From an uncultured Pelagibacteraceae bacterium (GTDB lineage: Bacteria; Pseudomonadota; Alphaproteobacteria; Pelagibacterales; Pelagibacteraceae): a stretch of 64,000 bases of DNA. The stretch's first letter is position 1, and each line of letters begins with the position of its first letter. Where the stretch lies: NCBI GenBank assembly GCA_902543245.1, contig CACBXQ010000001.1:1-64000 (forward strand). Direction: 5' to 3'. Under the pieces are notes generated by a model, which saw only the letters and a program-made list of their open reading frames with translations, was not told the DNA's origin and did not search any database. Positions 1 to 64,000 of this stretch are shown in pieces. The position numbers and the translations under genes were made by a program.

Positions 1-341
1 TTTGCGCCTCCTGTTAGCAAATAGTCAGTTAAATTCATTGCAACTTCCATACTAATCATTGATATAAAGCTCATTCCAAAAGCTGTTTGGATAGCTTTTT
101 CTAATTTTAAATTTTGTCTTGTTAAAATATATGTTTCCAAAGCAATACTTGTTATTAGTCCGTTGATTATTGCCAAAATCATTATTCCTAAAACAGGGAA
201 AGAAATTTGTGTTAATTGGAAATATAATATAGTTCCAAAATCACCAATGGAACATCCAAGCACACACCATGCAGTATTTTTAGCACTTTTTTTCCATGTG
301 TGATTGCAAGACCAATTAAATTTTACTGTTTCTGAGCTCAT
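1..341 (-). CDS. Partial DUF4396-like membrane protein (C-terminus cut off)
   Basis: About 113 codons can be read from an ATG at 341 to the window edge, so the C-terminal part is missing. The N-terminus carries a Cys/His/Trp-rich stretch (NWSCNHTWKKSAKNTAWC) followed by LGCSIGD, which leads into a hydrophobic helix. A second helix and a third containing SMEVAMN follow. This pattern resembles DUF4396 membrane proteins, where small Gly/Cys-containing helices carry a conserved Met-Glu-x-x-Met-Asn element. The function of that family is unknown. It is divergent from the phosphate acyltransferase gene, with 75 bases between the two starts. The family call is from memory of the motif pattern and is moderately uncertain. 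Confidence 0.6.
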   Translation of the reverse strand, partial: MSSETVKFNWSCNHTWKKSAKNTAWCVLGCSIGDFGTILYFQLTQISFPVLGIMILAIINGLITSIALETYILTRQNLKLEKAIQTAFGMSFISMISMEVAMNLTDYLLTGGA

Positions 342-416
342 TTGTAGTTAAATAACACTAAATAAAATTATTCCAATGTTTAAAAATGTCCATGTTTTGA
401 TATAAAACTTTAATAA

Positions 417-1331
417 ATGCTATCAGATAAAGAAATTGTTTGTCCAAATAACTTACTGAATGTTGCGTCTCAAAAAAAAGGAATTGTAGCAGGAATAGTT
501 AATGCTGGTAATTATTTAGCTATGGTTTCAGTAATGGATGCAGTCAATGAAAACCTAATTAAACCTATTTTTATAGGTGATAAAGATGAAATTAATAAAT
601 GTGCAGAAAAATTAAAATTTGATATATCTGAATTCGAAGTGCTCCATGAACCAGATGAAAACAGCACTGCGAAAGTAGCAGCGAGTTTAGCGTCTGAAAA
701 AAAAATACAAATTATAGTTAAAGGCCATATTCATACAGATGTTCTAATGAAGGAAATTTTAAAAAGAAAATATGATTTGCTTGGAAAAACAAGATTGAGT
801 CATATTTGGCATATGACAATTGATAAAGAAAGTGGGCCAATAATAATAACAGATGGTGCATTAAATGTTTTACCTAATGTTAAAACTAAAATGCACATCC
901 TAAAAAATGTTATAAATTTCTGTCACCGTATAGGAATTAAGAAACCAAAAGTTTCTGTTTTATCAGCAACAGAAGAAGTGTTAGATAGCATGCCAAGTTC
1001 TAAAGAAGCAATTGAACTTACAAAACTAGCAGAGAAAGAAGGATTAAATGCAGACGTTTTTGGTCCATTAGCCTTCGATAATAGTATTTCTAAGAAATCT
1101 GCATCTATAAAAGGAATTGAAAATAAAGTTTCTGGAAGTGCTGATGTTTTGTTAGTGCCAAGTGTAGAAACAGGTAATGCCTTAGTTAAAATGATGGTTT
1201 ATTTTATGGGAGCGTGTGCAGCTGGTGTTGTAGTTGGTGGTAAAGTACCAATAGTTATTACTAGTCGATCAGATGAAGCACCTGCAAGAATGGCATCCAT
1301 CGCAGCAGCGGTTGTTGCATTAGATCAATAA
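417..1331 (+). CDS. Phosphate acetyl/butyryltransferase family protein
   Basis: The 304-residue product matches the PTA_PTB (phosphate acyltransferase) fold, which exchanges CoA and phosphate on a short acyl group. Supporting blocks are VKGHIHTDVLMKEIL near residue 101, ITDGALNVLP near 143, and the C-terminal VVVGGKVPIVITSRSDEA around 273-290, typical of the CoA and phosphate binding region. The length fits a stand-alone phosphate butyryltransferase-like enzyme, or the catalytic half of the enoyl-CoA hydratase/phosphate acetyltransferase fusions; no hydratase domain is present here. The acyl preference cannot be read from sequence. No acetate kinase gene lies beside it in the window. Its stop overlaps the convergent LysE-type gene by 7 bases. 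Confidence 0.85.
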   Translation: MLSDKEIVCPNNLLNVASQKKGIVAGIVNAGNYLAMVSVMDAVNENLIKPIFIGDKDEINKCAEKLKFDISEFEVLHEPDENSTAKVAASLASEKKIQIIVKGHIHTDVLMKEILKRKYDLLGKTRLSHIWHMTIDKESGPIIITDGALNVLPNVKTKMHILKNVINFCHRIGIKKPKVSVLSATEEVLDSMPSSKEAIELTKLAEKEGLNADVFGPLAFDNSISKKSASIKGIENKVSGSADVLLVPSVETGNALVKMMVYFMGACAAGVVVGGKVPIVITSRSDEAPARMASIAAAVVALDQ

Positions 1332-1936
1332 GCTAAGATTTCTCTGATTACATAAATACTTAAAGAGCTCATAAATATTATAATGAAGAAATTAATAAAT
1401 TTCCAAGTTAATTGACTTTTTAAATATTGAGAAAGAAATTTAGATAAATATCCTAAAATAAAAAAAAATAAAAAAGATGCTAAGGTTGCTCCCAATCCAA
1501 AATATATTTTATCAATGTGTAAAAAATTTTTTGAGAAATTTCCCAAGAAAAAAACTGTATCAGAATAAACATGGGGATTTAAATAAGTAAATCCAAGACA
1601 TTTGAGCATTACTTCTTTGAAAAGTCTTGTATTTTTTTGGATACTAAAATCAATATTTTTATTAAATACTCTTATTTTATTAATGATAAAATATAGAAGA
1701 AAAAATAATAGTAAAATATTAAATATTAATTCAATCTGATTGTTAAAAAAATATCTAAAATATTCAAATAAATAAATTCCAAGAAATATTAGAATTAAAT
1801 CGGAAACTGAACAAATTAAACAAACTAAAAATACATATTGTTTTTTTAGTCCCTGTTCTATTACAAAAATATTTTGAGCACCCAAGGCTAAGATTAAACT
1901 TAAACCTGTAAAGAAACCTATGATGAGATAATTCAC
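1325..1936 (-). CDS. LysE/ArgO family amino-acid exporter
   Basis: This 203-residue, highly hydrophobic protein begins with GLSLILALGAQNIFVIEQG, the signature first helix of LysE/ArgO exporters of basic amino acids. A CLICSVSDLILIFLGI second helix and about six predicted membrane spans in total agree with the family, whose usual length is about 200 residues. LNPHVYSD near residue 120 corresponds to the conserved 'LNPhxxxD' segment. The start codon is GTG at 1936 with no clear Shine-Dalgarno sequence. It lies just downstream of the hairpin that ends the peroxiredoxin gene, so it may have its own promoter or depend on read-through. The exact substrate is unknown. Confidence 0.88.
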   Translation of the reverse strand: MNYLIIGFFTGLSLILALGAQNIFVIEQGLKKQYVFLVCLICSVSDLILIFLGIYLFEYFRYFFNNQIELIFNILLLFFLLYFIINKIRVFNKNIDFSIQKNTRLFKEVMLKCLGFTYLNPHVYSDTVFFLGNFSKNFLHIDKIYFGLGATLASFLFFFILGYLSKFLSQYLKSQLTWKFINFFIIIFMSSLSIYVIREILAY

Positions 1937-1943
1937 TTAAAAT

Positions 1944-1972
1944 ATTTAAGGCTGCATTAAGCAGCCTTAAAT
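1944..1972 (-). terminator. Hairpin terminator after the peroxiredoxin gene
   Basis: A perfect 12-bp inverted repeat (ATTTAAGGCTGC / GCAGCCTTAAAT) with a 5-base loop lies 12 bases past the peroxiredoxin stop. On the minus strand it is followed by a short T-rich stretch (ATTTT). It is GC-rich compared with its surroundings and is best read as an intrinsic terminator for the peroxiredoxin transcript, possibly with some read-through into the LysE-type gene that starts 8 bases later. Confidence 0.75.
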
Positions 1973-1984
1973 TTAGAAAAAACT

Positions 1985-2650
1985 TTATTTTTTCATTGGA
2001 TCAGGAACTTTTCTTAAGTAAGGCTTAATAGTTTCCCATCCATCTGGATATATTTTTTTTGCTTCGTCGTTTGTAACCTTAGGTACAATAATTACTTTTT
2101 CCCCAGGCTTCCAATCAGCAGGCGTAGCAATTTTATGTTTAATAGTTCTTTGCATAGAGTCTATTGCTCTTAAGATCTCATGAAAATTTCTACCTGTTGT
2201 CATTGGGTATGTAAGAAATAAACCAATTCTTTTATCTGGTCTAATTACATAAACGGTTCTTACTGTTTCGTTGTCTACTGCTGTTCTTCCTCCAGAAGTA
2301 ACGCCAGCATCTGCTTCAAGCATGTTATAAAGTTTTGCAACCGCTAAATCTTCGTCAGCTACAATCGGATACTCTGGTTTCATTCCACAAACATCAGTAA
2401 TATCATCTAACCATTTAACATGATCAGCAACTGGATCAACACTTAGACCAATTACTTTTACATTCCTTGCATCAAACTCAGGTTTCATTTTAGCTAATGC
2501 CCCTAATTCAGTTGTGCAAACTGGTGTAAAATCTTTTGGATGTGAAAACAATACACCCCAGCTATCGCCAAGCCATTCATGAAAAGATATATCTCCCATT
2601 TGCGTTTTAGCTTTAAAATCTGGAGCAACACTATTTATTTTTAACGTCAT
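1985..2650 (-). CDS. 1-Cys peroxiredoxin (Prx6 type)
   Basis: Thiol peroxidase of 221 residues, expected in the cytoplasm, reducing H2O2 and organic peroxides. The active-site block SHPKDFTPVCTTELG (about residues 36-50) contains the peroxidatic Cys with its conserved Pro and Thr. The long C-terminal domain with GRNFHEILRAIDSMQ and the PADWKPGEKVIIVP segment identifies the Prx6 subgroup. No second resolving Cys of the typical 2-Cys type is seen. The ATG at 2650 is preceded on its strand by AAAAGGAGACG, a good ribosome binding site. It is divergent from the sulfide:quinone oxidoreductase gene, so the two share a 132-base promoter region; peroxide and sulfide stress may be linked, but that is inference. 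Confidence 0.95.
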   Translation of the reverse strand: MTLKINSVAPDFKAKTQMGDISFHEWLGDSWGVLFSHPKDFTPVCTTELGALAKMKPEFDARNVKVIGLSVDPVADHVKWLDDITDVCGMKPEYPIVADEDLAVAKLYNMLEADAGVTSGGRTAVDNETVRTVYVIRPDKRIGLFLTYPMTTGRNFHEILRAIDSMQRTIKHKIATPADWKPGEKVIIVPKVTNDEAKKIYPDGWETIKPYLRKVPDPMKK

Positions 2651-2782
2651 TTTATTCGTCTCCTTTTTGTTTATTAGAATTATTATAAATTATTAGTTAT
2701 ATATATCAACCTTATTTGAATTTAACTACTCAACTTCTAAGACGTGTATCTTGTTAATTATTAAGGTGTTACACTTTTTTCT

Positions 2783-4024
2783 ATGAATAAAACAAATCAC
2801 TCAAATATATTAATTGTTGGTGGTGGATGTGCTGGAATATCTGTCGCAACAAGATTACATAATTTAAAATCTGATCTAAGTATTTCAATCATCGAGCCAT
2901 CAGATCAATCATTATATCAAGCAGCTTGGACTTTAGTTGGTGCTGGGGCTTATGACAAAGATAAGACCATAAAACCAATGACTGAAGTTATGCCAAGTTA
3001 TGTTAATTGGATAAAAGATCATGCAGAAAGTTTTGCACCAGAATCTAATTCTGTAAAAACATCTAATGGAGAACATTCATATGACTACTTAGTAGTTTGT
3101 CCAGGATTAAAAATTAATTATGCAGGGATACCAGGGCTTCAAGAGTCAATTGGCAAAAATAATGTTTGCACTAATTATAGTGCAGATATGGCTGTATACA
3201 CTTGGGAGTGTCTAAAAAATCTAAAAGGTGGAACTTTGTTATTTACTGAACCACCTATGCCGATTAAATGTGCAGGTGCGCCTCAAAAAATTGCATATCT
3301 TGCGGCAGATCATTTAAAACAAAAAGGACTTCTAAATGAAAGTAATTTAGAATTCTTATGTGCTAAACCAGTTATTTTTGGTGTTCCACATTTTCAAGGA
3401 CCGCTGAATGAAATTTGTGACTCTTATGGAATTAAAAGAAGCTTCCAACATAATCTTGTTTCAATTAATGGTGATGCTAAAGAAGCTGTTTTTAAACAAT
3501 CAGACAAAGATGGTAACTCAAAAGAAATCACTAAAAAATTTGATTTTATTCACGTAACACCTCCACAAACTGCGCCCGATTTTATAAAGAACAGTCCACT
3601 TGCAGATGCTGGTGGATGGGTTGATGTAGACCATAAAGGTGGAACTTTACGACATACAAAGTATGAAAATATTTATAGTCTTGGTGATGTGATGAATGCG
3701 CCAAATGCTAAAACTGGTGCAGCTGTCAGAAAGCAAGCACCCATTGTAGCGCACAATATAATTAAAGATATTAATAAATCATCAGGCGATTACAGGCTTT
3801 ATGATGGATATGGTGCTTGTCCTTTAACAGTTGCATATGGAAAAGTGATGCTAGCTGAATTTTGTTATGGTGGAAAAGTAACACCTAGTTTTCCATTTGA
3901 TCCTACTAAACCAAGTTCATTATACTGGCAGATGAAATCAAAAGTCTTTCCATGGCTTCAATGGAATGTAATGTTTAAGGGTAAAGAGTGGAGTAAACCA
4001 GGCCACAAAGCTATTGCAAAATAA
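2783..4024 (+). CDS. sqr: Sulfide:quinone oxidoreductase (type II-like)
   Basis: Membrane-associated flavoprotein that oxidises sulfide to sulfane sulfur and passes electrons to quinone. The N-terminal VGGGCAGISVA (12-22) is the FAD-binding Rossmann motif. PIKCAGAPQK places one redox cysteine at about residue 163, and GACPLTVAYGK places the second at about 346, matching the disulfide pair of mitochondrial-type (type II) enzymes. The C-terminal segment with KVFPWLQWNVMFKG is the amphipathic membrane-binding tail of the family. The 413-residue length is normal. It is the first gene of a same-strand set with a persulfide dioxygenase, serine acetyltransferase and cysteine synthase, which suggests sulfide detoxification and capture. 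Confidence 0.93.
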   Translation: MNKTNHSNILIVGGGCAGISVATRLHNLKSDLSISIIEPSDQSLYQAAWTLVGAGAYDKDKTIKPMTEVMPSYVNWIKDHAESFAPESNSVKTSNGEHSYDYLVVCPGLKINYAGIPGLQESIGKNNVCTNYSADMAVYTWECLKNLKGGTLLFTEPPMPIKCAGAPQKIAYLAADHLKQKGLLNESNLEFLCAKPVIFGVPHFQGPLNEICDSYGIKRSFQHNLVSINGDAKEAVFKQSDKDGNSKEITKKFDFIHVTPPQTAPDFIKNSPLADAGGWVDVDHKGGTLRHTKYENIYSLGDVMNAPNAKTGAAVRKQAPIVAHNIIKDINKSSGDYRLYDGYGACPLTVAYGKVMLAEFCYGGKVTPSFPFDPTKPSSLYWQMKSKVFPWLQWNVMFKGKEWSKPGHKAIAK

Positions 4025-4037
4025 TATCAATTAAATT

Positions 4038-4061
4038 AAATCATAATACTAGTTATGATTT
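4038..4061 (+). promoter_or_regulatory. Hairpin over the start codon of the persulfide dioxygenase gene
   Basis: A 9-bp inverted repeat (AAATCATAA / TTATGATTT, 6-base loop) lies in the 30-base gap after sqr, and its right arm contains the ATG at 4055. A T run follows. It could reduce expression of the second gene by folding over the start, or act as a weak terminator. It has only one G-C pair, so in such A+T-rich DNA it may be chance. Confidence 0.25.
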
Positions 4062-4750
4062 TTAAACAATTATTTGATACTAAATCCTCTACCTACACTT
4101 ATTTAATTGCAAGTGATAAAGGCAGAGAAGCTCTAATAATTGATCCTGTAATTGAACATACTGAAATATATACAAAAGAACTCAAAGACCTTGATTTAAA
4201 ATTAGTTAAAGTGATTGATACACATATACATGCAGACCACATAACTGGTTTAAATGAATTAAGTAAAATTTATAATTGTTCCAAAATTATGGGTGAACAA
4301 TCTAAGTCTGAGGTTATCGATGTCAGGGTAAAGAATGAAGATAAGATAAAAATTGAAAATATTGAATTAAATGTAATCTATACACCTGGTCATACAGATT
4401 GCTCATATAGTTTTTTAATGAATGATAGGGTTTTTACAGGTGATACATTATTAATAAATGGAACAGGTCGTACAGATTTTCAGAATGGGGATGCAAAAGA
4501 ACAATACAATTCAATATTCAATAAACTTCTTAAATTACCTGAAAATACTTACGTTTATCCAGCTCATGATTACAATGGTAAAAAATTTTCTACAATTGGG
4601 GAACAGCGTTCAAATAATCCAAGATTACAAGTTAGTTCTGTAGATCAATACGTAGAAATAATGAATAATTTAAACCTTGCAAATCCTAAAATGATGGATG
4701 TAGCAGTTCCTGCTAATCTTAAGGGCTTAACGCTTGATCAGCTTAATTAA
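4055..4750 (+). CDS. Persulfide dioxygenase, ETHE1-like metallo-beta-lactamase-fold protein
   Basis: The product has the MBL-fold metal motif THIHADH (His57, His59, Asp61, His62), then [11 protein letters not shown] (about 110) and FTGDTLL (about 126), and PAHDYNG near 169. The NPRL (near 192) and VAVPANL (near 218) segments at the C-terminus are typical of ETHE1-type persulfide dioxygenases, which use a mononuclear iron to oxidise glutathione persulfide to sulfite. At 231 residues it has the usual size. Adjacency to sqr matches the known SQR-PDO pairing, in which SQR makes the persulfide substrate. Glutathione would be supplied by gshA/gshB in this same window. Rhodanese or a general glyoxalase II are less likely given the C-terminal motif and the neighbour. 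Confidence 0.9.
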
Positions 4751-4785
4751 CTTTAAATTTTAAAAATAGACACTATATAAAGAAC

Positions 4786-5373
4786 ATGAATGATTTCTTA
4801 GAATCCATAATGCATCGTGACCCTGCTGCAAAATCTAAAATAAGTATTATTTTAACTTATCCTGGTGTTAAGGCGGTCTTTTTTCACAGAATTGCAAATT
4901 TTTTTTCTGTTGCAAAATTAGATTTAATTGCCAGAATTATTTCTCAATTTTCAAGATTTATGACTGGAATTGAAATTCACCCAGGAGCAAAAATTGGAAA
5001 AAATTTATTTATTGATCATGGTATGGGTGTCGTTATTGGAGAAACATCTGATATTGGTGATAATGTAACTATTTATCATATGGCTACTTTAGGAGGTATT
5101 GCTCCAAGTATAAACTCAGATAATCAGAGAGATGTAAAAAGACATCCGACTTTAAAAGATAATGTTGTTGTTGGATCGGGTGCTCAAATTTTAGGACCAG
5201 TTGTAATTGGAAAAAATGCAAAAGTTGGAGCTAATGCAGTTGTGACTAAAGATGTTGAAGAAAATGCTGTCATGGTTGGTATACCTGCAAAAAATGTTGG
5301 TCAAACAACCAAAGATGAAAAATTTACTCCTTATGGTATAGATCCAAGTGAGAATACAAAAGAAGATAAATGA
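4786..5373 (+). CDS. cysE: Serine O-acetyltransferase (EpsC/CysE)
   Basis: Makes O-acetylserine from serine and acetyl-CoA. [20 protein letters not shown] (about 10-29) and the following FHRIANFF match the N-terminal helical part of the short EpsC-type enzymes. A left-handed beta-helix follows, built of hexapeptide repeats ([34 protein letters not shown]). The catalytic His/Asp elements FIDHG and the DPA/FHR region are present. The 195-residue size is that of the short form, lacking the long N-terminal domain of the enterobacterial enzyme. The FTPYGI tail (about 180) resembles the C-terminal end that docks into cysteine synthase. The stop overlaps the start of cysK by ATGA, so the two are translationally coupled. 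Confidence 0.94.
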
Positions 5374-6371
5374 AAATAATCCAAAATAGTTTTGTAGATG
5401 GCGTTGGAAATACTCCTCTCATAAAATTAAAAGGTCCTTCAGAATTAACAGGATGTAATATTTATGGAAAAGCAGAATATCTAAATCCTGGTGGGTCAGT
5501 TAAAGATAGAGCTGCACTGTATTTAATCAAAGATGCAGAAGAAAAAAAATTAATTTCAAAAGGTGGAACTATAGTTGAGGGAACCGCAGGAAATACCGGC
5601 ATTGGTCTTTGTTTAATTGGAAATTCTTTAGGATACAAAACCATTATTGTAATGAACGATAATCAGACGCAAGAGAAAAAAGATTTATTAAGAAATATAG
5701 GATCTGATTTAAGACTTGTTCCACCCAAACCATATAGTGATGATGGAAATTTTGTTAAAGTAGCTGGTAGACTAGCTGATGAATTGAGACCTCAAAATAA
5801 TAATGGTGTTGTATGGGCAAATCAATTTGACAATGTTGCAAATGCAAAGGCTCATTATGAAACTACTGGTAAAGAAATTTGGGAACAAACAGATGGAAAA
5901 GTTGATGGATTTATATGCTCATCTGGAACAGGTGGGACTATTTCAGGAGTTAGTAATGCGCTTAAGGAGAAAAATAAAGATATTAAAATTTATCTTGCAG
6001 ATCCAAAAGGATCGTCCATGTATAATTATGTTAAAAGTGGAGAATTGAAATCTGAAGGTAGTTCTATAACTGAAGGTATAGGCTCAAGTAGAGTTACAAA
6101 AAATTTTGAAAAAGCCAGAGTAGATGACGCTTTTTCTGTTGATGATAAAGAAGCTTTACCGGTATTGTATAATTTAATTAAACACGAAGGACTTAGTCTT
6201 GGAACTAGTTGTGCAATTAATGTGTGTGGTGCTATTAAAATGGCAAAAGAATTAGGTCCAGGAAAAACAATAGTCACAATCCTGTGTGATAAATCAGAAA
6301 AATACAACTCTAAGCTGTTTAATAAATCGTTTTTGCAAGAAAAAGGCTTACCTTATCCTGATTGGATATAG
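5370..6371 (+). CDS. cysK: Cysteine synthase A (O-acetylserine sulfhydrylase)
   Basis: PLP enzyme joining O-acetylserine with sulfide to give cysteine. [12 protein letters not shown] (39-50) contains the PLP lysine at about residue 45, [11 protein letters not shown] (about 70) is the substrate loop, and [10 protein letters not shown] (about 185) is the phosphate-binding loop of PLP. The 333-residue length is slightly longer than usual, with the extension at the C-terminus ([15 protein letters not shown]), a form seen in many alphaproteobacteria and eukaryotes. It overlaps cysE by 4 bases. Placement after sqr and the persulfide dioxygenase suggests that sulfide can go either to oxidation or to cysteine, which matters in a lineage thought to lack assimilatory sulfate reduction. 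Confidence 0.95.
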
Positions 6372-6452
6372 CGACACATATCAGATTTGTCATAAAATCA
6401 TAATATTTATAAATTAATTTGAAATAAAGTTAATTTTATTAAAGGAGGAAGC

Positions 6453-6836
6453 ATGGACATAAAAGAACAAATGAAAAAAGCATATGAACTTTTTAACACA
6501 GGTGATATGGAAACATTTTTTAATGATATGATTGATGACAATATAGTTTGGACATTTCCAGGTAAGGAAGGTGTTCATCCTTTATCAGGAGTTCATAAAG
6601 GAAAACAAGCGATGATGGCAACAATGTCTAAAATTCCAGGAACATGGCCAAATTTTAATTTAAAAATTATGGATATGATCAGTGAAGGAAATAAGATTTT
6701 TGTAAGAGTTCATGCCAAAGCTGATAACATGGATACTATGTTTGGACATTATTTTGAAATGAATGATCAAGGAAAAACTGTAACCATGATGACATTTGAT
6801 GACACACTTAGCATGTTCAATGCAATGAAAAAATAA
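6453..6836 (+). CDS. SnoaL-like (NTF2-fold) protein
   Basis: A small alpha+beta protein of 127 residues whose start, IKEQMKKAYELFNTGDMETF, followed by IDDNIVWTFPG, is the classic opening of SnoaL/NTF2-like proteins. These form a cone-shaped pocket used for isomerase, hydrolase or ligand-binding roles. The function of this member is unknown. The start has a strong ribosome binding site, AAAGGAGGAAG, just upstream of the ATG. It is the first gene of a 3.5-kb run of nine small same-strand genes, and a second SnoaL-like protein sits eighth in the run (9045-9365). Confidence 0.75.
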   Translation: MDIKEQMKKAYELFNTGDMETFFNDMIDDNIVWTFPGKEGVHPLSGVHKGKQAMMATMSKIPGTWPNFNLKIMDMISEGNKIFVRVHAKADNMDTMFGHYFEMNDQGKTVTMMTFDDTLSMFNAMKK

Positions 6837-6898
6837 ATGTGCTGATAAAGTCTTGTGTTATTAAAATTAAGTTTAAACAAGTATAATAAGGAAAACAA

Positions 6899-7378
6899 AT
6901 GAGAAAAATAATATTTACGATATTTATATCAATATTTACAACCTCTGCATTTGCTGAAACTTCTGGTAAGTTTCAAGCTAGTGGAATGGGTGCTTGGGAA
7001 GTAAATGCCATGGACGGTGGAAATGGCAATATGAGCATAACATACGACGGAATTGCTGGAATGGCAGACGTAAATCCAGACAGTATATTTCACAAATCAA
7101 CAATGCACTGCATCGGTGGATTAACATTGCAGGCTGGAAAGTTTGAGGATGAAACTGGAATGTGCAGATTTGATTTATTTGATGGTGAAAGTGTTTTTAT
7201 CAATTACAAAGGAAAAGGTACTGGTGGAGTTGGTGGAAGTGGAGACTTTATTATCATCGGTGGAACTGGTAAATATGCAAATATTAAAGGAACTGGTTTT
7301 TCAAGTAGACAAAATCTAAAAAGTAAAACTGGTTTTGCAACATCAATGAACCAAATGAGCGGTGAGTTCACTTATTAA
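6899..7378 (+). CDS. Secreted Gly-rich beta protein of unknown function
   Basis: The 159-residue product opens with a clear Sec signal peptide (MRKIIFTIFISIFTTSAFAE, cleavage probably after AFA at about 19). The mature part is rich in Gly, aromatic and beta-branched residues, with patterns such as FIIIGGTGKYANIKGTGFSS near residue 120 that suggest a beta barrel or beta sandwich. A pair of cysteines (in HCIGG and GMCRF) may form a disulfide in the periplasm. The GGTGKY(x)nGxG pattern recalls allene-oxide-cyclase-like barrels, but I would not assign that. The ATG is preceded by AATAAGGAAAACAA. Its neighbours are equally uncharacterised. Confidence 0.65.
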   Translation: MRKIIFTIFISIFTTSAFAETSGKFQASGMGAWEVNAMDGGNGNMSITYDGIAGMADVNPDSIFHKSTMHCIGGLTLQAGKFEDETGMCRFDLFDGESVFINYKGKGTGGVGGSGDFIIIGGTGKYANIKGTGFSSRQNLKSKTGFATSMNQMSGEFTY

Positions 7379-7397
7379 TTAATTTTATTATTAAAAT

Positions 7398-7772
7398 ATG
7401 AAAAAAATAATAACTTCAATATTTTTGTGTCTATTTACTACTATTTCATCTGCTGAAATTAGTAATGCAGACAAAGCAAAAGCGTGGGATTGTAGCGGAA
7501 TATATATGGCTAACTATTTTTTACCTTCTGGAGAAACATTTGAATACAGCATGAAAGAAAAATCAGTGGCATCAGTGAAAGTACTTAAAGCTTATGCGTT
7601 AGAAGCTGGAATTCCTGCAAAAGATTGGGATGATGGAGTGAACAACGCAGTAGATAAATATTATGGTTCAAAATATGATGAAGTTAAAACAAATGAATGT
7701 CATGAATTTTTAGAGGCATTTGTGCCTGATGGTAAAGAAAGAGTAAAAAAAGTTGTTCAGACATTATATTAA
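7398..7772 (+). CDS. Small secreted protein of unknown function
   Basis: Signal peptide MKKIITSIFLCLFTTISSAE (cleavage near residue 19), then about 105 mature residues, mostly helical, with two cysteines (WDCSGIY near 31 and NECHEFL near 106) that could pair in the periplasm. Its leader resembles that of the preceding secreted protein (both KKII-TSIF-like, ending in S-A-E/F-A-E). I do not recognise a family. It sits 19 bases after the preceding gene and 18 bases before the next, consistent with one transcript. Confidence 0.65.
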   Translation: MKKIITSIFLCLFTTISSAEISNADKAKAWDCSGIYMANYFLPSGETFEYSMKEKSVASVKVLKAYALEAGIPAKDWDDGVNNAVDKYYGSKYDEVKTNECHEFLEAFVPDGKERVKKVVQTLY

Positions 7773-7790
7773 AAAAAAAGGAGAATAATA

Positions 7791-8084
7791 ATGAAAGATT
7801 ATTTAACGACACATACTTTTAAATCTGCTGAGATGAAAAAGAAAATGCAAGAAACTATGGGATCAATGTCTCCAGCAGATATAATTAAATCAACAACTGG
7901 TCCAAAAGCAGTTTGTCAATCATCATTTGTTTCGCCGGGTGATAGTTTGGTAATGTACTGTCACTGGAAAGCAGAGAGTGAAGATGCAATTAACGAACAA
8001 TTAGGACCCATGAATGATTTTTATGAGCCACATAAACATCAAGAGATAGATCAAATCATGGATTTTAATAAAATGAGATCATAA
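7791..8084 (+). CDS. Small alpha/beta protein, possibly DUF4242-like
   Basis: Cytoplasmic 97-residue protein with no signal peptide. The middle, AVCQSSFVSPGDSLVMYCHW followed by KAESEDAINEQL, has the strand-turn-strand-helix order of small ferredoxin-like (dimeric alpha/beta barrel) proteins; the SLVMYCHWKAESEDAI part recalls DUF4242-type domains. It ends in a His/Glu-rich HKHQEID. The ribosome binding site AAAGGAGAATAAT precedes the ATG. Family assignment is tentative and function unknown. It is the first of four consecutive genes with this general size and fold pattern. Confidence 0.6.
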   Translation: MKDYLTTHTFKSAEMKKKMQETMGSMSPADIIKSTTGPKAVCQSSFVSPGDSLVMYCHWKAESEDAINEQLGPMNDFYEPHKHQEIDQIMDFNKMRS

Positions 8085-8108
8085 ATAAATAATAGAAAGG
8101 GTAAAGAA

Positions 8109-8399
8109 ATGGAAAAAGAAATGTTAGCTATATTAAGCTTGAATGAAGGAAAGTTTGAAACGTTCATGGGATGGATGCAATCTGATGAGGGAATGAGTGT
8201 AAGAAAAAGTGTTGCTTATCCAGAAAAAACTATTGGGGGAGTTGCGCCTGATAAAAGTAAGGTAATGTTTAAAGTTTCAGTTCACAATGAAGCAGGTATG
8301 AAAGAATTTGTTGCTGGCAAAAATCCTATTGCAAAAGGAATCTATGAGGAATGTGTTGCTAGTGTAAATCTTTATGAATTATCAAAAGTAGACTTTTAG
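8109..8399 (+). CDS. Small uncharacterised alpha/beta protein
   Basis: This 96-residue protein has alternating strand and helix patterns: EMLAILSLNEGKFETFMGWM at the start, KSKVMFKVSVHNEAGMKEFV in the middle and a C-terminal strand ASVNLYEL. That arrangement is compatible with a ferredoxin-like alpha/beta-barrel fold. No active-site motif is recognisable and no Cys pair is present (one Cys near residue 83). A ribosome binding site (GAAAGGGTAAAGAA) precedes the ATG. Function unknown; the context suggests it works with the similar-sized neighbours. Confidence 0.6.
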   Translation: MEKEMLAILSLNEGKFETFMGWMQSDEGMSVRKSVAYPEKTIGGVAPDKSKVMFKVSVHNEAGMKEFVAGKNPIAKGIYEECVASVNLYELSKVDF

Positions 8400-8423
8400 T
8401 TTCATAAAATTAAGGAGGCATAG

Positions 8424-8747
8424 ATGGCAAAATTTTATTTGATAGGTAAAATTAGTTCTGAACTAATGAAAAGAATGCAAAATGAACCAGCAGCAGATAG
8501 ATATGCATCTACAAAAAAAGTAGCTGAAGCAGCAGGATTAAAATTGATTAGTTACGAATGGGTACGTGGAAGGTTTGATACAATTTCATGTGTTGAAGGT
8601 GAATTTGAACAAGCGGTTGCATTAAAAATTGCTTTTAAAAATTCAGGGTTGATGGATGAGCTTATGATACATGAGGTGATTGATTACAACAAGGCATTCA
8701 CCAACGCTGCAAACGCAACAAATACTGTTGTTAAACCAGGAAAATGA
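8424..8747 (+). CDS. GYD-domain-like protein
   Basis: In this 107-residue protein KFYLIGKISSELMKRM at the N-terminus, then KKVAEAAGLKLISYEWVRGR (about 32-51) and FDTISCVEGEFEQAVALKIA, reproduce the layout of GYD-domain proteins: 'aeklGgklk.fywtlGryD.v.i.eapde.aa'. The family has a small ferredoxin-like fold and no established function. AATTAAGGAGGCATAG gives a strong ribosome binding site. Its TGA overlaps the first of two tandem ATG codons of the next gene, so the two are translationally coupled. Confidence in the gene is high, in the family moderate. Confidence 0.7.
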   Translation: MAKFYLIGKISSELMKRMQNEPAADRYASTKKVAEAAGLKLISYEWVRGRFDTISCVEGEFEQAVALKIAFKNSGLMDELMIHEVIDYNKAFTNAANATNTVVKPGK

Positions 8748-9034
8748 TGACTGGCTTTGCAATTTTTAATATTGAAGTCACCAATTCAGAACCGTACAAA
8801 GAGTACATAGATAAAGTAAAACCGATTGCTGAAAAATTTGGAGGTGAATATTTAGTAAGAGGAGGTACTAATCAAGTTGTCGAAGGATCCTGGCAACATA
8901 GTAGAACTGTTGTGATTAAATTTCCAACTTACGATAAAGCTTTAGAGTGGTATAATTCTGAAGAATATAAACCAGTAAAAAAAATTCGATTGGATAATTC
9001 AACGTCTAATGGGATAATAATACAAGGAACATAA
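8744..9034 (+). CDS. DUF1330 family protein
   Basis: This 96-residue protein matches DUF1330 throughout: YKEYIDKVKPIAEKFGGEYL (18-37) followed by VRGG, then VEGSWQHSRTVVIKFPTYDK, and ALEWYNSEEYKPVKKIR near 66-82. DUF1330 proteins adopt a dimeric alpha/beta-barrel (ferredoxin-like) fold; their role is unknown. The first ATG overlaps the stop of the GYD-like gene (ATGATG), and the second ATG three bases on is an equally good start. The link to the GYD-like gene suggests equimolar production and perhaps a heteromeric assembly. Confidence 0.88.
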   Translation: MMTGFAIFNIEVTNSEPYKEYIDKVKPIAEKFGGEYLVRGGTNQVVEGSWQHSRTVVIKFPTYDKALEWYNSEEYKPVKKIRLDNSTSNGIIIQGT

Positions 9035-9044
9035 AGGAGATAAT

Positions 9045-9365
9045 ATGTCTATAATTGAAAAATATAGTGCAGCTATGAAAAATAGAGATGAGGCAGCAAT
9101 GAATGAAATATTGCATGATGATTTTAAATTCACAATGCACAAATCAGGTAATACTTTAGGTAAAGCAGAAATCATCAAATGGGCAATGAGTGGTGACATT
9201 AAACAGAGAGATTCAAGAATAATTTATGAAAACGACGAAGTTGGTATACACCATGCATTTGTAACATTCGATGATGGGAATGTTGAAGCTGTAATGGCTG
9301 TTTATAAATATCAAGATGGAAAAATTGCTAGTTTGGAAACTGGCGCTACACCAATGCCTAAATAA
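9045..9365 (+). CDS. Second SnoaL-like (NTF2-fold) protein
   Basis: 106 residues. IIEKYSAAMKNRDEAAMNEI followed by LHDDFKFTMHKSG is the characteristic helix-helix-strand start of SnoaL/NTF2-like proteins, and the later strands (GIHHAFVTFDDGNVEAVMAV, then YKYQDGKIAS) complete the cone. Function unknown. AAAGGAGATAAT gives a strong ribosome binding site, with only 10 bases after the DUF1330 gene. Its TAA stop shares a base with the ATG of the following TPR gene (TAATG). Confidence 0.75.
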   Translation: MSIIEKYSAAMKNRDEAAMNEILHDDFKFTMHKSGNTLGKAEIIKWAMSGDIKQRDSRIIYENDEVGIHHAFVTFDDGNVEAVMAVYKYQDGKIASLETGATPMPK

Positions 9366-9922
9366 TGATTAAAAAAGTAATTATTATATTTTTTTCTATG
9401 ATCTTTTTTAGCAGTCTAGTAGCTGCTGAGAAAGATCAAGAAGTTAGGCTTAAGGGTTTATTTAAAGATTTACAAAATACTTTTGATTTAAACGAAGCAA
9501 GAAAAATTGAAGATGAAATATGGAATGTTTGGACAACCCATCCCTCTGAAGAAACTTTAACAAGTCTTTTAAAAAAAGGTACTAATTATATGTCACAAAA
9601 CCAGCTGACAAGTGCACACAATGTATTTTCTAAAGCAATTGAGCTGGATCCTAATTGGGCTGAGGCATGGAATAAAAGAGCAACTGTATTATATCTAATG
9701 GGAAATTTTGAATTATCACAAAATGATATAGATATGGTTTTAAGTTTAGAGAAAAGACACTTTGGAGCATTGGCTGGCCAAGGAATGGTTCAAACAGCTA
9801 TGAAAAATTATCAAAAAGCAATTGATAGTTATATTGAGGCCCACAGAGTATATCCTGCAATGCGAACACCTTTAATAATGATTGAGAAATTAAAAGTACT
9901 GATACAAAAAGAAAGTATTTAA
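9365..9922 (+). CDS. Secreted TPR-repeat protein
   Basis: An N-terminal signal peptide (VIIIFFSMIFFSSLVAAE, cleavage near 22) precedes a 160-residue helical protein with about three tetratricopeptide repeats. The clearest is AHNVFSKAIELDPNWAEAWN near 81-100, followed by KRATVLYLMGNFELSQNDID and then GMVQTAMKNYQKAIDSYIEA near 138-157. TPR proteins of this kind hold other proteins in the periplasm. The start is coupled to the preceding SnoaL-like gene by TAATG, so this secreted protein belongs to the same transcript as the cytoplasmic small proteins. The specific role is unknown. Confidence 0.82.
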   Translation: MIKKVIIIFFSMIFFSSLVAAEKDQEVRLKGLFKDLQNTFDLNEARKIEDEIWNVWTTHPSEETLTSLLKKGTNYMSQNQLTSAHNVFSKAIELDPNWAEAWNKRATVLYLMGNFELSQNDIDMVLSLEKRHFGALAGQGMVQTAMKNYQKAIDSYIEAHRVYPAMRTPLIMIEKLKVLIQKESI

Positions 9923-9990
9923 CAACATTCTCCCTGATAAATCACAAATAGTGATTAATGAATTTTTCCCAAGAAATGGTAATATGAATC

Positions 9991-10326
9991 ATGGGGAATA
10001 TAACGGCATATATAATTTTGATAGTTGCGGTCGTTTTAGGAACTGCGTCAAATGGTTTTGCGAAAGGTTCTCAGGGATTCACTTTATTGTTACCAAGTTT
10101 TTTAACTGCAGTTTCAATAGTAGGATGTATGTATACTCTTTCATTAGTGATGAAATCAATACCAGTTGGAGTAACTTATGCATCGTTTGCAGGTTTATGC
10201 ATAATAGCCACAACAATTGTTGGAGTTTATAAATTTAATCAACTTCCTGATATTTTTACTATAATTGGCATGGGTCTAATTATCGCTGGAGTGTTGATGG
10301 TTAATTTGTTAGGGAACACCTCATAA
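9991..10326 (+). CDS. SMR-family-like transporter lacking the TM1 glutamate
   Basis: A four-helix membrane protein of 111 residues. It aligns well with small multidrug resistance proteins: GFTLLLPSFLTA at the end of TM1, then SIPVGVTYASFAGLCIIATT, and FTIIGMGLIIAGVLMVNLLG as TM4. In EmrE the essential proton- and substrate-binding residue is Glu14 in TM1. Here the first helix (AYIILIVAVVLGTAS) contains no acidic residue, and the whole protein has no Glu at all. It could be a non-drug exporter, a lipid-carrier flippase-like protein, or half of a heterodimer. The small membrane protein that starts 4 bases downstream may be a partner. Confidence 0.82.
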   Translation: MGNITAYIILIVAVVLGTASNGFAKGSQGFTLLLPSFLTAVSIVGCMYTLSLVMKSIPVGVTYASFAGLCIIATTIVGVYKFNQLPDIFTIIGMGLIIAGVLMVNLLGNTS

Positions 10327-10329
10327 GCT

Positions 10330-10575
10330 ATGTTTAAAATTATAATTACATACGAAATACTATTTATCGCCTTTTGGAATATCATGTATCATTCTAATTC
10401 TGGTGTTGAAAACTGGTTTGAGGAAAAAATATTATCTGCAATTTTTACAGTTCTTTCAACAATGGCTTTAGGATTTGTTGTTGTGTATATTATTTATATT
10501 AGTGCAAAATTAAGTGGCGTAAGCGCAATAATTAATAAAATTAAAGATCCAAGAAAAGACACAAACCATCAATAA
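10330..10575 (+). CDS. Small membrane protein of unknown function
   Basis: 81 residues with two predicted membrane helices (IIITYEILFIAFWNIMYH and IFTVLSTMALGFVVVYIIYI) separated by a short acidic and aromatic loop, with a basic C-terminus (KDPRKDTNHQ). I do not recognise it. It begins only 4 bases after the SMR-like gene, so co-transcription is very likely and a structural partnership is possible. Its last 7 bases overlap the end of the convergent DUF952 gene. Confidence 0.6.
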   Translation: MFKIIITYEILFIAFWNIMYHSNSGVENWFEEKILSAIFTVLSTMALGFVVVYIIYISAKLSGVSAIINKIKDPRKDTNHQ

Positions 10576-10913
10576 TTATCTGGTAATTCATGGGTGCCAT
10601 CATTCTTTAGAGCGATGTCTATTTCATCAACAACATCTGATATATCTAGTTTTGAATAAAGATGAGGAAACATATTTCCATCAGATCCTTGTTCCCAAAT
10701 TAAAGATTTTAGACCTATAGTTTTAACCTTAAGTAACAGTAAATTTTTTTGATTTATAAAGAACTTATTGAGAGTACCTTGAACTTGATTTCGTTCAGAA
10801 AAATGAATAAACCCATCTTTTAAATCCATTTCTGAACCTTTAAATTGACCCTTTTTTTTAGCAGATGACCATTCAGATTTGCTACAAATTTTGTATACAA
10901 ATTCTAGGTCCAT
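10569..10913 (-). CDS. DUF952 family protein
   Basis: 114 residues. FVYKICSKSEWSSAKKKGQF (5-24) followed shortly by DGFIHFSERNQVQGTLNKFF is the DUF952 signature, and LIWEQGSDGNMFPHLYSKLD (about 70-89) is its second conserved block. The family has an ADP-ribosyltransferase-like fold in some structural predictions, but no established role in bacteria. Downstream of the AhpD-like gene with a 2-base gap, so they form one short operon with the phosphatase gene further upstream. Confidence 0.88.
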   Translation of the reverse strand: MDLEFVYKICSKSEWSSAKKKGQFKGSEMDLKDGFIHFSERNQVQGTLNKFFINQKNLLLLKVKTIGLKSLIWEQGSDGNMFPHLYSKLDISDVVDEIDIALKNDGTHELPDNY

Positions 10914-10915
10914 TA

Positions 10916-11308
10916 TTACTTAAGGAACTTATCTACTTCAACTTGATATGCTTCAACCAATTTATTATTTTGGTTTGCTATCCCAACTACATCTATCATT
11001 TCTTTTAACATTTGATCAGTTGCTCCTTTTTTTTTAGCTGCAGCAGTATGAGATCTCGTACAGTACTCGCAACTATTTGTAATTGAAACAGCAACATAAA
11101 TTAATTCTTTTGTGACTGGGTCAAGAGCACCTTTTTTCATAATTTGCTTAAGATTATTCCAAGTCCTTTCAATTAAATCAGGATTATGTGCTAGCGATCT
11201 CCAAAAATTAGGAATTTTTTTTATTTTTCTTGTTTTTTTAATTTCATCAAAAACTTTTTTTACTTTTCCTTTAGCTTGTTTTTCACTTATTGGTTTAAAT
11301 ATTGTCAT
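10916..11308 (-). CDS. Carboxymuconolactone decarboxylase / AhpD-like protein
   Basis: 130 residues. The motif SCEYCTRSHTAAAKKKG (about 81-97) holds the CxxC pair and the nearby His of the AhpD/CMD fold, a thiol-disulfide or peroxidase-type site. DPVTKELIYVAVSITNSC just before it is the typical helix of the family. The single-domain length is normal. AAAGGAGATAAA precedes the ATG at 11308. The CxxC argues for an alkylhydroperoxidase-like redox role rather than true carboxymuconolactone decarboxylation. Confidence 0.9.
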   Translation of the reverse strand: MTIFKPISEKQAKGKVKKVFDEIKKTRKIKKIPNFWRSLAHNPDLIERTWNNLKQIMKKGALDPVTKELIYVAVSITNSCEYCTRSHTAAAKKKGATDQMLKEMIDVVGIANQNNKLVEAYQVEVDKFLK

Positions 11309-11319
11309 TTTATCTCCTT

Positions 11320-12123
11320 TTATAAAGCTGGCTTTAAAAGTTTTAACATTTTTTTATGAATAGTTCTATTTGAACTGATTAACAAATTACCGGCATACTT
11401 AGCATCCCTATCACTCCAAGTTGAGGCAATACCTCCTGCTGCTTTTATAATTGGAATTAAAGCATGAATATCCCAAATTTTATTAGAGCATTGAAGAACA
11501 ACATCAATTTTTCCTTCACATAGATGTGCATAACTTAATGCATCTGCTACAGGAAAGTTACACATTTTAACAACTTTAATTATTTTTTTTTGTTTACTTA
11601 GTGAGAGGTAGTTGTGAAACGCACCAGCAACTTTTGCTTGTTTAAAAGTAACATTTTTTGATACCGAAAGTTTTTTCTTTTTTCCATTTTCAAAAACATA
11701 TGACAATTTTTTAGAATAATTAATGTAATATTTTTTCAATACTGGAAAGTTGGCTAGGCCTACTATTGGCTGGTTTTTATAATTTAAACCAATTAAATTA
11801 CTCCATGTTGGATTTCCAATAACAAAAGATCTTGTGCCATCTATTGGGTCAATTACCCAAGAAAAATCGCTTTTTGACTTACTAACACCAAATTCTTCGC
11901 CAATAATTTTGTGAGTTGGAAATCTTTTAGAAATTCTCAATCTTATAAACTTTTCAAAAGCTTTATCTGCTGTTGTGACTGGATCATAACCTTTTTTTTT
12001 AAGTTTATTAGATACCTTAAAAGGTTTTTTTAATTTTAGATTATAATATTTTGTCAAATCTTTGGCGAGCTGATTTAAAAAGCTAGCGTAAATCTTATAA
12101 TCTTTTATATCTGATGTGTTCAC
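11320..12123 (-). CDS. Inositol monophosphatase family phosphatase (HisN-like)
   Basis: 267-residue Mg2+-dependent phosphatase. TTADKAFEKFIR (about 52), IGEEFG (about 74) and WVIDPIDGTRSFVIG (about 89-103) are the metal-binding motifs of the family, and NKIWDIHALIPIIKAAGG (about 214-231) carries the last metal-binding Asp. The WDIHALIPI form, and the tail describing an isolated phosphatase of about 265 residues, resemble histidinol-phosphate phosphatase HisN. Inositol monophosphatase or CysQ-type activity cannot be ruled out. The start is a GTG at 12123; the next gene upstream is divergent. Confidence 0.85.
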   Translation of the reverse strand: MNTSDIKDYKIYASFLNQLAKDLTKYYNLKLKKPFKVSNKLKKKGYDPVTTADKAFEKFIRLRISKRFPTHKIIGEEFGVSKSKSDFSWVIDPIDGTRSFVIGNPTWSNLIGLNYKNQPIVGLANFPVLKKYYINYSKKLSYVFENGKKKKLSVSKNVTFKQAKVAGAFHNYLSLSKQKKIIKVVKMCNFPVADALSYAHLCEGKIDVVLQCSNKIWDIHALIPIIKAAGGIASTWSDRDAKYAGNLLISSNRTIHKKMLKLLKPAL

Positions 12124-12189
12124 TCAAAAGGTATTACTATTTAATTTATCTTGATTAAAGTTAAATTTTTTATAATTTTAACTTTCTTT

Positions 12190-13293
12190 ATGAAAATTGA
12201 ACTTAAAAATAACAAAGTTTTTTTTAACAAAGGTACAGACATCCAAGAAATTCATCCTTTTTGGCTTAGAGAAAGAGTGAGTGGAGAAGAATTTATTGAT
12301 AAAAGCAACCATCAAAGACTTTTTGATCCAAATTCTCTAGATCCTGAAATTAGGATTGAAAAAGCTCAAATAAAGGAAGACACCTTAGAGCTAAACTTTA
12401 ATGATGGCGTTAATTCTAAGTTAAATATTGAAACTATCATTCATGAATTTTCTAAAGAAGACGATTTAGTAAGTTCTATTAAAAAAATTAAATGGGACTC
12501 AAATTTAAAAAATATTAAAAATTTTAATTATAAAGATGGTTTTTTTGAAACTAAGGAAATGTATGATTTGTTAACTTCATTTTATGAAAATGGCTTTGTA
12601 ATAGTCAAAAATGTCCCTACTGAAAATAATTTTCTAGTTAAATTTGCTAACTCAATTGGTAGTGTCAGAAGAACTAATTTTGGAGAACATTTTAATGTTA
12701 AATCAAAACCTAATCCAAATGATCTAGCTTATACATCGTTAGCTTTAGCTCCACATACAGATAACCCTTATAGAAAACCAGTGCCTTGTATTCAAATTCT
12801 ACACTGTATAACAAATGAAGTTAGTGGTGGCTTTTCTACTTTAGTTGATGGTTATACTGTCACTGAAGATCTAAAAAATGAAAATATTGACTATTATAAT
12901 ATTCTCACAACGACTAAAGTAAAATTTAAATTTATTGATAAAGATGTAGTATTAGAAGACTGGTCTGAACTAATCAAATTAGATGAAAATAAGAATTTCA
13001 AACAAGTCAGATTCAGCCCAAGATTAGATTTTGTTCCTGTGATGAAAAAAAATGAATTAGATTTATTTTATAAAGCTAGAAAAAGACTATCCGACTTATA
13101 TAACTCAGATAAATATAGAATTGAGTTTAAACTTGAAGTTGGTGATCTTTTAATGATGGATAATTATAGATTGTTGCATGGTAGAACAAAATATGACGCC
13201 AATGAAGGAAATAGATTTCTACAAGGATGTTATATCGATTATGATAGTTCTGAAGGAAAACTTAGACATCTTAAAAGAAAACTAAATCTTTAA
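12190..13293 (+). CDS. TauD-family 2-oxoglutarate dioxygenase, gamma-butyrobetaine dioxygenase-like
   Basis: I place the start at the ATG 12190 (367 residues), because the 13 residues before it have no homology-like character. An N-terminal DUF971/GBBH-like domain (HPFWLRERVSGEEF, about 22-35) precedes a TauD-type jelly roll. PHTDNPYRKP supplies the HxD iron ligands (His189, Asp191), and RLLHGRTKYD supplies the distal His. The order and length match gamma-butyrobetaine or trimethyllysine dioxygenases. Unlike the animal enzyme, the N-terminal domain has no zinc-binding cysteines. The true substrate may be another quaternary or methylated amine, in keeping with the rest of the window. It ends in a TTAA shared with the stop of the convergent gene. 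Confidence 0.8.
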   Translation: MKIELKNNKVFFNKGTDIQEIHPFWLRERVSGEEFIDKSNHQRLFDPNSLDPEIRIEKAQIKEDTLELNFNDGVNSKLNIETIIHEFSKEDDLVSSIKKIKWDSNLKNIKNFNYKDGFFETKEMYDLLTSFYENGFVIVKNVPTENNFLVKFANSIGSVRRTNFGEHFNVKSKPNPNDLAYTSLALAPHTDNPYRKPVPCIQILHCITNEVSGGFSTLVDGYTVTEDLKNENIDYYNILTTTKVKFKFIDKDVVLEDWSELIKLDENKNFKQVRFSPRLDFVPVMKKNELDLFYKARKRLSDLYNSDKYRIEFKLEVGDLLMMDNYRLLHGRTKYDANEGNRFLQGCYIDYDSSEGKLRHLKRKLNL

Positions 13294-13871
13294 GAAATTT
13301 TATTTATTTGCTCCTCAGCATCTTTTATCGATTGTTCATAATCGAGTGCCATCTGATCTGCAGAAATTATCTCAATATCTTTAATTCCAAAAAAATTTAA
13401 GGTTTTTACTAGCCATGGTGTTAAATAATCATCCTCTCCATTAACTTTAGTTCCACCCGATGTTATTACAATGTAGACTTTTTTATCATTTACAAGTCCA
13501 ATTCTTTTTCCTTCTTTACTAAATTTGAATGTAGCATTTACTCTGGCTGCTAGGTCTGACCATGCTTTTAAGGTTGCAGGAGGTCCAAAATTATAAATAG
13601 GAGCAGAAATAATCATTAGATCGCATTCTTTTAATTCATGAACCAGTTTATCAGACAAATTAAACATTTTTTTATGTTCATCTGTTTGTTGATCTTCAGG
13701 AATTTTCATACCAGACTCTGTTAATCCTGAAACGAATAACATTTCATCGTCCAGATCTCTGTAAAGAACTTCATCCTCGGGTTTCCTTATTTTTTCAAGT
13801 AATTTTTTAGCTAATAACCTTGAAGTTGAACCTTTTTTTCTTGCGCTAGAATCTATTAGATAAATTTTCAT
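13290..13871 (-). CDS. Flavodoxin-fold NAD(P)H:FMN oxidoreductase (azoreductase-like)
   Basis: Start taken at ATG 13871, giving 193 residues; an upstream ATG at 13889 would add six residues and overlap ccdA. MKIYLIDSSARKKGSTSRLL is the FMN phosphate-binding loop of flavodoxin-fold reductases, and SAPIYNFGPPATLKAWSD (about 90) matches the AzoR-type 'P-x-YNFgxPa.LKaw.D' motif. A VITSGGTKV segment completes the fold. These enzymes reduce quinones or azo compounds with NAD(P)H. The physiological substrate is not known. It follows ccdA on the same strand with a gap of about 10 bases. Confidence 0.87.
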   Translation of the reverse strand: MKIYLIDSSARKKGSTSRLLAKKLLEKIRKPEDEVLYRDLDDEMLFVSGLTESGMKIPEDQQTDEHKKMFNLSDKLVHELKECDLMIISAPIYNFGPPATLKAWSDLAARVNATFKFSKEGKRIGLVNDKKVYIVITSGGTKVNGEDDYLTPWLVKTLNFFGIKDIEIISADQMALDYEQSIKDAEEQINKIS

Positions 13872-13881
13872 TGTAATGCTT

Positions 13882-14586
13882 TTAACCAAAATTTTCTAAG
13901 AATGGAAATATATTTAACAAATAAAAACCTAATACTTGCAATTGATTAGTAATGATTAATATTCCTGTTATTAAAAGGGCTGAACCACCCAATTTTGATA
14001 TTAAATTGAGTTTGCTTTTAATATTTTTTGAAAAAAGCATAAATCTTTGAATAAGGTAGCCTGAAATTACAAATGGTAGAGCTAAACCTAATGAATAGAA
14101 AATTAATAAAATTATTCCTTTAGTTATATTAGATTCTGTCGAAGCTAAAAGTAATATTGACCCTAAAATTGGTCCTATGCAAGGTGTCCAACCAAAAGCA
14201 AAAGCCATCCCTATTAATATAGGAGAAAAAATGTTTTTATTTTTCGTATCATGGAATCTTTTATCATAATTAAGAAACTTGATATTTATTATTCCCATTA
14301 TTTGTAATGAAAAAAAAATTATTATTAATCCAGCAACAACTCTTAGTTCATTAGAATTTTTTAAAACAAATTGGCCTAAAAAAGTAGCTGCAGCTCCAAA
14401 TGATATAAAAACAATCGAAAAACCAAAAGTAAAAAATAATAATGGAGTTATACTGATTTTTTTATTTTCTAAAATTTCATCAAGTGAATTTCCTGAAATG
14501 AAAGAAATATATCCTGGTACTAGCGGTAAAACACAAGGTGATAAAAAACTTATTAAACCAGCGCCAAAAGCAATAAAATAATCCAT
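13882..14586 (-). CDS. ccdA: CcdA-type cytochrome c biogenesis protein
   Basis: Six-helix membrane protein of 234 residues that carries reducing equivalents from cytoplasmic thioredoxin to the periplasm for cytochrome c maturation or other disulfide reduction. FGAGLISFLSPCVLPLVPGY (7-26) contains the first catalytic Cys between two prolines, and AFGWTPCIGPILGSIL (about 133) contains the second. Length matches the short CcdA rather than DsbD. It starts 4 bases after the PEP carboxylase stop on the same strand, so it may be the second gene of that transcript. Confidence 0.93.
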   Translation of the reverse strand: MDYFIAFGAGLISFLSPCVLPLVPGYISFISGNSLDEILENKKISITPLLFFTFGFSIVFISFGAAATFLGQFVLKNSNELRVVAGLIIIFFSLQIMGIINIKFLNYDKRFHDTKNKNIFSPILIGMAFAFGWTPCIGPILGSILLLASTESNITKGIILLIFYSLGLALPFVISGYLIQRFMLFSKNIKSKLNLISKLGGSALLITGILIITNQLQVLGFYLLNIFPFLENFG

Positions 14587-14589
14587 AAA

Positions 14590-17280
14590 TTAACCTGTAT
14601 TTTTCATTGCGGCAGATATACCTGCTATTGATGCCATCATCGCATCATCTAATAATTTCTTATTGTGTGGTTTAATATTTTTAACTAGTAATTTTTTCAT
14701 TACTGTTGCTTGTAAAACATTCAATATTTCAGAATAAATGCCTCTTGCAATAAGAGAAGTTCTAAACTGTTTTCTAGCTTTTAGTATCTCATTTGGAGTA
14801 ATGTCTTTATTAAGTTTTTTGATAATTTCAAATTCTTTTCTTAATTTATCTCCAAGTTTTTTTAACTTTTCGTCAGCTAGATTATTTTCATAAATTTTAG
14901 AAACTTTTGGATCTACTTTTGAGATTACCATATCTAAAATATCCATAGTTGAATTAAAAAATGGCCAATGCCTTTCCATCTCAATTAACATATTCTTGTA
15001 TTTTTTAATTGATGATAAACTTAAAGCATCTGATGTTCCAAGCCATGCTGGCAACATAAGTCTTATCTGTGTCCATGCAAATACCCAAGGTATTGCTCTT
15101 AGACTTTGAATATTATCAACATTTTTTCTCTTAGATGGTCTTGAGCCAATTGAAAGTTTGCCAAGTGATACATGTGGTGTAACAGTTTTGAAATATCTAA
15201 TAAAATCAGAATTATCGTTAATATTATGTCTGTATGAATCTGTTGAAATTGATGTCATTTTTTCAATTAATTTTCTCCAACTTTCCTTTGGTTTTGGTGG
15301 AGGATTTAATGTAGCCTCCATTACAGCTCCTAAATAACTACAAAGATTATATTTTGCTAATGGTTCATAACCATATTTTTGCTGAATAACCTCACCTTGG
15401 TCTGTAATTCTAATTTTTGCATTTACAGATCCTGGTGGTTGGGATTTTAATGTAGCTTGAATTGGACCACCTCCTCTACCGGCTGATCCTCCTCGTCCAT
15501 GAAAAAAAATAATTTCTATTTTATATTTTTTACCTAATTGAGTTAATTCTTCTTGAAGTTTGTATTGGTGCCAACCTGCTGATAATTTACCGGCATCTTT
15601 ACTTGAGTCGGAATAACCAATCATTATCTCTTGCTCATTTTTGATGTATTTTCTGTACCATTTTATTGAAAAAAGTGAGTCCATTGTTGATTTTGCATTT
15701 TTTAAATCATCTAAGGTTTCAAAAAGTGGGACTACTCTTAATTTATTTTTAATACCTGCTTCTTTTTGCAAAAGAGAAACTGCCAAGATATCTGAGGCTT
15801 TAGATGTCATAGATATAACATAAGCCCCTAAACATTCTGGTGGTTCGTCTGCAAGTACTTTAAATGTTTTCCATACTTCTTTATTTTCTTTATTAGAAAT
15901 AATTTTATCTGAAAAAAATTTAGATTTAGAGGTAATTTTTGAAATTAGAAATTTTATTTTTCTTTGTTCTGTCCATTGATCATAGTTAGATTTTAATTTT
16001 TTTTTGACAACTTCTGAAATTACTTGGGTATGTCGTGAAGATTCTTGTCTAATGTCTAATCTTGCTAAATTTATTCCAAAACATTTTGCTCTCCTCATAA
16101 GGTCTAGTAATTCACCGCTCGCAATATTTTCACTTTGATTTTTTTCTAAAGACTCTCTTACTACTCTTAATGGTTTAAGGATTTCTTCCCTATTAGATAA
16201 AAGTTTTTTTTGGTCTAAGGGTTTGTTATGATTTAGATGTTGCTCTATATGTGTATGAGTTATTCTCATTTTATTTCTTAGAGGTCTTAAATAAACTCTA
16301 TAAGGTTCAAAAGTCTTCCCAGTAGAAAGACGAATTTTTTTTGAACATTTCTCCATTGAGTATGAACGAATTAATTTTGTAAGCGCTTTTTCATACAGTT
16401 TTGCTGCTTCCCAACGTGATAAGAGAATTACCTCTTTTGTAACAACTGAAGTAACATTAGGATTGCCATCTCTATCCCCTCCCATCCATGAACCAAATTC
16501 AATGGGATTAAAATTTTTTGGTAAACCTTTGCCCATATTCTTTACAAAAATTCCATTTAGTCTTCTATATACTTTTGGAATAGTTTCCCAAAGACTATCC
16601 TCAATTATAGCAAGTCCCCACCTTGCTTCTTCAGATGGTGTTGGCTTAGTTCTTTTTAATTCATCTGTATTCCATATTATTGATATTTCGTCATGTAACT
16701 GTTTATCTAGTATTTTAAGTTTTGAAGGATAACTTTTAAGCAAATCTCTTTGTTCTAAAATTTCGGTTAACTTATGATATTTTTGAATTAAAGTTCTTCT
16801 CTTTACTTCCGTTGGGTGCGCTGTAAGTACGATACCAATATGCATATTTTTAGCATAATTATAAATTTTATTTGATGAGATTGATTTTTTTTTAAAAAGA
16901 TTTTCGAAAATTTCTTCTATAAAAATATTTTTATTAGTTTTATTTGATTTTGTATTTTCAAACTCATCTAGTGTTCTTGAAGCATCAATTGACTCTGCTA
17001 AGTTTACAAAGTTCATAAAATGACCAAAGGCTCTGGTTAATTTAAAAATTTTTTCTGGACTTTGTTTATTAATTTCTAAAGATATTTTTTTAAATGGATC
17101 TTTTTTATTTTTTCCTAATATATTTGATTTTGAAAGTAACCTTATCTTTTCAACTAGTTTATAAAAATTTTCTCCTTCCTGTGTTTTGATAACTTTTCCT
17201 AAAATTGTTCCTAAAAGTCTTACATCATCTCTTAATGATTTTGTTGGTATCCTATCGTAATACAAGTCTCTTTTAATCAT
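14590..17280 (-). CDS. ppc: Phosphoenolpyruvate carboxylase
   Basis: Anaplerotic enzyme making oxaloacetate from PEP and bicarbonate. VLTAHPTEVKRRT contains the catalytic His155; GGDRDGNPNVT (about 268) and FFHGRGGSAGRGGGP (about 595) are the other active-site signatures. FGINLARLDIRQES (about 405) is the family block that binds PEP-related ligands. The 896 residues and the C-terminal ending NTG are as expected, since all known PEPCs end with a similar NTG. The gene is intact with no frameshift. No phosphorylation-type N-terminal Ser motif is evident. It is followed by ccdA on the same strand. Confidence 0.97.
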   Translation of the reverse strand: MIKRDLYYDRIPTKSLRDDVRLLGTILGKVIKTQEGENFYKLVEKIRLLSKSNILGKNKKDPFKKISLEINKQSPEKIFKLTRAFGHFMNFVNLAESIDASRTLDEFENTKSNKTNKNIFIEEIFENLFKKKSISSNKIYNYAKNMHIGIVLTAHPTEVKRRTLIQKYHKLTEILEQRDLLKSYPSKLKILDKQLHDEISIIWNTDELKRTKPTPSEEARWGLAIIEDSLWETIPKVYRRLNGIFVKNMGKGLPKNFNPIEFGSWMGGDRDGNPNVTSVVTKEVILLSRWEAAKLYEKALTKLIRSYSMEKCSKKIRLSTGKTFEPYRVYLRPLRNKMRITHTHIEQHLNHNKPLDQKKLLSNREEILKPLRVVRESLEKNQSENIASGELLDLMRRAKCFGINLARLDIRQESSRHTQVISEVVKKKLKSNYDQWTEQRKIKFLISKITSKSKFFSDKIISNKENKEVWKTFKVLADEPPECLGAYVISMTSKASDILAVSLLQKEAGIKNKLRVVPLFETLDDLKNAKSTMDSLFSIKWYRKYIKNEQEIMIGYSDSSKDAGKLSAGWHQYKLQEELTQLGKKYKIEIIFFHGRGGSAGRGGGPIQATLKSQPPGSVNAKIRITDQGEVIQQKYGYEPLAKYNLCSYLGAVMEATLNPPPKPKESWRKLIEKMTSISTDSYRHNINDNSDFIRYFKTVTPHVSLGKLSIGSRPSKRKNVDNIQSLRAIPWVFAWTQIRLMLPAWLGTSDALSLSSIKKYKNMLIEMERHWPFFNSTMDILDMVISKVDPKVSKIYENNLADEKLKKLGDKLRKEFEIIKKLNKDITPNEILKARKQFRTSLIARGIYSEILNVLQATVMKKLLVKNIKPHNKKLLDDAMMASIAGISAAMKNTG

Positions 17281-17303
17281 GAATTGATTATATCAGATTT
17301 AAA

Positions 17304-18149
17304 TTAAAAATTATTGATTACTTTATGTCTCTGTTCACCTAATTTATCAATTCCAAGGGTAACTTCTTCACCTCCTTTTAAAAATCTAGGAGGTTTCATG
17401 TTTTCACCAACACCTGGGGGAGTTCCTGTGCAACAAATATCCCCTGGAAGCAAAGTCATGCAATGGCTCATGTAGGAAACTAATTGTGTAATGTTAAATA
17501 TCATTTCTTTAGTATTACCAGTTTGCATTCTTTCTCCATTTACATCTAAGAACATATTTAAATTTTGATGATCTGGTAATTCATCTGTGGTCATTATAAA
17601 TGGTCCGATTGGCCCGAAAGTATCAAAGCCTTTACCTTTATCCCAACCTCCTCCTTTTTTTTTCTGAAAATGTCTTTCGCTAACATCATTTACTAAAAAA
17701 AAACCTAAAACATGTTGCATTGCATTTTCTTCTGAAACATATTTTGCAGTCTTTCCAATAACAAATCCTATTTCAACTTCCCAATCTGTGTTTACTGAAT
17801 TTTTTGGTATCTCAATATTGTCATTGGGTCCTGACAAGCTAGTAGTGAATTTAGAAAAAATAATTGGCTCTTTAGGAATTGGCATATTTTGTTCAATTGC
17901 ATGATCTCTATAATTTAAGCCAATGCCTATAAATTTAGAAGGATTAGAAACACATGGTCCAACTCTTAAATTTTTATCTAGAGTTGGCAGGTCTTTAATT
18001 ATAATTTTTTTAATTTCCTCAATAGTATTAAAGTTTAATGTGTTTGGATTAAAATCCTTAATTATAGATGATAAATCTTTGTAATTTCCATCTTCGTCAA
18101 TAACTACTGGTTTCTCTTTACCTGTTTCTCCAATCCTTGCTAATTTCAT
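17304..18149 (-). CDS. Fumarylacetoacetate hydrolase family protein
   Basis: I choose the ATG at 18149 (281 residues, MKLARIGETGKEKPVVID), because the 23 residues upstream of it are out of character and the preceding 38-codon gene ends there. FIGIGLNYRDHAIEQNMPIP (about 70-89), then IIFSKF, then NTDWEVEIGFVIGK (about 122) with its metal-ligand Glu pair, are FAH signatures. LLPGDICCTGTPPGVGE (about 235) is the other conserved block. The family cleaves C-C bonds in 2,4-diketo acids; the closest pattern is 2,4-diketo-3-deoxy-fuconate hydrolase or 2-keto-4-pentenoate hydratase. Its operon with an aldehyde dehydrogenase suggests sugar-acid or aromatic-intermediate breakdown. Confidence 0.88.
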   Translation of the reverse strand: MKLARIGETGKEKPVVIDEDGNYKDLSSIIKDFNPNTLNFNTIEEIKKIIIKDLPTLDKNLRVGPCVSNPSKFIGIGLNYRDHAIEQNMPIPKEPIIFSKFTTSLSGPNDNIEIPKNSVNTDWEVEIGFVIGKTAKYVSEENAMQHVLGFFLVNDVSERHFQKKKGGGWDKGKGFDTFGPIGPFIMTTDELPDHQNLNMFLDVNGERMQTGNTKEMIFNITQLVSYMSHCMTLLPGDICCTGTPPGVGENMKPPRFLKGGEEVTLGIDKLGEQRHKVINNF

Positions 18150-18262
18150 TTTATTATGATTACTATAACAACAATTAATAAAGCAGCAGCATAATAAAAA
18201 GGCATAGTTTTTCTCCATTTACTAAGTATTTTTGACGCTTTTTTTGCAGATTTCTTGCTCAT
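18146..18262 (-). CDS. 38-residue single-pass membrane peptide
   Basis: An ORF of 38 codons running from ATG 18262 to TGA 18146. Its product has a strongly basic N-terminal half (Lys/Arg-rich, with SKKSAKKASKILSKWRKT) and a hydrophobic C-terminal half (FYYAAALLIVVIVIII), the arrangement of a positive-inside membrane peptide. The stop overlaps the FAH-family start in ATGA form, and it begins just 4 bases after the aldehyde dehydrogenase stop. That makes translational coupling within a three-gene unit very likely. There is no family assignment. The tight spacing and clear topology are the reasons I think it is real. Confidence 0.6.
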   Translation of the reverse strand: MSKKSAKKASKILSKWRKTMPFYYAAALLIVVIVIIIK

Positions 18263-18265
18263 AAT

Positions 18266-19708
18266 TTATCCTTTAATTCCTAAATGTGTGTATTTAACAT
18301 TTAAATAATCTTTTATTGCCATTGAACCACCTTCTCTTCCATAACCACTTTGCTTAATTCCTCCAAATGGAGCTTCAGCAATTGCAACAAAACCTGTGTT
18401 AACGGCTACAGTGCCAGTCTCCATTAATTCTGAAGCTTTATGAGCCTTTTCCATAGAATTTGTGCATATATAACTGCACAATCCTAATTCATGATTGTTA
18501 GCTCTTTCAACTACTTCTTCAAATGATTTGAAGGATAACATAGGCACCAAGGGTCCAAAAGGTTCTTGTTTCATAATTGTAAAGTTATCTTGAATATCGT
18601 CGAAAACTGTTGGTTCATAAAAAAAACCTTTATTAAATTCTGAAGGTCTTTTTCCTCCCAATAAAACTTTTGCACCTTCTTTTTTTGTTGTTTCAACTAA
18701 TTCTTCGACTTCGTTTAATCTTTTTTTTGTTGTCAAAGGACCCAATTGTGTTTCTGGGTCTAAGCCATTTCCTATTTTCAATTTTTTTGTTTTTTCAATA
18801 AATAAATTTATAAATTCGTCTTTTTTTGTATCTTGAATATAAAACCTATTTGGCGAAATGCATACCTGACCGTTATTCCTAAATTTGGCACTAATTGCTA
18901 TGTCTGTAGCTTTTTGAATATCAGCATCATCAAAAACTATAAATGGAGAGTGTCCAGACAACTCCATTGTAACTCTTTGAACTTTATCAGCAGCTTGCTT
19001 TAATATTAACTTGCCAACTCTTGAGGATCCAGTAATTGATATTTTTTTTATTATATCTGAAGATATAAGTTGTTGTGCAATAGTTGGTGGATCACCAGAC
19101 AGAAGATTAACCACTCCCGGTGGAACACCGCACTCTCTACATATATCAACTAATTCCATAATGACACCTGGTGTAATTACATCAGGTTTAATAATAACTG
19201 AACATCCTGCAGCTAGAGCTGTAGAAATTTTTCTTGATGAAAGTACCAAAGGGAAATTCCATGGTGACAGAGCAGCAACTACGCCTATCGGTTGATAGTA
19301 AACATGAACTCTTGTGTCTTTAAATCTACTCTCAACAGTTTGTCCATAAATTCTTTTTGTTTCCTCTGCATTCCATTCAAATATATCAGCTGAACCATTT
19401 ACTTCCGCTAATCCCTCTGTTAATGGTTTTCCAACCTCTAATGCCATCCATTTCGCTAGGACATCTTTTTTTTCTCGTATCCTATCTGCTATTCTTCTTA
19501 TAATGTAAGATCTCTCCCAAGCAGGGGTATTTTTCCAAATATTTAATCCATTTTCTGCTGATTGAAGCGCTTTACTTACATCTTCCGGTGATGCTTTTGA
19601 AGCGTTACCAATAATTTCTTCATTAGCTGGATTAATTACTTCATAAGTTTCTTTGTTTGAAGACTCTTGCCACTTACCATTTATAAATTGACCAAATTCT
19701 TTATACAT
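18266..19708 (-). CDS. NAD(P)-dependent aldehyde dehydrogenase
   Basis: 480 residues, single ALDH domain. SPWNFPLVLSSRKIS (about 148) is the cofactor/Rossmann region, ITGSSRVGKLI (about 225) the nucleotide loop, VTMELSGHSPFIVFDDAD (about 246) has the general-base Glu, and NNGQVCISPNRFYI (about 279) the catalytic Cys. The conserved C-terminal KQSGYGREGG is present near 457. It resembles succinate-semialdehyde or alpha-ketoglutarate-semialdehyde dehydrogenases, but betaine-aldehyde type substrates cannot be excluded. It shares a unit with the 38-residue membrane peptide and the FAH-family hydrolase, so the substrate is probably an aldehyde from a sugar-acid or similar pathway. Confidence 0.93.
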   Translation of the reverse strand: MYKEFGQFINGKWQESSNKETYEVINPANEEIIGNASKASPEDVSKALQSAENGLNIWKNTPAWERSYIIRRIADRIREKKDVLAKWMALEVGKPLTEGLAEVNGSADIFEWNAEETKRIYGQTVESRFKDTRVHVYYQPIGVVAALSPWNFPLVLSSRKISTALAAGCSVIIKPDVITPGVIMELVDICRECGVPPGVVNLLSGDPPTIAQQLISSDIIKKISITGSSRVGKLILKQAADKVQRVTMELSGHSPFIVFDDADIQKATDIAISAKFRNNGQVCISPNRFYIQDTKKDEFINLFIEKTKKLKIGNGLDPETQLGPLTTKKRLNEVEELVETTKKEGAKVLLGGKRPSEFNKGFFYEPTVFDDIQDNFTIMKQEPFGPLVPMLSFKSFEEVVERANNHELGLCSYICTNSMEKAHKASELMETGTVAVNTGFVAIAEAPFGGIKQSGYGREGGSMAIKDYLNVKYTHLGIKG

Positions 19709-19762
19709 ATTTTATTTAATTTAGAATATATTTTTAAAAAGCATGATAGTTTATTTATTCTA

Positions 19763-20620
19763 ATGGTCAAACTTTTTCCGATTATATTCATTGTTCTTTG
19801 GTCTTCTGCATTTGTTACCACAAAACCAATTGTTAATAATAGTGATCCTTTTTCAGCTTTAGCATTTAGATTTCTGTTTGTTGCAATAGGTTTTTTTCTT
19901 TTTTCACTGTACGAAAAAAAAAAGATTTTAATAAAAAAAAACTTTTTATTAAATAGTCTTGGAACTGGCGTTCTATTTCATGGCTTCTATTTAGGAGGAG
20001 TCTTTTATTCAGTATTTGTTGGGCTGCCAGTTAATGTTGCAGCATTAATCGTAACGCTCCAGCCTGTATTAACTAATGCACTAGCAGGTAAATTTTTAAA
20101 TGAAAAAGTTCAACTACAGCAATGGTTAGGTGTTATGTTAGGTTTTGTTGGCGCTACTCTAGTAATAGGATTCGATATTGGAGAAGATCTTCCAATGGAT
20201 GGTATAGTTGCAGTGATAATTTCATTAATTGCAATAACTGCATCAACTATATGGCAAAAGAAAGTTAGTAATGATGTTCCATTATCAGTTAACAACATGT
20301 ATCAGGCAATTGGAGCGATTATTTTTCATTTAATAATTATATTTTTGTTTTTTGATAAACCATTTCTAAATATAACATCTGAGTTTTTATTTGCGATGAG
20401 TCATCAAATAATACTAGTATCTTTTGGTGCATTCTCTATTTTAATGTATTTGATAAAAACAAATACTGCTAGCAAAACTGTTTCATTATTTTTTTTAATC
20501 CCTTGTGTAACAGCTTTAATGTCCTGGTACTTTTTAGAGGAAATATTAACTAATATTGATGTGGTAGGCTTTTTTATAGCTTCTATTGGGGTATATATAT
20601 CAAATTATAAAAAAAATTAA
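19763..20620 (+). CDS. EamA/DMT-superfamily permease (first of two)
   Basis: Start at ATG 19763 (285 residues, MVKLFPIIFIVLWSSAFVTT). The sequence upstream is not transporter-like, and its N-terminal part would overlap the divergent aldehyde dehydrogenase. Two EamA repeats of about five helices each can be traced: the first to about residue 140, with ALIVTLQPVLTNALAGKFLN (about 96) followed by EKVQLQQWLG, and the second with SLFFLIPCVTALMSWYFLEE near 239. The protein is likely a small-molecule exporter of unknown substrate. It is convergent with a second DMT permease, with only 4 bases between the stops. Confidence 0.9.
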   Translation: MVKLFPIIFIVLWSSAFVTTKPIVNNSDPFSALAFRFLFVAIGFFLFSLYEKKKILIKKNFLLNSLGTGVLFHGFYLGGVFYSVFVGLPVNVAALIVTLQPVLTNALAGKFLNEKVQLQQWLGVMLGFVGATLVIGFDIGEDLPMDGIVAVIISLIAITASTIWQKKVSNDVPLSVNNMYQAIGAIIFHLIIIFLFFDKPFLNITSEFLFAMSHQIILVSFGAFSILMYLIKTNTASKTVSLFFLIPCVTALMSWYFLEEILTNIDVVGFFIASIGVYISNYKKN

Positions 20621-20624
20621 AAAA

Positions 20625-21518
20625 TTATATTTTTTTTATTTTAAAATTGTCTGATCTTTTAACTAAATAAATTCCAATTACTACAGCAATCACAGCAACT
20701 AAAACTTTTGGCGTAATTAATTCACCTAAGAATATGTAGCTCAATATAATTCCAAATATTGGAATTAAATAAGAAACCTGAGACTGAAAAATTAAACCAT
20801 TATTTTTTAAAATTCTAAATCTTAATAACCAAGCTAGGCCTGTGGACACAAAACCCAAATAAATTACTGAAATTGTTGACTCTATACTTGGTGTGGCACT
20901 CCAAGGTTTTTCTAAAACGGCAGTAATAGGAATTAATATTATTACTGCCCAAATTAATATAGAGCCTGTTACATTTTCGTTTTTTTTATTACTAATTTTT
21001 AGTGTTAATACGCCCCCAATAACATAGCAGGTAGACCCGATTAATATCAATAATGCTGATATGAAATTATTATCATTTATGAGTAAATTATCAGAGAATA
21101 AATATACTATTCCAGAAAATCCTAAAACTATACCTATTGTTTTATAAAAATTAAATTTTTCATTTTTCGTAAAAAAATGTCCTAAAATTGTAGAGCTTAA
21201 TGGAGTTGTAGACATTAAGATTGCCGCTAAATTACTTTGAACATTCTTAACACCATAAGCAATAAGGAAAAAAGGTACTACCAAATTTATAAATCCAATT
21301 AAAGCAAACCACATACAATCTTTTGAAAAAGCTTCAATTTTAATTTTTTTAAAAAAGCATAACATTATTACTGGTAAGGATCCTAACAAAACTCTTAAAA
21401 AAGCTATAGTCACTGGTCCAAATGAATTTGTGGCAATTTTAATATTAAAAAAAGCAGATGCCCATATTAAAGATAAAATTATAAGAAGTATGTAATCAGT
21501 TAAGTTAGGTTGTCTCAT
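20625..21518 (-). CDS. EamA/DMT-superfamily permease (second of two)
   Basis: 297 residues, about ten membrane helices in two EamA repeats. ILSLIWASAFFNIKIATNSF (14-33) opens repeat 1; LAAILMSTTPLSSTILGHFF (about 96-115) is its conserved third-helix block, and FQSQVSYLIPIFGIILSYIF the equivalent in repeat 2 (about 244). Substrate unknown; family members move amino acids, drugs or metabolites. ATG 21518 overlaps the stop of the YbaK-type gene as ATGA, so the two are translationally coupled. It is not close in sequence to the convergent permease at 19763-20620. Confidence 0.9.
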   Translation of the reverse strand: MRQPNLTDYILLIILSLIWASAFFNIKIATNSFGPVTIAFLRVLLGSLPVIMLCFFKKIKIEAFSKDCMWFALIGFINLVVPFFLIAYGVKNVQSNLAAILMSTTPLSSTILGHFFTKNEKFNFYKTIGIVLGFSGIVYLFSDNLLINDNNFISALLILIGSTCYVIGGVLTLKISNKKNENVTGSILIWAVIILIPITAVLEKPWSATPSIESTISVIYLGFVSTGLAWLLRFRILKNNGLIFQSQVSYLIPIFGIILSYIFLGELITPKVLVAVIAVVIGIYLVKRSDNFKIKKI

Positions 21519-21997
21519 TCTATAATTTCCTCAACCTTTCCATTTGTAATTTTTTTAAGGTCTGAAAAATTAATTTTAAAAATACAATTTGGATGTCCTG
21601 CTGCTGCATAAATATTTTTATACCTATCAAGTGATTTATCAATAAGTATATCCATTTTTTCAATTAGCCCAATTGGAGATACGCCGCCAATTGTATAACC
21701 AGTCTTTATTTTAACTTCTTCTGCATTTGCCATATGCAAATTTTTATTTCTTATGATTTTTTTAACTTTATTTAATGAACATTTTTTATCTCCAGCCACT
21801 AAACACATTAGAAAAGTTTCATTAGTTTTAAAAACTAAAGATTTGACAATCGCTCCCACTTCACAACTTAGTGAATTTGCAGCATCTATAGCTGTTCTTG
21901 CAGTTTTATCTAATACTTGAATTTCTAAAGTACTATCAAAGTTACTTAATGCTTTTGATGCTCTTTTAACTGGTTCTTTATTTAGAATATTATTCAT
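21515..21997 (-). CDS. YbaK/EbsC-type aminoacyl-tRNA deacylase
   Basis: I place the start at ATG 21997 (160 residues), because the 28 residues from the ATG at 22081 lack any family feature. DKTARTAIDAANSLSCEVGA (about 31-50) followed by IVKSLVFK, MCLVAGDKKCSLNKV (about 66) and TGYTIGGVSPIGL (about 101) are the YbaK/ProX deacylase signatures, including the conserved Lys and the GGVSP loop. Such enzymes hydrolyse mischarged tRNA such as Cys-tRNA(Pro) or Ala-tRNA(Pro). Specificity cannot be settled here. Its coupling to a DMT permease is not obviously meaningful. Confidence 0.9.
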   Translation of the reverse strand: MNNILNKEPVKRASKALSNFDSTLEIQVLDKTARTAIDAANSLSCEVGAIVKSLVFKTNETFLMCLVAGDKKCSLNKVKKIIRNKNLHMANAEEVKIKTGYTIGGVSPIGLIEKMDILIDKSLDRYKNIYAAAGHPNCIFKINFSDLKKITNGKVEEIIE

Positions 21998-22133
21998 ACA
22001 ACTATAAATTGATTGATAAATGTAATTTCTTAAGATTATATCATGCTTAAAATGCATAGGAGATATATTGATAATAAGCAATATTAATTTATCTGCATTT
22101 GGTAATTAGGTAGATAATTTAAAAGGAGAAAAT

Positions 22134-23540
22134 ATGAGTGCATCAAAAGTTTTAAAACAAATGAAAGATAAAGAAGTTGAATACGTAGATTTAAGATTTA
22201 CTGATCCTAGAGGAAAATTACAACACTTAACAATGGACGCAACTATAGTTGATGATGAAATGTTGAATGATGGAGTTTTTTTTGACGGCTCATCAATTGC
22301 TGGATGGAAAGCAATTAATGAATCAGACATGATATTAAAACCCGATCTATCAAGAACAGTAATGGATCCTTTTACTTCTCATAATACTCTTATTGTATTT
22401 TGTGATATTTTAGATGCTATTAAAAAAACTCCTTATGAAAGAGATCCTAGAGGAATTGCAAAAAAAGCAGAAGCATACCTAAAAAAATCTGGTGTTGGAG
22501 ATAGAGCTTATTTTGGACCTGAACCTGAATTTTTTGTTTTTGATGATGTAAGAATTAAAAATGATATGAACGAGACTAGTTTTAGTATTGATAGTGCTGA
22601 AGGGCCTTACAACTCAGGAAAAAAATATGAAAATGGAAATATGGGCCACAGACCTGGTATAAAAGGAGGTTACTTTCCAGTGCCACCAGTTGATAGTGCT
22701 CAGGATATGCGGGGAGAATACTTAAAAGGATTAAGAGACGTAGGAATTAAAGTTGAAAAACATCACCACGAAGTTGCTCCTAGTCAACATGAGCTAGGTA
22801 TGTATTTTGGTACATTAGTTGACCAAGCAGATAATGTTCAACTTTATAAATATGTTGTTCAAATGGTTTCTCATTCATTTGGAAAAACAGCAACATTTAT
22901 GCCTAAACCTGTTAAAGGCGATAATGGATCTGGAATGCATACACACCAATCTATTTGGAAGGGAAAAACACCAGTTTTTTCTGGAAATAAATATTCTGGG
23001 CTTTCTCAAACTGCATTATATTATATAGGTGGTATTTTAAAACATGCGAAAGCTATTAATGCTTTTGCAAACGCAACAACAAATAGTTATAAAAGATTAA
23101 TTCCAGGATTTGAAGCTCCAGTATTGCTTGCTTACTCTGCAAGAAATAGGTCTGCATCCTGTAGAATTCCAATCACATTAAGTAAAAATGGTGCAAGATG
23201 TGAAATTAGATTTCCAGATGCATCAGGTAATCCTTATTTAACATTTGCTTCAATGTTAATGGCAGGACTTGATGGCATAAAAAATAAAATTGATCCAGGA
23301 AAATCTTTTGATAAAGATTTATACTCTTTGTCAGAAAAAGAATTAAAAAAAGTTCCAACCGTTTGTGGTTCGCTCAGAGAAGCAATGGAAAGTTTAGATA
23401 AAGATAGAAAATTTTTAACTCAAGGAAATGTTTTCACCGATGACCAAATCGATGCATACATTGCTTTAAAGTTTGAAGAAATACATAACTTTGAACACAC
23501 CCCTCATCCAATTGAGTTTGATATGTACTATAGCTGTTAA
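22134..23540 (+). CDS. glnA: Glutamine synthetase, type I
   Basis: 468-residue ATP-dependent glutamine synthetase, a dodecamer that is the main ammonium assimilation step. DGVFFDGSSIAGWKAINESD (46-65) and AYFGPEPEFFVFDDV (about 125) match the N-terminal and active-site strands. FMPKPVKGDNGSGMHTHQSI (about 254) is the ATP/Glu region, and NRSASCRIP (about 338) the adenylated-loop region. DKDLYSLSEKELKKVP places the adenylylation Tyr near residue 397, so control by GlnE-type modification is likely. The start is preceded by AAAAGGAGAAAAT, a strong ribosome binding site. A GC-rich hairpin follows the stop. Confidence 0.97.
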   Translation: MSASKVLKQMKDKEVEYVDLRFTDPRGKLQHLTMDATIVDDEMLNDGVFFDGSSIAGWKAINESDMILKPDLSRTVMDPFTSHNTLIVFCDILDAIKKTPYERDPRGIAKKAEAYLKKSGVGDRAYFGPEPEFFVFDDVRIKNDMNETSFSIDSAEGPYNSGKKYENGNMGHRPGIKGGYFPVPPVDSAQDMRGEYLKGLRDVGIKVEKHHHEVAPSQHELGMYFGTLVDQADNVQLYKYVVQMVSHSFGKTATFMPKPVKGDNGSGMHTHQSIWKGKTPVFSGNKYSGLSQTALYYIGGILKHAKAINAFANATTNSYKRLIPGFEAPVLLAYSARNRSASCRIPITLSKNGARCEIRFPDASGNPYLTFASMLMAGLDGIKNKIDPGKSFDKDLYSLSEKELKKVPTVCGSLREAMESLDKDRKFLTQGNVFTDDQIDAYIALKFEEIHNFEHTPHPIEFDMYYSC

Positions 23541-23548
23541 ATTAGCTT

Positions 23549-23716
23549 TTATCTGGTAGAAGCAACTTTGTTTCTACCAGATCCTTTTTTAACAACATAT
23601 TTTTGAGTACCATTTGCACCTACATTAACTGACTTAATAAGGGATCTGAAAAAAGACATTCTTTTTTCTTTTTTCTCAGCGGTAGAATGTAAATTTCTAA
23701 GCTCAAATTTATTCAT
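23549..23716 (-). CDS. 55-residue basic protein of unknown function
   Basis: An ORF on the minus strand from ATG 23716 to TAA 23549 codes for a very basic peptide (KKEKRMSFFRSLIKSVN in the middle, YVVKKGSGRNK near the C-terminus). It has no membrane segment and no cysteine. It lies between the suf operon and glnA, on the suf strand. Its last codons coincide with the hairpin that ends glnA, so coding potential and terminator share the same bases. The ORF is short and unrecognised, so it could be chance. The high lysine content and end-to-end fit in an otherwise empty 230-base gap make it a fair candidate. Confidence 0.45.
   Translation of the reverse strand: MNKFELRNLHSTAEKKEKRMSFFRSLIKSVNVGANGTQKYVVKKGSGRNKVASTR
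23551..23590 (+). terminator. Rho-independent terminator of glnA
   Basis: ATCTGGTAGAA and TTCTACCAGAT form a perfect 11-bp stem with a 10-base loop, 11 bases after the glnA stop. It is followed by CCTTTTTT. The stem is much richer in G+C than its surroundings. The same hairpin lies at the 3' end of the minus-strand 55-codon ORF, so it may act in both directions. Confidence 0.85.
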
Positions 23717-23774
23717 AAGAAGATATTATAACAGGTATGCAATTATTGCAATTCAGGTATGCTCAAAATGGATA

Positions 23775-24110
23775 CTAAACTTTAAAGGATTCTCCACAAC
23801 CACATCGCTCAGTTTCATTTGGATTTTTAAACACAAAAGAAGAGGAAAATTCATCTTTTTTAAAGTCCATTTCAGTGCCCAAAAGATAGATTACTGCTGC
23901 TGGATCTATGAATACTTTAACTCCTTTATCTTCAATCACCTCGTCTGCTGGTTTTGCTTCTTTAGCATATTCCATTATATATGACATGCCAGCACATCCG
24001 CCAGACTTTACTCCAATTCTAACTCCTGTAGAGTTTTCATTATCTTTAGACATAATCTCTTTAATTCTATTTGCAGCTTGATTGCTAAGAGTGATTACTT
24101 GTTTGCTCAT
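23775..24110 (-). CDS. sufA: A-type Fe-S carrier (SufA/ErpA-like)
   Basis: 111 residues. GVKSGGCAGMSYIMEY (about 33-48) has the first conserved Cys, and the C-terminal ERCGCGESFKV has the CxC pair, giving the three-cysteine set of A-type carriers that hand [Fe-S] clusters to target proteins. Last gene of the suf operon; it starts 4 bases inside the preceding gene (ATGA overlap). Whether it acts as SufA or ErpA cannot be told from sequence, but its position supports SufA. Confidence 0.93.
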   Translation of the reverse strand: MSKQVITLSNQAANRIKEIMSKDNENSTGVRIGVKSGGCAGMSYIMEYAKEAKPADEVIEDKGVKVFIDPAAVIYLLGTEMDFKKDEFSSSFVFKNPNETERCGCGESFKV

Positions 24111-24403
24111 AAGTTTAATTCCAATTTTGCAGCATCTGACATCATAGATTTATCCCATGGTGGATCCCAAACTAAATCAAGACTGACATCATTTACTTCT
24201 TTAATTTCTTTAATACAATCTTTTACCTCTTTTGGCAAACTTTCAGCTACAGGGCAATTTGGTGTAGTCAAAGTCATTTTCACTTTAACATCATGATTTT
24301 CTATAGAAATATCATATATTAATCCCAGTTCATAAATATTTACTGGTATTTCGGGGTCATAAATTTTTTTGATTTCCGAAATTACTTTTTCTTTAATATC
24401 CAT
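24107..24403 (-). CDS. sufT: SufT-like DUF59/MIP18 protein
   Basis: 98 residues matching the DUF59 (PaaD-like, MIP18) family: SEIKKIYDPEIPVNIYELGL (9-28) is the defining N-terminal block, TTPNCPVAESLPKEV (about 53) contains the conserved Cys, and LDLVWDPPWDKSMMSD (about 75) is the tail block. SufT helps maturation or delivery of Fe-S clusters. It overlaps the neighbouring gene upstream by 11 bases and the A-type carrier downstream by 4, so it is firmly part of the suf operon. Confidence 0.92.
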   Translation of the reverse strand: MDIKEKVISEIKKIYDPEIPVNIYELGLIYDISIENHDVKVKMTLTTPNCPVAESLPKEVKDCIKEIKEVNDVSLDLVWDPPWDKSMMSDAAKLELNL

Positions 24404-24872
24404 TATAGCTATTTTCCTTATCTATTTCATCTTGTGTTTTATCTATTGCAGTTGTTAGAGTATGCCATGATAAAGTAGCACATTTTACCCTCATTGGGTA
24501 TTGTTTTACACCAGATAAACACATTAACTTAGTTTTTTCATCATCTTTTAAATTTTTAGACTTTAATTCAGGTGCTTCTTTAATCATATTTAAAAAGTCT
24601 TCTACAATTTCTTTAACTTCATTTTCTTCTTTGCCTCTTATTAAATCAGTCATAATTGATGCTGACGCCATAGATATTGCGCAGCCTTGACCTTCAAAAG
24701 ATACTTCTTCTATTTTTTTATTTTCATCTAATTTTAAGTAAACATGAACCTTGTCACCACAAAGAGGATTATGACCTTTTGCATCTTTATTAAAGTTTTC
24801 AGCTTTGCCAAGATTTCTTGGGTTCTTGCCATGATCTAAAATAATTTCTTGATATAGTTCTTTTAAGTTCAT
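24393..24872 (-). CDS. sufU: SufU-type Fe-S assembly protein
   Basis: 159-residue IscU-like scaffold or sulfur-transfer protein of the SufU branch. YQEIILDHGKNPRNLGKAEN (7-26) is the N-terminal signature, and PLCGDKVHVYLKL provides the first Cys with its CxD metal site. VSFEGQGCAISMASASIMTD supplies the second Cys, and PMRVKCATLSWHTL the third. The helical insertion before the last Cys (PELKSKNLKDDEKTKLMCLS) marks it as SufU rather than IscU. Acts with SufS, the next gene upstream, whose TAA overlaps its start by one base. Confidence 0.94.
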   Translation of the reverse strand: MNLKELYQEIILDHGKNPRNLGKAENFNKDAKGHNPLCGDKVHVYLKLDENKKIEEVSFEGQGCAISMASASIMTDLIRGKEENEVKEIVEDFLNMIKEAPELKSKNLKDDEKTKLMCLSGVKQYPMRVKCATLSWHTLTTAIDKTQDEIDKENSYNGY

Positions 24873-26089
24873 TATAAGTCAAAAATTTTTTTACATTTAT
24901 TTATAGAATAATCTAATTTATCTAAATCCTCTTTTGTGTTATAAACACCAAGTGATGCTCTTGCAGATGCTGGTAGACCTAGCTTGTCATGCAAAATTTG
25001 ACAACAGTGATGTCCTGCTCTTATAGCAACACCGTCTTCATCTAAAATAGTAGCAATATCATGAGGATGAATACCATCAATAGTAAACGATAAAACTCCA
25101 CCTTTTTTTCGGGGGTTACCTATTAGTTTTACTGAGTTATTTTTCCTCAAAATTTCCTCTCCATATTTAAGCAGTTGATTTTCGTGATTTTCAATATTGC
25201 TAATACCTATTTTATTTAAAAATTTTATCGACTCGTTAAAAGCAATCACTTGAGCTGTTGCCATTGTACCAGCCTCATATTTATTTGGTAGTTCGCCATA
25301 ACCAATATCATTTTTTTTAACCCAGCCAATCATCCCTCCTCCACCTTGATAAGGTGGCAAATCTTCAAGCCATTTTTTTTTAGCGTAAAGTACGCCTAAG
25401 CCAGTAGGTCCATACATTTTATGACATGAAATTGCATAAAAATCACAATCTAAATCCTGCATGTCTAATTTTATATGGGGTGCACTTTGACAACCATCCA
25501 CTAGAACAGGAATGCCTTTAGAATGAGCAAGATCAACAATTTCTTTTATTGGTAAAATTGCTCCTGTAACATTAGATAGATGTGTAATAGCAATTATTTT
25601 AGTTTTATCAGTTATTTTTCTTTTTATTTCATCAATTGAGATATCTCCATCTTCATCAACTTCTGCAAATTCAATTTTAACACCTTTAGATTTTCTTAAA
25701 TAATGCCAAGGTACATAATTAGAGTGATGTTCAAGTTCAGTCACTAAAACTTCATCTCCTTCCTTTAAGTACTTTTGACCAAACGTGCTAGCTACAAGAT
25801 TTATTGCTTCTGTAGCACCTTTCGTGAACACTATTTCATCTTTATCTTTAGCGTTAATATATTTTTGTACTGAGGTTCTGGTATTTTCATATAAATTAGT
25901 TGCAGCAACAGCTAAATAATGAACACTTCTTCCCACGTTTGAAAATTCTTTTGTGTAAAAGTCATATATTCTATCTACAACGACTAGTGGTTTTTGAGAT
26001 GAGTTTGCACTATCTAAATAAACTAGATCATGATTTTGTACTTTATCATTAAAAATAGGGAATTCTTTTTTTATTTTATCAATGTTCAT
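24872..26089 (-). CDS. sufS: Cysteine desulfurase SufS
   Basis: PLP enzyme of 405 residues that removes sulfur from cysteine. FTKGATEAINLVASTFG (about 88) and TELEHHSNYVPWHYL (about 120) are the N-terminal PLP/SufS blocks. ISCHKMYGPTGLGVLYAKKK (about 220) contains the PLP lysine, and RAGHHCCQILHDKLG (about 356) the catalytic loop Cys, followed by ASARASLGVYNTKEDLD. This spacing is the type II (SufS) form. It overlaps sufD by 4 bases and sufU by 1, and SufU in this operon is the expected sulfur acceptor. Confidence 0.96.
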   Translation of the reverse strand: MNIDKIKKEFPIFNDKVQNHDLVYLDSANSSQKPLVVVDRIYDFYTKEFSNVGRSVHYLAVAATNLYENTRTSVQKYINAKDKDEIVFTKGATEAINLVASTFGQKYLKEGDEVLVTELEHHSNYVPWHYLRKSKGVKIEFAEVDEDGDISIDEIKRKITDKTKIIAITHLSNVTGAILPIKEIVDLAHSKGIPVLVDGCQSAPHIKLDMQDLDCDFYAISCHKMYGPTGLGVLYAKKKWLEDLPPYQGGGGMIGWVKKNDIGYGELPNKYEAGTMATAQVIAFNESIKFLNKIGISNIENHENQLLKYGEEILRKNNSVKLIGNPRKKGGVLSFTIDGIHPHDIATILDEDGVAIRAGHHCCQILHDKLGLPASARASLGVYNTKEDLDKLDYSINKCKKIFDL

Positions 26090-27333
26090 TCTTTTACGCC
26101 AATTAAATTTTTTATTAAATTTTTAATTTCAACATCAGTTATCTTATCTACAACATCAAGAAGAAACCCATTAATTAACAGTTCTTTTGATTGCTCGTAA
26201 TTTAAACCTCTCGACATTAAATAAAATATTGAATCTTCATTTAAACTACCAGATGCAGAGCCATGTGAACATTTTACATCATCAGCATAAATTTCTAATT
26301 CAGGTTTAGCATTAAATTCTGAATTTTTATTGAGCAATATTGCTTTACTCAGCTGATATCCATCAGTTTTTTGTGCTTTTGAATTAACAAATATTTTTCC
26401 CTGGTAAGCTGCTTTAGAACTATCATCTAAAACACCTTTAATTAGCTGATAGCTTTTTGTATTCTCAGTTAAATGATTTATGATTGTTCTTATTTCATGA
26501 TGCTTATCGTTGTTAAGATAAAAAATACCATTAACAAAAGCTGATGAGTAATTACCTGTTAAATTACAATTAATTTCATTTTTTAAAAAATTTGAACCAG
26601 AAGATAAAATAAAAGTTTCTGAGATACTATTTTTCTCTTGTTCGATATTATTGAAAGAATATTTAATATTTTTATTTTCGAATTTATCTACTTTATAATT
26701 TTTTAAAACAGCATTTTCTTTCAAATCAAAATTATAAAATATATTTAAAAAATTTTTTTCAGATGTATCGTTAAATAAGTCAATTAATCTTAAAGAGGTA
26801 TTTTTATCTAACTCAAAATCTAGTCTTAAATTAATATTTTTAGACCATATTTTGGAGTTAGTTGTATGATAAATAATAAGTGGTTTTGCCCATTGATAAC
26901 CATTTTTAACGACTATTTTAAAAGATTTGATGATAAAAGCGTTATTTAAATCAGATAAAGAACTATTATGATTATATTTACTAATAGCCTCTGACTGATC
27001 AATTATTTCTATTTGGTCTTTTTTTTCATAATCAAAATCAATTTTTTCAATTCTACCATTAACAAAAACTATTTTATTATGTTCTAATCCATCAACGAAT
27101 ACAGATGTATCAACTTTATTGGTTGATGTGTAATCATTAAAAAAACTTAGTTCGCCAATATTTTTTTTTATTATTTGATTAAGATCTGAAAATTTCCAAT
27201 CTTCCTCTTTTCTATTTGGAAATCCTCTAGTAATAAAATTGTCTAAGTAGAACTTTTTTATTTCAATATCTTTTTGAGATAAATTTAAATTTTTAACAAT
27301 ATTATCAAAATCTTTTTGTAATTGCTCTTTCAT
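26086..27333 (-). CDS. sufD: SufD, Fe-S assembly scaffold subunit
   Basis: 415 residues. FITRGFPNRKEEDWKFSDLN (about 33) is the typical N-terminal block. The long middle region is a divergent right-handed beta-helix. The C-terminal DDVKCSHGSASGSLNEDSIF (about 347) followed by YLMSRGL is the signature shared by SufB and SufD, including the conserved His used for cluster binding at the SufB-SufD interface. Acts with SufB and SufC as the SufBC2D complex that assembles clusters de novo. It follows sufC directly (1-base gap). Confidence 0.94.
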   Translation of the reverse strand: MKEQLQKDFDNIVKNLNLSQKDIEIKKFYLDNFITRGFPNRKEEDWKFSDLNQIIKKNIGELSFFNDYTSTNKVDTSVFVDGLEHNKIVFVNGRIEKIDFDYEKKDQIEIIDQSEAISKYNHNSSLSDLNNAFIIKSFKIVVKNGYQWAKPLIIYHTTNSKIWSKNINLRLDFELDKNTSLRLIDLFNDTSEKNFLNIFYNFDLKENAVLKNYKVDKFENKNIKYSFNNIEQEKNSISETFILSSGSNFLKNEINCNLTGNYSSAFVNGIFYLNNDKHHEIRTIINHLTENTKSYQLIKGVLDDSSKAAYQGKIFVNSKAQKTDGYQLSKAILLNKNSEFNAKPELEIYADDVKCSHGSASGSLNEDSIFYLMSRGLNYEQSKELLINGFLLDVVDKITDVEIKNLIKNLIGVKE

Positions 27334-28068
27334 CTAATTAAAATTTTCGTATCCTTTTTTCTCTAATTCTAAGGCTAAGTTTGCACCTCCAGATTTAACA
27401 ATTTTTCCATTCATTAAAACATGAACAAAATCAGGTTTTATATAATCAAGTAACCTTTGATAGTGTGTAATTATTAAAAATGAATTTTCATCATTTCTTA
27501 ATGTGTTAACACCATCTGCCACAATTTTTAAGGCATCAATATCTAATCCTGAATCAGTTTCATCTAAGATAGATAATTTAGGAGATAACATCGACATTTG
27601 TAAAATCTCATTTTTCTTTTTTTCTCCACCGGAAAAACCAACATTTAATTGTCTATTTAACTTTTCTTCGTCGAATTTAAGTTCTTTAGATTTTCTCTTC
27701 ACAAGTTTCAAAAATTCTATTGCATCAAGCTCTTTTTCGCCTCTTGCCTTTCTTACAGCATTTAATGATGTCTTTAAAAATATATTTGTATTAACTCCTG
27801 GAATTTCTAATGGATATTGAAAAGCTAAAAAAATACCTTTATGGGCTCTTTCCTCTGTTTCAAGTTCAAATAAATCTTTTTCTTCAAAAAGTACTTCTCC
27901 TGAAACTTCATAACCTTTTTTTCCTGACAAAATATTTGATAAAGTGCTCTTTCCAGATCCATTCGGACCCATTATAGCATGAACTTCACCAGGATTTATT
28001 TTGAGAGAGAATCCTTTTAATATTTCTTTATTATCAATCTTAGCATTTAAATTATTTATTTTTAACAT
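27334..28068 (-). CDS. sufC: SufC, Fe-S assembly ATPase
   Basis: ABC-type ATPase of 244 residues. MGPNGSGKSTLSNIL (about 34-48) is the Walker A, GFSGGEKKKNEIL (about 148) the signature motif, and LSILDETDSGLDIDALK (about 167) the Walker B with the D-loop. The LDETDSGLD wording is typical for SufC. It drives conformational change in SufBCD and is not a transporter component. Its start overlaps the end of sufB by one base, and sufD follows directly. Confidence 0.96.
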   Translation of the reverse strand: MLKINNLNAKIDNKEILKGFSLKINPGEVHAIMGPNGSGKSTLSNILSGKKGYEVSGEVLFEEKDLFELETEERAHKGIFLAFQYPLEIPGVNTNIFLKTSLNAVRKARGEKELDAIEFLKLVKRKSKELKFDEEKLNRQLNVGFSGGEKKKNEILQMSMLSPKLSILDETDSGLDIDALKIVADGVNTLRNDENSFLIITHYQRLLDYIKPDFVHVLMNGKIVKSGGANLALELEKKGYENFN

Positions 28069-29504
28069 TATCCCACACTTCCTTCTAAGCTTATTCCAAC
28101 AAGTTTTTGTGCCTCAACAGCAAATTCCATTGGTAATTGTTGTAAAACTTCTTTACAGAATCCATTTACAATTAACCCTATCGCTTCTTCTGCGCTCAAG
28201 CCTCTTTGCTGACAATAATGTAATTGATCTTCACTTATTTTTGATGTTGTTGCTTCATGTGCAATATTCGACTCTGAGTTTTTATTTTTAATATATGGAA
28301 CTGTATGTGCTCCACATTTATTACCCATTAAGAGAGAGTCACATTGAGTATAATTGTTAGAATTCACAGCTTTTGAGGATATATCTACAAGACCTCTATA
28401 AGTCATGTCAGAAAATCCTGCGCTTATCCCTTTTGAAATAATTTTACTTTTTGTATTTTTGCCTAAATGTATCATTTTGGTTCCCGTATCAGCTTTTTGA
28501 TGATTGTTAGTTATTGCAATAGAGTAAAACTCTCCAACTGAATTATCGCCTTTTAAAATACAACTTGGATATTTCCATGTAATTGCCGATCCTGTTTCAA
28601 CTTGTGTCCATGAAATTTTTGAGTTTTTACCTTTACATAAACCACGCTTTGTTACAAAATTATATATTCCACCTTTCCCATCTTTATCTCCTGGATACCA
28701 GTTTTGTACCGTAGAATATTTTATTTCTGCATCGTCTAGAGCAATTAGTTCAACATTAGCAGCATGTAATTGATTTTCATCTCTCATAGGCGCAGTGCAA
28801 CCCTCTAAATAACTTACATAGCTTCCTTTATCTGCTATTATCAAAGTTCTTTCGAACTGACCAGTGTTAGAAGCATTTATTCTAAAATAGGTTGATAGTT
28901 CCATTGGACATCTTACACCTTCAGGTATGTACGCAAATGACCCGTCGGTAAATACTGCAGAATTAAGAGTAGCAAAAAAGTGATCAGTTGTAGGAATTAC
29001 AGATCCTAAATACTTCTTAACCAATTCTGGGTGGTTTTGAATTGCTTCAGATATGGGACAAAAAATAATTCCATGCTTTGTCAATTCTTCCCTAAAAGTA
29101 GTAGCGACTGAAACTGAATCAAATACTGCGTCTACTGCGATACCATTTAATCTTGCTTGTTCTTGAAGAGGTATTCCAAGTTTTTTATAAGTTTCTAAAA
29201 GTTTTGGATCAAGTTCATCTAAACTCTTTGGTTTATCATCCATACTTTTGGGAGCAGAATAATAGTATAAATCTTGATAATCTATTTTAGGATATTTAGG
29301 TTTTTGCCAATTTGGTTCTTTTAATTGCTTAAATCTTTCAAATGCTTTTAATCGAAAATCTAGCATCCATTGAGGTTCTTTTTTTATATTTGAAATAAAT
29401 TTTATTACTTCTTCATTTAATCCTTTTGGTGCTTTAGTATTTTCTATATCAGTTGAAAAACCATATTTATAGTCCTTTAATTTTTCTATTTGTTTATCTC
29501 TCAT
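28068..29504 (-). CDS. sufB: SufB, Fe-S assembly scaffold subunit
   Basis: 478 residues. Beta-helix scaffold with the blocks [20 protein letters not shown] (about 194-213), then [20 protein letters not shown] (about 229-248) containing the cluster-related Cys, and [20 protein letters not shown] (about 268). The C-terminal [20 protein letters not shown] (about 419) followed by [15 protein letters not shown] matches SufB, with the Cys expected in the assembly path. The length is normal. SufB is the first structural gene behind iscR and overlaps it by one base. Confidence 0.96.
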
Positions 29505-29926
29505 TAGACTCTTTCATCATGACTATTCATCAGATCCCCTAAAGTTTTTCTTTGAAAAAAGTTGTTTATGTAAACCTCCAACTCGTCCCACAAATTATGA
29601 GTGATACATTTTGCTGACTTGCCGTTGCAACCATTCTTTGAATGTTTTTCGCAAGCAATTGTTTTGACCTTTTCTTCAACGGCAAAAAGTATATCAGATA
29701 AATTAATATCTTTTGCACTTTTTGATAATACATATCCACCCTTTTTGCCTCTAATACTTTTAACAATATTATTTTTTTTCAGCTTTAAAAAAAGTTGCTC
29801 TAAATAATTTATTGAGATGCCTTGCCTTAAAGATATATCTCTAAGTGAGATAGGTTGATTTTCATCAAACCTTGCAATATCTGCTAAAGCCATTACGGCG
29901 TATCTTCCTTTACTAGATAATTTCAT
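29504..29926 (-). CDS. iscR: IscR/Rrf2-family Fe-S cluster regulator
   Basis: 140 residues with an N-terminal winged helix ([14 protein letters not shown], then [20 protein letters not shown], then [20 protein letters not shown]). Three cysteines at 92, 100 and 107, with a His at 110, sit where IscR binds its [2Fe-2S] cluster; spacing is a little wider than in E. coli IscR. As the first gene of the operon, with an IscR-type box overlapping its promoter, autorepression by the cluster-loaded form is expected. SufR from other lineages is less likely because of the position of the three cysteines. Confidence 0.92.
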
Positions 29927-29946
29927 ATTTTTCCCAATCTAAGCGG

Positions 29947-29980
29947 TTTATATATACCCGAGTAAATTAGTCAAGTTACT
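29947..29980 (-). promoter_or_regulatory. Promoter of the iscR-suf operon with IscR-type operator
   Basis: On the minus strand, TTGACTAATTTACTCGGG (29974 to 29957) is followed by TATATATAAA. By eye, 25 bases (29978 to 29954) match the E. coli type 1 IscR consensus (ATASYYGACTRWWWYAGTCRRSTAT) at about 22 positions. TTGACT is a plausible -35 and TATAAA (29952-29947) a plausible -10, 16 bases apart. The box therefore overlaps the promoter of its own regulator, the classic autorepression layout. Confidence 0.75.
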
Positions 29981-30065
29981 ACATTATTTAAAAAACTTGC
30001 AATTTGTCGCTCAATTTTGATAGAAAAACATAATTTTTTTTTGAGAATAATAATCAATAGCTTAA

Positions 30066-30722
30066 ATGGATAATAAAATTTTAGAAATATTTATACCAGG
30101 TCCTGCTGGTAGACTAGAATCAAAATATTACAGAAGCAAAAAAAATACTTCACCTATTGCATTAGTCTTACAACCTCATCCACAATATGGGGGAACAATG
30201 AACAACAAAGTTGTAGTTGACACTTTTAATACATTTATGGAAAATGATTTTTCTGTCTGTAGAGTTAATTTTAGAGGAGTGGGAAAAAGTGAAGGAGAAT
30301 TTGATAATGGTCAAGGGGAATTGGCAGATGCAGCAGCAGCATTAGATTGGCTTGAAAAAGAAAACCTAGATAATTCACAATGTTGGATTTCTGGTTTTTC
30401 TTTTGGTTCATTAATTGCTATGCAGCTTTTGATGAGAAGACCTGAAATTAATAGATTTATATCAATTTCACCTCAACCAAACGTATATGATTTTTCGTTT
30501 TTATCACCATGCCCTACTTCAGGTTTAATGATTTATGGAAAAAAAGATGAGTTAGTACCAATCCAATATATAGATGAGCTTGATAAAAGATTAAGAATGC
30601 AAAAAGGTATTAAGGTAGAATTTCAATCAATACCTGAAGCAAATCATTTTTTTTCTAAGAATGAAAACAATTTAGCTATAGCGGTAGATAAATATATTAA
30701 AAAAGAAATTACTATATTTTAA
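30066..30722 (+). CDS. Alpha/beta hydrolase
   Basis: 218 residues. LVLQPHPQYGGTMNN (about 33) and VCRVNFRGVGKSEGEFDNGQ (about 62) are the first conserved strands of a small esterase-like fold. WISGFSFGSLIAMQL (about 107) contains the nucleophile elbow GFSFG, MIYGKKDELVP (about 158) the acid, and IPEANHFFSKNE (about 192) the His. It resembles bacterial cytosolic alpha/beta hydrolases of the KANL3/Tex30-like type, with unknown substrate. It is divergent from iscR with a 139-base gap, and its last four bases (TTAA) carry both its stop and that of convergent anmK. Confidence 0.85.
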   Translation: MDNKILEIFIPGPAGRLESKYYRSKKNTSPIALVLQPHPQYGGTMNNKVVVDTFNTFMENDFSVCRVNFRGVGKSEGEFDNGQGELADAAAALDWLEKENLDNSQCWISGFSFGSLIAMQLLMRRPEINRFISISPQPNVYDFSFLSPCPTSGLMIYGKKDELVPIQYIDELDKRLRMQKGIKVEFQSIPEANHFFSKNENNLAIAVDKYIKKEITIF

Positions 30723-31816
30723 TAATTAATTATTAATTCTCCACCAGAAACAGGTTTTTTAACATTTGTAGTTTTTGGATAAGAAATATTTTTATTAAGG
30801 AATGATCTAACTGCTAAATAAGCAAAAGCTTGCGATTCAATAAAATCACCATCTAAATCAAAATTATCAATATTTTGTACGTCAATTTTAATTAAATTCT
30901 TTATATTGTCTATGAGTGTTTTATTTTTTCTACCACCACCACACAAAATAATTTTTTTAACATTTAAATATTTTTCTAAAATTAAATCAGAAATAATTTT
31001 TGCTGAGTAAAAATTTAGTGTCGCCATAGCATCCTCAAATTCTAAACCTTTTATAAAATAATAATCAAAGTCATTTATATCAAAAGATGCATTATTTTTT
31101 TTTGAGAAAAAATCGTTATCTAAAGCTTGATTAACTATACTATAATCGATCTTACCAATAGAAGCATAGCTACCCTTATGATCATAATCATTATTTTTAA
31201 TTTTTTTTATATATTTATCCATCAAAACATTTCCAGGGCCAACATCTCTCGACTCAAAATTATCATTATCAACATACGTTATGTTTGAAATTCCTCCAAT
31301 ATTTAAAAAAATTACTGGATCTTTTATTTTTAATTTTTTTGTCAAAGCATAATGATAAATGCTTGCAAGTGGAGCTCCTTGTCCTGAGTGCTGAATATCA
31401 TTTTTTCTAAATTGATAAATTACTTTTTTTTTCAAAATTTGAGATAAAAGTCTGCCATCTCCCATTTGTATTGAATATTTATCACTAGGTTTATGAATTA
31501 TAGTCTGTCCATGAAAACCTATTAAATCTATATCGTAATCATATTTTTTTATTATGCTTTCAGAAATTTCAGCATGAAAAAGAGTTAATTTCTTCTCTAT
31601 ATCATTATATTTTTTAAGGTTTTTTTGAATTTCCTCACGTGATGAGGTTTTTTCAATTAATTCTTTTAAATCTAATTTAAATTTTTTAGGATAGGAAAAA
31701 TAGGCATTTTTCCTAATATTAATAATGCTATCACCATCAGACTCGATTATAGAGGCGTCTATTCCATCAAGAGATGTTCCGCTCATTAAGCCTAAAGAAT
31801 GGTATTTTTTGTCCAT
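30719..31816 (-). CDS. anmK: Anhydro-N-acetylmuramic acid kinase
   Basis: 365 residues. SLGLMSGTSLDGIDASII (7-24) is the N-terminal AnmK signature with the ATP-phosphate loop. GFHGQTIIHKP (about 98), VIFLNIGGISNITYVD (about 168) and DVGPGNVLMD (about 190) are further family blocks. It phosphorylates and opens anhydro-MurNAc from recycled peptidoglycan. The start is divergent from tyrS with a short gap. The gene looks complete despite its shared stop region at 30719-30722. Confidence 0.94.
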   Translation of the reverse strand: MDKKYHSLGLMSGTSLDGIDASIIESDGDSIINIRKNAYFSYPKKFKLDLKELIEKTSSREEIQKNLKKYNDIEKKLTLFHAEISESIIKKYDYDIDLIGFHGQTIIHKPSDKYSIQMGDGRLLSQILKKKVIYQFRKNDIQHSGQGAPLASIYHYALTKKLKIKDPVIFLNIGGISNITYVDNDNFESRDVGPGNVLMDKYIKKIKNNDYDHKGSYASIGKIDYSIVNQALDNDFFSKKNNASFDINDFDYYFIKGLEFEDAMATLNFYSAKIISDLILEKYLNVKKIILCGGGRKNKTLIDNIKNLIKIDVQNIDNFDLDGDFIESQAFAYLAVRSFLNKNISYPKTTNVKKPVSGGELIINY

Positions 31817-31864
31817 TGTTATTTTTTTTTGTCAATTATTGTATATTGTAACATTAATCTATTT

Positions 31865-33094
31865 ATGAACAAATTTTTAAAAGATTTCAAAGAAAAGGGA
31901 TATTTTTATCAATGCACTGATGAAAAAGGTTTGTCCGATATATTAAATAAACAAAATATAAAGGCATACATTGGTTTTGATTGTACTGCAGAAAGTCTCC
32001 ATGTTGGAAGCTTAATGCAAATAATGTGTTTAAGATTATTACAAGATAACGGTCATCAACCAATCGTACTTTTAGGTGGAGGAACTACAAGAATAGGTGA
32101 TCCTTCAGGCAAAGACAAAACTAGACAAATTTTAGATGAAAAAACAATAGAAAAAAATATTACCAATATTAGGAAAATATTAGAAAACTATTTAATTACA
32201 GAGGATGAAAAAGTTAAACCAATTTTTGTTAACAATTTTGATTGGTTAAAAAATCTTAATTATATTTCTTTTTTAAGAGAAATAGGAAAGCATTTCACAA
32301 TAAATAAAATGCTGAGCTTCGATAGCGTAAAGCTTAGACTAGAAAGAGAACAATCATTAAGTTACATGGAATTTAATTATATGATTTTACAAGCATATGA
32401 TTTTTTAGAATTAAATAAAAAAGAAAATTGTTTATTACAAATTGGTGGTTCAGACCAATGGGGTAATATCGTAAATGGTGTAGATTTAATTAAGAGATTT
32501 TCGAATAAAAATGTTTATGGTCTTACGACCCCATTGATTACTTTGGCATCTGGTGCGAAGATGGGTAAAACTGAAAATGGGGCAATCTGGCTCGATAAAA
32601 AACTTTTATCAAGTTATGATTTTTGGCAATTCTGGAGAAATATCGATGATAAGGATGTTTTAAAATTTTTAAGATATTTCACAAATTTATCAGCTGATGA
32701 GATCAAACAAATAGAAAAATATGAAATAAATAAACAGAAAATTATCCTGGCAAATGAAACTACGAAATTGCTTCATGGAGAGAAAGAAGCAAAAATTGCA
32801 GAAGAAACAGCTCTTAAAACTTTTCAAAATAGATCAACAGGTGAAGGATTGCCATTAGTCAAAATAGCCGAAAAAGAATTAAATAATATTGATATAGTTT
32901 CGCTTATTATTTTATCAAATTTGGAAAGTTCGAAAAGTGAGGTAAAAAGAATAATCAAAAATAAAGGTATTAAAATAGATGATCAAATAATTACAGACGA
33001 AAAAATTAAGATCAATAAAGATTTTTTTAAAGGACGTAATTCTTTTAGATTATCACTCGGAAAGAAAAGACATATTAAAATATCTTTAAAATAA
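31865..33094 (+). CDS. tyrS: Tyrosyl-tRNA synthetase
   Basis: I use the ATG at 31865 (409 residues), since the upstream in-frame region is hydrophobic and unlike TyrRS and would overlap anmK. AESLHVGSLMQIMCLR (about 42-57) has the HIGH-type signature (HVGS), QIGGSDQWGNI (about 190) the tyrosine pocket, and GAKMGKTENGAIWL (about 228) the KMSKS-type loop in KMGKT form. A C-terminal S4-like tRNA-binding domain (ESSKSEVKRIIKNKGIKIDD, about 359) is present. The gene is intact and convergent with a small lipoprotein gene. Confidence 0.97.
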   Translation: MNKFLKDFKEKGYFYQCTDEKGLSDILNKQNIKAYIGFDCTAESLHVGSLMQIMCLRLLQDNGHQPIVLLGGGTTRIGDPSGKDKTRQILDEKTIEKNITNIRKILENYLITEDEKVKPIFVNNFDWLKNLNYISFLREIGKHFTINKMLSFDSVKLRLEREQSLSYMEFNYMILQAYDFLELNKKENCLLQIGGSDQWGNIVNGVDLIKRFSNKNVYGLTTPLITLASGAKMGKTENGAIWLDKKLLSSYDFWQFWRNIDDKDVLKFLRYFTNLSADEIKQIEKYEINKQKIILANETTKLLHGEKEAKIAEETALKTFQNRSTGEGLPLVKIAEKELNNIDIVSLIILSNLESSKSEVKRIIKNKGIKIDDQIITDEKIKINKDFFKGRNSFRLSLGKKRHIKISLK

Positions 33095-33379
33095 ATTATT
33101 ATTTTTTAACTTTTCTTTAGTTTTTTTTATATGTTTTTTAATTAATTCTGAAAGTTTTTTATTTGAAAATTTACTATCTTTAGTTTTATTAACCATAGAA
33201 ACAACATGTTCAGCTGAAGATTTTCCAGTATCTTTTTTTATTAAGTAATTTCCACCATAAGATAAGCTTGTTTTATAAATATTTCCTCCTGATCCAATAA
33301 ATGATGGCGCTAAGGCAGTTGTTTGGATACATCCAAAAAGAAAAAAAGAACAACAAAAAATTAAAATAAAATTTTTCAC
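33086..33379 (-). CDS. Small putative lipoprotein
   Basis: 97 residues. The start MKNFILIFCCSFFLFGCIQT has a lipobox (LFGC) that would place Cys17 as the lipidated residue. The mature part is lysine-rich and partly helical (KKLSELIKKHIKKTKEKLKN near the end). The start codon is GTG at 33379. No recognised family. The convergent tyrS stop overlaps its end by 9 bases. Confidence 0.55.
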   Translation of the reverse strand: MKNFILIFCCSFFLFGCIQTTALAPSFIGSGGNIYKTSLSYGGNYLIKKDTGKSSAEHVVSMVNKTKDSKFSNKKLSELIKKHIKKTKEKLKNNNLF

Positions 33380-33471
33380 TTTATAAATATTTACCTTTCT
33401 ATCTTCTCAACTCAAGATTGTTATGTCAAAGATACTGGTGTTCTTTTTGGGTTTAAAAGTATTATGCTTAA

Positions 33472-34056
33472 TTAAATGGCTTTATATCCGTATTCTAGAC
33501 ATGCATCTGTGATGCTGTGATACAATGACTCACCAAAGCTTCTTAGGCACATTATTCTCATCGCATATGGATTTTCTTCTATAAAATCAATTGTAACCGC
33601 TATCGAATGATAAACGGAGTTTATAGACATATTTTTTTTAAGATTGTTAAAATTATAAGGACATCCTTTCTTTAGAACTTCTAATGAATTTTCTCCTTTG
33701 ATATTAATAATTGCGCGTGTATGCGATAGATCGGTAACTGCAAAATTATTACTATCAAATATTTTCAATTCGTCTTCTAAGATTTTATCATCTGAAATAA
33801 TTAACCATTGATTAGGTCCAGTCCATAAAATTCTCGTTTTTAAATTTGATTTAACAATCATTGGATTGTTTGAGATTTGTAAATCTCTAATTGATAAGTT
33901 GGTTAGTGAAGAGTCAGAATTTTTAAATTTTGTAATTTGATAAATGCTTTTTAAAGTTTCTTCAGATATTTCTAACAAATTACTTTCAGTTTTATTTTCA
34001 ATATTTCCGTATATACCAATTTCATGAATATCACTTAATGGAGATAAAAGTGTCAT
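33472..34056 (-). CDS. soxG: Sarcosine oxidase gamma subunit-like protein
   Basis: 194 residues. The region LSDIHEIGIYGNIEN and later LWTGPNQWLIISDDKILE (about 119), VTDLSHTRAIINIKGE and LKKGCPYNF (about 159) match the gamma subunit of heterotetrameric sarcosine oxidase. This is a GcvT-like fold that helps bind the folate site. Last gene of a four-gene set reading soxB-soxD-soxA-soxG on this strand; its start overlaps soxA by 4 bases. In the N-methylglutamate pathway the homologous gene is mgdD. Confidence 0.85.
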   Translation of the reverse strand: MTLLSPLSDIHEIGIYGNIENKTESNLLEISEETLKSIYQITKFKNSDSSLTNLSIRDLQISNNPMIVKSNLKTRILWTGPNQWLIISDDKILEDELKIFDSNNFAVTDLSHTRAIINIKGENSLEVLKKGCPYNFNNLKKNMSINSVYHSIAVTIDFIEENPYAMRIMCLRSFGESLYHSITDACLEYGYKAI

Positions 34057-37049
34057 GACCTTACTCTCTCACCTTTAGGATCAACATAATGTGAAGATAC
34101 TACTTCAACTTCAATTGAAGAAGTTTTTAACGGCGCAACTGCAAATAATTTTTTTCCTATCATTGTTTTTCCACCAGCAACAATCGCTAGAGAAAAAGGG
34201 TTATTGTATTCAACGCTCCAACAAGAAGAAGAAACATGACCAAGTTTTTTAGCAGGTAATTTAAAATTTTTATCATCAACTAAGTGTGAGCCTTCTGGTA
34301 TAGATGTTTTTTTATCAACAGGAACAATTCCAACAATCTTTTGTCTTTCTGGCTTTATAAAATCTTTTTTTGAAAGTGATCTTTTCCCAATGAAATCCTT
34401 TTTTTTAGAAATCATTCCGTCAAGTGACAAATCTGATGGTATTGTTCTGCCATCCAACTCTGGACCCGCAACATGTCCCATCTCAATTCGTAATGTAGAT
34501 AAAGCCTCAGTGCCATAAGGTTGTAAATTAAAATTTTTACCTACTTCAATTATCTTTTCCCACAAAAACAGACCAGAGTCTGAAGGAACGTTTATTTCAT
34601 ATGCTAATTCACCAGAAAATGAAATTCTAAACAATCTCGCTTTAACTCCAAAAAAGTCAACTTCTTTATAATGCATAAAAGCAAAACCATCATTTGTGAC
34701 ATCTTCTGTTGGTAGTAATTTTGATAATAAATCTCTAGATTTAGGTCCAGCGATTGCAGCTCCAGCCCATTGTTCAGTAGAAGATACTACATTTACTTTT
34801 AGTTCAGGCCAGACAACTTGTAAGTAATATTCTAAGTGAGTTAAAACATTTGCTGCTTGTGCAGTTGTCGTAGTCATATGGTAATGATTTTCAGATATTC
34901 TAGTAGTAGTACCATCATCTAAAAGCATTCCATCTTCTCTTAACATTAAACCATACCTCGCTTTTCCAACTGGTAACTTCAACCATGCATTAGTATAAAC
35001 TCTATTTAAAAACTCTGCTGAGTCAGGCCCTTTAATATCAATTTTTCCTAAAGTTGTTACATCACATACTCCTACATTTTTTCTAACATTTTCGGCCTCT
35101 CTTTTAGCTGCATCCTGTAGTGTTTCATTACCAACTTTGTAATATCTTGGTCTTAACCATACGCCAGCATCAACAAAAACTGCATTATTATCTTTATGCC
35201 ATTTATGCATTGGTGATTTTCTAGTTGGCATATAGTGATGGCCAGTTTCTCTTCCAACGATTGCTCCGATAGTTACTGGCGTAAATGGAGGTCTAAAAGT
35301 TGTATGACCAACCTCAGGAACAATTTTATTTTCAATATTTGATACCAATTGTAAACCATTAAGATTACTAGTTTTTCCTTGATCAGTTGCCATGCCAAGT
35401 GTGGTGTATCTCTTAACATGTTCGATTGATCGATAGCCTTCTCTTAGTGCAAGTTCAATATCTGAAACAGCTACATCATTTTGAAAATCAACAAATCTTT
35501 TATAATTATTGCCTTTTGGAAGTGGCACACACCAAAATTTATCATGTTTACCATGTTTTTTTTCATTAGTCTGGGGAACTGGTAAATTAACTTCTTTACC
35601 TGTTACCTTTTGAGAGAGAGAACTTCCTTTTTGAAATCCATTTTTAATTGTTTCTTTAAGATTAAAAGTGCCATTTGCAGCTCCAACTGAAACTTCATTT
35701 TGTTTTGAAACATTTGGGATAAATGCGTCTAGATCTTTATCATATTTTAATTTATTCCCCGATTGTGACGCTAAATGAACCGAAGGAGTCCAAAAACCAG
35801 AAACACAAATACAATCACAATTAATTTTTTCTTTATTTTCAAAGCCTGTTTTAGAGTTATTTAATTTTCCAATAGTAGCTGAGTTTACTTTTTTATAACC
35901 ATGTGCAGCTATAACTGCATAATTAAATTTGATTTCTATACCTAAATTTTTTGACTCATTAATTAGGTCTGACTCATGATTTTCTCTTGTATCTAAAATT
36001 ATTGGGCTAATACCATTTTTTTTAAACTCGATAGCTGTTTCGTATGCACTATCGTTGTTTGTAAAGATCAAAGGTTTTTTTCCAACTAAAACTCCATATA
36101 ATTTTAAATACTCTTTAGCTCCAGATGATAAAAAGATACCTGGGGTATCATTATTTCCAAATACAATTGGTCTTTCTATTGATCCAGTTGATAAAATTAC
36201 TTCTTTTGCTCTAATATACCAAAGTCGTTGTCTTGGTGTATATTTAGATTTGTTATTTAAATGGTCTCCAGTTCTTTCAAACATGGCAACCATGTTATGA
36301 TCATAGTAACCAAATACCTGAGATCTCTTTCTTGTTATGACATTTGGCATACTTTCTAATTCAGAAATTATTTTATTTGCCCATTCTTTCCCTGACAAAT
36401 TATCAATAGTAACATCGTCAGTTAAAAGTGAACCTCCAAACATTGGCTTGTCTTCCACCAATATAACTCTTGCACCACTTTTTGCTGCGGAAAATGCACT
36501 AGCTAAACCTGCTGGTCCAGATCCGGTTACCAATAAGTCACAGTACTCATATTTATGTTCATACCTTTCATTATCTTTTTCAATAGAAGCAACTCCAAGG
36601 CCAGCTGCTTTTCTAATAAATGGTTCATAAATTTTGTACCAAAAACTTTTTGGCCACATAAATGTTTTGTAGTAAAAACCAGCAGGAAAAAACCTATTCA
36701 GAAGATTATTGATAGCTCCAATATCAAAATTCACCGAAGGCCAGCAATTTTGGCTTGTTGCTGATATTCCTTCTACTAGTTCTATTTCAGTAGCATTTAC
36801 GTTAGGTTCTGAATAACCATTAAGTTCAATTTGTACTTTTGCATTTGGTTCGTCAACACCTGCACCAAAAAAACCTCTAGGTCTATGATATTTAAAACTT
36901 CTTCCTACAAGATGAATTCCATTAGATAATAAAGCTGATGCTAAAGTATCGCCTTTAAAACCAAAATATTCTTTTCCATTAAATTTAAATGAAATTTTTT
37001 TATCTCTATTTATAAACCCAACATTTTCTAACCTGTAAGGATTTGTCAT
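34053..37049 (-). CDS. soxA: Sarcosine oxidase alpha subunit (or MgdC-type homologue)
   Basis: 998 residues. The N-terminal domain has YFGFKGDTLASALLSNGIHL followed by VGRSFKYHRPRGFFGAG (about 28-65). The middle is a flavin/NAD-binding domain (LVTGSGPAGLASAFSAAKSG, about 173, then GARVILVED). The C-terminal ~400 residues are a GcvT-like folate domain (TTLGKIDIKGPDSAEFL, about 671; LRIEMGHVAGPELDGRTIPS, about 851). This is the normal order and length for the alpha subunit, which binds NAD and THF to pass the methyl carbon on. Substrate could be sarcosine or N-methylglutamate. It is coupled by ATGA overlaps to soxD and soxG. Confidence 0.94.
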   Translation of the reverse strand: MTNPYRLENVGFINRDKKISFKFNGKEYFGFKGDTLASALLSNGIHLVGRSFKYHRPRGFFGAGVDEPNAKVQIELNGYSEPNVNATEIELVEGISATSQNCWPSVNFDIGAINNLLNRFFPAGFYYKTFMWPKSFWYKIYEPFIRKAAGLGVASIEKDNERYEHKYEYCDLLVTGSGPAGLASAFSAAKSGARVILVEDKPMFGGSLLTDDVTIDNLSGKEWANKIISELESMPNVITRKRSQVFGYYDHNMVAMFERTGDHLNNKSKYTPRQRLWYIRAKEVILSTGSIERPIVFGNNDTPGIFLSSGAKEYLKLYGVLVGKKPLIFTNNDSAYETAIEFKKNGISPIILDTRENHESDLINESKNLGIEIKFNYAVIAAHGYKKVNSATIGKLNNSKTGFENKEKINCDCICVSGFWTPSVHLASQSGNKLKYDKDLDAFIPNVSKQNEVSVGAANGTFNLKETIKNGFQKGSSLSQKVTGKEVNLPVPQTNEKKHGKHDKFWCVPLPKGNNYKRFVDFQNDVAVSDIELALREGYRSIEHVKRYTTLGMATDQGKTSNLNGLQLVSNIENKIVPEVGHTTFRPPFTPVTIGAIVGRETGHHYMPTRKSPMHKWHKDNNAVFVDAGVWLRPRYYKVGNETLQDAAKREAENVRKNVGVCDVTTLGKIDIKGPDSAEFLNRVYTNAWLKLPVGKARYGLMLREDGMLLDDGTTTRISENHYHMTTTTAQAANVLTHLEYYLQVVWPELKVNVVSSTEQWAGAAIAGPKSRDLLSKLLPTEDVTNDGFAFMHYKEVDFFGVKARLFRISFSGELAYEINVPSDSGLFLWEKIIEVGKNFNLQPYGTEALSTLRIEMGHVAGPELDGRTIPSDLSLDGMISKKKDFIGKRSLSKKDFIKPERQKIVGIVPVDKKTSIPEGSHLVDDKNFKLPAKKLGHVSSSCWSVEYNNPFSLAIVAGGKTMIGKKLFAVAPLKTSSIEVEVVSSHYVDPKGERVRS

Positions 37050-37315
37050 GAAATTTGCTCCTCTATTTTTGCAGTTTGATAGATTTCATGAGTAATGGTA
37101 TCTCTTTTTACTTTAATCCATTGTCTGCAACCAGATGTATGGTGCCAAAGTTCCAAATGATGTCCTTTTGGACTTTTTCTCATATAAACAAAATCATCCC
37201 ATTCTTTATCTGTTACTTCTGCATTTAATTTAGGTCTCTTAACATTAGCATCTCCTCCATAAGAAAATTCCTTTTGAGATCTTAAACCGCAATACGGGCA
37301 TTTAATATGTAACAT
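37046..37315 (-). CDS. soxD: Sarcosine oxidase delta subunit-like protein
   Basis: 89 residues. The start LHIKCPYCGLRSQKEFSYGG has the CPYCG zinc-binding pair. WDDFVYMRKSPKGHHLELWH (about 39) and TSGCRQWIKVKRDTITHEI (about 60) are the other blocks of the delta subunit, with the further Zn ligands His/Cys. Zinc is structural in this small subunit. It sits between soxB and soxA with a 3-base gap and a 4-base overlap, as in other sox and mgd operons. Confidence 0.93.
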   Translation of the reverse strand: MLHIKCPYCGLRSQKEFSYGGDANVKRPKLNAEVTDKEWDDFVYMRKSPKGHHLELWHHTSGCRQWIKVKRDTITHEIYQTAKIEEQIS

Positions 37316-37318
37316 TAT

Positions 37319-38575
37319 TTACCCGATCCAAGTTTTTGTACCTAAACCTTTTTCGTCTAATAATTCACCAGTTGTAAATCTATTTAAACTAAGTTTAGAA
37401 TTAAGTTCATGTACTCTATCTTGGGCAATTGTATGAGCAAAAGTCCATCCAGAAACTGGTGTTGATTTAAATCCTCCATAACACCATCCACAATTTATAT
37501 ACAAACCATCTATATGAGTTTTATCTATTATTGGAGATCCATCCATGGACATATCCATAACTCCTCCCCAAGTTCGAAGCATTTTTTGTCTACTTAAAAA
37601 TGGAAATAATGCTAATCCACCTGTTAAAACATGTTGAAGAGTTGGTAGGTTTCCTCTTTGCGCATAACTATTATACCCATCAAGATCACCACCCATTACC
37701 ATTTCACCTTTGTCAGACTGGCTAATATAAAAGTGTCCTGCACCATAAGTTACCACACCATCTAATAATGGTTTAACAGGTTCAGAAACACATGCTTGTA
37801 AACAATGAGTTTCTATTGGTAAAGTCATATTTAATTTTTCTGCTAAAAGATTTGTACTACCAGCAACACAAAGTCCAATTTTTTTTGTTTTTATATTTCC
37901 TCTTGAAGTATTAACTCCCAAAATTTTTCCGTTTTTAATTTCAAAACCAGTAACCTCACAATGTTGAATGATATCAACTCCCATTGAGTCAGCTTGTCTA
38001 GCATATCCCCAAGCAACAGCATCGTGTCTTGCTGTTCCAGCACTTGGTTGCATTAATCCACCAAAAATTGGAAATCTAACATCATCTGAAAAATCTGCCA
38101 TTGGAATATATTTTTTAACTTCTTCTCTATTCAATAACACTGCATCGATTCCATTTAGTCTCATTGAATTTCCTCTTCTTGCGTAAGCATTCATTTGTGC
38201 ATCAGAATGAGCAAGGTTAATTATACCTCTAGGAGAGAACATTACATTAAAGTTAAGCTCTAGACTTAAGTTCCTCCATAAATCCATTCCAAACTCATTA
38301 AATCTAGCATTAGCGTCATACATAAAATTAGATCTAATAATTGTAGTATTTCTTCCTACATTACCTCCGCCAATCCACCCCTTTTCAATTACAGCTATAT
38401 TTGTTAACTGATGTTCTTTTGCTAAGTAATAAGCGGTTGCTAGACCATGACCACCGCCTCCAATTATAATTGCATCATACTCTTTTTTTGGCTCAGGATC
38501 TTTCCAGGCAACTTCCCAATTTTGATGGTTTGAGAAAGCATTTTTTACTAGACTAAATATTGAGTAATTTTGCAT
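37319..38575 (-). CDS. soxB: Sarcosine oxidase beta subunit (or MgdA-type homologue)
   Basis: 418 residues. DAIIIGGGGHGLATAYYLAK (34-53) is the FAD-binding motif, GGGNVGRNTTIIRSNFMYDA (about 67) the next SoxB block, and SAGTARHDAVAWGYARQADS (about 175) contains the His that carries covalent FMN in the family. YINCGWCYGGFKSTPVSGW (about 366) closes the FAD domain. The enzyme oxidises the N-methyl group of sarcosine or, if it is MgdA, of N-methylglutamate, and reduces a flavin. It is the first gene of the four, with the fhs gene divergent upstream, which is a natural partner because it handles the C1 product. Confidence 0.93.
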   Translation of the reverse strand: MQNYSIFSLVKNAFSNHQNWEVAWKDPEPKKEYDAIIIGGGGHGLATAYYLAKEHQLTNIAVIEKGWIGGGNVGRNTTIIRSNFMYDANARFNEFGMDLWRNLSLELNFNVMFSPRGIINLAHSDAQMNAYARRGNSMRLNGIDAVLLNREEVKKYIPMADFSDDVRFPIFGGLMQPSAGTARHDAVAWGYARQADSMGVDIIQHCEVTGFEIKNGKILGVNTSRGNIKTKKIGLCVAGSTNLLAEKLNMTLPIETHCLQACVSEPVKPLLDGVVTYGAGHFYISQSDKGEMVMGGDLDGYNSYAQRGNLPTLQHVLTGGLALFPFLSRQKMLRTWGGVMDMSMDGSPIIDKTHIDGLYINCGWCYGGFKSTPVSGWTFAHTIAQDRVHELNSKLSLNRFTTGELLDEKGLGTKTWIG

Positions 38576-38703
38576 ATGATTATTCTATATAAATAAATAT
38601 AAATATTTCTTATTTTTTTTATATATATATTTTAAAAGTTTTAAAGGTGGTAAAAAAGTATGGTAATTTTAATTTTTAAAGTATATACGCAATTATTAAT
38701 CAG

Positions 38704-40389
38704 ATGAAATCTTATAAATCGGATATTGAAATAGCAAGATTGGCAAAATTAAAGCCTATTCAAGAAATTTTAGGAAATATTAACATGGAAGATAAGGCTG
38801 AATATTACAGTCCAATCGGCCGATATATGGCCAAAGTGAAATTAGAGTATTTAAATAGACTAAAAAACAAAGAGAATGGAAAATTAATCTTAGTGACTGC
38901 TATCACCCCAACTCCTGCTGGTGAAGGAAAAACAACAACATCTGTTGGATTGTGTGATGCTTTAAACAAAATTGGAAAAAAAACTATTGTTTGTCTGAGA
39001 GAACCAAGTCTTGGTCCATCATTTGGAATGAAGGGTGGTGCCGCAGGTGGTGGTTATGCACAAGTAGTTCCAATGGAGCAAATTAATTTGCACTTTACTG
39101 GAGATTTTCATGCGATTACATCTGCTCACAATTTACTTTCAGCTTTAATTGATAATCATATCTATTGGGGAAATAAACTTAAAATAGATATCAGAAGAAT
39201 TGTTTGGAATAGAGTAATTGATATGAATGACAGATCTTTAAGATCAATTGTTGTTGATTTAGGTGGTATTGCAAATGGATATCCAAGACAAGATGGATTT
39301 GATATAACTGTAGCCTCTGAGATAATGGCTATTTTTTGCTTGGCCAATGACCTAAAGGATTTAGAAAAAAGAATAGGAAATATAACAATTGGCTATACGA
39401 GAGACAGAAAGCCAATCTATGCTAAAGACTTAAAGGCGCAAGGACCAATGACTGTTTTATTAAAAGATGCCTTTAGACCTAACATGGTTCAAACTTTAGA
39501 AAATAATCCAGCTATTATACATGGTGGACCTTTTGCAAACATTGCGCATGGTTGTAATTCTGTTATCGCTACTAAAGCAGGTTTAAAACTAGGTGAATAT
39601 GTAATTACTGAAGCTGGTTTTGGTGCTGATTTAGGTGCTGAGAAATTCATAGATATCAAATGTAGAAAATCAGGATTAAAACCTGATTGTGTTGTAATCG
39701 TCGCGACCATTAGAGCTCTAAAAATGCATGGTGGGATAAATAAAGATGATCTTAAGCAAGAAAATTTAAAAGCACTTAAAAAAGGATTAGTAAATTTGGA
39801 AAGACATATTAATAATGTTAGGAAATTTGGATTACCTGTAACAGTTGCAATTAATCACTTTGTTACTGATACAAAAAAAGAAGTAAATGCAGTTGTAGAT
39901 TTTGGTAAAACTCTTGGAGTTAAAACATCTGTGTGTACACATTGGTCTGATGGCGGTGAAGGAGCCAAGGATTTAGCAAAAACTGTAGATGAAATTTGTA
40001 GAGAAGAAAAAAATACATTCAAATTTTTATATGATGATAAAATGCCATTATTTAAAAAAATTCAAACAATTGCCCAAGAGCTTTATCATGCTAGTGAAGT
40101 TGTTGCTGATACAAAGATTAGAGCTCAAATTAAAACATTTCAAGAAGATGGTTATGGAAATTTACCGATTTGTATGGCAAAAACACAATATAGCTTTTCA
40201 ACTGATCCAAGTTTAAAAGGAGCTCCATCTGGTCATGTAATGCCTATTACTGAAGTAAGATTGTCATCTGGTGCAGAGTTTATTGTAGTTATATGTGGTA
40301 CTATTATGACAATGCCAGGACTTCCAAGAGTTCCGGCAGCAGAATCTATAAAACTTAACAATAAAGGGGAAGTTGAGGGTTTATTTTAA
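38704..40389 (+). CDS. fhs: Formate-tetrahydrofolate ligase
   Basis: 561 residues. [17 protein letters not shown] (about 67-83) is the P-loop of the family; [20 protein letters not shown] (about 113) followed by [14 protein letters not shown], and [11 protein letters not shown]-type sequence ([20 protein letters not shown], about 300) are conserved. The C-terminal [19 protein letters not shown] (about 499) is the Fhs signature. It makes 10-formyl-THF from formate and ATP, or runs in reverse to gain ATP. Placed divergently to the sox genes, it links methyl oxidation to folate-bound C1 units. Its end overlaps convergent gshB by 9 bases. Confidence 0.97.
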
Positions 40390-41310
40390 ATTCTCAAGTT
40401 GATCCCAAAAATTTTTAGCCAAATTTATACCGGTTAACTCCTTATATTGAGGCAGACCTGTTGGTGAAGTCACATTTATGTCTCCAATTAAGTATCCAGA
40501 GACTAAGTCTATACCTGCAAAAAAAATGTTTTCTTTTTTTAACTCTTTCGCAATAGTATTTGCTACCTTTTTTTCTTTTAAATTAAGTTTCGTTTTAACG
40601 GCTGTTCCACCTTGAGAAATATTAGATAATATCGATCCTTTTGATGGAATTCGTTGTATAGCTCCACAAACTTTTCCATTTATGATAAATATTCTTTTGT
40701 CACCTTTAATTACACCAGGTAAATACTTTTGAACCATAACTGTGCCAAAAGATTTTAAATATCTGCTAATTGACGAATTATTTAATCTATTTTGAATGAA
40801 TAAAATATTTTTACCAGCAAAACCATGTATAGGCTTAATAACAATTTTTCTATTTTTTTTTAAAAATTTTTTTATTTCTTGAATATTTTCTGTAAAAATA
40901 GTTGGTGGCATCATCTTGAGAAAATTTATTGAATAAAATTTTTCAGAAATATTTCTTACTGACTTTGGATTATTTACAACTTTAGTTTTTTTTAGAAATT
41001 CAAGATAAAAAGTAGCAGTAATATAATCCATATTAAAAGGAGGATTTTGCCTCATCAATACAAATTTTGTTTTTGATAAATCAAGGTTAATTTTATTTAT
41101 TTTTTTAAAATAATTTTTAGAATTATCAAAAAATTTAATTTGATCAGCTTTGGCTATGACTTTCTTATTTAAAAGATTTAAATCTTTAGTTTCATACCAA
41201 AAAATTCTATAGCCTCTTTTCTGAGCCTCTAAAACTAACTGAAAAGTCGTATCGGTTTTAATATTAATAGAATTTATTTTATCAGCTTGTATTGCAATAA
41301 TTTTTTTCAT
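40381..41310 (-). CDS. gshB: Glutathione synthetase
   Basis: 309 residues. [20 protein letters not shown] (about 83) followed by LEFL is the N-terminal signature, [20 protein letters not shown] (about 117) the next, and [16 protein letters not shown] (about 155) the ATP-grasp P-loop-like segment. [20 protein letters not shown] (about 199) and [20 protein letters not shown] (about 274) complete it. Length agrees with proteobacterial GshB. It adds glycine to gamma-glutamylcysteine. It follows gshA with a 1-base gap, and convergent fhs overlaps its end by 9 bases. Confidence 0.95.
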
Positions 41311-41311
41311 T

Positions 41312-42541
41312 TTAAATATTTTCTAAAGTCAAATCTGCCTTTGTTTTTCCCTCTTCCAGCATTTTATTGATATTTTTTAAAAAAACTGCTTCATTATTAT
41401 TTTTTGTATTTAGTATATTTCTTTTTTCCAATCCTTCTTTGGACAACGCATTAAATAATTTTGCCCATTCAAGTATTTTTTTATTACCAATTTCAGTATT
41501 TAAACCTTTTTTAGGGGCATCTAAATATGCTGTCATAACATCGTTAATATTCCATGTATTAATAATTTCTAAAGCCTTATCTAAATTGCCATATATTAAA
41601 CCTGTAAAAAAAGCTGGTCCTGCACAATGGCAGTCCCACTCACATGCATCTAAAGACCTTATCTCAATATATTTTTTTAATCTAAGTTCTGTGAAAATTG
41701 TTGATAAGTGTAATTCAAAATCTTTCATATCAAGTTCACTTAATAAATCTTTAAAACTTTTACCATTAGCTTTCAAATATTTATTATCCCTATAAATAAA
41801 TAGAAGTGGATAGTTTAATGCAAAATCTGCATATTTTTCAAAATCCATATCTTCTAAAAATATCTTTGGTAACCCTCCACGTGATGTATTTTGCCAAACT
41901 TTGGATCTATATGACAAAAAACCTGTTTTTTTTCCCTGTGCAATCGGTGAATTTGCAAACAATGCAACTGATAAAGGAGTTAAATATGAAATTAATTTAA
42001 ATTTCTTTTTAAAATCATTTTCAGATTCATAATCAAGGTTAATTTGAGTTCCAGCAGTTTGGTACATCATATTTAAACTCAAGCTTCCATTTTTTGGCAT
42101 TTCTGATGTCATTATCTCGTATCTTTCTTTCGGATTGCTTGGAACATCACTTGTTTTGGTTGAAGGATCATGCCCAATGGAAATTGTTTTTAAATTATAC
42201 TTCTCACATGCTTCATTTAGTTGATCCTGAAAGTTATAAGATTCTAAACAAACCTCATGAATATTTTTGCACAAGCCACCAGCAAGTTCTATTTGATTTC
42301 CAGGCTCTAGTGTTATTGATTTTCCATTGAGTGAAAGTCCAATTAGATTTTCTTTTTCTTTAACCTCAGTCCAGCCAAATGTTTTGAGAAAATTTAATAC
42401 ATCCAAAGTTTGCTTGTAATTTATTCTTTTACCTGTTGAATTGTCTATAAGAAATTTTTCATTTTCCACGCCAATAAAAAGTTTTTCTTTAAAGCCTTCT
42501 TTAAAATAATCAATTATATCATTTTTAGAGTTAATTTTCAT
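41312..42541 (-). CDS. gshA: Glutamate-cysteine ligase (plant/alphaproteobacterial type)
   Basis: 409 residues, shorter than the roughly 450-residue relatives. KLFIGVENEKFLIDN (about 21) has the family's E-x-E active-site Glu, ITLEPGNQIELAGGLCKNIH (about 76) followed by EVCLESY the Glu/Mg block, and PNPKERYEIM-type SNPKERYEIM (about 134) and NMMYQTAGTQINLDY (about 157) the GCS2 blocks. These place it in the plant-type clade common in alphaproteobacteria, not the E. coli type. It makes gamma-glutamylcysteine. It overlaps the upstream amidotransferase gene by 11 bases, so the two are translated together. Confidence 0.93.
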   Translation of the reverse strand: MKINSKNDIIDYFKEGFKEKLFIGVENEKFLIDNSTGKRINYKQTLDVLNFLKTFGWTEVKEKENLIGLSLNGKSITLEPGNQIELAGGLCKNIHEVCLESYNFQDQLNEACEKYNLKTISIGHDPSTKTSDVPSNPKERYEIMTSEMPKNGSLSLNMMYQTAGTQINLDYESENDFKKKFKLISYLTPLSVALFANSPIAQGKKTGFLSYRSKVWQNTSRGGLPKIFLEDMDFEKYADFALNYPLLFIYRDNKYLKANGKSFKDLLSELDMKDFELHLSTIFTELRLKKYIEIRSLDACEWDCHCAGPAFFTGLIYGNLDKALEIINTWNINDVMTAYLDAPKKGLNTEIGNKKILEWAKLFNALSKEGLEKRNILNTKNNNEAVFLKNINKMLEEGKTKADLTLENI

Positions 42542-43325
42542 TTACGTAATCCAACCAATTTTTAAGTTCTCTCATTCTTGAGTGTTTATCTGATAACTGA
42601 TTTACGTCATTTATTTTTTTAACATGTTCGTCTATTTCTTTCTCATCTTTAAATGCTTTGCGATCTAGTAATCGATCTTTCCTAAAATGAATTAAACTAA
42701 TCATTTTATTATAGGTAATTTCTGGATGATATTGAATTCCCCAAATATCACTTATACCCTCTTTAAAATTAATCGCTTGTACATGGTTGACCAAATTTGA
42801 GGCTAATAGTTTAGTCCCATCAGGAATTTTTACTACTTCATCAAAATTAAAAGCAGGTGTATTAAATTTTTTTTCTTTATCCTTGTATAGTTTATGCTTT
42901 AATCCTAAATCATTTACTTCTATATCATATGCAATTCCTTTATGTGAACCTTTCTCTCCTTTTTTTACAACACCTCCAGCAGCTGTAACAGCGACTTGCA
43001 TTCCCCAGCAAATAGCAAAAATTTTTTTAATGTTTTTAAAACACTCTTTCATAAACAAAATTTGTCTTTTTATTTCTGGTGTGTCATTATAAATGCTTTG
43101 GCTGCTTCCTCCCCAAATTAATCCATCATATTTTTTTAGATTTGAAATTATAGTATCTATATTGTGATCTGATGAGGGATTAACTACATCTATATTTGTG
43201 TTACTATAATAGTTGCCAATACTAGCCTGACAACTTTCAGCATGTGTTTTTATACCAGCTGCTCTAAAACTATCATTCTCACTTTTGATGTTACCTTCAA
43301 CAATTAATAAATTTAACTTCCTCAC
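42531..43325 (-). CDS. Class I glutamine amidotransferase-like protein
   Basis: 264 residues, a stand-alone GATase1 domain. KKIFAICWGMQVAVTAAGG (about 100) has the nucleophile Cys, IWGIQYHPEITYNKM (about 195) the His-x-Glu dyad, so the triad is complete. Members include GMP-synthase-like peptidases, and the plant gamma-glutamyl peptidases that cleave glutathione conjugates belong to the same fold. The gene begins at a GTG that overlaps the stop of the alcohol dehydrogenase gene and overlaps gshA by 11 bases, so a role with gamma-glutamyl compounds is plausible. The substrate is inferred only from neighbours. Confidence 0.85.
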   Translation of the reverse strand: MRKLNLLIVEGNIKSENDSFRAAGIKTHAESCQASIGNYYSNTNIDVVNPSSDHNIDTIISNLKKYDGLIWGGSSQSIYNDTPEIKRQILFMKECFKNIKKIFAICWGMQVAVTAAGGVVKKGEKGSHKGIAYDIEVNDLGLKHKLYKDKEKKFNTPAFNFDEVVKIPDGTKLLASNLVNHVQAINFKEGISDIWGIQYHPEITYNKMISLIHFRKDRLLDRKAFKDEKEIDEHVKKINDVNQLSDKHSRMRELKNWLDYVNEN

Positions 43326-44482
43326 TCAAATGTTTTACCCTCAATGCTAAATTCGTACAACTTTTTTATATCTTGTAAGGATAATTTTTTTGGATTACCA
43401 GAAGTTGACGGGTCTTTCAAAGCCATTTTAGAAAGTTCATCTAAATCAATTTTATCAACGTCTATAACATCAGATAATTTATTTGGTATATTTAATGTTT
43501 TTCTTAATTCAATCACCCAGTTTAAAAAACTATTAAAATTTTTATCTATATTTAGATAATCACATGCTCTTTCGATTTTATCTTTAATTTCGTCTTTATT
43601 AAAAGTAAGGACATAAGGCATAAATATTGCATTTGATAATCCATGGTGAAGATTAAACTTCGCATTTACTGGATGGCTTAAGGAATGTATTGCGCCCAAT
43701 CCTTTTTGAAAAGCAGTTGATCCCATTGAAGCTGCTGCTAACATATCTGTTCTTGCCTGCAAATCTTTTCCATCCTTAAAAGCTTTAATTAAAGATTTTT
43801 TTATTAAACTCATTCCCTCTAAAGCGATACCATCAGCCATAGGATGATAGCCACGAGCACAGTACGCTTCTAAATTATGAGCAAAAGCATCCATTCCTGT
43901 TGCTGCAGTTAATCTTGGTGAAAGATCAACTGTCAAAACTGGGTCTAGTATTACTATTGATGGTAAAAATTTTGGGTGAAAAATTATTTTTTTTTCTAAT
44001 GTTTTTTCATTTATGATTGCTGATGCTCGGCCTGTTTCTGAACCAGTACCTGCAGTAGTTGGAACGGCAATAATTGGCGCAATGTTACTATCGTCGGCTC
44101 TTTTCCAATAATCCCCAATATCTTCAAAATCCCAAATAGGTCTTGATTGGTTAGACATAAATGCAATTGCTTTTCCAACGTCTAGCCCACTACCACCACC
44201 AAACGCTATTACTCCATCACATTTAAATTTGTTAAATTCGATAACACCCTCTTCAACATTCTTACCTACCGGATTTCCAGAAAAATTTGAAAAAGTATTT
44301 ATTTCCTTAAATTTATTCTCTATTTCAGAAATAATTTTTTTCACCATTGGAAGATTAAACAGATCTTTATCAGTTACAAATAACGGTTTTAAAATATTTA
44401 GAATTTCACAAGCATGAGCTAAATCTTTAACTCTATTTTCACCCAGCCACACGGAAGTTGGGTAATTCCAGTTTATTTTCAT
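43322..44482 (-). CDS. Iron-containing alcohol dehydrogenase
   Basis: 386 residues. VIAFGGGSGLDVGKAIAFM (about 90) is the GGGS NAD-binding loop, and AVPTTAGTGSETGRASAII (about 139) the second. Metal ligands are the Asp and His in TGMDAFAHNLEAYCARGYHP (about 196) and the two His in GAIHSLSHPVNAKFNLHHGL (about 264). The length fits type III alcohol dehydrogenases. Substrate is unknown; simple alcohols, aldehydes such as formaldehyde, or lactaldehyde are all possible. It leads the operon ADH, amidotransferase, gshA, gshB. It is divergent from tmm with a 76-base gap. Confidence 0.93.
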   Translation of the reverse strand: MKINWNYPTSVWLGENRVKDLAHACEILNILKPLFVTDKDLFNLPMVKKIISEIENKFKEINTFSNFSGNPVGKNVEEGVIEFNKFKCDGVIAFGGGSGLDVGKAIAFMSNQSRPIWDFEDIGDYWKRADDSNIAPIIAVPTTAGTGSETGRASAIINEKTLEKKIIFHPKFLPSIVILDPVLTVDLSPRLTAATGMDAFAHNLEAYCARGYHPMADGIALEGMSLIKKSLIKAFKDGKDLQARTDMLAAASMGSTAFQKGLGAIHSLSHPVNAKFNLHHGLSNAIFMPYVLTFNKDEIKDKIERACDYLNIDKNFNSFLNWVIELRKTLNIPNKLSDVIDVDKIDLDELSKMALKDPSTSGNPKKLSLQDIKKLYEFSIEGKTFE

Positions 44483-44558
44483 AATAAAATATTATTTCAA
44501 TTTTGAGCTTTTTGTTAGTAAAATACATTTATAAAATAAATATAGTGGAGAAATTTTA

Positions 44559-45890
44559 ATGACAAGAGTAGCAATTATTGGCGCGGGTCCTTGTGGCCTA
44601 TCAATGTTAAGAGCGTTTGAACACGCAGAAAATAAAGGTGAAAAGATACCCGAAGTAGTATGTTTCGAAAAGCAGGAAGATTGGGGAGGATTATGGAATT
44701 ATAGTTGGAGAACAGGTTCTGATCAATATGGTGATCCAATTCCTAACAGTATGTATAGATATCTTTGGTCTAATGGACCTAAAGAATGCCTTGAATTTGC
44801 AGACTATTCGTTTGATGAACATTTTGGCAATCCAATACCCTCTTTCCCTCCAAGAGAAGTGCTTTATAACTATATTATTGGTAGAGTGAGCAAAGGTAAC
44901 TTAAAAAAAAAAATTAAATTTAATACCCGTGTAATTAATACTATTAATAATAATGGTAAATTTGAAGTTACTTACCAAGACAAAGCAAATGATAAAATTT
45001 TAAAAGAAGAATTTGATTATGTAGTTGTGTCAACTGGTCATTTTTCTGTTCCTTTCATTCCAGAATATGAGGGAATGAAATCTTTTCCTGGAAGAATTAT
45101 GCATTCACATGACTTTAGAGATGCAGAAGAATTTAGAGATAAAAATGTTATTGTTTTAGGTAGCAGTTATTCAGCCGAAGACATTGCACTACAATGTAAC
45201 AAATATGGAGCTAAAAGTGTTACAATAGGATACAGGCATAATCCTATGGGATTTAAATGGCCTGATGGAATGAGAGAAGTTTTCTATCTTGATAAACTAG
45301 AAGGTAAAAAAGCAATTTTTAAAGATGGAACTAAGCAAGATGCAGATGTCATAATTTTATGCACAGGCTATCTTCATCACTTTCCCTTTTTAGAGGAAAA
45401 TCTAAAACTAAAAACTGGAAATAGACTATATCCACCTAAACTATACAAAGGTGTTGTCTGGCAAGATAACCATAAACTTTTATATCTAGGGATGCAGGAT
45501 CAATTTCATACCTTCAATATGTTTGATTGCCAAGCTTGGTATGCAAGAGATGTGATCATGAATAAGATAAAATTGCCAAACGCGGATAAAATAAATGATG
45601 ATATTAATAAATGGGTTTCTATGGAGGAGAAGCTTGAAAATCCAGATCAAATGATAGACTTTCAAACTGAGTATACAAAGGAATTACATGAAATGTCTGA
45701 TTATCCAAAAATTGATTTTGAATTAATAAGAAAGAATTTTAAAGAGTGGGAACATCATAAAGTTGAAAACATTCTAACTTATAGAAATAAATCTTTTTCT
45801 TCCCCAGTAACTGGATCAGTTGCGCCTACGCATCACACTCCATGGGAAAAAGCAATGGATGACACATTAAAAACTTTTCTAAATAAATAA
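44559..45890 (+). CDS. tmm: Trimethylamine monooxygenase (flavin monooxygenase)
   Basis: 443 residues. IIGAGPCGLSMLRAF (6-20) binds FAD. PGRIMHSHDFRD (about 179) is the FMO-identifying motif (FxGxxxHxxxF pattern), and VLGSSYSAEDIALQC (about 200) binds NADPH. The N-terminal WGGLWNYSWRTGSDQYGDPI (about 43) followed by PNSMYRYLWSNGPKE, and the length, match the bacterial Tmm lineage that oxidises TMA (and DMS-like sulfides) to TMAO. A GGAG sequence lies 11 bases before the ATG. The TMAO importer and demethylase genes are within 10 kb, which supports the function. The product feeds TMAO to Tdm. Confidence 0.92.
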   Translation: MTRVAIIGAGPCGLSMLRAFEHAENKGEKIPEVVCFEKQEDWGGLWNYSWRTGSDQYGDPIPNSMYRYLWSNGPKECLEFADYSFDEHFGNPIPSFPPREVLYNYIIGRVSKGNLKKKIKFNTRVINTINNNGKFEVTYQDKANDKILKEEFDYVVVSTGHFSVPFIPEYEGMKSFPGRIMHSHDFRDAEEFRDKNVIVLGSSYSAEDIALQCNKYGAKSVTIGYRHNPMGFKWPDGMREVFYLDKLEGKKAIFKDGTKQDADVIILCTGYLHHFPFLEENLKLKTGNRLYPPKLYKGVVWQDNHKLLYLGMQDQFHTFNMFDCQAWYARDVIMNKIKLPNADKINDDINKWVSMEEKLENPDQMIDFQTEYTKELHEMSDYPKIDFELIRKNFKEWEHHKVENILTYRNKSFSSPVTGSVAPTHHTPWEKAMDDTLKTFLNK

Positions 45891-45903
45891 AAATTAAATA
45901 TTT

Positions 45904-46863
45904 TTACCATCTAATATTTAATTTTTTATTTTTTGTTATAGATTTCAATAAATCAATCATTAATGGAATTTTTTTTAAATTTATTTTTTTGAATACAAAA
46001 GGTGCAATCTCGGATGCTAATTCAGCTCCCTCTATTGTATCATTTGGCATAAATTTTTTTTTTGCATATTTAAAAGTAAAACCTTTGCCTAGATATTTTC
46101 CCATTTTGCTATTTCTTCCTCCCATTGCACTAACATAAAGATCTCCTATACCTGCCAAACCATATATGGTTTCTTCTTTCCCTTTTAAGTACTTTATTAA
46201 ATATATCATTTCAGAAATTGATTTTCTAAATATCGATGAAGAAGTATTAAGCCCTTCGCCGGAACCAATTATCATAGAATAAATATTTTTGATTGCAGAA
46301 CTGATTTCAACACCTCTAATATCTTTTGAGAACTCAACTTGATAATAACTAGTCGATATTAACTTTCCTATTGATTGTGCAACTTTTATATTTTTATTTG
46401 CAATAACTGTGCTTGATTTTATCTTTCTTGCAAGTTCATTTGCTAAACAAGGACCTTTTAGAGAAGATACTGTAAATTTATTGCCTATGCTTAACTGTTC
46501 AGACATAGTAATGATTTTTTTAGAATTTTTATCGTATTTTAAACCTTTTGTTAAAACTAATACGGGACATTTATTTTTAGCATTATTAAGATTTTTTTTA
46601 ACTAAGTCTATACCTAGTGAGCTTACAGCAACAACAATTAAATCCCATTTATAATTTAAAATTTCTTTAGAAAATTTTTTAATAGTTAATTTTTTCGGTA
46701 AATTAATTTTTAAAACTGGATGAAATTTTTTTTTAAATGATAATTTTCTAATCAATTTTAAATCATAAGGCTCAGATAGAGTAACTTTATGATTGTTATC
46801 TAGACATGGAAATGTAAATGCTGCACCCATAGCACCAGCTCCAATAATTAAAATTTTTTTCAT
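45904..46863 (-). CDS. gpsA: Glycerol-3-phosphate dehydrogenase, NAD(P)+ type
   Basis: 319 residues. ILIIGAGAMGAAFTFPCLDN (4-23) is the Rossmann NAD(P) site; VLVLTKGLKYDKNSKKIITM (about 102) and VSSLKGPCLANELARKI (about 133) the next blocks. GVEISSAIKNIYSMIIGSGE (about 186-205) contains the catalytic Lys and LAGIGDLYVSAMGGRNSKMG (about 237) the substrate loop. It interconverts dihydroxyacetone phosphate and glycerol-3-phosphate. It lies 8 bases after glpK on the same strand, and the two probably share a transcript with the TMAO importer genes upstream. Confidence 0.92.
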   Translation of the reverse strand: MKKILIIGAGAMGAAFTFPCLDNNHKVTLSEPYDLKLIRKLSFKKKFHPVLKINLPKKLTIKKFSKEILNYKWDLIVVAVSSLGIDLVKKNLNNAKNKCPVLVLTKGLKYDKNSKKIITMSEQLSIGNKFTVSSLKGPCLANELARKIKSSTVIANKNIKVAQSIGKLISTSYYQVEFSKDIRGVEISSAIKNIYSMIIGSGEGLNTSSSIFRKSISEMIYLIKYLKGKEETIYGLAGIGDLYVSAMGGRNSKMGKYLGKGFTFKYAKKKFMPNDTIEGAELASEIAPFVFKKINLKKIPLMIDLLKSITKNKKLNIRW

Positions 46864-46871
46864 GACCTAAA

Positions 46872-48350
46872 TTATGCTAAAGTTTTTCTAATTGCTAGTT
46901 TCCATCCTTTTAATAGCTTGTTTCTTGTTGATTTTTTTAATTTTGGTGAAAAAAATCTATCTTTTTTCCAAACACTCTTTATTTCATCTAATGATTTAAA
47001 TTCTCCACATCCATAACCCGCAAAGAGTGCAACTCCTAAGGCTGTTGTTTCTAAAACTTTTGGTCTTAATACATTTATATTTATTATGTCTGATAAGAAC
47101 TGTGAAAACCAATTATTTTTAACCATTCCTCCATCTATCTTAACAATTCTAGGTTTTAATCCGTCATTTTTCATTGAATTAAAAAGATCGTTAGTTTGAT
47201 AAGCAACAGACTCGATTATGGCTCTTACAAAATTTTTCCAATCAGTATTTCTTGTTAAGCCAGTTATCAATCCTCTTGCATTAGGTCTCCAATAAGGCGC
47301 TCCAATACCACTGAATGCTGGAACTATATAGACGCCATCATTATTTTTTAATGATTGAGAGATTTTTTCAGTTTCATGTGCATTATTTATCAATCTTACT
47401 TTGTCTCTTAACCATTGTACTCCAGCGCCTGCTATAAATATGGAACCTTCCAAAGCATAAATATTTTTTTCATTTAATCTATAACAAATTGTAGTAAGCA
47501 AATTATTTTTTGAATAGATTTTTTTTGTCCCAGTATTCATAATCATAAACGCCCCAGTTCCATAAGTTGTTTTAATTGACCCTTTTTCAAAGCACGCTTG
47601 TCCAACTGCAGCTGCTTGTTGATCACCTAAAACTGCAGATATAGGTATTTCTTTCCCAACTATTTTTTTATCTGTATAACCAAAATTATCGACAGAGTTT
47701 TTAACTTCTGGAAGAATATTCCTTGGGATATTTAGTTTTTTTAGAATTTCTAGATCCCATTTATTACTATTAATATTAAAAAGCATTGTTCTGCTTGCAT
47801 TCGTAGCCTCAGTTAAATATTTTTTACCCCTTGTAAGTTTCCATATTAAAAAAGTATCAACTGTCCCAAAAAGCAAATTATTAGATTTTAATAATTTTTG
47901 TGCATTTTTTACATTTTCTAAAATCCATTTTATTTTTGTGGCTGAAAAATATGGATCAATAAACAATCCTGTTTTTTTTCTAAATTTTTTTTCATAATTC
48001 TTTTTTTTTAATTTTTCACAGTATTTCTCTGTTCTTCTATCTTGCCAAACAATTGCATTGTAAATTACTTTACCGGTTTTTTTATTCCAGAGTATCGTTG
48101 TTTCTCTTTGATTAGTTATGCCTAAACTTATTATTTTTCCATTAAGTGTTGATGCTTTTTTAATGACTTTCTTCAATGCTTTTAGTGTTGTTAACCAAAT
48201 TTCATTTGGATTATGCTCAACCCAACCATTTTGAGGGAAATATTGTTTAAATTCAAACTGGGATATAAACTTTATATTTCCTCTAACATCAAATAATATA
48301 ACTCTAGAAGATGTAGTGCCCTGATCTATAGCAACAAGAAATTTTTTCAC
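46872..48350 (-). CDS. glpK: Glycerol kinase
   Basis: 492 residues. VAIDQGTTSSRVILFDVRGN (6-25) is the N-terminal FGGY phosphate loop. GWVEHNPNEIWLTTLKALKK (about 43) and ITNQRETTILWNKKTGKVIY (about 79) match GlpK, and AVLGDQQAAAVGQACFEKGS (about 240) followed by IKTTYGTGAFMIMNTG is the second phosphate region. VKIDGGMVKNNWFSQFLSDI (about 405) is the FGGY signature. The product is glycerol-3-phosphate, which GpsA then uses. It starts 5 bases after the tmoV stop. Glycerol uptake genes are not visible here. Confidence 0.95.
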   Translation of the reverse strand: MKKFLVAIDQGTTSSRVILFDVRGNIKFISQFEFKQYFPQNGWVEHNPNEIWLTTLKALKKVIKKASTLNGKIISLGITNQRETTILWNKKTGKVIYNAIVWQDRRTEKYCEKLKKKNYEKKFRKKTGLFIDPYFSATKIKWILENVKNAQKLLKSNNLLFGTVDTFLIWKLTRGKKYLTEATNASRTMLFNINSNKWDLEILKKLNIPRNILPEVKNSVDNFGYTDKKIVGKEIPISAVLGDQQAAAVGQACFEKGSIKTTYGTGAFMIMNTGTKKIYSKNNLLTTICYRLNEKNIYALEGSIFIAGAGVQWLRDKVRLINNAHETEKISQSLKNNDGVYIVPAFSGIGAPYWRPNARGLITGLTRNTDWKNFVRAIIESVAYQTNDLFNSMKNDGLKPRIVKIDGGMVKNNWFSQFLSDIININVLRPKVLETTALGVALFAGYGCGEFKSLDEIKSVWKKDRFFSPKLKKSTRNKLLKGWKLAIRKTLA

Positions 48351-48355
48351 AAATT

Positions 48356-50509
48356 TTAATCTATACCAAGATGTTTCTTTCTTTGATCAACCCATGTACG
48401 GATTAAATTATCAAATATCAAACCAATGAATGCTACACATATTCCTAATGTTAAACCTATGCCTGCACCTTTTTTATCCGACAAAGCCTTTAAAATGTAT
48501 TGTCCTAAATCCTCTGTGCCAATGAAAGCTCCAATAATCACCATAAATAACGCAAAAACTATTGTTTGGTTTAAACCAAGCATCATATGTGGAAATGCTA
48601 AAGGAAATTCAATTTTAAATAATCTTTGAAATTTTGTTACACCTGACATGGTTGCAGCATCATGTAAGCTTGGTGGGACACTTCTCAGTCCTTCAATAGT
48701 ATATCTAGTTGCTGGAATTGTTGCATAAACAATAACTGCTATAAGAACTGAAGTGTCTGTAATTCCAAATAGCATCATTACTGGTATTAAATATACGAAA
48801 GAAGGAAATGTTTGAAATATATCACATATACCTAGCATAAAATTTGTTGAGTGTTTATTTTGAAAACACAAAGTTCCAACTGTAAATCCAATTATACAAG
48901 ATACAATAACCCCAAAGGTTGCCATATATGTTGTAACTAGAGCTCTATCCCACCAAGGGCTAAATGCAATAAATAATGTTAACCCTCCAACAACTAAAGC
49001 TGATCTAACTCCACCTATTATATAACCCGCCCCGACAACTAAGACTAATGTAGCAACTGCCGGCATCCTCAAATATAAAGCTCTCATTGGTTGAAGAACA
49101 TCTTGAATTAACCATGTATTAAATGCTTTTATATAAACAAAGAAAGTATCGAAAATCCAATCAACTCCTTTGTTCCAAAAATCAGCTGTTGAGATACCCT
49201 TGTTATGAGGAACTTCAAAGAAATAATTATAACCACCTTTAAAATATATAGATCCAAAGTATGCTAGCATGATCCCTATAATTACAGTTACACCAAACAA
49301 TAAGGCATTTTTATTTTTTTGAAAAAAAGTTAAGTTACCAAAATAATCAACTTGTTTATTCGCCCAAGCTAACGACATTTTATCTAACAAAATTGCAATT
49401 AAACTTATGCAAAGACCTGCTTCTAAAGCCAATCCAATATTTAACTGATTTAAAGCTAATAATAGATTAAACCCTAAACCTTTTGCACCAATAAAAGCTG
49501 ATATAACTGCCATAGAAAAACACACCATTATTACTTGGTTGACTCCAATTAAAATATCTCGTCTTGCAGTTGGAATTAATACTTTAAACATTAATTGCCA
49601 GTTATTACATCCGCTCATTCTTCCAGCTTCAATAACTTCAGAGGGTACTGCTCTCAATCCCAATAAAGTTAACAATATCATTGGTGGTACAGCAACAATC
49701 ATAGTTATAATTACGGCTGCATGATCTCCAACTCCAAAAAGAACTAGTGCAGGAACCAATACCGCATATTGAGGCATTGTCTGCATTACTAATAGAATTG
49801 GGTATAAAGCTTTCTCAACACGTTTACTTTTAAAGGCTGCTATTCCTAAGCTTAAACCAAAAATAAATGATAAAGGTGCTGCCACTAAAATAAAAGAAAG
49901 TGTTTGCATTGATGGTTTCCATTGACCAAATATAGAAATATAAAACATAGCTAGACCAGCAAACAAAGCCAAACCTTTTCCACTTAATTTATATGCAAGT
50001 ATTGCTGATCCCACGGCTACAATAGTCCAAGGTAAACCAGGTAACTCAGCCCAGGGATTAGCGTCTATCCAATCCCAACTCGTAAAAGCTACAATAGTTT
50101 CTAATCCTCCTAATAAGATTTCTCTAATAAGCTCTATAAGAAAGGTCATGAAAGCAGTTAAATTTCTTGTAACTTGTAAAACTAGGGGTCTAGTTTTGAA
50201 CTCTTGAGTATCTTCGTTCCAAAACTCCATTGGCATCCAATCATTCATAAGGAAAAACAATGAATCATTTATCCAAATAGGTAGCCATCCTAATAATGGA
50301 GGAAGTCTCCAAAAAACATCGAAGGCATAATATCTCCACTCTTTTCCAAGGAAAATGAACGCACTTTGATTTGGATCTTTAACAAATTCAGCTTGACCCC
50401 TTATGAATTTGTAAGTTTCAGGAACTTCAATTGCAAAACATAGAGCAAAAAAAACAATTAATAAAAATAACCACTGAAATAATTTTGGATATTTTTTTAA
50501 AAATTCCAT
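48356..50509 (-). CDS. tmoV: TMAO/quaternary-amine ABC transporter permease, two permease domains fused
   Basis: 717 residues, about twice the length of a normal ProW-type permease. Two binding-protein-dependent permease domains are visible: the first with EAGRMSGCNNWQLMFKVLIP (about 295), and the second with DAATMSGVTKFQRLFKIEFP (about 615). Each carries the EAA-loop that contacts the ATPase. The N-terminal region adds further helices. This tandem arrangement gives a full permease pair in one chain. With the adjacent ATPase and binding protein it matches the TmoXWV TMAO importer described in Roseobacter and SAR11. Glycine betaine or choline may also be carried; sequence alone does not settle it. 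Confidence 0.88.
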   Translation of the reverse strand: MEFLKKYPKLFQWLFLLIVFFALCFAIEVPETYKFIRGQAEFVKDPNQSAFIFLGKEWRYYAFDVFWRLPPLLGWLPIWINDSLFFLMNDWMPMEFWNEDTQEFKTRPLVLQVTRNLTAFMTFLIELIREILLGGLETIVAFTSWDWIDANPWAELPGLPWTIVAVGSAILAYKLSGKGLALFAGLAMFYISIFGQWKPSMQTLSFILVAAPLSFIFGLSLGIAAFKSKRVEKALYPILLVMQTMPQYAVLVPALVLFGVGDHAAVIITMIVAVPPMILLTLLGLRAVPSEVIEAGRMSGCNNWQLMFKVLIPTARRDILIGVNQVIMVCFSMAVISAFIGAKGLGFNLLLALNQLNIGLALEAGLCISLIAILLDKMSLAWANKQVDYFGNLTFFQKNKNALLFGVTVIIGIMLAYFGSIYFKGGYNYFFEVPHNKGISTADFWNKGVDWIFDTFFVYIKAFNTWLIQDVLQPMRALYLRMPAVATLVLVVGAGYIIGGVRSALVVGGLTLFIAFSPWWDRALVTTYMATFGVIVSCIIGFTVGTLCFQNKHSTNFMLGICDIFQTFPSFVYLIPVMMLFGITDTSVLIAVIVYATIPATRYTIEGLRSVPPSLHDAATMSGVTKFQRLFKIEFPLAFPHMMLGLNQTIVFALFMVIIGAFIGTEDLGQYILKALSDKKGAGIGLTLGICVAFIGLIFDNLIRTWVDQRKKHLGID

Positions 50510-50511
50510 TT

Positions 50512-51540
50512 TTAAATATTTTCCTTTCCACCAAAAACTGTATTGATAATTTTTGCTGGATTAATAGAGCCTACAATTTTATTTTTACTATCTATTACAG
50601 ACACATTTTTTTGTTGTGTCAGAATTTTTTGGGCAACGTTTTCGATTATCTCGTCTTTTGATACCTTTAATTCACCTAAATTTTCAGTAATAGGGGCATC
50701 CATAACATCCTCAATTATCAAAACTTTTTCTCTTGGCACTTCCTCAGTAAACTTCCTTACATACTCTGTAGCTGGATTTAGAACTATATTTGCAGGAGTG
50801 TCTAATTGTTCAATTATTCCGTCTTTCATTATCGCAATGCGGTCAGCAAGTTTTAAGGCCTCATCAAAATCGTGAGTAATAAACATTATTGTTTTTTGTA
50901 ATTTTTCCTGAAGTCTTAAAAATTCATCTTGCATTTCTTTTCTAATTAATGGATCTAAAGCTGAAAAAGGTTCGTCCAAAAACCAAATATCAGGCTCTAC
51001 GGCTAATGATCTTGCAATACCTACCCGTTGTTGTTGCCCTCCTGAAAGTTCTCTAGGAAAATAATTTTCTCTTCCATCTAATCCAACTAGTTTTACCATA
51101 TCCATAGCTTTGCTAATGCTATCTTCAGTATTTATTCCTTTGACTTGTAATGGAAATGCAATATTTTCTACAACAGTTTTATGTGGCAATAAAGCAAAGC
51201 TTTGAAAAACCATTCCCATTTTATTTCTTCGTAGATCTATCAACTCTTTATTTTTTAATTGAAGCAAATCTTGACCTTCGATAAAAATTTTCCCTCCAGT
51301 TGCGTCTGTAAGTCTAGAAATACATCTTAATAAGGTTGATTTACCTGATCCAGATAACCCCATTACAACTAACATTTCACCTTTCGAGACTTCAAAAGAA
51401 GCATTGTTAACACCAACTATGCATCCATTTCGTTGAAAAGTTTTTGCATCTACTTTGCCGTTAGACTCTTCAAGCATTTTTTTGGCATTCACTCCAAAAA
51501 TTTTATAAACAGCTTCACATTTGATTACTGGTTCTGACAT
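50512..51540 (-). CDS. tmoW: TMAO/quaternary-amine ABC transporter ATPase
   Basis: 342 residues. VVMGLSGSGKSTLLRCIS (about 58) is Walker A, ELSGGQQQRVGIARSLA (about 163) the signature and DIWFLDEPFSALDPLIRKEM (about 186) Walker B; TFGVNAKK-type N-terminal EAVYKIFGVNAKKML agrees with ProV/OpuAA ATPases. The last ~80 residues form a partial CBS-like regulatory part (ENVAQKILTQQKNVSVIDSK, near 304), so some osmotic or ionic gating is possible. It lies 2 bases from tmoV. The binding-protein gene is 1.6 kb upstream on the same strand, with three other genes between. Confidence 0.92.
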   Translation of the reverse strand: MSEPVIKCEAVYKIFGVNAKKMLEESNGKVDAKTFQRNGCIVGVNNASFEVSKGEMLVVMGLSGSGKSTLLRCISRLTDATGGKIFIEGQDLLQLKNKELIDLRRNKMGMVFQSFALLPHKTVVENIAFPLQVKGINTEDSISKAMDMVKLVGLDGRENYFPRELSGGQQQRVGIARSLAVEPDIWFLDEPFSALDPLIRKEMQDEFLRLQEKLQKTIMFITHDFDEALKLADRIAIMKDGIIEQLDTPANIVLNPATEYVRKFTEEVPREKVLIIEDVMDAPITENLGELKVSKDEIIENVAQKILTQQKNVSVIDSKNKIVGSINPAKIINTVFGGKENI

Positions 51541-51602
51541 ATTAAATAATAAGGTTATACGAAATTAACTAAAAATAAAATCTATATAATTTGTTTTCCT
51601 CC

Positions 51603-52154
51603 CTAAAAATTTTTGATAAAATAAACTCTTGTATCAATTCCAGTACTTAAGAAACTTAAAGCTTCACCACGAACAGTGATTGTCTCATCTACACCAACAT
51701 TTTTCCCACTTACAACAAAACCTGCAAAACATTTATTTTTTTCTTTATCCCATTTAACAAATGTTTCACTTATTTTATTACCATTTATTGTATAAATTTC
51801 ATGAGCTCTATAATTTAAAAAATTTGCTCCCATTATAGCTCGTTGTGGAATAAGTTTAGTTGCGTTACAGACTGCTTCGTAAAGCTCGTCTGTTAATTTA
51901 AAATTGTCAGTTCCATCAAAAGAAACTAAAATTCCAGAAGGAAGACTTGATATCAATTTATTTAATTTTCTCTCTTGGGCTATTTTTTCCTCTTCAGCTT
52001 TCATTTTTGCAACTAATTCATCACCCTGACCAAACATCTTATTTAAAATGAAAAACGCTAAAAATATAATTATAATTATTGATATAAGACCTCCAAACTG
52101 TTTGATTGATTCAGGAAGTTCTTTAAGTTTACTTATATTATTTTGGTTAGACAT
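51603..52154 (-). CDS. Membrane-anchored protein of unknown function
   Basis: I choose ATG 52154 (183 residues, MSNQNNISKLKELPESIKQF), because it gives a TAATG junction with the MORN gene; the ATG at 52181 would lie inside it. A single membrane helix (GGLISIIIIIFLAFFILNKM, about 21-40) is followed by a coiled Lys/Glu segment (GDELVAKMKAEEEKIAQERK) and a mixed alpha/beta domain with SSLPSGILVSFDGTDNFKLT near 66. No family recognised. Placed between tmoX and tmoW in the same direction, it may be part of the same transcript. Confidence 0.7.
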   Translation of the reverse strand: MSNQNNISKLKELPESIKQFGGLISIIIIIFLAFFILNKMFGQGDELVAKMKAEEEKIAQERKLNKLISSLPSGILVSFDGTDNFKLTDELYEAVCNATKLIPQRAIMGANFLNYRAHEIYTINGNKISETFVKWDKEKNKCFAGFVVSGKNVGVDETITVRGEALSFLSTGIDTRVYFIKNF

Positions 52155-52531
52155 TATTCTTGTAACTTTCCGTTTTTCCAAATTCCAGTTTTCTGTGTTC
52201 CATCAGACCAAGTAAAGGTTCCCTTACCGTTCATAAAACCATTATCCCACTCTCCCTCGTAAGTGGATCCATCAGGAAAGCTTAAAATTCCAATCCCACT
52301 CCAAGTGCTATTCTTAAATTCGCCTTTGTAAATATATCCGTTAGGCCAAGTTTCGGTACCTTGGCCATGTTTTTTTGTACCAACCCATTCCCCCTCATAA
52401 GTTGTTTTGTCAGTATATACCCATTTACCAAAACCATTCTCGCAATTTCCTTCTTTACATCCTGTGCTTCTCGCTAAAGCAGAAGATGTAATTAATAAAC
52501 TTAGAATTATGGTTATTGTATATTTTTTCAT
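52154..52531 (-). CDS. Secreted MORN-repeat protein
   Basis: 125 residues. It starts with a signal peptide (YTITIILSLLITSSALA). Four consecutive MORN repeats follow, of the form GxGxxxxxDGxxYxGEWxxG: GFGKWVYTDKTTYEGEWVGT, then KHGQGTETWPNGYIYKGEFK, then SGIGILSFPDGSTYEGEW, then NGKGTFTWSDGTQKTGIWKN. An N-terminal CKEGNCENGFG may form a disulfide. MORN repeats act in membrane-lipid contact and scaffolding in many organisms; the role here is unknown. It shares one base (TAATG) with the next gene, which has a membrane anchor, so the pair may form a complex in the envelope. Confidence 0.85.
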   Translation of the reverse strand: MKKYTITIILSLLITSSALARSTGCKEGNCENGFGKWVYTDKTTYEGEWVGTKKHGQGTETWPNGYIYKGEFKNSTWSGIGILSFPDGSTYEGEWDNGFMNGKGTFTWSDGTQKTGIWKNGKLQE

Positions 52532-52565
52532 TGCAATATTTTACATTAATTTATTTAAAAAAAAA

Positions 52566-53027
52566 TCAGACATTTTCCTGCATTTTTTTGCATGAATAAA
52601 AAGAAATATATTTTTCAGAATTTTCACTTTCAATATTTTTTGTAATTTCATGTAATAATTCTCCTGTCTGTCTATCTATGATAGCTGACTCTGAATAACT
52701 ATTATCTTGATCAATAGCTTTAAATAAAACTACATCTTTATTGACAACTTTAACATTCAATTTTTCTGAACTCGAAAGAAAGGATGATAATCCAGTTATT
52801 AATAGTTTATCTGGTTGAATTGATTCAATCTCAAATTTATCTAAAACTTTTTTTTCTAAGTCTTTATCAGAAAAAGTTTGATAATTGTATTCTGAATTCT
52901 TAATTATTTTTTTATCTAACTTGCATTTATAACTTAGATTTAGATTCTCTTGAATATTAATATCTTTTGAAAATGACAAATTAAAATAAAATAAACTTAT
53001 TAGAATATAAAACAAATATTTTATCAT
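52566..53027 (-). CDS. Secreted protein of unknown function
   Basis: 153 residues with a signal peptide (FYILISLFYFNLSFS, cleavage near 20). The mature part has DINIQENLNLSYKCKLDKKI near the start and IIDRQTGELLHEITKN near 115-130, and a pair of cysteines (YKCKL, SCKKM) that may pair. It is on the same strand as tmoX and lies between the tmoX terminator and the MORN gene. No family recognised. It could be under separate control from tmoX because of the hairpin upstream. Confidence 0.6.
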   Translation of the reverse strand: MIKYLFYILISLFYFNLSFSKDINIQENLNLSYKCKLDKKIIKNSEYNYQTFSDKDLEKKVLDKFEIESIQPDKLLITGLSSFLSSSEKLNVKVVNKDVVLFKAIDQDNSYSESAIIDRQTGELLHEITKNIESENSEKYISFYSCKKMQENV

Positions 53028-53072
53028 TAGATCTATAAATTTTTTTTCATTACTTATAATTATTTTTAACTC

Positions 53073-53104
53073 TAAAAAAAAATCCCCCCCAACTCTGTTG
53101 GGGG
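53073..53104 (-). terminator. Rho-independent terminator of tmoX
   Basis: On the minus strand, CCCCCAAC (53104-53097) pairs with GTTGGGGG (53093-53086) around a 3-base loop, and the 3' side runs into a nine-T stretch (53081-53073). It lies 28 bases past the tmoX stop and is unusually GC-rich for the genome. This should end or attenuate the tmoX transcript and lower expression of the genes that follow relative to the binding protein. Confidence 0.88.
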
Positions 53105-53132
53105 AGATTAATTAATTATTTAGCTATATAAC

Positions 53133-54080
53133 TTACTTTGTAAAAGCTTGCCAAACACTCTTATTATCAGCTAACCACTTTTTAGCTGCATCTTCATGAG
53201 TCATTTTGTCAACATCAACTAAAGCTGCCATTGCTCCAATTTGACTTGTAGAGAATGACATTTTTTTGAAAGTTGATGCTGCTTTTGGATGAGTCTTTGG
53301 AAAGTCTTCGTTAACAGCTTTTTTCAAGTAACCATCAGGCGAACCACATTTTCCGTCACCACCATCTTCAGGTCTGCATCCTGCTGTATAAGGAGGAAAA
53401 TCTATAAAAGTGAAACCAGCACCATCTGTAAAGTTTGGTGTCCAGTTAAATATTATTGTTCCTCTTCCTTCTTTTTCAGCTGCTGCTAATTCTGCCCAAA
53501 GTGCATCTGCACTACCAGCAAATTTAACCCACCATAGATCTCCTAAACCTAAGGCATCAACTCTTTGAGGTATTAAGTCTCCATGCCAGGTTTGTGGACC
53601 TTCTAGCATTCTTCCTTTTCCATCTGGTGAATCTGGAGTTGTAAAGTTTTTAGCACAGTCTGGGTTTTTTAAAGCAGTCCAATCTGGTAGACCTGGACAC
53701 AAACCTTTTTCTGTAACCCAATTTGGATAACCCATATCCTCGAGAGTTCTTGCTTCATGATCACCCCAGTCTAATAAGCCACCTTTATCAAGTGCTGTAG
53801 TAAATGATTTACCAAAAGCAGATTCCCATACCTCGTGTGATATAGTTACATCGCCAATTCTAATAGACTCATAAACTGCTTGTGAGTCTGCATTTACATA
53901 TTTAACATTATTTCCCATGCTTTCAAAAATTCCACCAATTACATAAGCCATAACAATTTGGCTCGACCAATTGTGAGTTGGGATAACAATGGGCTTTTTA
54001 CTATCCGCAGAATTTGCAACACCAGCAAATGAAGCCAGCGAAATAATTGTAGCAGATATTAAAGTTATTATTTTTCTCAT
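53133..54080 (-). CDS. tmoX: TMAO/quaternary-amine ABC substrate-binding protein
   Basis: 315 residues. The signal peptide IITLISATIISLASFAGVAN (cleavage near 24, followed by SADSKK) precedes an OpuAC/ProX-type fold. HNWSSQIVMAYVIGGIFESM (about 36-55) is the conserved start. Aromatic residues in ISHEVWESAF (about 79), GPQTWHGDL (about 160), DLWWVKFAG (about 181) and IFNWTPNF (about 206) are candidates for the aromatic box that holds a quaternary amine. Adjacent to tdm and followed by a strong terminator, it fits TmoX of SAR11. A glycine-betaine-binding role is possible too. Confidence 0.88.
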   Translation of the reverse strand: MRKIITLISATIISLASFAGVANSADSKKPIVIPTHNWSSQIVMAYVIGGIFESMGNNVKYVNADSQAVYESIRIGDVTISHEVWESAFGKSFTTALDKGGLLDWGDHEARTLEDMGYPNWVTEKGLCPGLPDWTALKNPDCAKNFTTPDSPDGKGRMLEGPQTWHGDLIPQRVDALGLGDLWWVKFAGSADALWAELAAAEKEGRGTIIFNWTPNFTDGAGFTFIDFPPYTAGCRPEDGGDGKCGSPDGYLKKAVNEDFPKTHPKAASTFKKMSFSTSQIGAMAALVDVDKMTHEDAAKKWLADNKSVWQAFTK

Positions 54081-54173
54081 TTATTTCCCCTTTCTTAATA
54101 TTAAGAAACTAATTATCCAATGAATTAGATATATAGTCAACTATGAAGGAATGTGTTACGCTCAAAAACCATA

Positions 54174-56513
54174 ATGAAGCATACAAGTTTTGACATAAAA
54201 GAACCGGGTTTAAATATTTTACCACCAGGAGTTGAAAGATATATTGTGAATGGTGGTGGTTTAACTGGTATTCAAATTTTGCCAGATGATGAAATAGAAA
54301 TTATTAATGATGAGGGAAATCAAGTATGTGAAATTTCTGTTTTTGATAAAGACGGAAATTCAAATTTACAAATTTTAAATTTAAAAGAGAAAAAGGATAC
54401 TTCAGAGATTGTAAAAATACTTTCAAAAAAAAATGAAAGCTCTTTGACAGCAAATTATCAGTTGAAGAAAAGAAACATAAAAATAAATAAATCTAAATCA
54501 GCAGTACTTTTTAATAGGGACACAGTTCCAGGTGAAAAGATAAAATTAAATTCAAAAGATAAATGCTACTGTATTTTTTCTGCCCCAGGGCCAGATATGA
54601 TAATTCATGAACAAAATCCCAACACGGATCTAACTATTTTTGTAAGAAGAGCAGAAATTAAAAAGGATAAAGAATATTCTATAATTCCTGATCCAATGTT
54701 TGATCCATTGCATGAGGAAAATATTGATCGTAAAACTGCAATTTCATTTCAGGTTAAAGAAGGTGATTATATACAAATCATTACACCAACTGGAAGACAA
54801 TGTTCAGATTTCGTTGCTTTTGACACATCAAAACTAGATAAAAGAATTGAAAAAGGTCTTGATTGGCAAACTACTAGAACTTTCATGGGAAATACTTTTC
54901 CTGGTCCTGGTTTATTTTCAAAATTCTATGATACTGATCATGAGCCATTGGTAGAAGTTGTTCGCGATACAGTTGGTAGACATGACACTTTTAACTTAGC
55001 TTGTACTTCTAAATATTACGAAGATGCTGGTTATTTTGGTCATCCAAATTGTTCTGACAACCTTAATGAAACTATGCAGAAATTTGGTGTAAAAAAGAAA
55101 AAAGGATGGCACGCAATTAACCTTTTTTTCAATACCTCAGCTGGTGGATTAAATTCCGTGTTATCTGATGAATCGTTTGCTAGACCTGGTGATTATGTAT
55201 TGTTTAGAGCTCTTAAAGATTTAACCTGTGGAACAACTGCATGTCCAAGTGATATAGATCCATGTAATTCATGGAATCCAACTGATATTTTTGTTAGAAC
55301 TTATGATAAAAAAAAAGAATTTACTAAATCATTTGCATTTAGAATGAAAGCAGACTCTGAAAAAAAACTAACTAGAAACACTGGATTTCATAAAAGAACA
55401 TCTAAGCTCACAAGAAATTATGTGGATGCAAGAGGATTTTGGTTACCTAATGATTACACAAAACATGGGGTAATAAATGAATATACTGCATGTCGTGAAA
55501 AAGCCGTAGTAATTGATTTATCTTCCTTAAGAAAGTTTGAGATTCTTGGTCCAGATGCTGAAGAATTAATGAATTTCACCTTAACTAGAAATATCAAAAA
55601 ACTTTCGGTTGGAGAAATAGTTTATTCTTCAATGTGTTATGAAAATGGGACTATGTTCGATGATGGCACACTTTTTAAATTAAGTGATCATGGTTTTAGA
55701 TGGATTTGTGGAGATGAATACGCAGGAGAATGGCTCAAGGAGCAAGCAAAAAAGAAAAATTATAAAGTTTTAATTAAAAATTCTACTGACCAGATTAGCA
55801 ATATTTCATTGCAGGGGCCTAATAGTAGAAAAATTTTAGAAAAATTTATTTTTACATCCCCAACTCAACCAAGTATATCTGAGTTGCAATGGTTTAGGTT
55901 TTCTATTTGCAGAATTGAAGATCTTAATGGAATACCGTTAATTATTTCAAGGACTGGTTACACAGGTGAATTAGGTTATGAAATTTGGTGCAGCCCATCA
56001 GATGCACCAAAAGTTTGGGATAAAGTTTTTGAAACTGGTAAAGATGATGGTCTAATACCTGCGGGATTTGGTGCATTAGATTTATTGAGAATAGAGGCTG
56101 GATTAATTCTTTATGGCAATGAGTTTGATGGACAAGTTGATCCATTTGAAGCTGGAGTGGGTTTTACTGTGCCACTAAAAACTAAAACAGATGATTTTAT
56201 AGGAAAAGAAAGTTTAAAAAAAAGAAAAGAAAACCCTCAAAAAAAACTTGTTGGTCTTGAGTTAATTAGTAAAGAAAATGCTAATCATGGAGATTGCGTT
56301 CATATAGGACGAGCGCAAGTAGGTATAATTACGAGTGGATGTATTTCGCCAGTGCTTAACAAAAATATTGCTTTGTGTAGAATTGATGTTGATCATTCAG
56401 AAATAGGCACAGAGGTAGAAGTTGGAAAAATTGACGGTGAACAAAAAAGAATTACGGCAAAAATTGTTGAATTTCCTCATTTTGATCCGAAGAAATCTCG
56501 AGTAAGATCATAA
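54174..56513 (+). CDS. tdm: TMAO demethylase (DUF1989-GcvT fusion)
   Basis: I start at ATG 54174 (779 residues); GTG 54153 is possible but its GAAGGA site is too close. A domain of about 175 residues leads, then a DUF1989 domain (YIQIITPTGRQCSDFVAFD, about 200; GYFGHPNCSDN, about 285; CGTTACPSDIDPC, about 350) with a set of cysteines that likely bind zinc. The last ~390 residues are GcvT-like (RTGYTGELGYEIW, about 590; DLLRIEAGLILYGNEFDGQV, about 635). This order is that of Tdm, which splits TMAO into dimethylamine and formaldehyde and hands the C1 unit to THF. The next genes lead to methylamine use. Confidence 0.93.
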   Translation: MKHTSFDIKEPGLNILPPGVERYIVNGGGLTGIQILPDDEIEIINDEGNQVCEISVFDKDGNSNLQILNLKEKKDTSEIVKILSKKNESSLTANYQLKKRNIKINKSKSAVLFNRDTVPGEKIKLNSKDKCYCIFSAPGPDMIIHEQNPNTDLTIFVRRAEIKKDKEYSIIPDPMFDPLHEENIDRKTAISFQVKEGDYIQIITPTGRQCSDFVAFDTSKLDKRIEKGLDWQTTRTFMGNTFPGPGLFSKFYDTDHEPLVEVVRDTVGRHDTFNLACTSKYYEDAGYFGHPNCSDNLNETMQKFGVKKKKGWHAINLFFNTSAGGLNSVLSDESFARPGDYVLFRALKDLTCGTTACPSDIDPCNSWNPTDIFVRTYDKKKEFTKSFAFRMKADSEKKLTRNTGFHKRTSKLTRNYVDARGFWLPNDYTKHGVINEYTACREKAVVIDLSSLRKFEILGPDAEELMNFTLTRNIKKLSVGEIVYSSMCYENGTMFDDGTLFKLSDHGFRWICGDEYAGEWLKEQAKKKNYKVLIKNSTDQISNISLQGPNSRKILEKFIFTSPTQPSISELQWFRFSICRIEDLNGIPLIISRTGYTGELGYEIWCSPSDAPKVWDKVFETGKDDGLIPAGFGALDLLRIEAGLILYGNEFDGQVDPFEAGVGFTVPLKTKTDDFIGKESLKKRKENPQKKLVGLELISKENANHGDCVHIGRAQVGIITSGCISPVLNKNIALCRIDVDHSEIGTEVEVGKIDGEQKRITAKIVEFPHFDPKKSRVRS

Positions 56514-56519
56514 AAATAA

Positions 56520-56870
56520 ATGAATAAATCAACAAAAGATTTGCTTGAGTTTTGGGAGGAACAAATGAAACAATCCCATACCTCTAGTAATTATTTTTTT
56601 CGTAAATCTCCTTCTCATTATCATATGATGCTTTTAGTGATGACAGCATATAAATTAAAAGAAAACTTATCAGTTGAAGAACTTAAAACTAAACTATTTA
56701 AAACTTCCCGACCAAAGTCAGCTCTTATTATTAATGAAGCATGCGAAAAAAACTTTTTTTATTTAGAAAAAACAGCAAAAGACCAAAGGAAAAAGTTCAT
56801 TAAACCAACGCCATCTTTTATAAAAGAATTTAATAATTACCTCAACACCTTAAAAAACCTTAGTTTTTAA
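56520..56870 (+). CDS. Possible MarR-like winged-helix protein
   Basis: 116 residues. An N-terminal helical part (DLLEFWEEQMKQSHTSSNYF) is followed by helices resembling a winged helix: LSVEELKTKLFKTSRPKSAL (about 49-68) would be the helix-turn-helix region, then FFYLEKTAKDQRKKFIKPTP (about 79-98) and SFIKEFNNYL. The basic D-Q-R-K-K-x-I-x-P-T-P wing is the typical MarR 'D-x-R-x-x-x-x-x-L-T-x' pattern. The match is by eye and weak. It begins 6 bases after tdm and so is co-transcribed, which would suit a regulator of methylamine genes. No enzyme motif is present. Confidence 0.65.
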   Translation: MNKSTKDLLEFWEEQMKQSHTSSNYFFRKSPSHYHMMLLVMTAYKLKENLSVEELKTKLFKTSRPKSALIINEACEKNFFYLEKTAKDQRKKFIKPTPSFIKEFNNYLNTLKNLSF

Positions 56871-56961
56871 AACAACTTTTAGTTGCTTATATTTTTTATA
56901 CATAATTAATATATATATAAAAAAATATATATTTTAGTCGCAGGAGAATTATTATTTAAAT

Positions 56962-58287
56962 ATGTCTTTGCCAACAAAAGCAAAAGTAGTTGTAATAGGT
57001 GGTGGTATCCATGGTTTAAGCACTGCATGGAAACTTTCAGAAACATATAAAAATCCAAATGATGTTGTGGTTTTAGAAAAAAAAGATACTGCAGCAGGTG
57101 CAAGTGGAATTGCATGTGGCGTTGTGAGAAATAATTATTTCCAACCTGCAATGAGAGAATTAATGGCTCATTCAGTTTCAGTATGGGAAAGTGATCCAAA
57201 AGCATTCAAATACAATCCAGTTGGATATATGCAAATTTCTCCAGAAGTAATGCATGAAGATGTTGCAAGTATATATGAACAGCAAAAGGCTATTGGTTAT
57301 GAGTCTGTTTTTATAGAAGGTGAAAAAGATTGCATGAAATATATGCATGGAATATTTGATGATTGGCAAGCAAAAGGTATAACTTCAGTCCTTCACGAGA
57401 AAAAAGGTGGTTATGCATTTAATAAAGACTCAATTAAAGCTTTAGAAAATAAAGCAAGTTCAAATGGTGTGAATGTTCATAAAGGGGTAAAAGTTACAGG
57501 ATTTAAAAGAGGAAGCAATAGTAATGCAATTACAGGGGTTGTAACAGACAAAGGAACAATAGACTGTGATCAGGTTGTTATTGGTGCAGGACCATGGGTT
57601 AGAGATTTTTGGAATATGTTAGAACTTCCTAAGACGACAGATATAAAAGGACAAGATGGTAAAATGCATGAAGTGGATATGTGGAAGTATTGGTTTTTAC
57701 AAGAAGGTGTATTAGGAGTAGACGCAAATTATTTAAAAACGAATGAGGGTAAACAACCTCCTGTTATTCATGTTGATACAGATGCACCTTTGTATTCAGA
57801 TAAAGATAAAAAATTATTAACTGACGAACTATGGGGAATATACTATAAACCTGATATAGAAGGTCTTGGGGTTCAAGGAGGAACATCTCCTTATATAGTG
57901 CAAAAACATTTTGATAAAGTTAATGTAGATCCGTATGGATTAGAGTCACCAGAATTTCAAACAACAGATAAGTTTGCTGACATATGGACTTCTGCTCTTG
58001 CTCATTGTCAAAAAAGATTTGAGGGAAAATCAAATCTTTATAGAAAAGGTCCATCAGGAGGATTGGGTTGTTTAACTCCAGACTCTTTCCCAATCTTTGA
58101 TAGATTCTTTGAAAATGTTTATATGATTGCTGATGCAAACCATGGTTATAAAATGATAGGTGTTGGACATTTAGTTGCTCAAGAAATTTTAGGACAAGAA
58201 AGTGAACTGTTAAAACCATTTCGATTCAATCGATACGCGAAAGGGGAATTACACCCCACTTCAAATAGCCCGTTTCCTTGGAGTTAA
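56962..58287 (+). CDS. SoxB-like FAD-dependent oxidoreductase, candidate dimethylamine-step enzyme
   Basis: 441 residues, DAO/SoxB fold. VVVIGGGIHGLSTAWKL (about 9-25) binds FAD, and GASGIACGVVRNNYFQPAMR (about 47) is the second SoxB-like block. GGLGCLTPDSFPIFDRF (about 364-380) with ANHGYKMIGVGHLVAQEIL (about 393) close the flavin domain. The region where SoxB has its covalent-FMN His has no His here, so a single FAD is expected. It lies between tdm and gmaS on the same strand, where the pathway needs an enzyme turning dimethylamine into methylamine. Oxidation of sarcosine or dimethylglycine is an alternative. A GGAG site precedes the ATG. Confidence 0.85.
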   Translation: MSLPTKAKVVVIGGGIHGLSTAWKLSETYKNPNDVVVLEKKDTAAGASGIACGVVRNNYFQPAMRELMAHSVSVWESDPKAFKYNPVGYMQISPEVMHEDVASIYEQQKAIGYESVFIEGEKDCMKYMHGIFDDWQAKGITSVLHEKKGGYAFNKDSIKALENKASSNGVNVHKGVKVTGFKRGSNSNAITGVVTDKGTIDCDQVVIGAGPWVRDFWNMLELPKTTDIKGQDGKMHEVDMWKYWFLQEGVLGVDANYLKTNEGKQPPVIHVDTDAPLYSDKDKKLLTDELWGIYYKPDIEGLGVQGGTSPYIVQKHFDKVNVDPYGLESPEFQTTDKFADIWTSALAHCQKRFEGKSNLYRKGPSGGLGCLTPDSFPIFDRFFENVYMIADANHGYKMIGVGHLVAQEILGQESELLKPFRFNRYAKGELHPTSNSPFPWS

Positions 58288-58353
58288 TTAATCTAAGTAG
58301 ACAGACTAATATTTTTCAGTTAACTTTTTAAAGTTAAAACACAAAGGGGAAAT

Positions 58354-59823
58354 ATGACTGATCTTGAAAAACATGTTAACCAACCAGGAAGAGCAAAATT
58401 AGTAAAACAAGTAAGAGCTAAAATTAATGAACTAAAAATTGATTATATCTTTTTTCAATTTATTTCTGTTACAGGAAGAGTTGTAGGAAAAGGTATACCT
58501 GCAGATCATTGGGAGAGAACTTGTGAAAAAGGTTTTCAATTAGTTTATGGTGCAACAGCAAATTTATTTTTAGATCGTCATAATAATTACATAGGATACG
58601 GACCTGAAGCTAAGGAGCTTGTTGGAATACCTGATCCAGAAACATTTTGTCAATTACCATGGGATAAAAAAGTAGCTAGGGTTTTTGTTACATGTTTTAG
58701 AAATAGGGAAGAAAGAGAAAATCCAGGAGGACATTTAACATCTGATTGTAGAGGTAATTTAAGAATTATAGCAAAAGAATTTAAAAGAAAGCATGGTTAC
58801 CAATTGAGAGTTGGTACTGAACCAGAAATGATGTGGCTAACAAGAAATGATGATGGTACTCCAACTGGAAAAGGTTTTTCAAAACCGTACTGTTATCACA
58901 TTGATCAATTTGAGTCTTTAAGGCCGGTTTTCATGAAAGTTATGGAATATGCTAGAGCAATGGGTTTTGATATGATTCAAGGAGATCATGAAGATGCACC
59001 AGGACAACTAGAATTAAACTGGATGTATGATGATGTTTTAAGGAATGCCGATAGGTTATCTACTTACAGACAAATTTGCGCACAAGTTGCTAGAGAGTTT
59101 AATTTAATAGCTTGCTTTATGACTAAACCATTTATGGGAGTATCTGCTAGTGGATGTCATACTAACATGTCGCTATGGACTGGTGGCAAAGATAAAGTTA
59201 ATAAACTGGGTCATAAATCATTACCAGGTTTGGATGAGGTGTTTACTTATGTTGAGGGTGGAAAAAATACATTTATGCCAGACACTAAAGATGTTCAGTT
59301 GCCTGGTAAAATTGGACTTAAATCAATAGGTGGAGTTATGAAGCATTTACCTGCTTTAACTGCTATTGGCTCATCAACAGTAAACTCTTATAGAAGATTA
59401 TGGGATCAGGGTTTTTGGGCACCTGTTTATGCTGACTGGGGATATCAAAATAGAACTTGTGGACTGAGAGTATCCGCTCCAGGAAGATTTGAATACAGAT
59501 CAGTTGACTCGATGCATAATCCATACTTAATGGGAGCTTCACTTTTAAAAGCTTTTGATGATGGAATAACTAATAATATTGATCCAGGAAAACCTGAATC
59601 TAGAAATATTTATGAAGCTCAAAAAGCTGGTAAGGATGTGAAAAAACTTCCTTTAAGCTTGGGAGAGGCGCTAGATAGATTGGCTGAAGATAAAGTTATT
59701 CAATCTGCAATGCCTGATGAAATGTACAAAATTTTTCATTGGTATAAAAATGATGAATGGGAAAGATTTTTAGGAGCAACAACACAATGGGATCTAGATA
59801 CTTATTTAGATTGTCTACCATAG
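58354..59823 (+). CDS. gmaS: Gamma-glutamylmethylamide synthetase
   Basis: 489 residues of the glutamine-synthetase fold. It lacks the GlnA adenylylation loop and has the typical GmaS N-terminus (IDYIFFQFISVTGRVVGKGI, about 29-48). LRVGTEPEMMWLTRN (about 150) has the Glu metal ligands, and FDMIQGDHEDAPGQLELNWM (about 207) with ASGCHTNMSLWTGG (about 267) form the active site. VNSYRRLWDQGFWAPVYADW (about 342) holds the glutamate-binding arginine region. It joins methylamine to glutamate with ATP. The mgsABC genes directly downstream are the reason to call it GmaS, not a generic type III glutamine synthetase. AAGGGGAAAT gives a good ribosome binding site. Confidence 0.92.
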   Translation: MTDLEKHVNQPGRAKLVKQVRAKINELKIDYIFFQFISVTGRVVGKGIPADHWERTCEKGFQLVYGATANLFLDRHNNYIGYGPEAKELVGIPDPETFCQLPWDKKVARVFVTCFRNREERENPGGHLTSDCRGNLRIIAKEFKRKHGYQLRVGTEPEMMWLTRNDDGTPTGKGFSKPYCYHIDQFESLRPVFMKVMEYARAMGFDMIQGDHEDAPGQLELNWMYDDVLRNADRLSTYRQICAQVAREFNLIACFMTKPFMGVSASGCHTNMSLWTGGKDKVNKLGHKSLPGLDEVFTYVEGGKNTFMPDTKDVQLPGKIGLKSIGGVMKHLPALTAIGSSTVNSYRRLWDQGFWAPVYADWGYQNRTCGLRVSAPGRFEYRSVDSMHNPYLMGASLLKAFDDGITNNIDPGKPESRNIYEAQKAGKDVKKLPLSLGEALDRLAEDKVIQSAMPDEMYKIFHWYKNDEWERFLGATTQWDLDTYLDCLP

Positions 59824-59851
59824 TCTAAAAATTAATAGGAGAAAAAATTAT

Positions 59852-60796
59852 ATGTGCGGAATTGCTGGATTAATTCATAGAGGTAAATCATCGAATGTTG
59901 GAAGTGAGCTACAAGGTATGTTGCAAGCTTTAAAACATAGGGGTGAGGATTCGACTGGATACGCTCTTTACGGTGATACTGATGGAAAAAATTTTATCAT
60001 GCGTTTTAAAGTTGGTGAGAATGTTGGTGAAGGAAGTTCGTCAATAATGGAAGATGTTTCTGTATACGATGAAAGAAAAAAAATTGTTGATCAGCATATA
60101 GCAGAAATTGGAGCTAAAGTTATTAAAGAAGAGAGAATACTTCCCTACTCCCTTAGATATGAAATTGAGTATGAAGCAAATGATTTGTTAGACTTTTCTC
60201 AAAAAGTAGAAAGTATTCCCGGTGTTGAAATTCTTTCTATGGGAAAATCTCTTGAAGTAATTAAAGATTTGGGAAATGCAAAAGTAGTATGTGATAGGTA
60301 CAATTTAGATAAACTTGTTGGTACACATGCAATTGGACATGCAAGAATGGCAACAGAATCTGGAGTAGATATAAAGTCAGCGCACCCCTTTTGGGGATAT
60401 CCTTTTAGTGATGTCTCTGTGGTCCATAACGGACAACTGACAAATTATTGGAACAATAGAAGAATGTTGGAAAACAAAGGAATGAGATTTATGTCTGAGT
60501 GTGATTCTGAATTAATTGCAGTGTATTTAGCAGAAAAAATGAGAAATGGAGCAACTCTAGAAGAAGGAATGAAAGAATCTCTTACAGGTCTAGACGGTGT
60601 TTTTACTTATTTTGTAGCAACTAAGGACTCTTTAGGAATGGCAAAAGATACAATGGCTGCAAAACCACTAGTACTTTATGAATCTGACGATCTTGTTGCT
60701 ATGGGTTCAGAGGAAATAGCTATTAGATCTGTGCTGCCTCATGAAATAGACACATATGATCCTTTTGATGGAATGGTAAAAGTATGGCAAATTTAA
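59852..60796 (+). CDS. mgsA: N-methylglutamate synthase subunit A (class II amidotransferase)
   Basis: 314 residues. The product starts MCGIAGLIHRG with the catalytic N-terminal Cys of class II amidotransferases; ALKHRGEDSTGYALYG (about 30) and GTHAIGHARMATESGVDIKS (about 158-177) followed by AHPF are the glutamine-site blocks. VVHNGQLTNYWNNRRMLENK (about 191) and FMSECDSELIAVYL (about 213) complete the pocket. It splits gamma-glutamylmethylamide to give methylamine within a tunnel. AGGAGAAAAAATTAT precedes the ATG. Its last 13 bases overlap mgsB, so the two are coupled. Confidence 0.93.
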   Translation: MCGIAGLIHRGKSSNVGSELQGMLQALKHRGEDSTGYALYGDTDGKNFIMRFKVGENVGEGSSSIMEDVSVYDERKKIVDQHIAEIGAKVIKEERILPYSLRYEIEYEANDLLDFSQKVESIPGVEILSMGKSLEVIKDLGNAKVVCDRYNLDKLVGTHAIGHARMATESGVDIKSAHPFWGYPFSDVSVVHNGQLTNYWNNRRMLENKGMRFMSECDSELIAVYLAEKMRNGATLEEGMKESLTGLDGVFTYFVATKDSLGMAKDTMAAKPLVLYESDDLVAMGSEEIAIRSVLPHEIDTYDPFDGMVKVWQI

Positions 60797-61638
60797 AGAC
60801 AGAAGATAAAAAAACAAAAGCACAGTCGATGGGTCTCCACACTGAGACTTTAACTGGAAAGACACAGCAAAAATTTTTTAATCCAGATGAAGCAGAAAAT
60901 TTCTTTTACTGGGGCACTCATGACGTTGATTTCAATAAAAGAACAGAGCTAGATGTTAAAGAAATGGATTGTATAACAGCAAATAAAGAAATTGAAAATT
61001 TAATGAGTCAGGGTTTTGGAACAATAGTAATCAAAAACCCACAGGGTAAACATAGTTTAGGAGTAGGTATACTCAATAAATTAAATTTAATATTTGAAGG
61101 TAGCTTAGGATATTTTGGAGTTGGATCGATTGATGGACCTGTTGTTCGAATAAATGGAAGAGTTGGATGGTCATGTGCAGAAAATATGATGGCAGGAAAG
61201 GTAGTGATTGAAAAAAATGCTGGATCTTGTTTTGGTGCAGCAATAAGAGGTGGTGATTTAATTTGTAAAGGTAGCGTTGGTGCAAGAACTGGAATAGATC
61301 AAAAAGGAGGAACTATAATTATTGGGGGTGACGCTGGTGCTTTCACAGGATTTATGATGCAAAGAGGAAGAATTATAATCCTAGGCGATGTTGGAATTAA
61401 CCTTGGTGACTCTATGTATGATGGAATTTTATATATCGGAGGAAAAATTGGATCTTTTGGAAGTGATGCGGTCGAGTCACCTATGACAAAAAGTGACATA
61501 GATTGGATCGAAAGAAAACTTAAGGTGGCAGAAATTGGTCAAGGCTTTGATATTTCAAAAATGACTAAAGTTGTTTCAGGTAAAAAACTTTGGAACTATG
61601 ATGCATTAGAGCCTACAGAAAAAAAAGGAGCAATATAA
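60784..61638 (+). CDS. mgsB: N-methylglutamate synthase subunit B (GltB C-terminal beta-helix)
   Basis: 284 residues. The body is a right-handed beta-helix with repeated G-x-x-G turns, as in the C-terminal domain of glutamate synthase: GSLGYFGVGSIDGPVVRING (about 102), then GVGARTG-type GSVGARTGIDQKGGTIIIGG (about 162-181), then AGAFTGFMMQRGRIIILGDV (about 184) and IGGKIGSFGSDAVE (about 219). No catalytic residues are expected, since this is a structural subunit. The stop and the next ATG are adjacent (TAAATG), so mgsC is closely coupled. Confidence 0.93.
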   Translation: MANLKTEDKKTKAQSMGLHTETLTGKTQQKFFNPDEAENFFYWGTHDVDFNKRTELDVKEMDCITANKEIENLMSQGFGTIVIKNPQGKHSLGVGILNKLNLIFEGSLGYFGVGSIDGPVVRINGRVGWSCAENMMAGKVVIEKNAGSCFGAAIRGGDLICKGSVGARTGIDQKGGTIIIGGDAGAFTGFMMQRGRIIILGDVGINLGDSMYDGILYIGGKIGSFGSDAVESPMTKSDIDWIERKLKVAEIGQGFDISKMTKVVSGKKLWNYDALEPTEKKGAI

Positions 61639-63048
61639 ATGGCAAAAAAAAATGGTAAATCTAGAACTAAATCTAAGTTAAAAACTAAATCTAATGGAAA
61701 TGAAAAGAGCAACTTTTCAAAAAGAAATAAAAGTTTACTAGGATATAATTCAATATTTACACCTGAGGTCATGGACGATATTCATATTAAAGCAGAACTT
61801 GGTCGATATAGAATGCGAGGAATGGCATTAATGAAAAAAATTCCAACTTTTGATGATTTAGTTTTTTTACCAGGAACTTTAACAAGATTTGTTATCGAAG
61901 GTTACAGAGAAAAATGTGAAACAAAAACTATAATTGGTCCAAGATGTGAAAATCCAATTAATTTAGATATACCTGTTTATATAACTGGAATGAGTTTTGG
62001 TGCACTATCATATGAAGCAAAAACTGCTTTAGCTAGAGGAGCTACTATGGCTGGATCTGCTACATGCTCTGGTGAAGGAGGAATGATACCTGACGAAAGA
62101 AGATATTCTGAAAAATGGTTTTATCAATGTATTCAATCAAGATATGGATTTAATCCACATCACGCACAACTAGCAGATGGTATAGAAGTATTTATAGGAC
62201 AAGGGCAAAAAGTTGGGATGGGTGGCCATCTGATGGGTCAAAAAGTAACTGATCAAGTGGCAGAGATGAGATCGTTACCAGCTGGTATAGATCAAAGATC
62301 GCCTGCAAGACATCCTGATTGGTTAGGTCCAGATGATTTAGCTTTAAAAGTTCAAGAATTAAGAGAGTTAACTAAGAATAAAGTTCCAATTCAATTAAAA
62401 TTAGGTGCTGCAAAAGTTTACGATGATGTTCGTATGGCTGCAAAATGTGATCCCGACTCTATTTACTTAGATGGAATGGAAGGATCTACAGGAGCTGGTC
62501 CACACATAGCTGCCGCAAATACAGGAATTCCAGGTATCGCAGCAATAAGAGAAGCAAGAAGAGCAATAGATGATGTTGGTAAAACTGGAAAAGTAACTCT
62601 TATATATGCTGGTGGAGTTAGAGATGGAGCTGATATGGCGAAGGCACTAGCTTTAGGAGCTGATGCAATTGCAATTGGAACAGGTGCAATGGTCGCATTA
62701 AACTGTAATAAAGAAATTCCAGAATCTGATTTTGAAAAAGAAATGGGTGTTCCAGCAGGTCACTGTTATCACTGTCACACAGGCAGATGTCCAGTGGGTG
62801 TTGCAACTCAGGATCCAAAATTAAGAAAAAGACTTAATCCAGATGCTGCAGCTTTAAGAGTTTATAATTATTTACATGCAATGACTCTAGAAGCGCAGTT
62901 GCTTGCTAGGGCATGTGGAAAAACAAATATACATTCTCTAGAGCCCGAGGATATGGCAGCATTAACAATGGAAGCTTCTGCATTAGCAAAAGTACCTTTG
63001 TCTGGAACAAATCATACTGTGGGAGTTGATGATTTTCATAAAATCTAA
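61639..63048 (+). CDS. mgsC: N-methylglutamate synthase subunit C (FMN glutamate-synthase domain)
   Basis: 469 residues. The N-terminal 30 residues are lysine-rich and probably flexible. ITGMSFGALSYEAKTALARG (about 114) followed by ATMAGSATCSGEGGM is the FMN entry, and IQLKLGAAKVYDDVRMAAKC (about 253) and YLDGMEGSTGAGPH (about 276) the FMN core. LIYAGGVRDGADMAKALALG (about 320) holds the phosphate loop. GHCYHCHTGRCPVGVATQDP (about 373) has three cysteines for a [3Fe-4S] cluster, as in glutamate synthase. It condenses methylamine with 2-oxoglutarate, with reducing power from an unknown donor. Reading this as MgsC and not GltB rests on the split three-gene form and gmaS. Confidence 0.93.
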   Translation: MAKKNGKSRTKSKLKTKSNGNEKSNFSKRNKSLLGYNSIFTPEVMDDIHIKAELGRYRMRGMALMKKIPTFDDLVFLPGTLTRFVIEGYREKCETKTIIGPRCENPINLDIPVYITGMSFGALSYEAKTALARGATMAGSATCSGEGGMIPDERRYSEKWFYQCIQSRYGFNPHHAQLADGIEVFIGQGQKVGMGGHLMGQKVTDQVAEMRSLPAGIDQRSPARHPDWLGPDDLALKVQELRELTKNKVPIQLKLGAAKVYDDVRMAAKCDPDSIYLDGMEGSTGAGPHIAAANTGIPGIAAIREARRAIDDVGKTGKVTLIYAGGVRDGADMAKALALGADAIAIGTGAMVALNCNKEIPESDFEKEMGVPAGHCYHCHTGRCPVGVATQDPKLRKRLNPDAAALRVYNYLHAMTLEAQLLARACGKTNIHSLEPEDMAALTMEASALAKVPLSGTNHTVGVDDFHKI

Positions 63049-63056
63049 GATTTATA

Positions 63057-63458
63057 ATGGCAAAAAAGAAAAAAAATAAGAATAAAAAAACAAAAGGTCA
63101 GTTAGGCAAAAAAAAAGAAACTGCCAGAGAAAAAATGATAGGTCAATCTATTGGATATAGATATGACGTAAATTTACTTCCTGACTATAGTAGAATTACT
63201 CCTTTTTTAAAAAAATACGTTGAGGCAATGGGTTGGGATGATTTAAATTGGTTGGAAGATGTTCATATGGGATATGAAGATGATAGACCTGCAGTTTTTG
63301 ATAGAAACGCAAATGGCTGGGTGACAATTCCAAAAAAAATAAAATTACCAAATAATCAACAAGATAGAGATATGATTGCTAGAGAATTATTAGTAAAATT
63401 TCAGATGTCTCCTAATCATCCATTAGTTGATTTAAAGAAAGCCTATCTAAAATTTTAG
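63057..63458 (+). CDS. Lys-rich protein of unknown function downstream of mgsC
   Basis: 133 residues. The first ~25 are almost all Lys, Asn, Gly and Thr (AKKKKNKNKKTKGQLGKKKE), like the N-terminal tail of MgsC. The folded part contains RYDVNLLPDYSRITPFLKKY (about 38-57) followed by VEAMGWDDLNWLEDVHMGYE, and ends in HPLVDLKKAYLKF. No Cys, His cluster or known motif is seen. It starts 8 bases after the mgsC stop. It might be a helper for the MgsABC complex. I do not recognise a family. Confidence 0.72.
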   Translation: MAKKKKNKNKKTKGQLGKKKETAREKMIGQSIGYRYDVNLLPDYSRITPFLKKYVEAMGWDDLNWLEDVHMGYEDDRPAVFDRNANGWVTIPKKIKLPNNQQDRDMIARELLVKFQMSPNHPLVDLKKAYLKF

Positions 63459-63592
63459 ACTCAACAAAAATTTCATCTACTACAGGTTGTTTAAATTTAT
63501 AAATTCCTTGATAGGTAATGCTTATTTATCATTGTACTCATTTACAGTTTTAATATGATTGTAGAGCTTGTTTAAACAAATGGAGGTTAGAT

Positions 63593-64000
63593 ATGACTGA
63601 CGAAATAAGTGCATTGACAACCATATTTACGGAATTTTACTACTGGATAACTGTAGTATTAATGTTTTTAATCCACGTGGGATTCTGTATGTATGAAGTA
63701 GGAGCCTCAAGATATAAACATCATCAACACACATTAATGAAGAATACGATGCTAATACCATTAGTGACCGTAACTTGGTTTTTGTTTGGGTGGTGGATTT
63801 ATTTTGCATTTCCTACAGGACCTGGCATTGCACCTTCGATTATGAACGGAAGTACTGCTCTAATTACTGATGACTCAGCATTTAGTGCAGCATTTTTTAC
63901 ACCAACTAGTGATATCATGGCGGTGAACTTGAATGACCATATAACTGGAGTATTCTGGGCAGCGTTTTTACTATTCTCATGGACAGCAGCTTCAATTGTT
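63593..64000 (+). CDS. amt: Partial ammonium transporter (Amt family, N-terminal part)
   Basis: 136 codons up to the window edge, from ATG 63593 with a GGAGG site ahead. FYYWITVVLMFLIHVGFCMY (about 15) followed by EVGASRYKHHQHTLMKNTML matches the first Amt helices, including the G-F-x-M-x-E-x-G block. FFLFGWWIYFAF-type sequence (WFLFGWWIYFAFPTG, about 63) and HITGVFWAAFLLFSWTAASI (about 116) are later helices. Position after gmaS-mgsABC suggests import of ammonium or methylammonium. The remainder lies beyond the window. Confidence 0.85.
   Translation, partial: MTDEISALTTIFTEFYYWITVVLMFLIHVGFCMYEVGASRYKHHQHTLMKNTMLIPLVTVTWFLFGWWIYFAFPTGPGIAPSIMNGSTALITDDSAFSAAFFTPTSDIMAVNLNDHITGVFWAAFLLFSWTAASIV

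Follow-up and report, generated by a model that had tools for sequence, protein, structure and literature searches.

In aquatic bacteria, replacement flexible genomic islands occupy the same location with different genes in each strain, and homologous recombination at the flanks has been proposed for their exchange (Lopez-Perez et al. 2014, PMC4033161). According to the available part of that paper, whole clusters are swapped as a block, typically for exposed surface structures. The SAR11 regions HVR1-4 also have variable gene content, and the available part of their description reports no attC sites; the gene tables given there name other genes than the families described below (Wilhelm et al. 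2007, PMC2217521).

Here, an array of small genes was analysed in a 64,000-nucleotide stretch of DNA from an uncultured Pelagibacteraceae bacterium (GCA_902543245.1, contig CACBXQ010000001.1; hereafter the window). Like the replacement islands, the locus carries differing genes at the same site between conserved flanks. Unlike them, it changes by single small genes that are added, lost or reordered within one operon-like array, and no surface-structure family was found by Pfam among the array proteins searched, though three products (B, C and I) look secreted. With integron cassette arrays it shares short genes on one strand, changing order and one promoter-like element. Judged by spacer length, attC sites are probably absent: 371 of the 447 spacers in 74 arrays (two loci without a full cysK were skipped) are overlaps or at most 30 bp long, and the median of 13 bp is too short for attC sites of the size that we assume. 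A search of the SAR11 and Pelagibacter literature, as far as its accessible text goes, gave no recognisable description of the array.

Layout and protein families of the window array

The array adjoins two left anchor genes on the + strand, cysE (4786..5373), which is a constant flank among relatives, and cysK (5370..6371), which is present in 86 of 131 mapped loci. Further left and outside the array, a metallo-beta-lactamase-fold gene (4055..4750, +; Pfam Lactamase_B) forms the left flank at many related loci, and we take it to be ETHE1-like. The names of cysE and cysK, and of the IMP-like gene and the flank genes of genus g4 referred to below, were assigned by eye and are our assumption. On the right, the array is followed by J (9991..10326, +), an SMR-family efflux protein (Pfam Multi_Drug_Res, E-value 2.5e-14). 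Between these flanks, the sequence-only reading had described nine tightly packed same-strand genes with coupled junctions. All nine open reading frames (A to I, all on the + strand, products of 96-185 aa) were confirmed at their positions, as were ATGATG at 8744 and TAATG at 9363-9367. The gaps between successive genes are 62, 19, 18, 24, 24, 10 and -1 bp, in addition to the F-G junction, which overlaps by 4 bp with the G start at 8744 and by 1 bp if the second ATG is the start. No structured RNA reached the gathering score in an Rfam search of the window.

At curated Pfam cut-offs, A (6453..6836; SnoaL_2, E-value 1.2e-10, 42.4 versus 27 bits for SnoaL) and H (9045..9365; SnoaL-like/DUF4440, 33.7 versus 27 bits) are SnoaL-like, G (8744..9034; E-value 1.7e-30, 105.7 versus 23 bits) is a DUF1330 protein and I (9365..9922) is a TPR protein. 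A has the PDB relatives 1tuh and IdmH, and G has 2fiu and 3lo3. The earlier family calls held for these four proteins and were weaker for F (8424..8747), which matches GYD only below the cut-off (E-value 4.7e-5, 23.8 versus 31.4 bits); a protein of the same cluster from another locus (L042) reaches 61.4 bits, above the cut-off. The small protein D (7791..8084) has a weak SCO4226-like match, also below the cut-off (E-value 0.024, 15.2 versus 28.5 bits). C (7398..7772), a small, apparently secreted protein with two invariant cysteines, belongs to no known family and gave sub-threshold matches only, and B (6899..7378) and the orphan E (8109..8399) had no Pfam match at an E-value of 1 or below. 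By eye, the N-termini of B, C and I resemble signal peptides, in agreement with the secreted partners that had been proposed. Other arrays also encode DUF3764, GYD, cupin and DsbA-type proteins.

Predicted folds of B and E

Structure models were used for the two proteins without a Pfam match. For E, the model is a ferredoxin-like unit, closest to dimeric alpha-beta barrels. The best of its models (pLDDT 86.6; the remaining four, 62-74) has the element order E-H-H-E-E-H-H-E, which contains the beta-alpha-beta-beta-alpha-beta unit. An alignment of E comprised 15 of 16 distinct sequences, one of them N-terminally trimmed. Nearly all top Foldseek rows are of the dimeric alpha-beta-barrel (ABM/NIPSNAP-like) kind, including 9lmn_A (E-value 3.6e-4) and 3qmq_C (4.1e-4), and the structural neighbours in Foldseek and VIA-align are WhiE-ORFI, LsrG and NIPSNAP. 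The superposition on 9lmn_B gave Z 9.0 and rmsd 3.3 over 88 aligned residues. The margin is small: WhiE-ORFI scored Z 9.0, and NikR and ribosomal S6, which are also ferredoxin-like, scored 7.3-7.9. The stand-alone ABM or dimeric alpha-beta-barrel proteins LsrG and ArqI are among the nearest folds to E, with an identity of 3-18% in the listed structural matches.

B models as an allene-oxide-cyclase/dirigent barrel. The model (pLDDT 86.8) has eight strands that close into a barrel, and it superposes on 2q03_A (Z 15.2, rmsd 2.4, 125 aligned) and on PloI4 7x7z_B (Z 14.2, rmsd 3.6, 121 aligned). PloI4, AbyU and pyocyanin demethylase scored Z 13.0-14.2, versus at most 10.6 for porin-type barrels, and allene oxide cyclase, dirigent and AbyU-type barrels and pyocyanin demethylase share the predicted fold of B at an identity of about 8-16%. 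With a ferredoxin-like E and a secreted cyclase-type (spirocyclase-like) barrel B in the models, the repetition of fold types would be wider than the sequence-only reading had claimed, and the results support its view of an operon-like cluster that mixes pocket-forming, ferredoxin-like and secreted proteins in a bacterium of the sea.

When profiles were compared, on small alignments, E showed no sign of common ancestry with D or c55. PDB sequence searches with profiles of B, E, D and C (the C alignment held 24 of 28 non-redundant sequences) and with F returned nothing meaningful. Weak PDB sequence matches of c55 to FICD were taken as chance.

Array variation among relatives

In Pelagibacteraceae (SAR11) the array is modular, and the nine window genes represent one of its versions. 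Among 76 bounded arrays between cysE-cysK and the SMR/DUF2798 flank (the mapped loci L048 and L132 probably stem from a single record), 46 distinct gene strings and 39 gene sets were found, and the exact string of the window was seen once. A fixed nine-gene operon, as first pictured, is therefore not what relatives carry; both order and content vary. The kit consists of about 16 recurring families of small proteins plus rarer ones. Of its 570 detected genes in the 76 arrays, 563 lie on one strand. C and D each occur in 66 of the 76 arrays, H in 72 and I in 35, and H usually closes the array or is followed only by I. Because 62 of the 76 arrays came from a scan with E, the counts of E, and perhaps of others, are inflated; the 14 arrays from other sources show 13 strings.

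E relatives were absent from the other 397 genomes of a phylum sample and are known so far only from Pelagibacteraceae. Linkage in relatives, whose absence would have spoken against the operon reading, is partial: going by coordinates, read by eye, 24 of 29 genomes have at least one of B, C, D, G, H or M no more than 5 kb from E, M alone being nearby in 6 of the 24. The linkage has exceptions. In several of the remaining five genomes E is well inside a contig and so stands apart from these families, and lone copies of G and M also exist. E and M are paired in other genera, and genus g4 has a second chromosomal site at which several array families are again grouped. One relative, presumably HTCC1062, has none of the searched families at the array site, where J is still present, so that this strain could hardly reveal the array. 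Other inserts at the site include a gene judged by eye to encode an FMN-type hydroxy-acid dehydrogenase (L101) and a stretch of roughly 6 kb with other genes (L059).

A conserved promoter-like element precedes the array

In most arrays, between cysK and the first gene, whichever gene that is, lies an element composed of a CRCATAYCWG box and a TGTMAYAAAAYnnTTACA box. In the window this 40-bp element was located by matrix and pattern match at 6373..6412 (+), followed by a putative TATAAT-like -10 hexamer at 6415..6420 (+). The matrix was built from 64 of the 86 cysK loci, the other 22 having given no usable site with the starting expression. The window element, itself a training site, scored 34.2 and was the sole match in the window, with none in 6 shuffles; as a pattern it also matched once, with 2 mismatches, and not in 100 shuffles. 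Over the 131 loci (2.0 Mb), the matrix found 72 sites after cysK, a number that includes the training sites; its two further sites each lie a short way upstream of an array (L070 and L059). No match was found in shuffled sequence of 60 loci.

With up to 3 mismatches allowed, the pattern matched 24 times in 23 of 41 genomes, versus once for a reversed-pattern control, and 23 of the 24 matches head an array; 3 of the 22 motif places fetched are probably the same records as loci of the E scan. The remaining 18 of the 41 genomes gave no pattern match, though 33 of the 41 do not belong to the class that is at least 90% complete and clean. Arrays of g4 carry only a related form of the element, below threshold. 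Among 31 representatives, the best TATAAT-like match stood at the -10 offset in 12 and was displaced by two bases in 7 more. Generic sigma-70 and terminator scans stayed at chance level. Judged from its sequence, the element looks like an activator-dependent promoter with two conserved boxes ahead of a -10. We take the TGTMAYAAAA...TTACA box to resemble 11-bp repeats of the OmpR/PhoB type.

Translation signals, selection and exchange between lineages

Ribosome-binding sites, which had been called strong in the window, are commoner in the arrays than chance would give: a core is present in 283 of the 335 spacers of at least 8 bp, versus 15% of 4000 random 18-mers. Purifying selection was found in each of 12 array families, I not among them, with a median dN/dS of 0.04-0.16 (pairs with dS 0.15-1.0, out of up to 1500 random pairs per family); the upper quartile is as high as 0.72 in C and 0.36 in B.

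Nine hand-chosen pairs were compared. In chosen pairs from different genera, several cassettes are more alike than most core DNA: C (84-86%) and E-D (80-85%) exceed shared core stretches (71-73%) in nucleotide identity. M, at about 70%, shows no excess similarity in the chosen pairs. The L163-L159 pair has a core stretch (81.5%) almost as similar as its array block (83.6%). In one genome an array lies 320 kb from its own cysK, behind a 53-residue cysK tail which is 88.7% identical to the tail of another genome and 74.7% to its own. Compared with cysK, using the best copy per locus and with length outliers dropped, cassettes scatter with a residual SD of 0.10-0.26, versus 0.03-0.08 for cysE, dsbA, CMD, IMP and ETHE-like genes; the scatter of J and DUF2798, both in the flank, is as large as that of cassettes (0.15), and cassettes also evolve faster. 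Movement of array parts between lineages is well supported.

A phage or plasmid origin of the proteins searched was considered and, rare carriers apart, rejected. Nothing was found in viral-contig scans (E, C and D), phage records (E) or PHROGs (10 proteins), and C had no relative in plasmid records.

Discussion

We favour, at about even confidence and by analogy of folds, a modular one-promoter operon of swappable binders or cofactor-free enzymes for reactive or foreign small molecules. Since genes come and go freely, a set pathway that depends on every one of its steps is unlikely. In the favoured reading, the array genes would be transcribed together from the promoter-like element. Their products, acting as small binders or as enzymes that need no cofactor, would capture, isomerise, cyclise or oxidise hydrophobic small molecules that are either reactive or foreign; candidates are quinones, oxylipins, aldehydes and allelochemicals. 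SnoaL proteins, alpha-beta barrels and cupins would act in the cytoplasm and B, C and I in the periplasm, with the SMR pump placed beside them. Integron-free exchange of cassettes may proceed by homologous recombination in the flanks and in genes that arrays share, and the kit may be kept variable by selection that differs with local chemistry. More tentatively, and possible rather than probable, the array would be an integron-free single-promoter cassette operon whose pool is reassembled and exchanged between genera to match local seawater chemistry, giving lineage-specific sets for detoxification or biotransformation.

The folds behind the functional inference serve many roles.

The free gain, loss and reordering of genes would also be expected of a flexible genomic island, in which a strong constitutive cysK-adjacent promoter would favour insertion at the spot and unrelated small genes would gather one by one through chance and selection. 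The other inserts at the site (L101, L059), the genome without any of the families and the five of 29 genomes with E apart from the searched families fit such an island. We consider it unlikely, since several families recur jointly at the second g4 site, E-M pairs occur in other genera, many families have pocket-forming folds and the one-strand order is maintained. Response to a single stress, such as reactive aldehydes, has a slim chance. The precedent comes from Pseudomonas aeruginosa, where the gene of an ABM-domain protein, ArqI, adjoins gloA2. Foldseek matched E to the structure of ArqI, 8ecx, at rank 38 (E-value 3.4e-3), and cysteine-synthesis, metallo-beta-lactamase-fold and CMD-family genes flank the array. 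Yet 8ecx is one of 1307 matches at an E-value of 10 or below, and no glyoxalase is among the Pfam-named array families. In the available text of PMC12274486, glyoxal induces no region more strongly than arqI-gloA2, but ArqI itself did not significantly restore glyoxal resistance.

Because the predicted folds match polyketide cyclases and spirocyclases, cyclase-type proteins might be tailoring steps of a small-molecule biosynthetic module. This is very unlikely: the window array, with products of 96-185 aa, has no synthase by Pfam, as a type II polyketide-like cluster would, and no activating enzyme, and an ordered pathway is hard to reconcile with free gene loss. The secreted appearance of B, C and I would fit an envelope or phage-related variable module, and variable islands of aquatic bacteria are often tied to exposed structures and phage sensitivity in the available part of PMC4033161. 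Such a module is very improbable here, as six of the nine window products have no evident signal peptide by eye, 10 proteins gave no PHROGs match and E, C and D have no relatives in viral contigs. At an E-value of 0.01, nine of 10 proteins matched no PADLOC defence model; the TPR protein alone did, to TPR models and weakly to PDC-S28 (E-value 0.001).

SAR11 bacteria are among the most abundant in the sea, and their genomes are small and streamlined. Even so, they keep at one fixed site a reshuffled kit of uncharacterised proteins, which is under purifying selection and has its own promoter-like element. The array offers a naturally occurring example of how an operon can be assembled with no integron machinery in evidence. 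If the reading as swappable binders or enzymes is true, some of the commonest bacteria of the ocean would have in it a module for accessory chemistry, seemingly not shown by the reference strain, and strains that differ in their arrays should also differ in how they tolerate, or act on, defined small molecules.

A nine-gene array between cysK and an efflux gene

Nine open reading frames (A-I) were located at 6453-9922 by an ORF scan of the window, all on the + strand with gaps of at most 62 bp and two overlaps, confirming the tightly spaced same-strand genes described by the sequence-only reading. The cluster is preceded by cysE-cysK and followed by an SMR-family efflux gene (J), in a genome of about 1.0 Mb (24 contigs, 80% complete). 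The family calls for A (SnoaL), H (SnoaL/DUF4440), G (DUF1330) and I (secreted TPR) stood above the Pfam cut-off, but the GYD-like call for F fell below it. C, a secreted protein with two cysteines, and D, a small array protein, gave sub-threshold Pfam matches only; B, a secreted barrel, and E, an orphan protein, gave none. Between I and J (9939-9957), inspection by eye showed a small A/T-rich hairpin with a T-rich stretch after it, which could be a transcript end; it was absent from the hits of a terminator scan. A carboxymuconolactone-decarboxylase-family (AhpD-like) gene flanks the array on the opposite strand (10916-11308), likewise in many relatives.

Content and order of the array vary

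Family profiles were built and located in 131 loci, comprising fetched neighbourhoods and 80 loci of E relatives (the best of at least 557). In genus g1 the array mostly lies between cysK and J or DUF2798. In genus g4 a related gene set occupies another site, where its neighbours, judged by eye, resemble dehydrogenase or enoyl-CoA hydratase genes and a methyltransferase gene. The right flank was reached in 76 of 86 cysK-bearing loci, and these bounded arrays, 62 of them supplied by the E scan, formed 46 distinct strings and 39 distinct gene sets with 1-11 core genes each; the 14 from outside the E scan gave 13 strings. The window string A-B-C-D-E-F-G-H-I occurred once among the 76, which speaks against a fixed nine-gene operon. 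Many gene pairs were seen in both orders, D preceding E in 16 distinct strings and E preceding D in 18. The most frequent families were H (72 of 76 arrays), E (69), C and D (66 each), G (55) and M (45), a membrane protein that the window array lacks but other arrays encode, followed by c55, A and I (35 each), B (31), F (21), cup68 and d3764b (11 each), d3764a (3) and cup72 (2). These families are a minimum, because gaps above 150 bp contain additional small ORFs (68-123 aa).

Unlisted cassette families of 123 and 93 aa were noted between B and E (L122, L125-L130, L133, L134, L145) and between E and G (L093, L094); in many loci a 68-aa protein that looks secreted is encoded between E and D. An enzyme gene can also enter the site, since at L101:6314-7471 a gene for a 385-aa protein, by eye resembling an FMN-type hydroxy-acid dehydrogenase, lies between cysK and the array; L104 has a gap of nearly equal size. 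At L059:920-7270, cysK is separated from a D-G mini-array and its upstream element by about 6 kb of genes that by eye encode membrane proteins and glycosyltransferase-like and epimerase-like proteins. One relative carries cysE-cysK at the site together with two J copies and a single ORF of 69 aa, with no array family found there, and in L197 all that is kept is a reversed M plus a gene for a small secreted protein. The window's own genome holds an M copy (G000:C5:51761-52171, L199) away from its M-less array.

Packing, selection and a conserved upstream element

The array strand holds 563 of 570 genes, the seven reversed genes all being M. Same-strand spacers had a median of 13 bp (447 spacers, 74 arrays): 44 overlapped or abutted, 327 were 1-30 bp, 41 were 31-60 bp, 5 were 61-150 bp and 30 were longer. 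Spacers of 8 bp and longer numbered 335, and a ribosome-binding core was present in 283 of them, versus 15% of random 18-mers. The 12 array families tested are under purifying selection, with dN/dS medians of 0.04-0.16, similar to cysK (0.036) and cysE (0.069), and a wide spread (upper quartile 0.72 for C and 0.32-0.36 for B, M and G).

The first array gene, whichever it was, started 66-97 bp after cysK in 63 of 74 arrays; a reversed M abutted cysK in 7. This interval mostly holds CRCATAYCWG and then TGTMAYAAAAYnnTTACA, within a conserved 40-bp element. A matrix built on 64 of 86 cysK loci (40 unique sites, 16 clusters) found one site in the window (6373-6412) and none in 6 shuffles. Across the 131 loci it found 72 sites after cysK, training sites counted, and two elsewhere (L070, L059), just upstream of arrays lacking an intact cysK directly before them; shuffles of 60 loci gave no sites. 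With up to three mismatches, the pattern had 24 matches in 23 of 41 genus genomes, versus 1 for the reversed pattern; it was unmatched in the other 18, and found in 7 of 8 clean genomes at least 90% complete. Two matches were already known (window, G078), and 21 of the 22 others, fetched and inspected, headed an array, the exception being one three-mismatch match. The L178 site was taken from the pattern search and a hexamer comparison. The best TATAAT-like hexamer had one shared offset in 12 of 31 representatives and lay two bases off in 7. Arrays of g4 have a visibly related upstream stretch scoring below threshold, and those with reversed M a different one. We infer that the element is an activator-dependent promoter serving the array, whose genes would share a transcript.

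Distribution and probable exchange between lineages

The genome-wide search covered B, C, D, E, G, H and M. At an E-value of 0.001, matches were found in 82 (G), 62 (M), 47 (H), 44 (C), 29 (E), 19 (D) and 5 (B) of 118 family genomes, many G matches being distant DUF1330 paralogues. The expected linkage in relatives held in part: by eye, another searched family lay within 5 kb of E in 24 of 29 genomes (M alone in 6), but E stood apart in 5, and close G copies (51-74% identity) were inside arrays in some genomes and solitary in others (L038, L039, L041, L054-L058, L061, L062). Titles of the E-relative loci, the best 80 of at least 557 candidates, were all Pelagibacteraceae or Pelagibacterales; a phylum sample contained 397 further genomes, one or more of them from Pelagibacteraceae, and none of these matched E.

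Cassette protein identity scattered against cysK (residual SD 0.10-0.26) more than cysE, dsbA, CMD, IMP and ETHE-like (0.03-0.08), which alone is weak evidence of movement because the flank genes J and DUF2798 scatter as much (0.15) and cassettes evolve faster. Exchange of array parts is supported by nucleotide comparison of nine chosen locus pairs. Core stretches of g1 and g4 were 71-73% identical, versus 84-86% for C, 80-85% for E-D, 82% for D and about 80% for G; M (~70%) showed no excess. At L163, a cysK site, G-E-D-M was 84% identical to the g4 array L164 and another shared stretch 76%; against L159 the block reached 83.6%, with one core stretch nearly equal at 81.5%. Genome G017 has an intact cysK at 342 kb without an adjoining array family; an array lies at 662 kb, preceded by the element and by a cysK tail of 53 residues. 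This tail is 88.7% identical to that of L071 versus 74.7% to G017's own cysK, suggesting that it came from another lineage. Integron cassettes are an unlikely vehicle because most spacers are too short for attC. Homologous recombination via flanks and shared genes would account for both movement and loss.

We rate the array as a flexible island. It resembles such islands in its variable site, but here the unit is a single small gene within one operon-like array. The SAR11 HVR1-4 gene tables, in the part consulted, hold other genes (PMC2217521), and a SAR11 survey states that in one population most islands were uninterpretable owing to hypothetical proteins (PMC7318151). A literature search found no description of this SAR11 array.

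Predicted folds and possible function

The best model of E (pLDDT 86.6; others 62-74) is a ferredoxin-like unit whose top matches are WhiE-ORFI (9lmn; Z 9.0, rmsd 3.3, 88 aligned), LsrG and proteins of the ABM and NIPSNAP kinds; NikR (Z 7.9) and S6 (Z 7.3-7.9) come close behind. B was modelled as an eight-stranded barrel (pLDDT 86.8) resembling 2q03 (Z 15.2, rmsd 2.4, 125 aligned), PloI4 (Z 14.2, rmsd 3.6, 121 aligned), AbyU (Z 13.0, rmsd 2.6, 116 aligned) and pyocyanin demethylase (Z 13.0, rmsd 2.6, 118 aligned). Relatives of A are 1tuh and IdmH, and those of G are 2fiu and 3lo3. Other arrays encode a DsbA-fold protein and members of further families: two DUF3764 families, the cupin c72 and a cupin of L082 pass the Pfam cut-off, and the cupin c68 and an ABM-like family fall short of it. 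Known examples of these folds serve as binders of hydrophobic small molecules or as cofactor-free enzymes acting on them. No synthase was found among the window array genes. Electrophile responses can include a stand-alone ABM protein, as the arqI-gloA2 operon shows, but ArqI itself conferred no significant resistance there (PMC12274486).

By fold analogy the array may serve to handle small molecules. One transcript, from genes next to that of the SMR pump, would yield several small binding proteins or simple enzymes, which in the cytoplasm and periplasm may render reactive or foreign compounds harmless or transform them.
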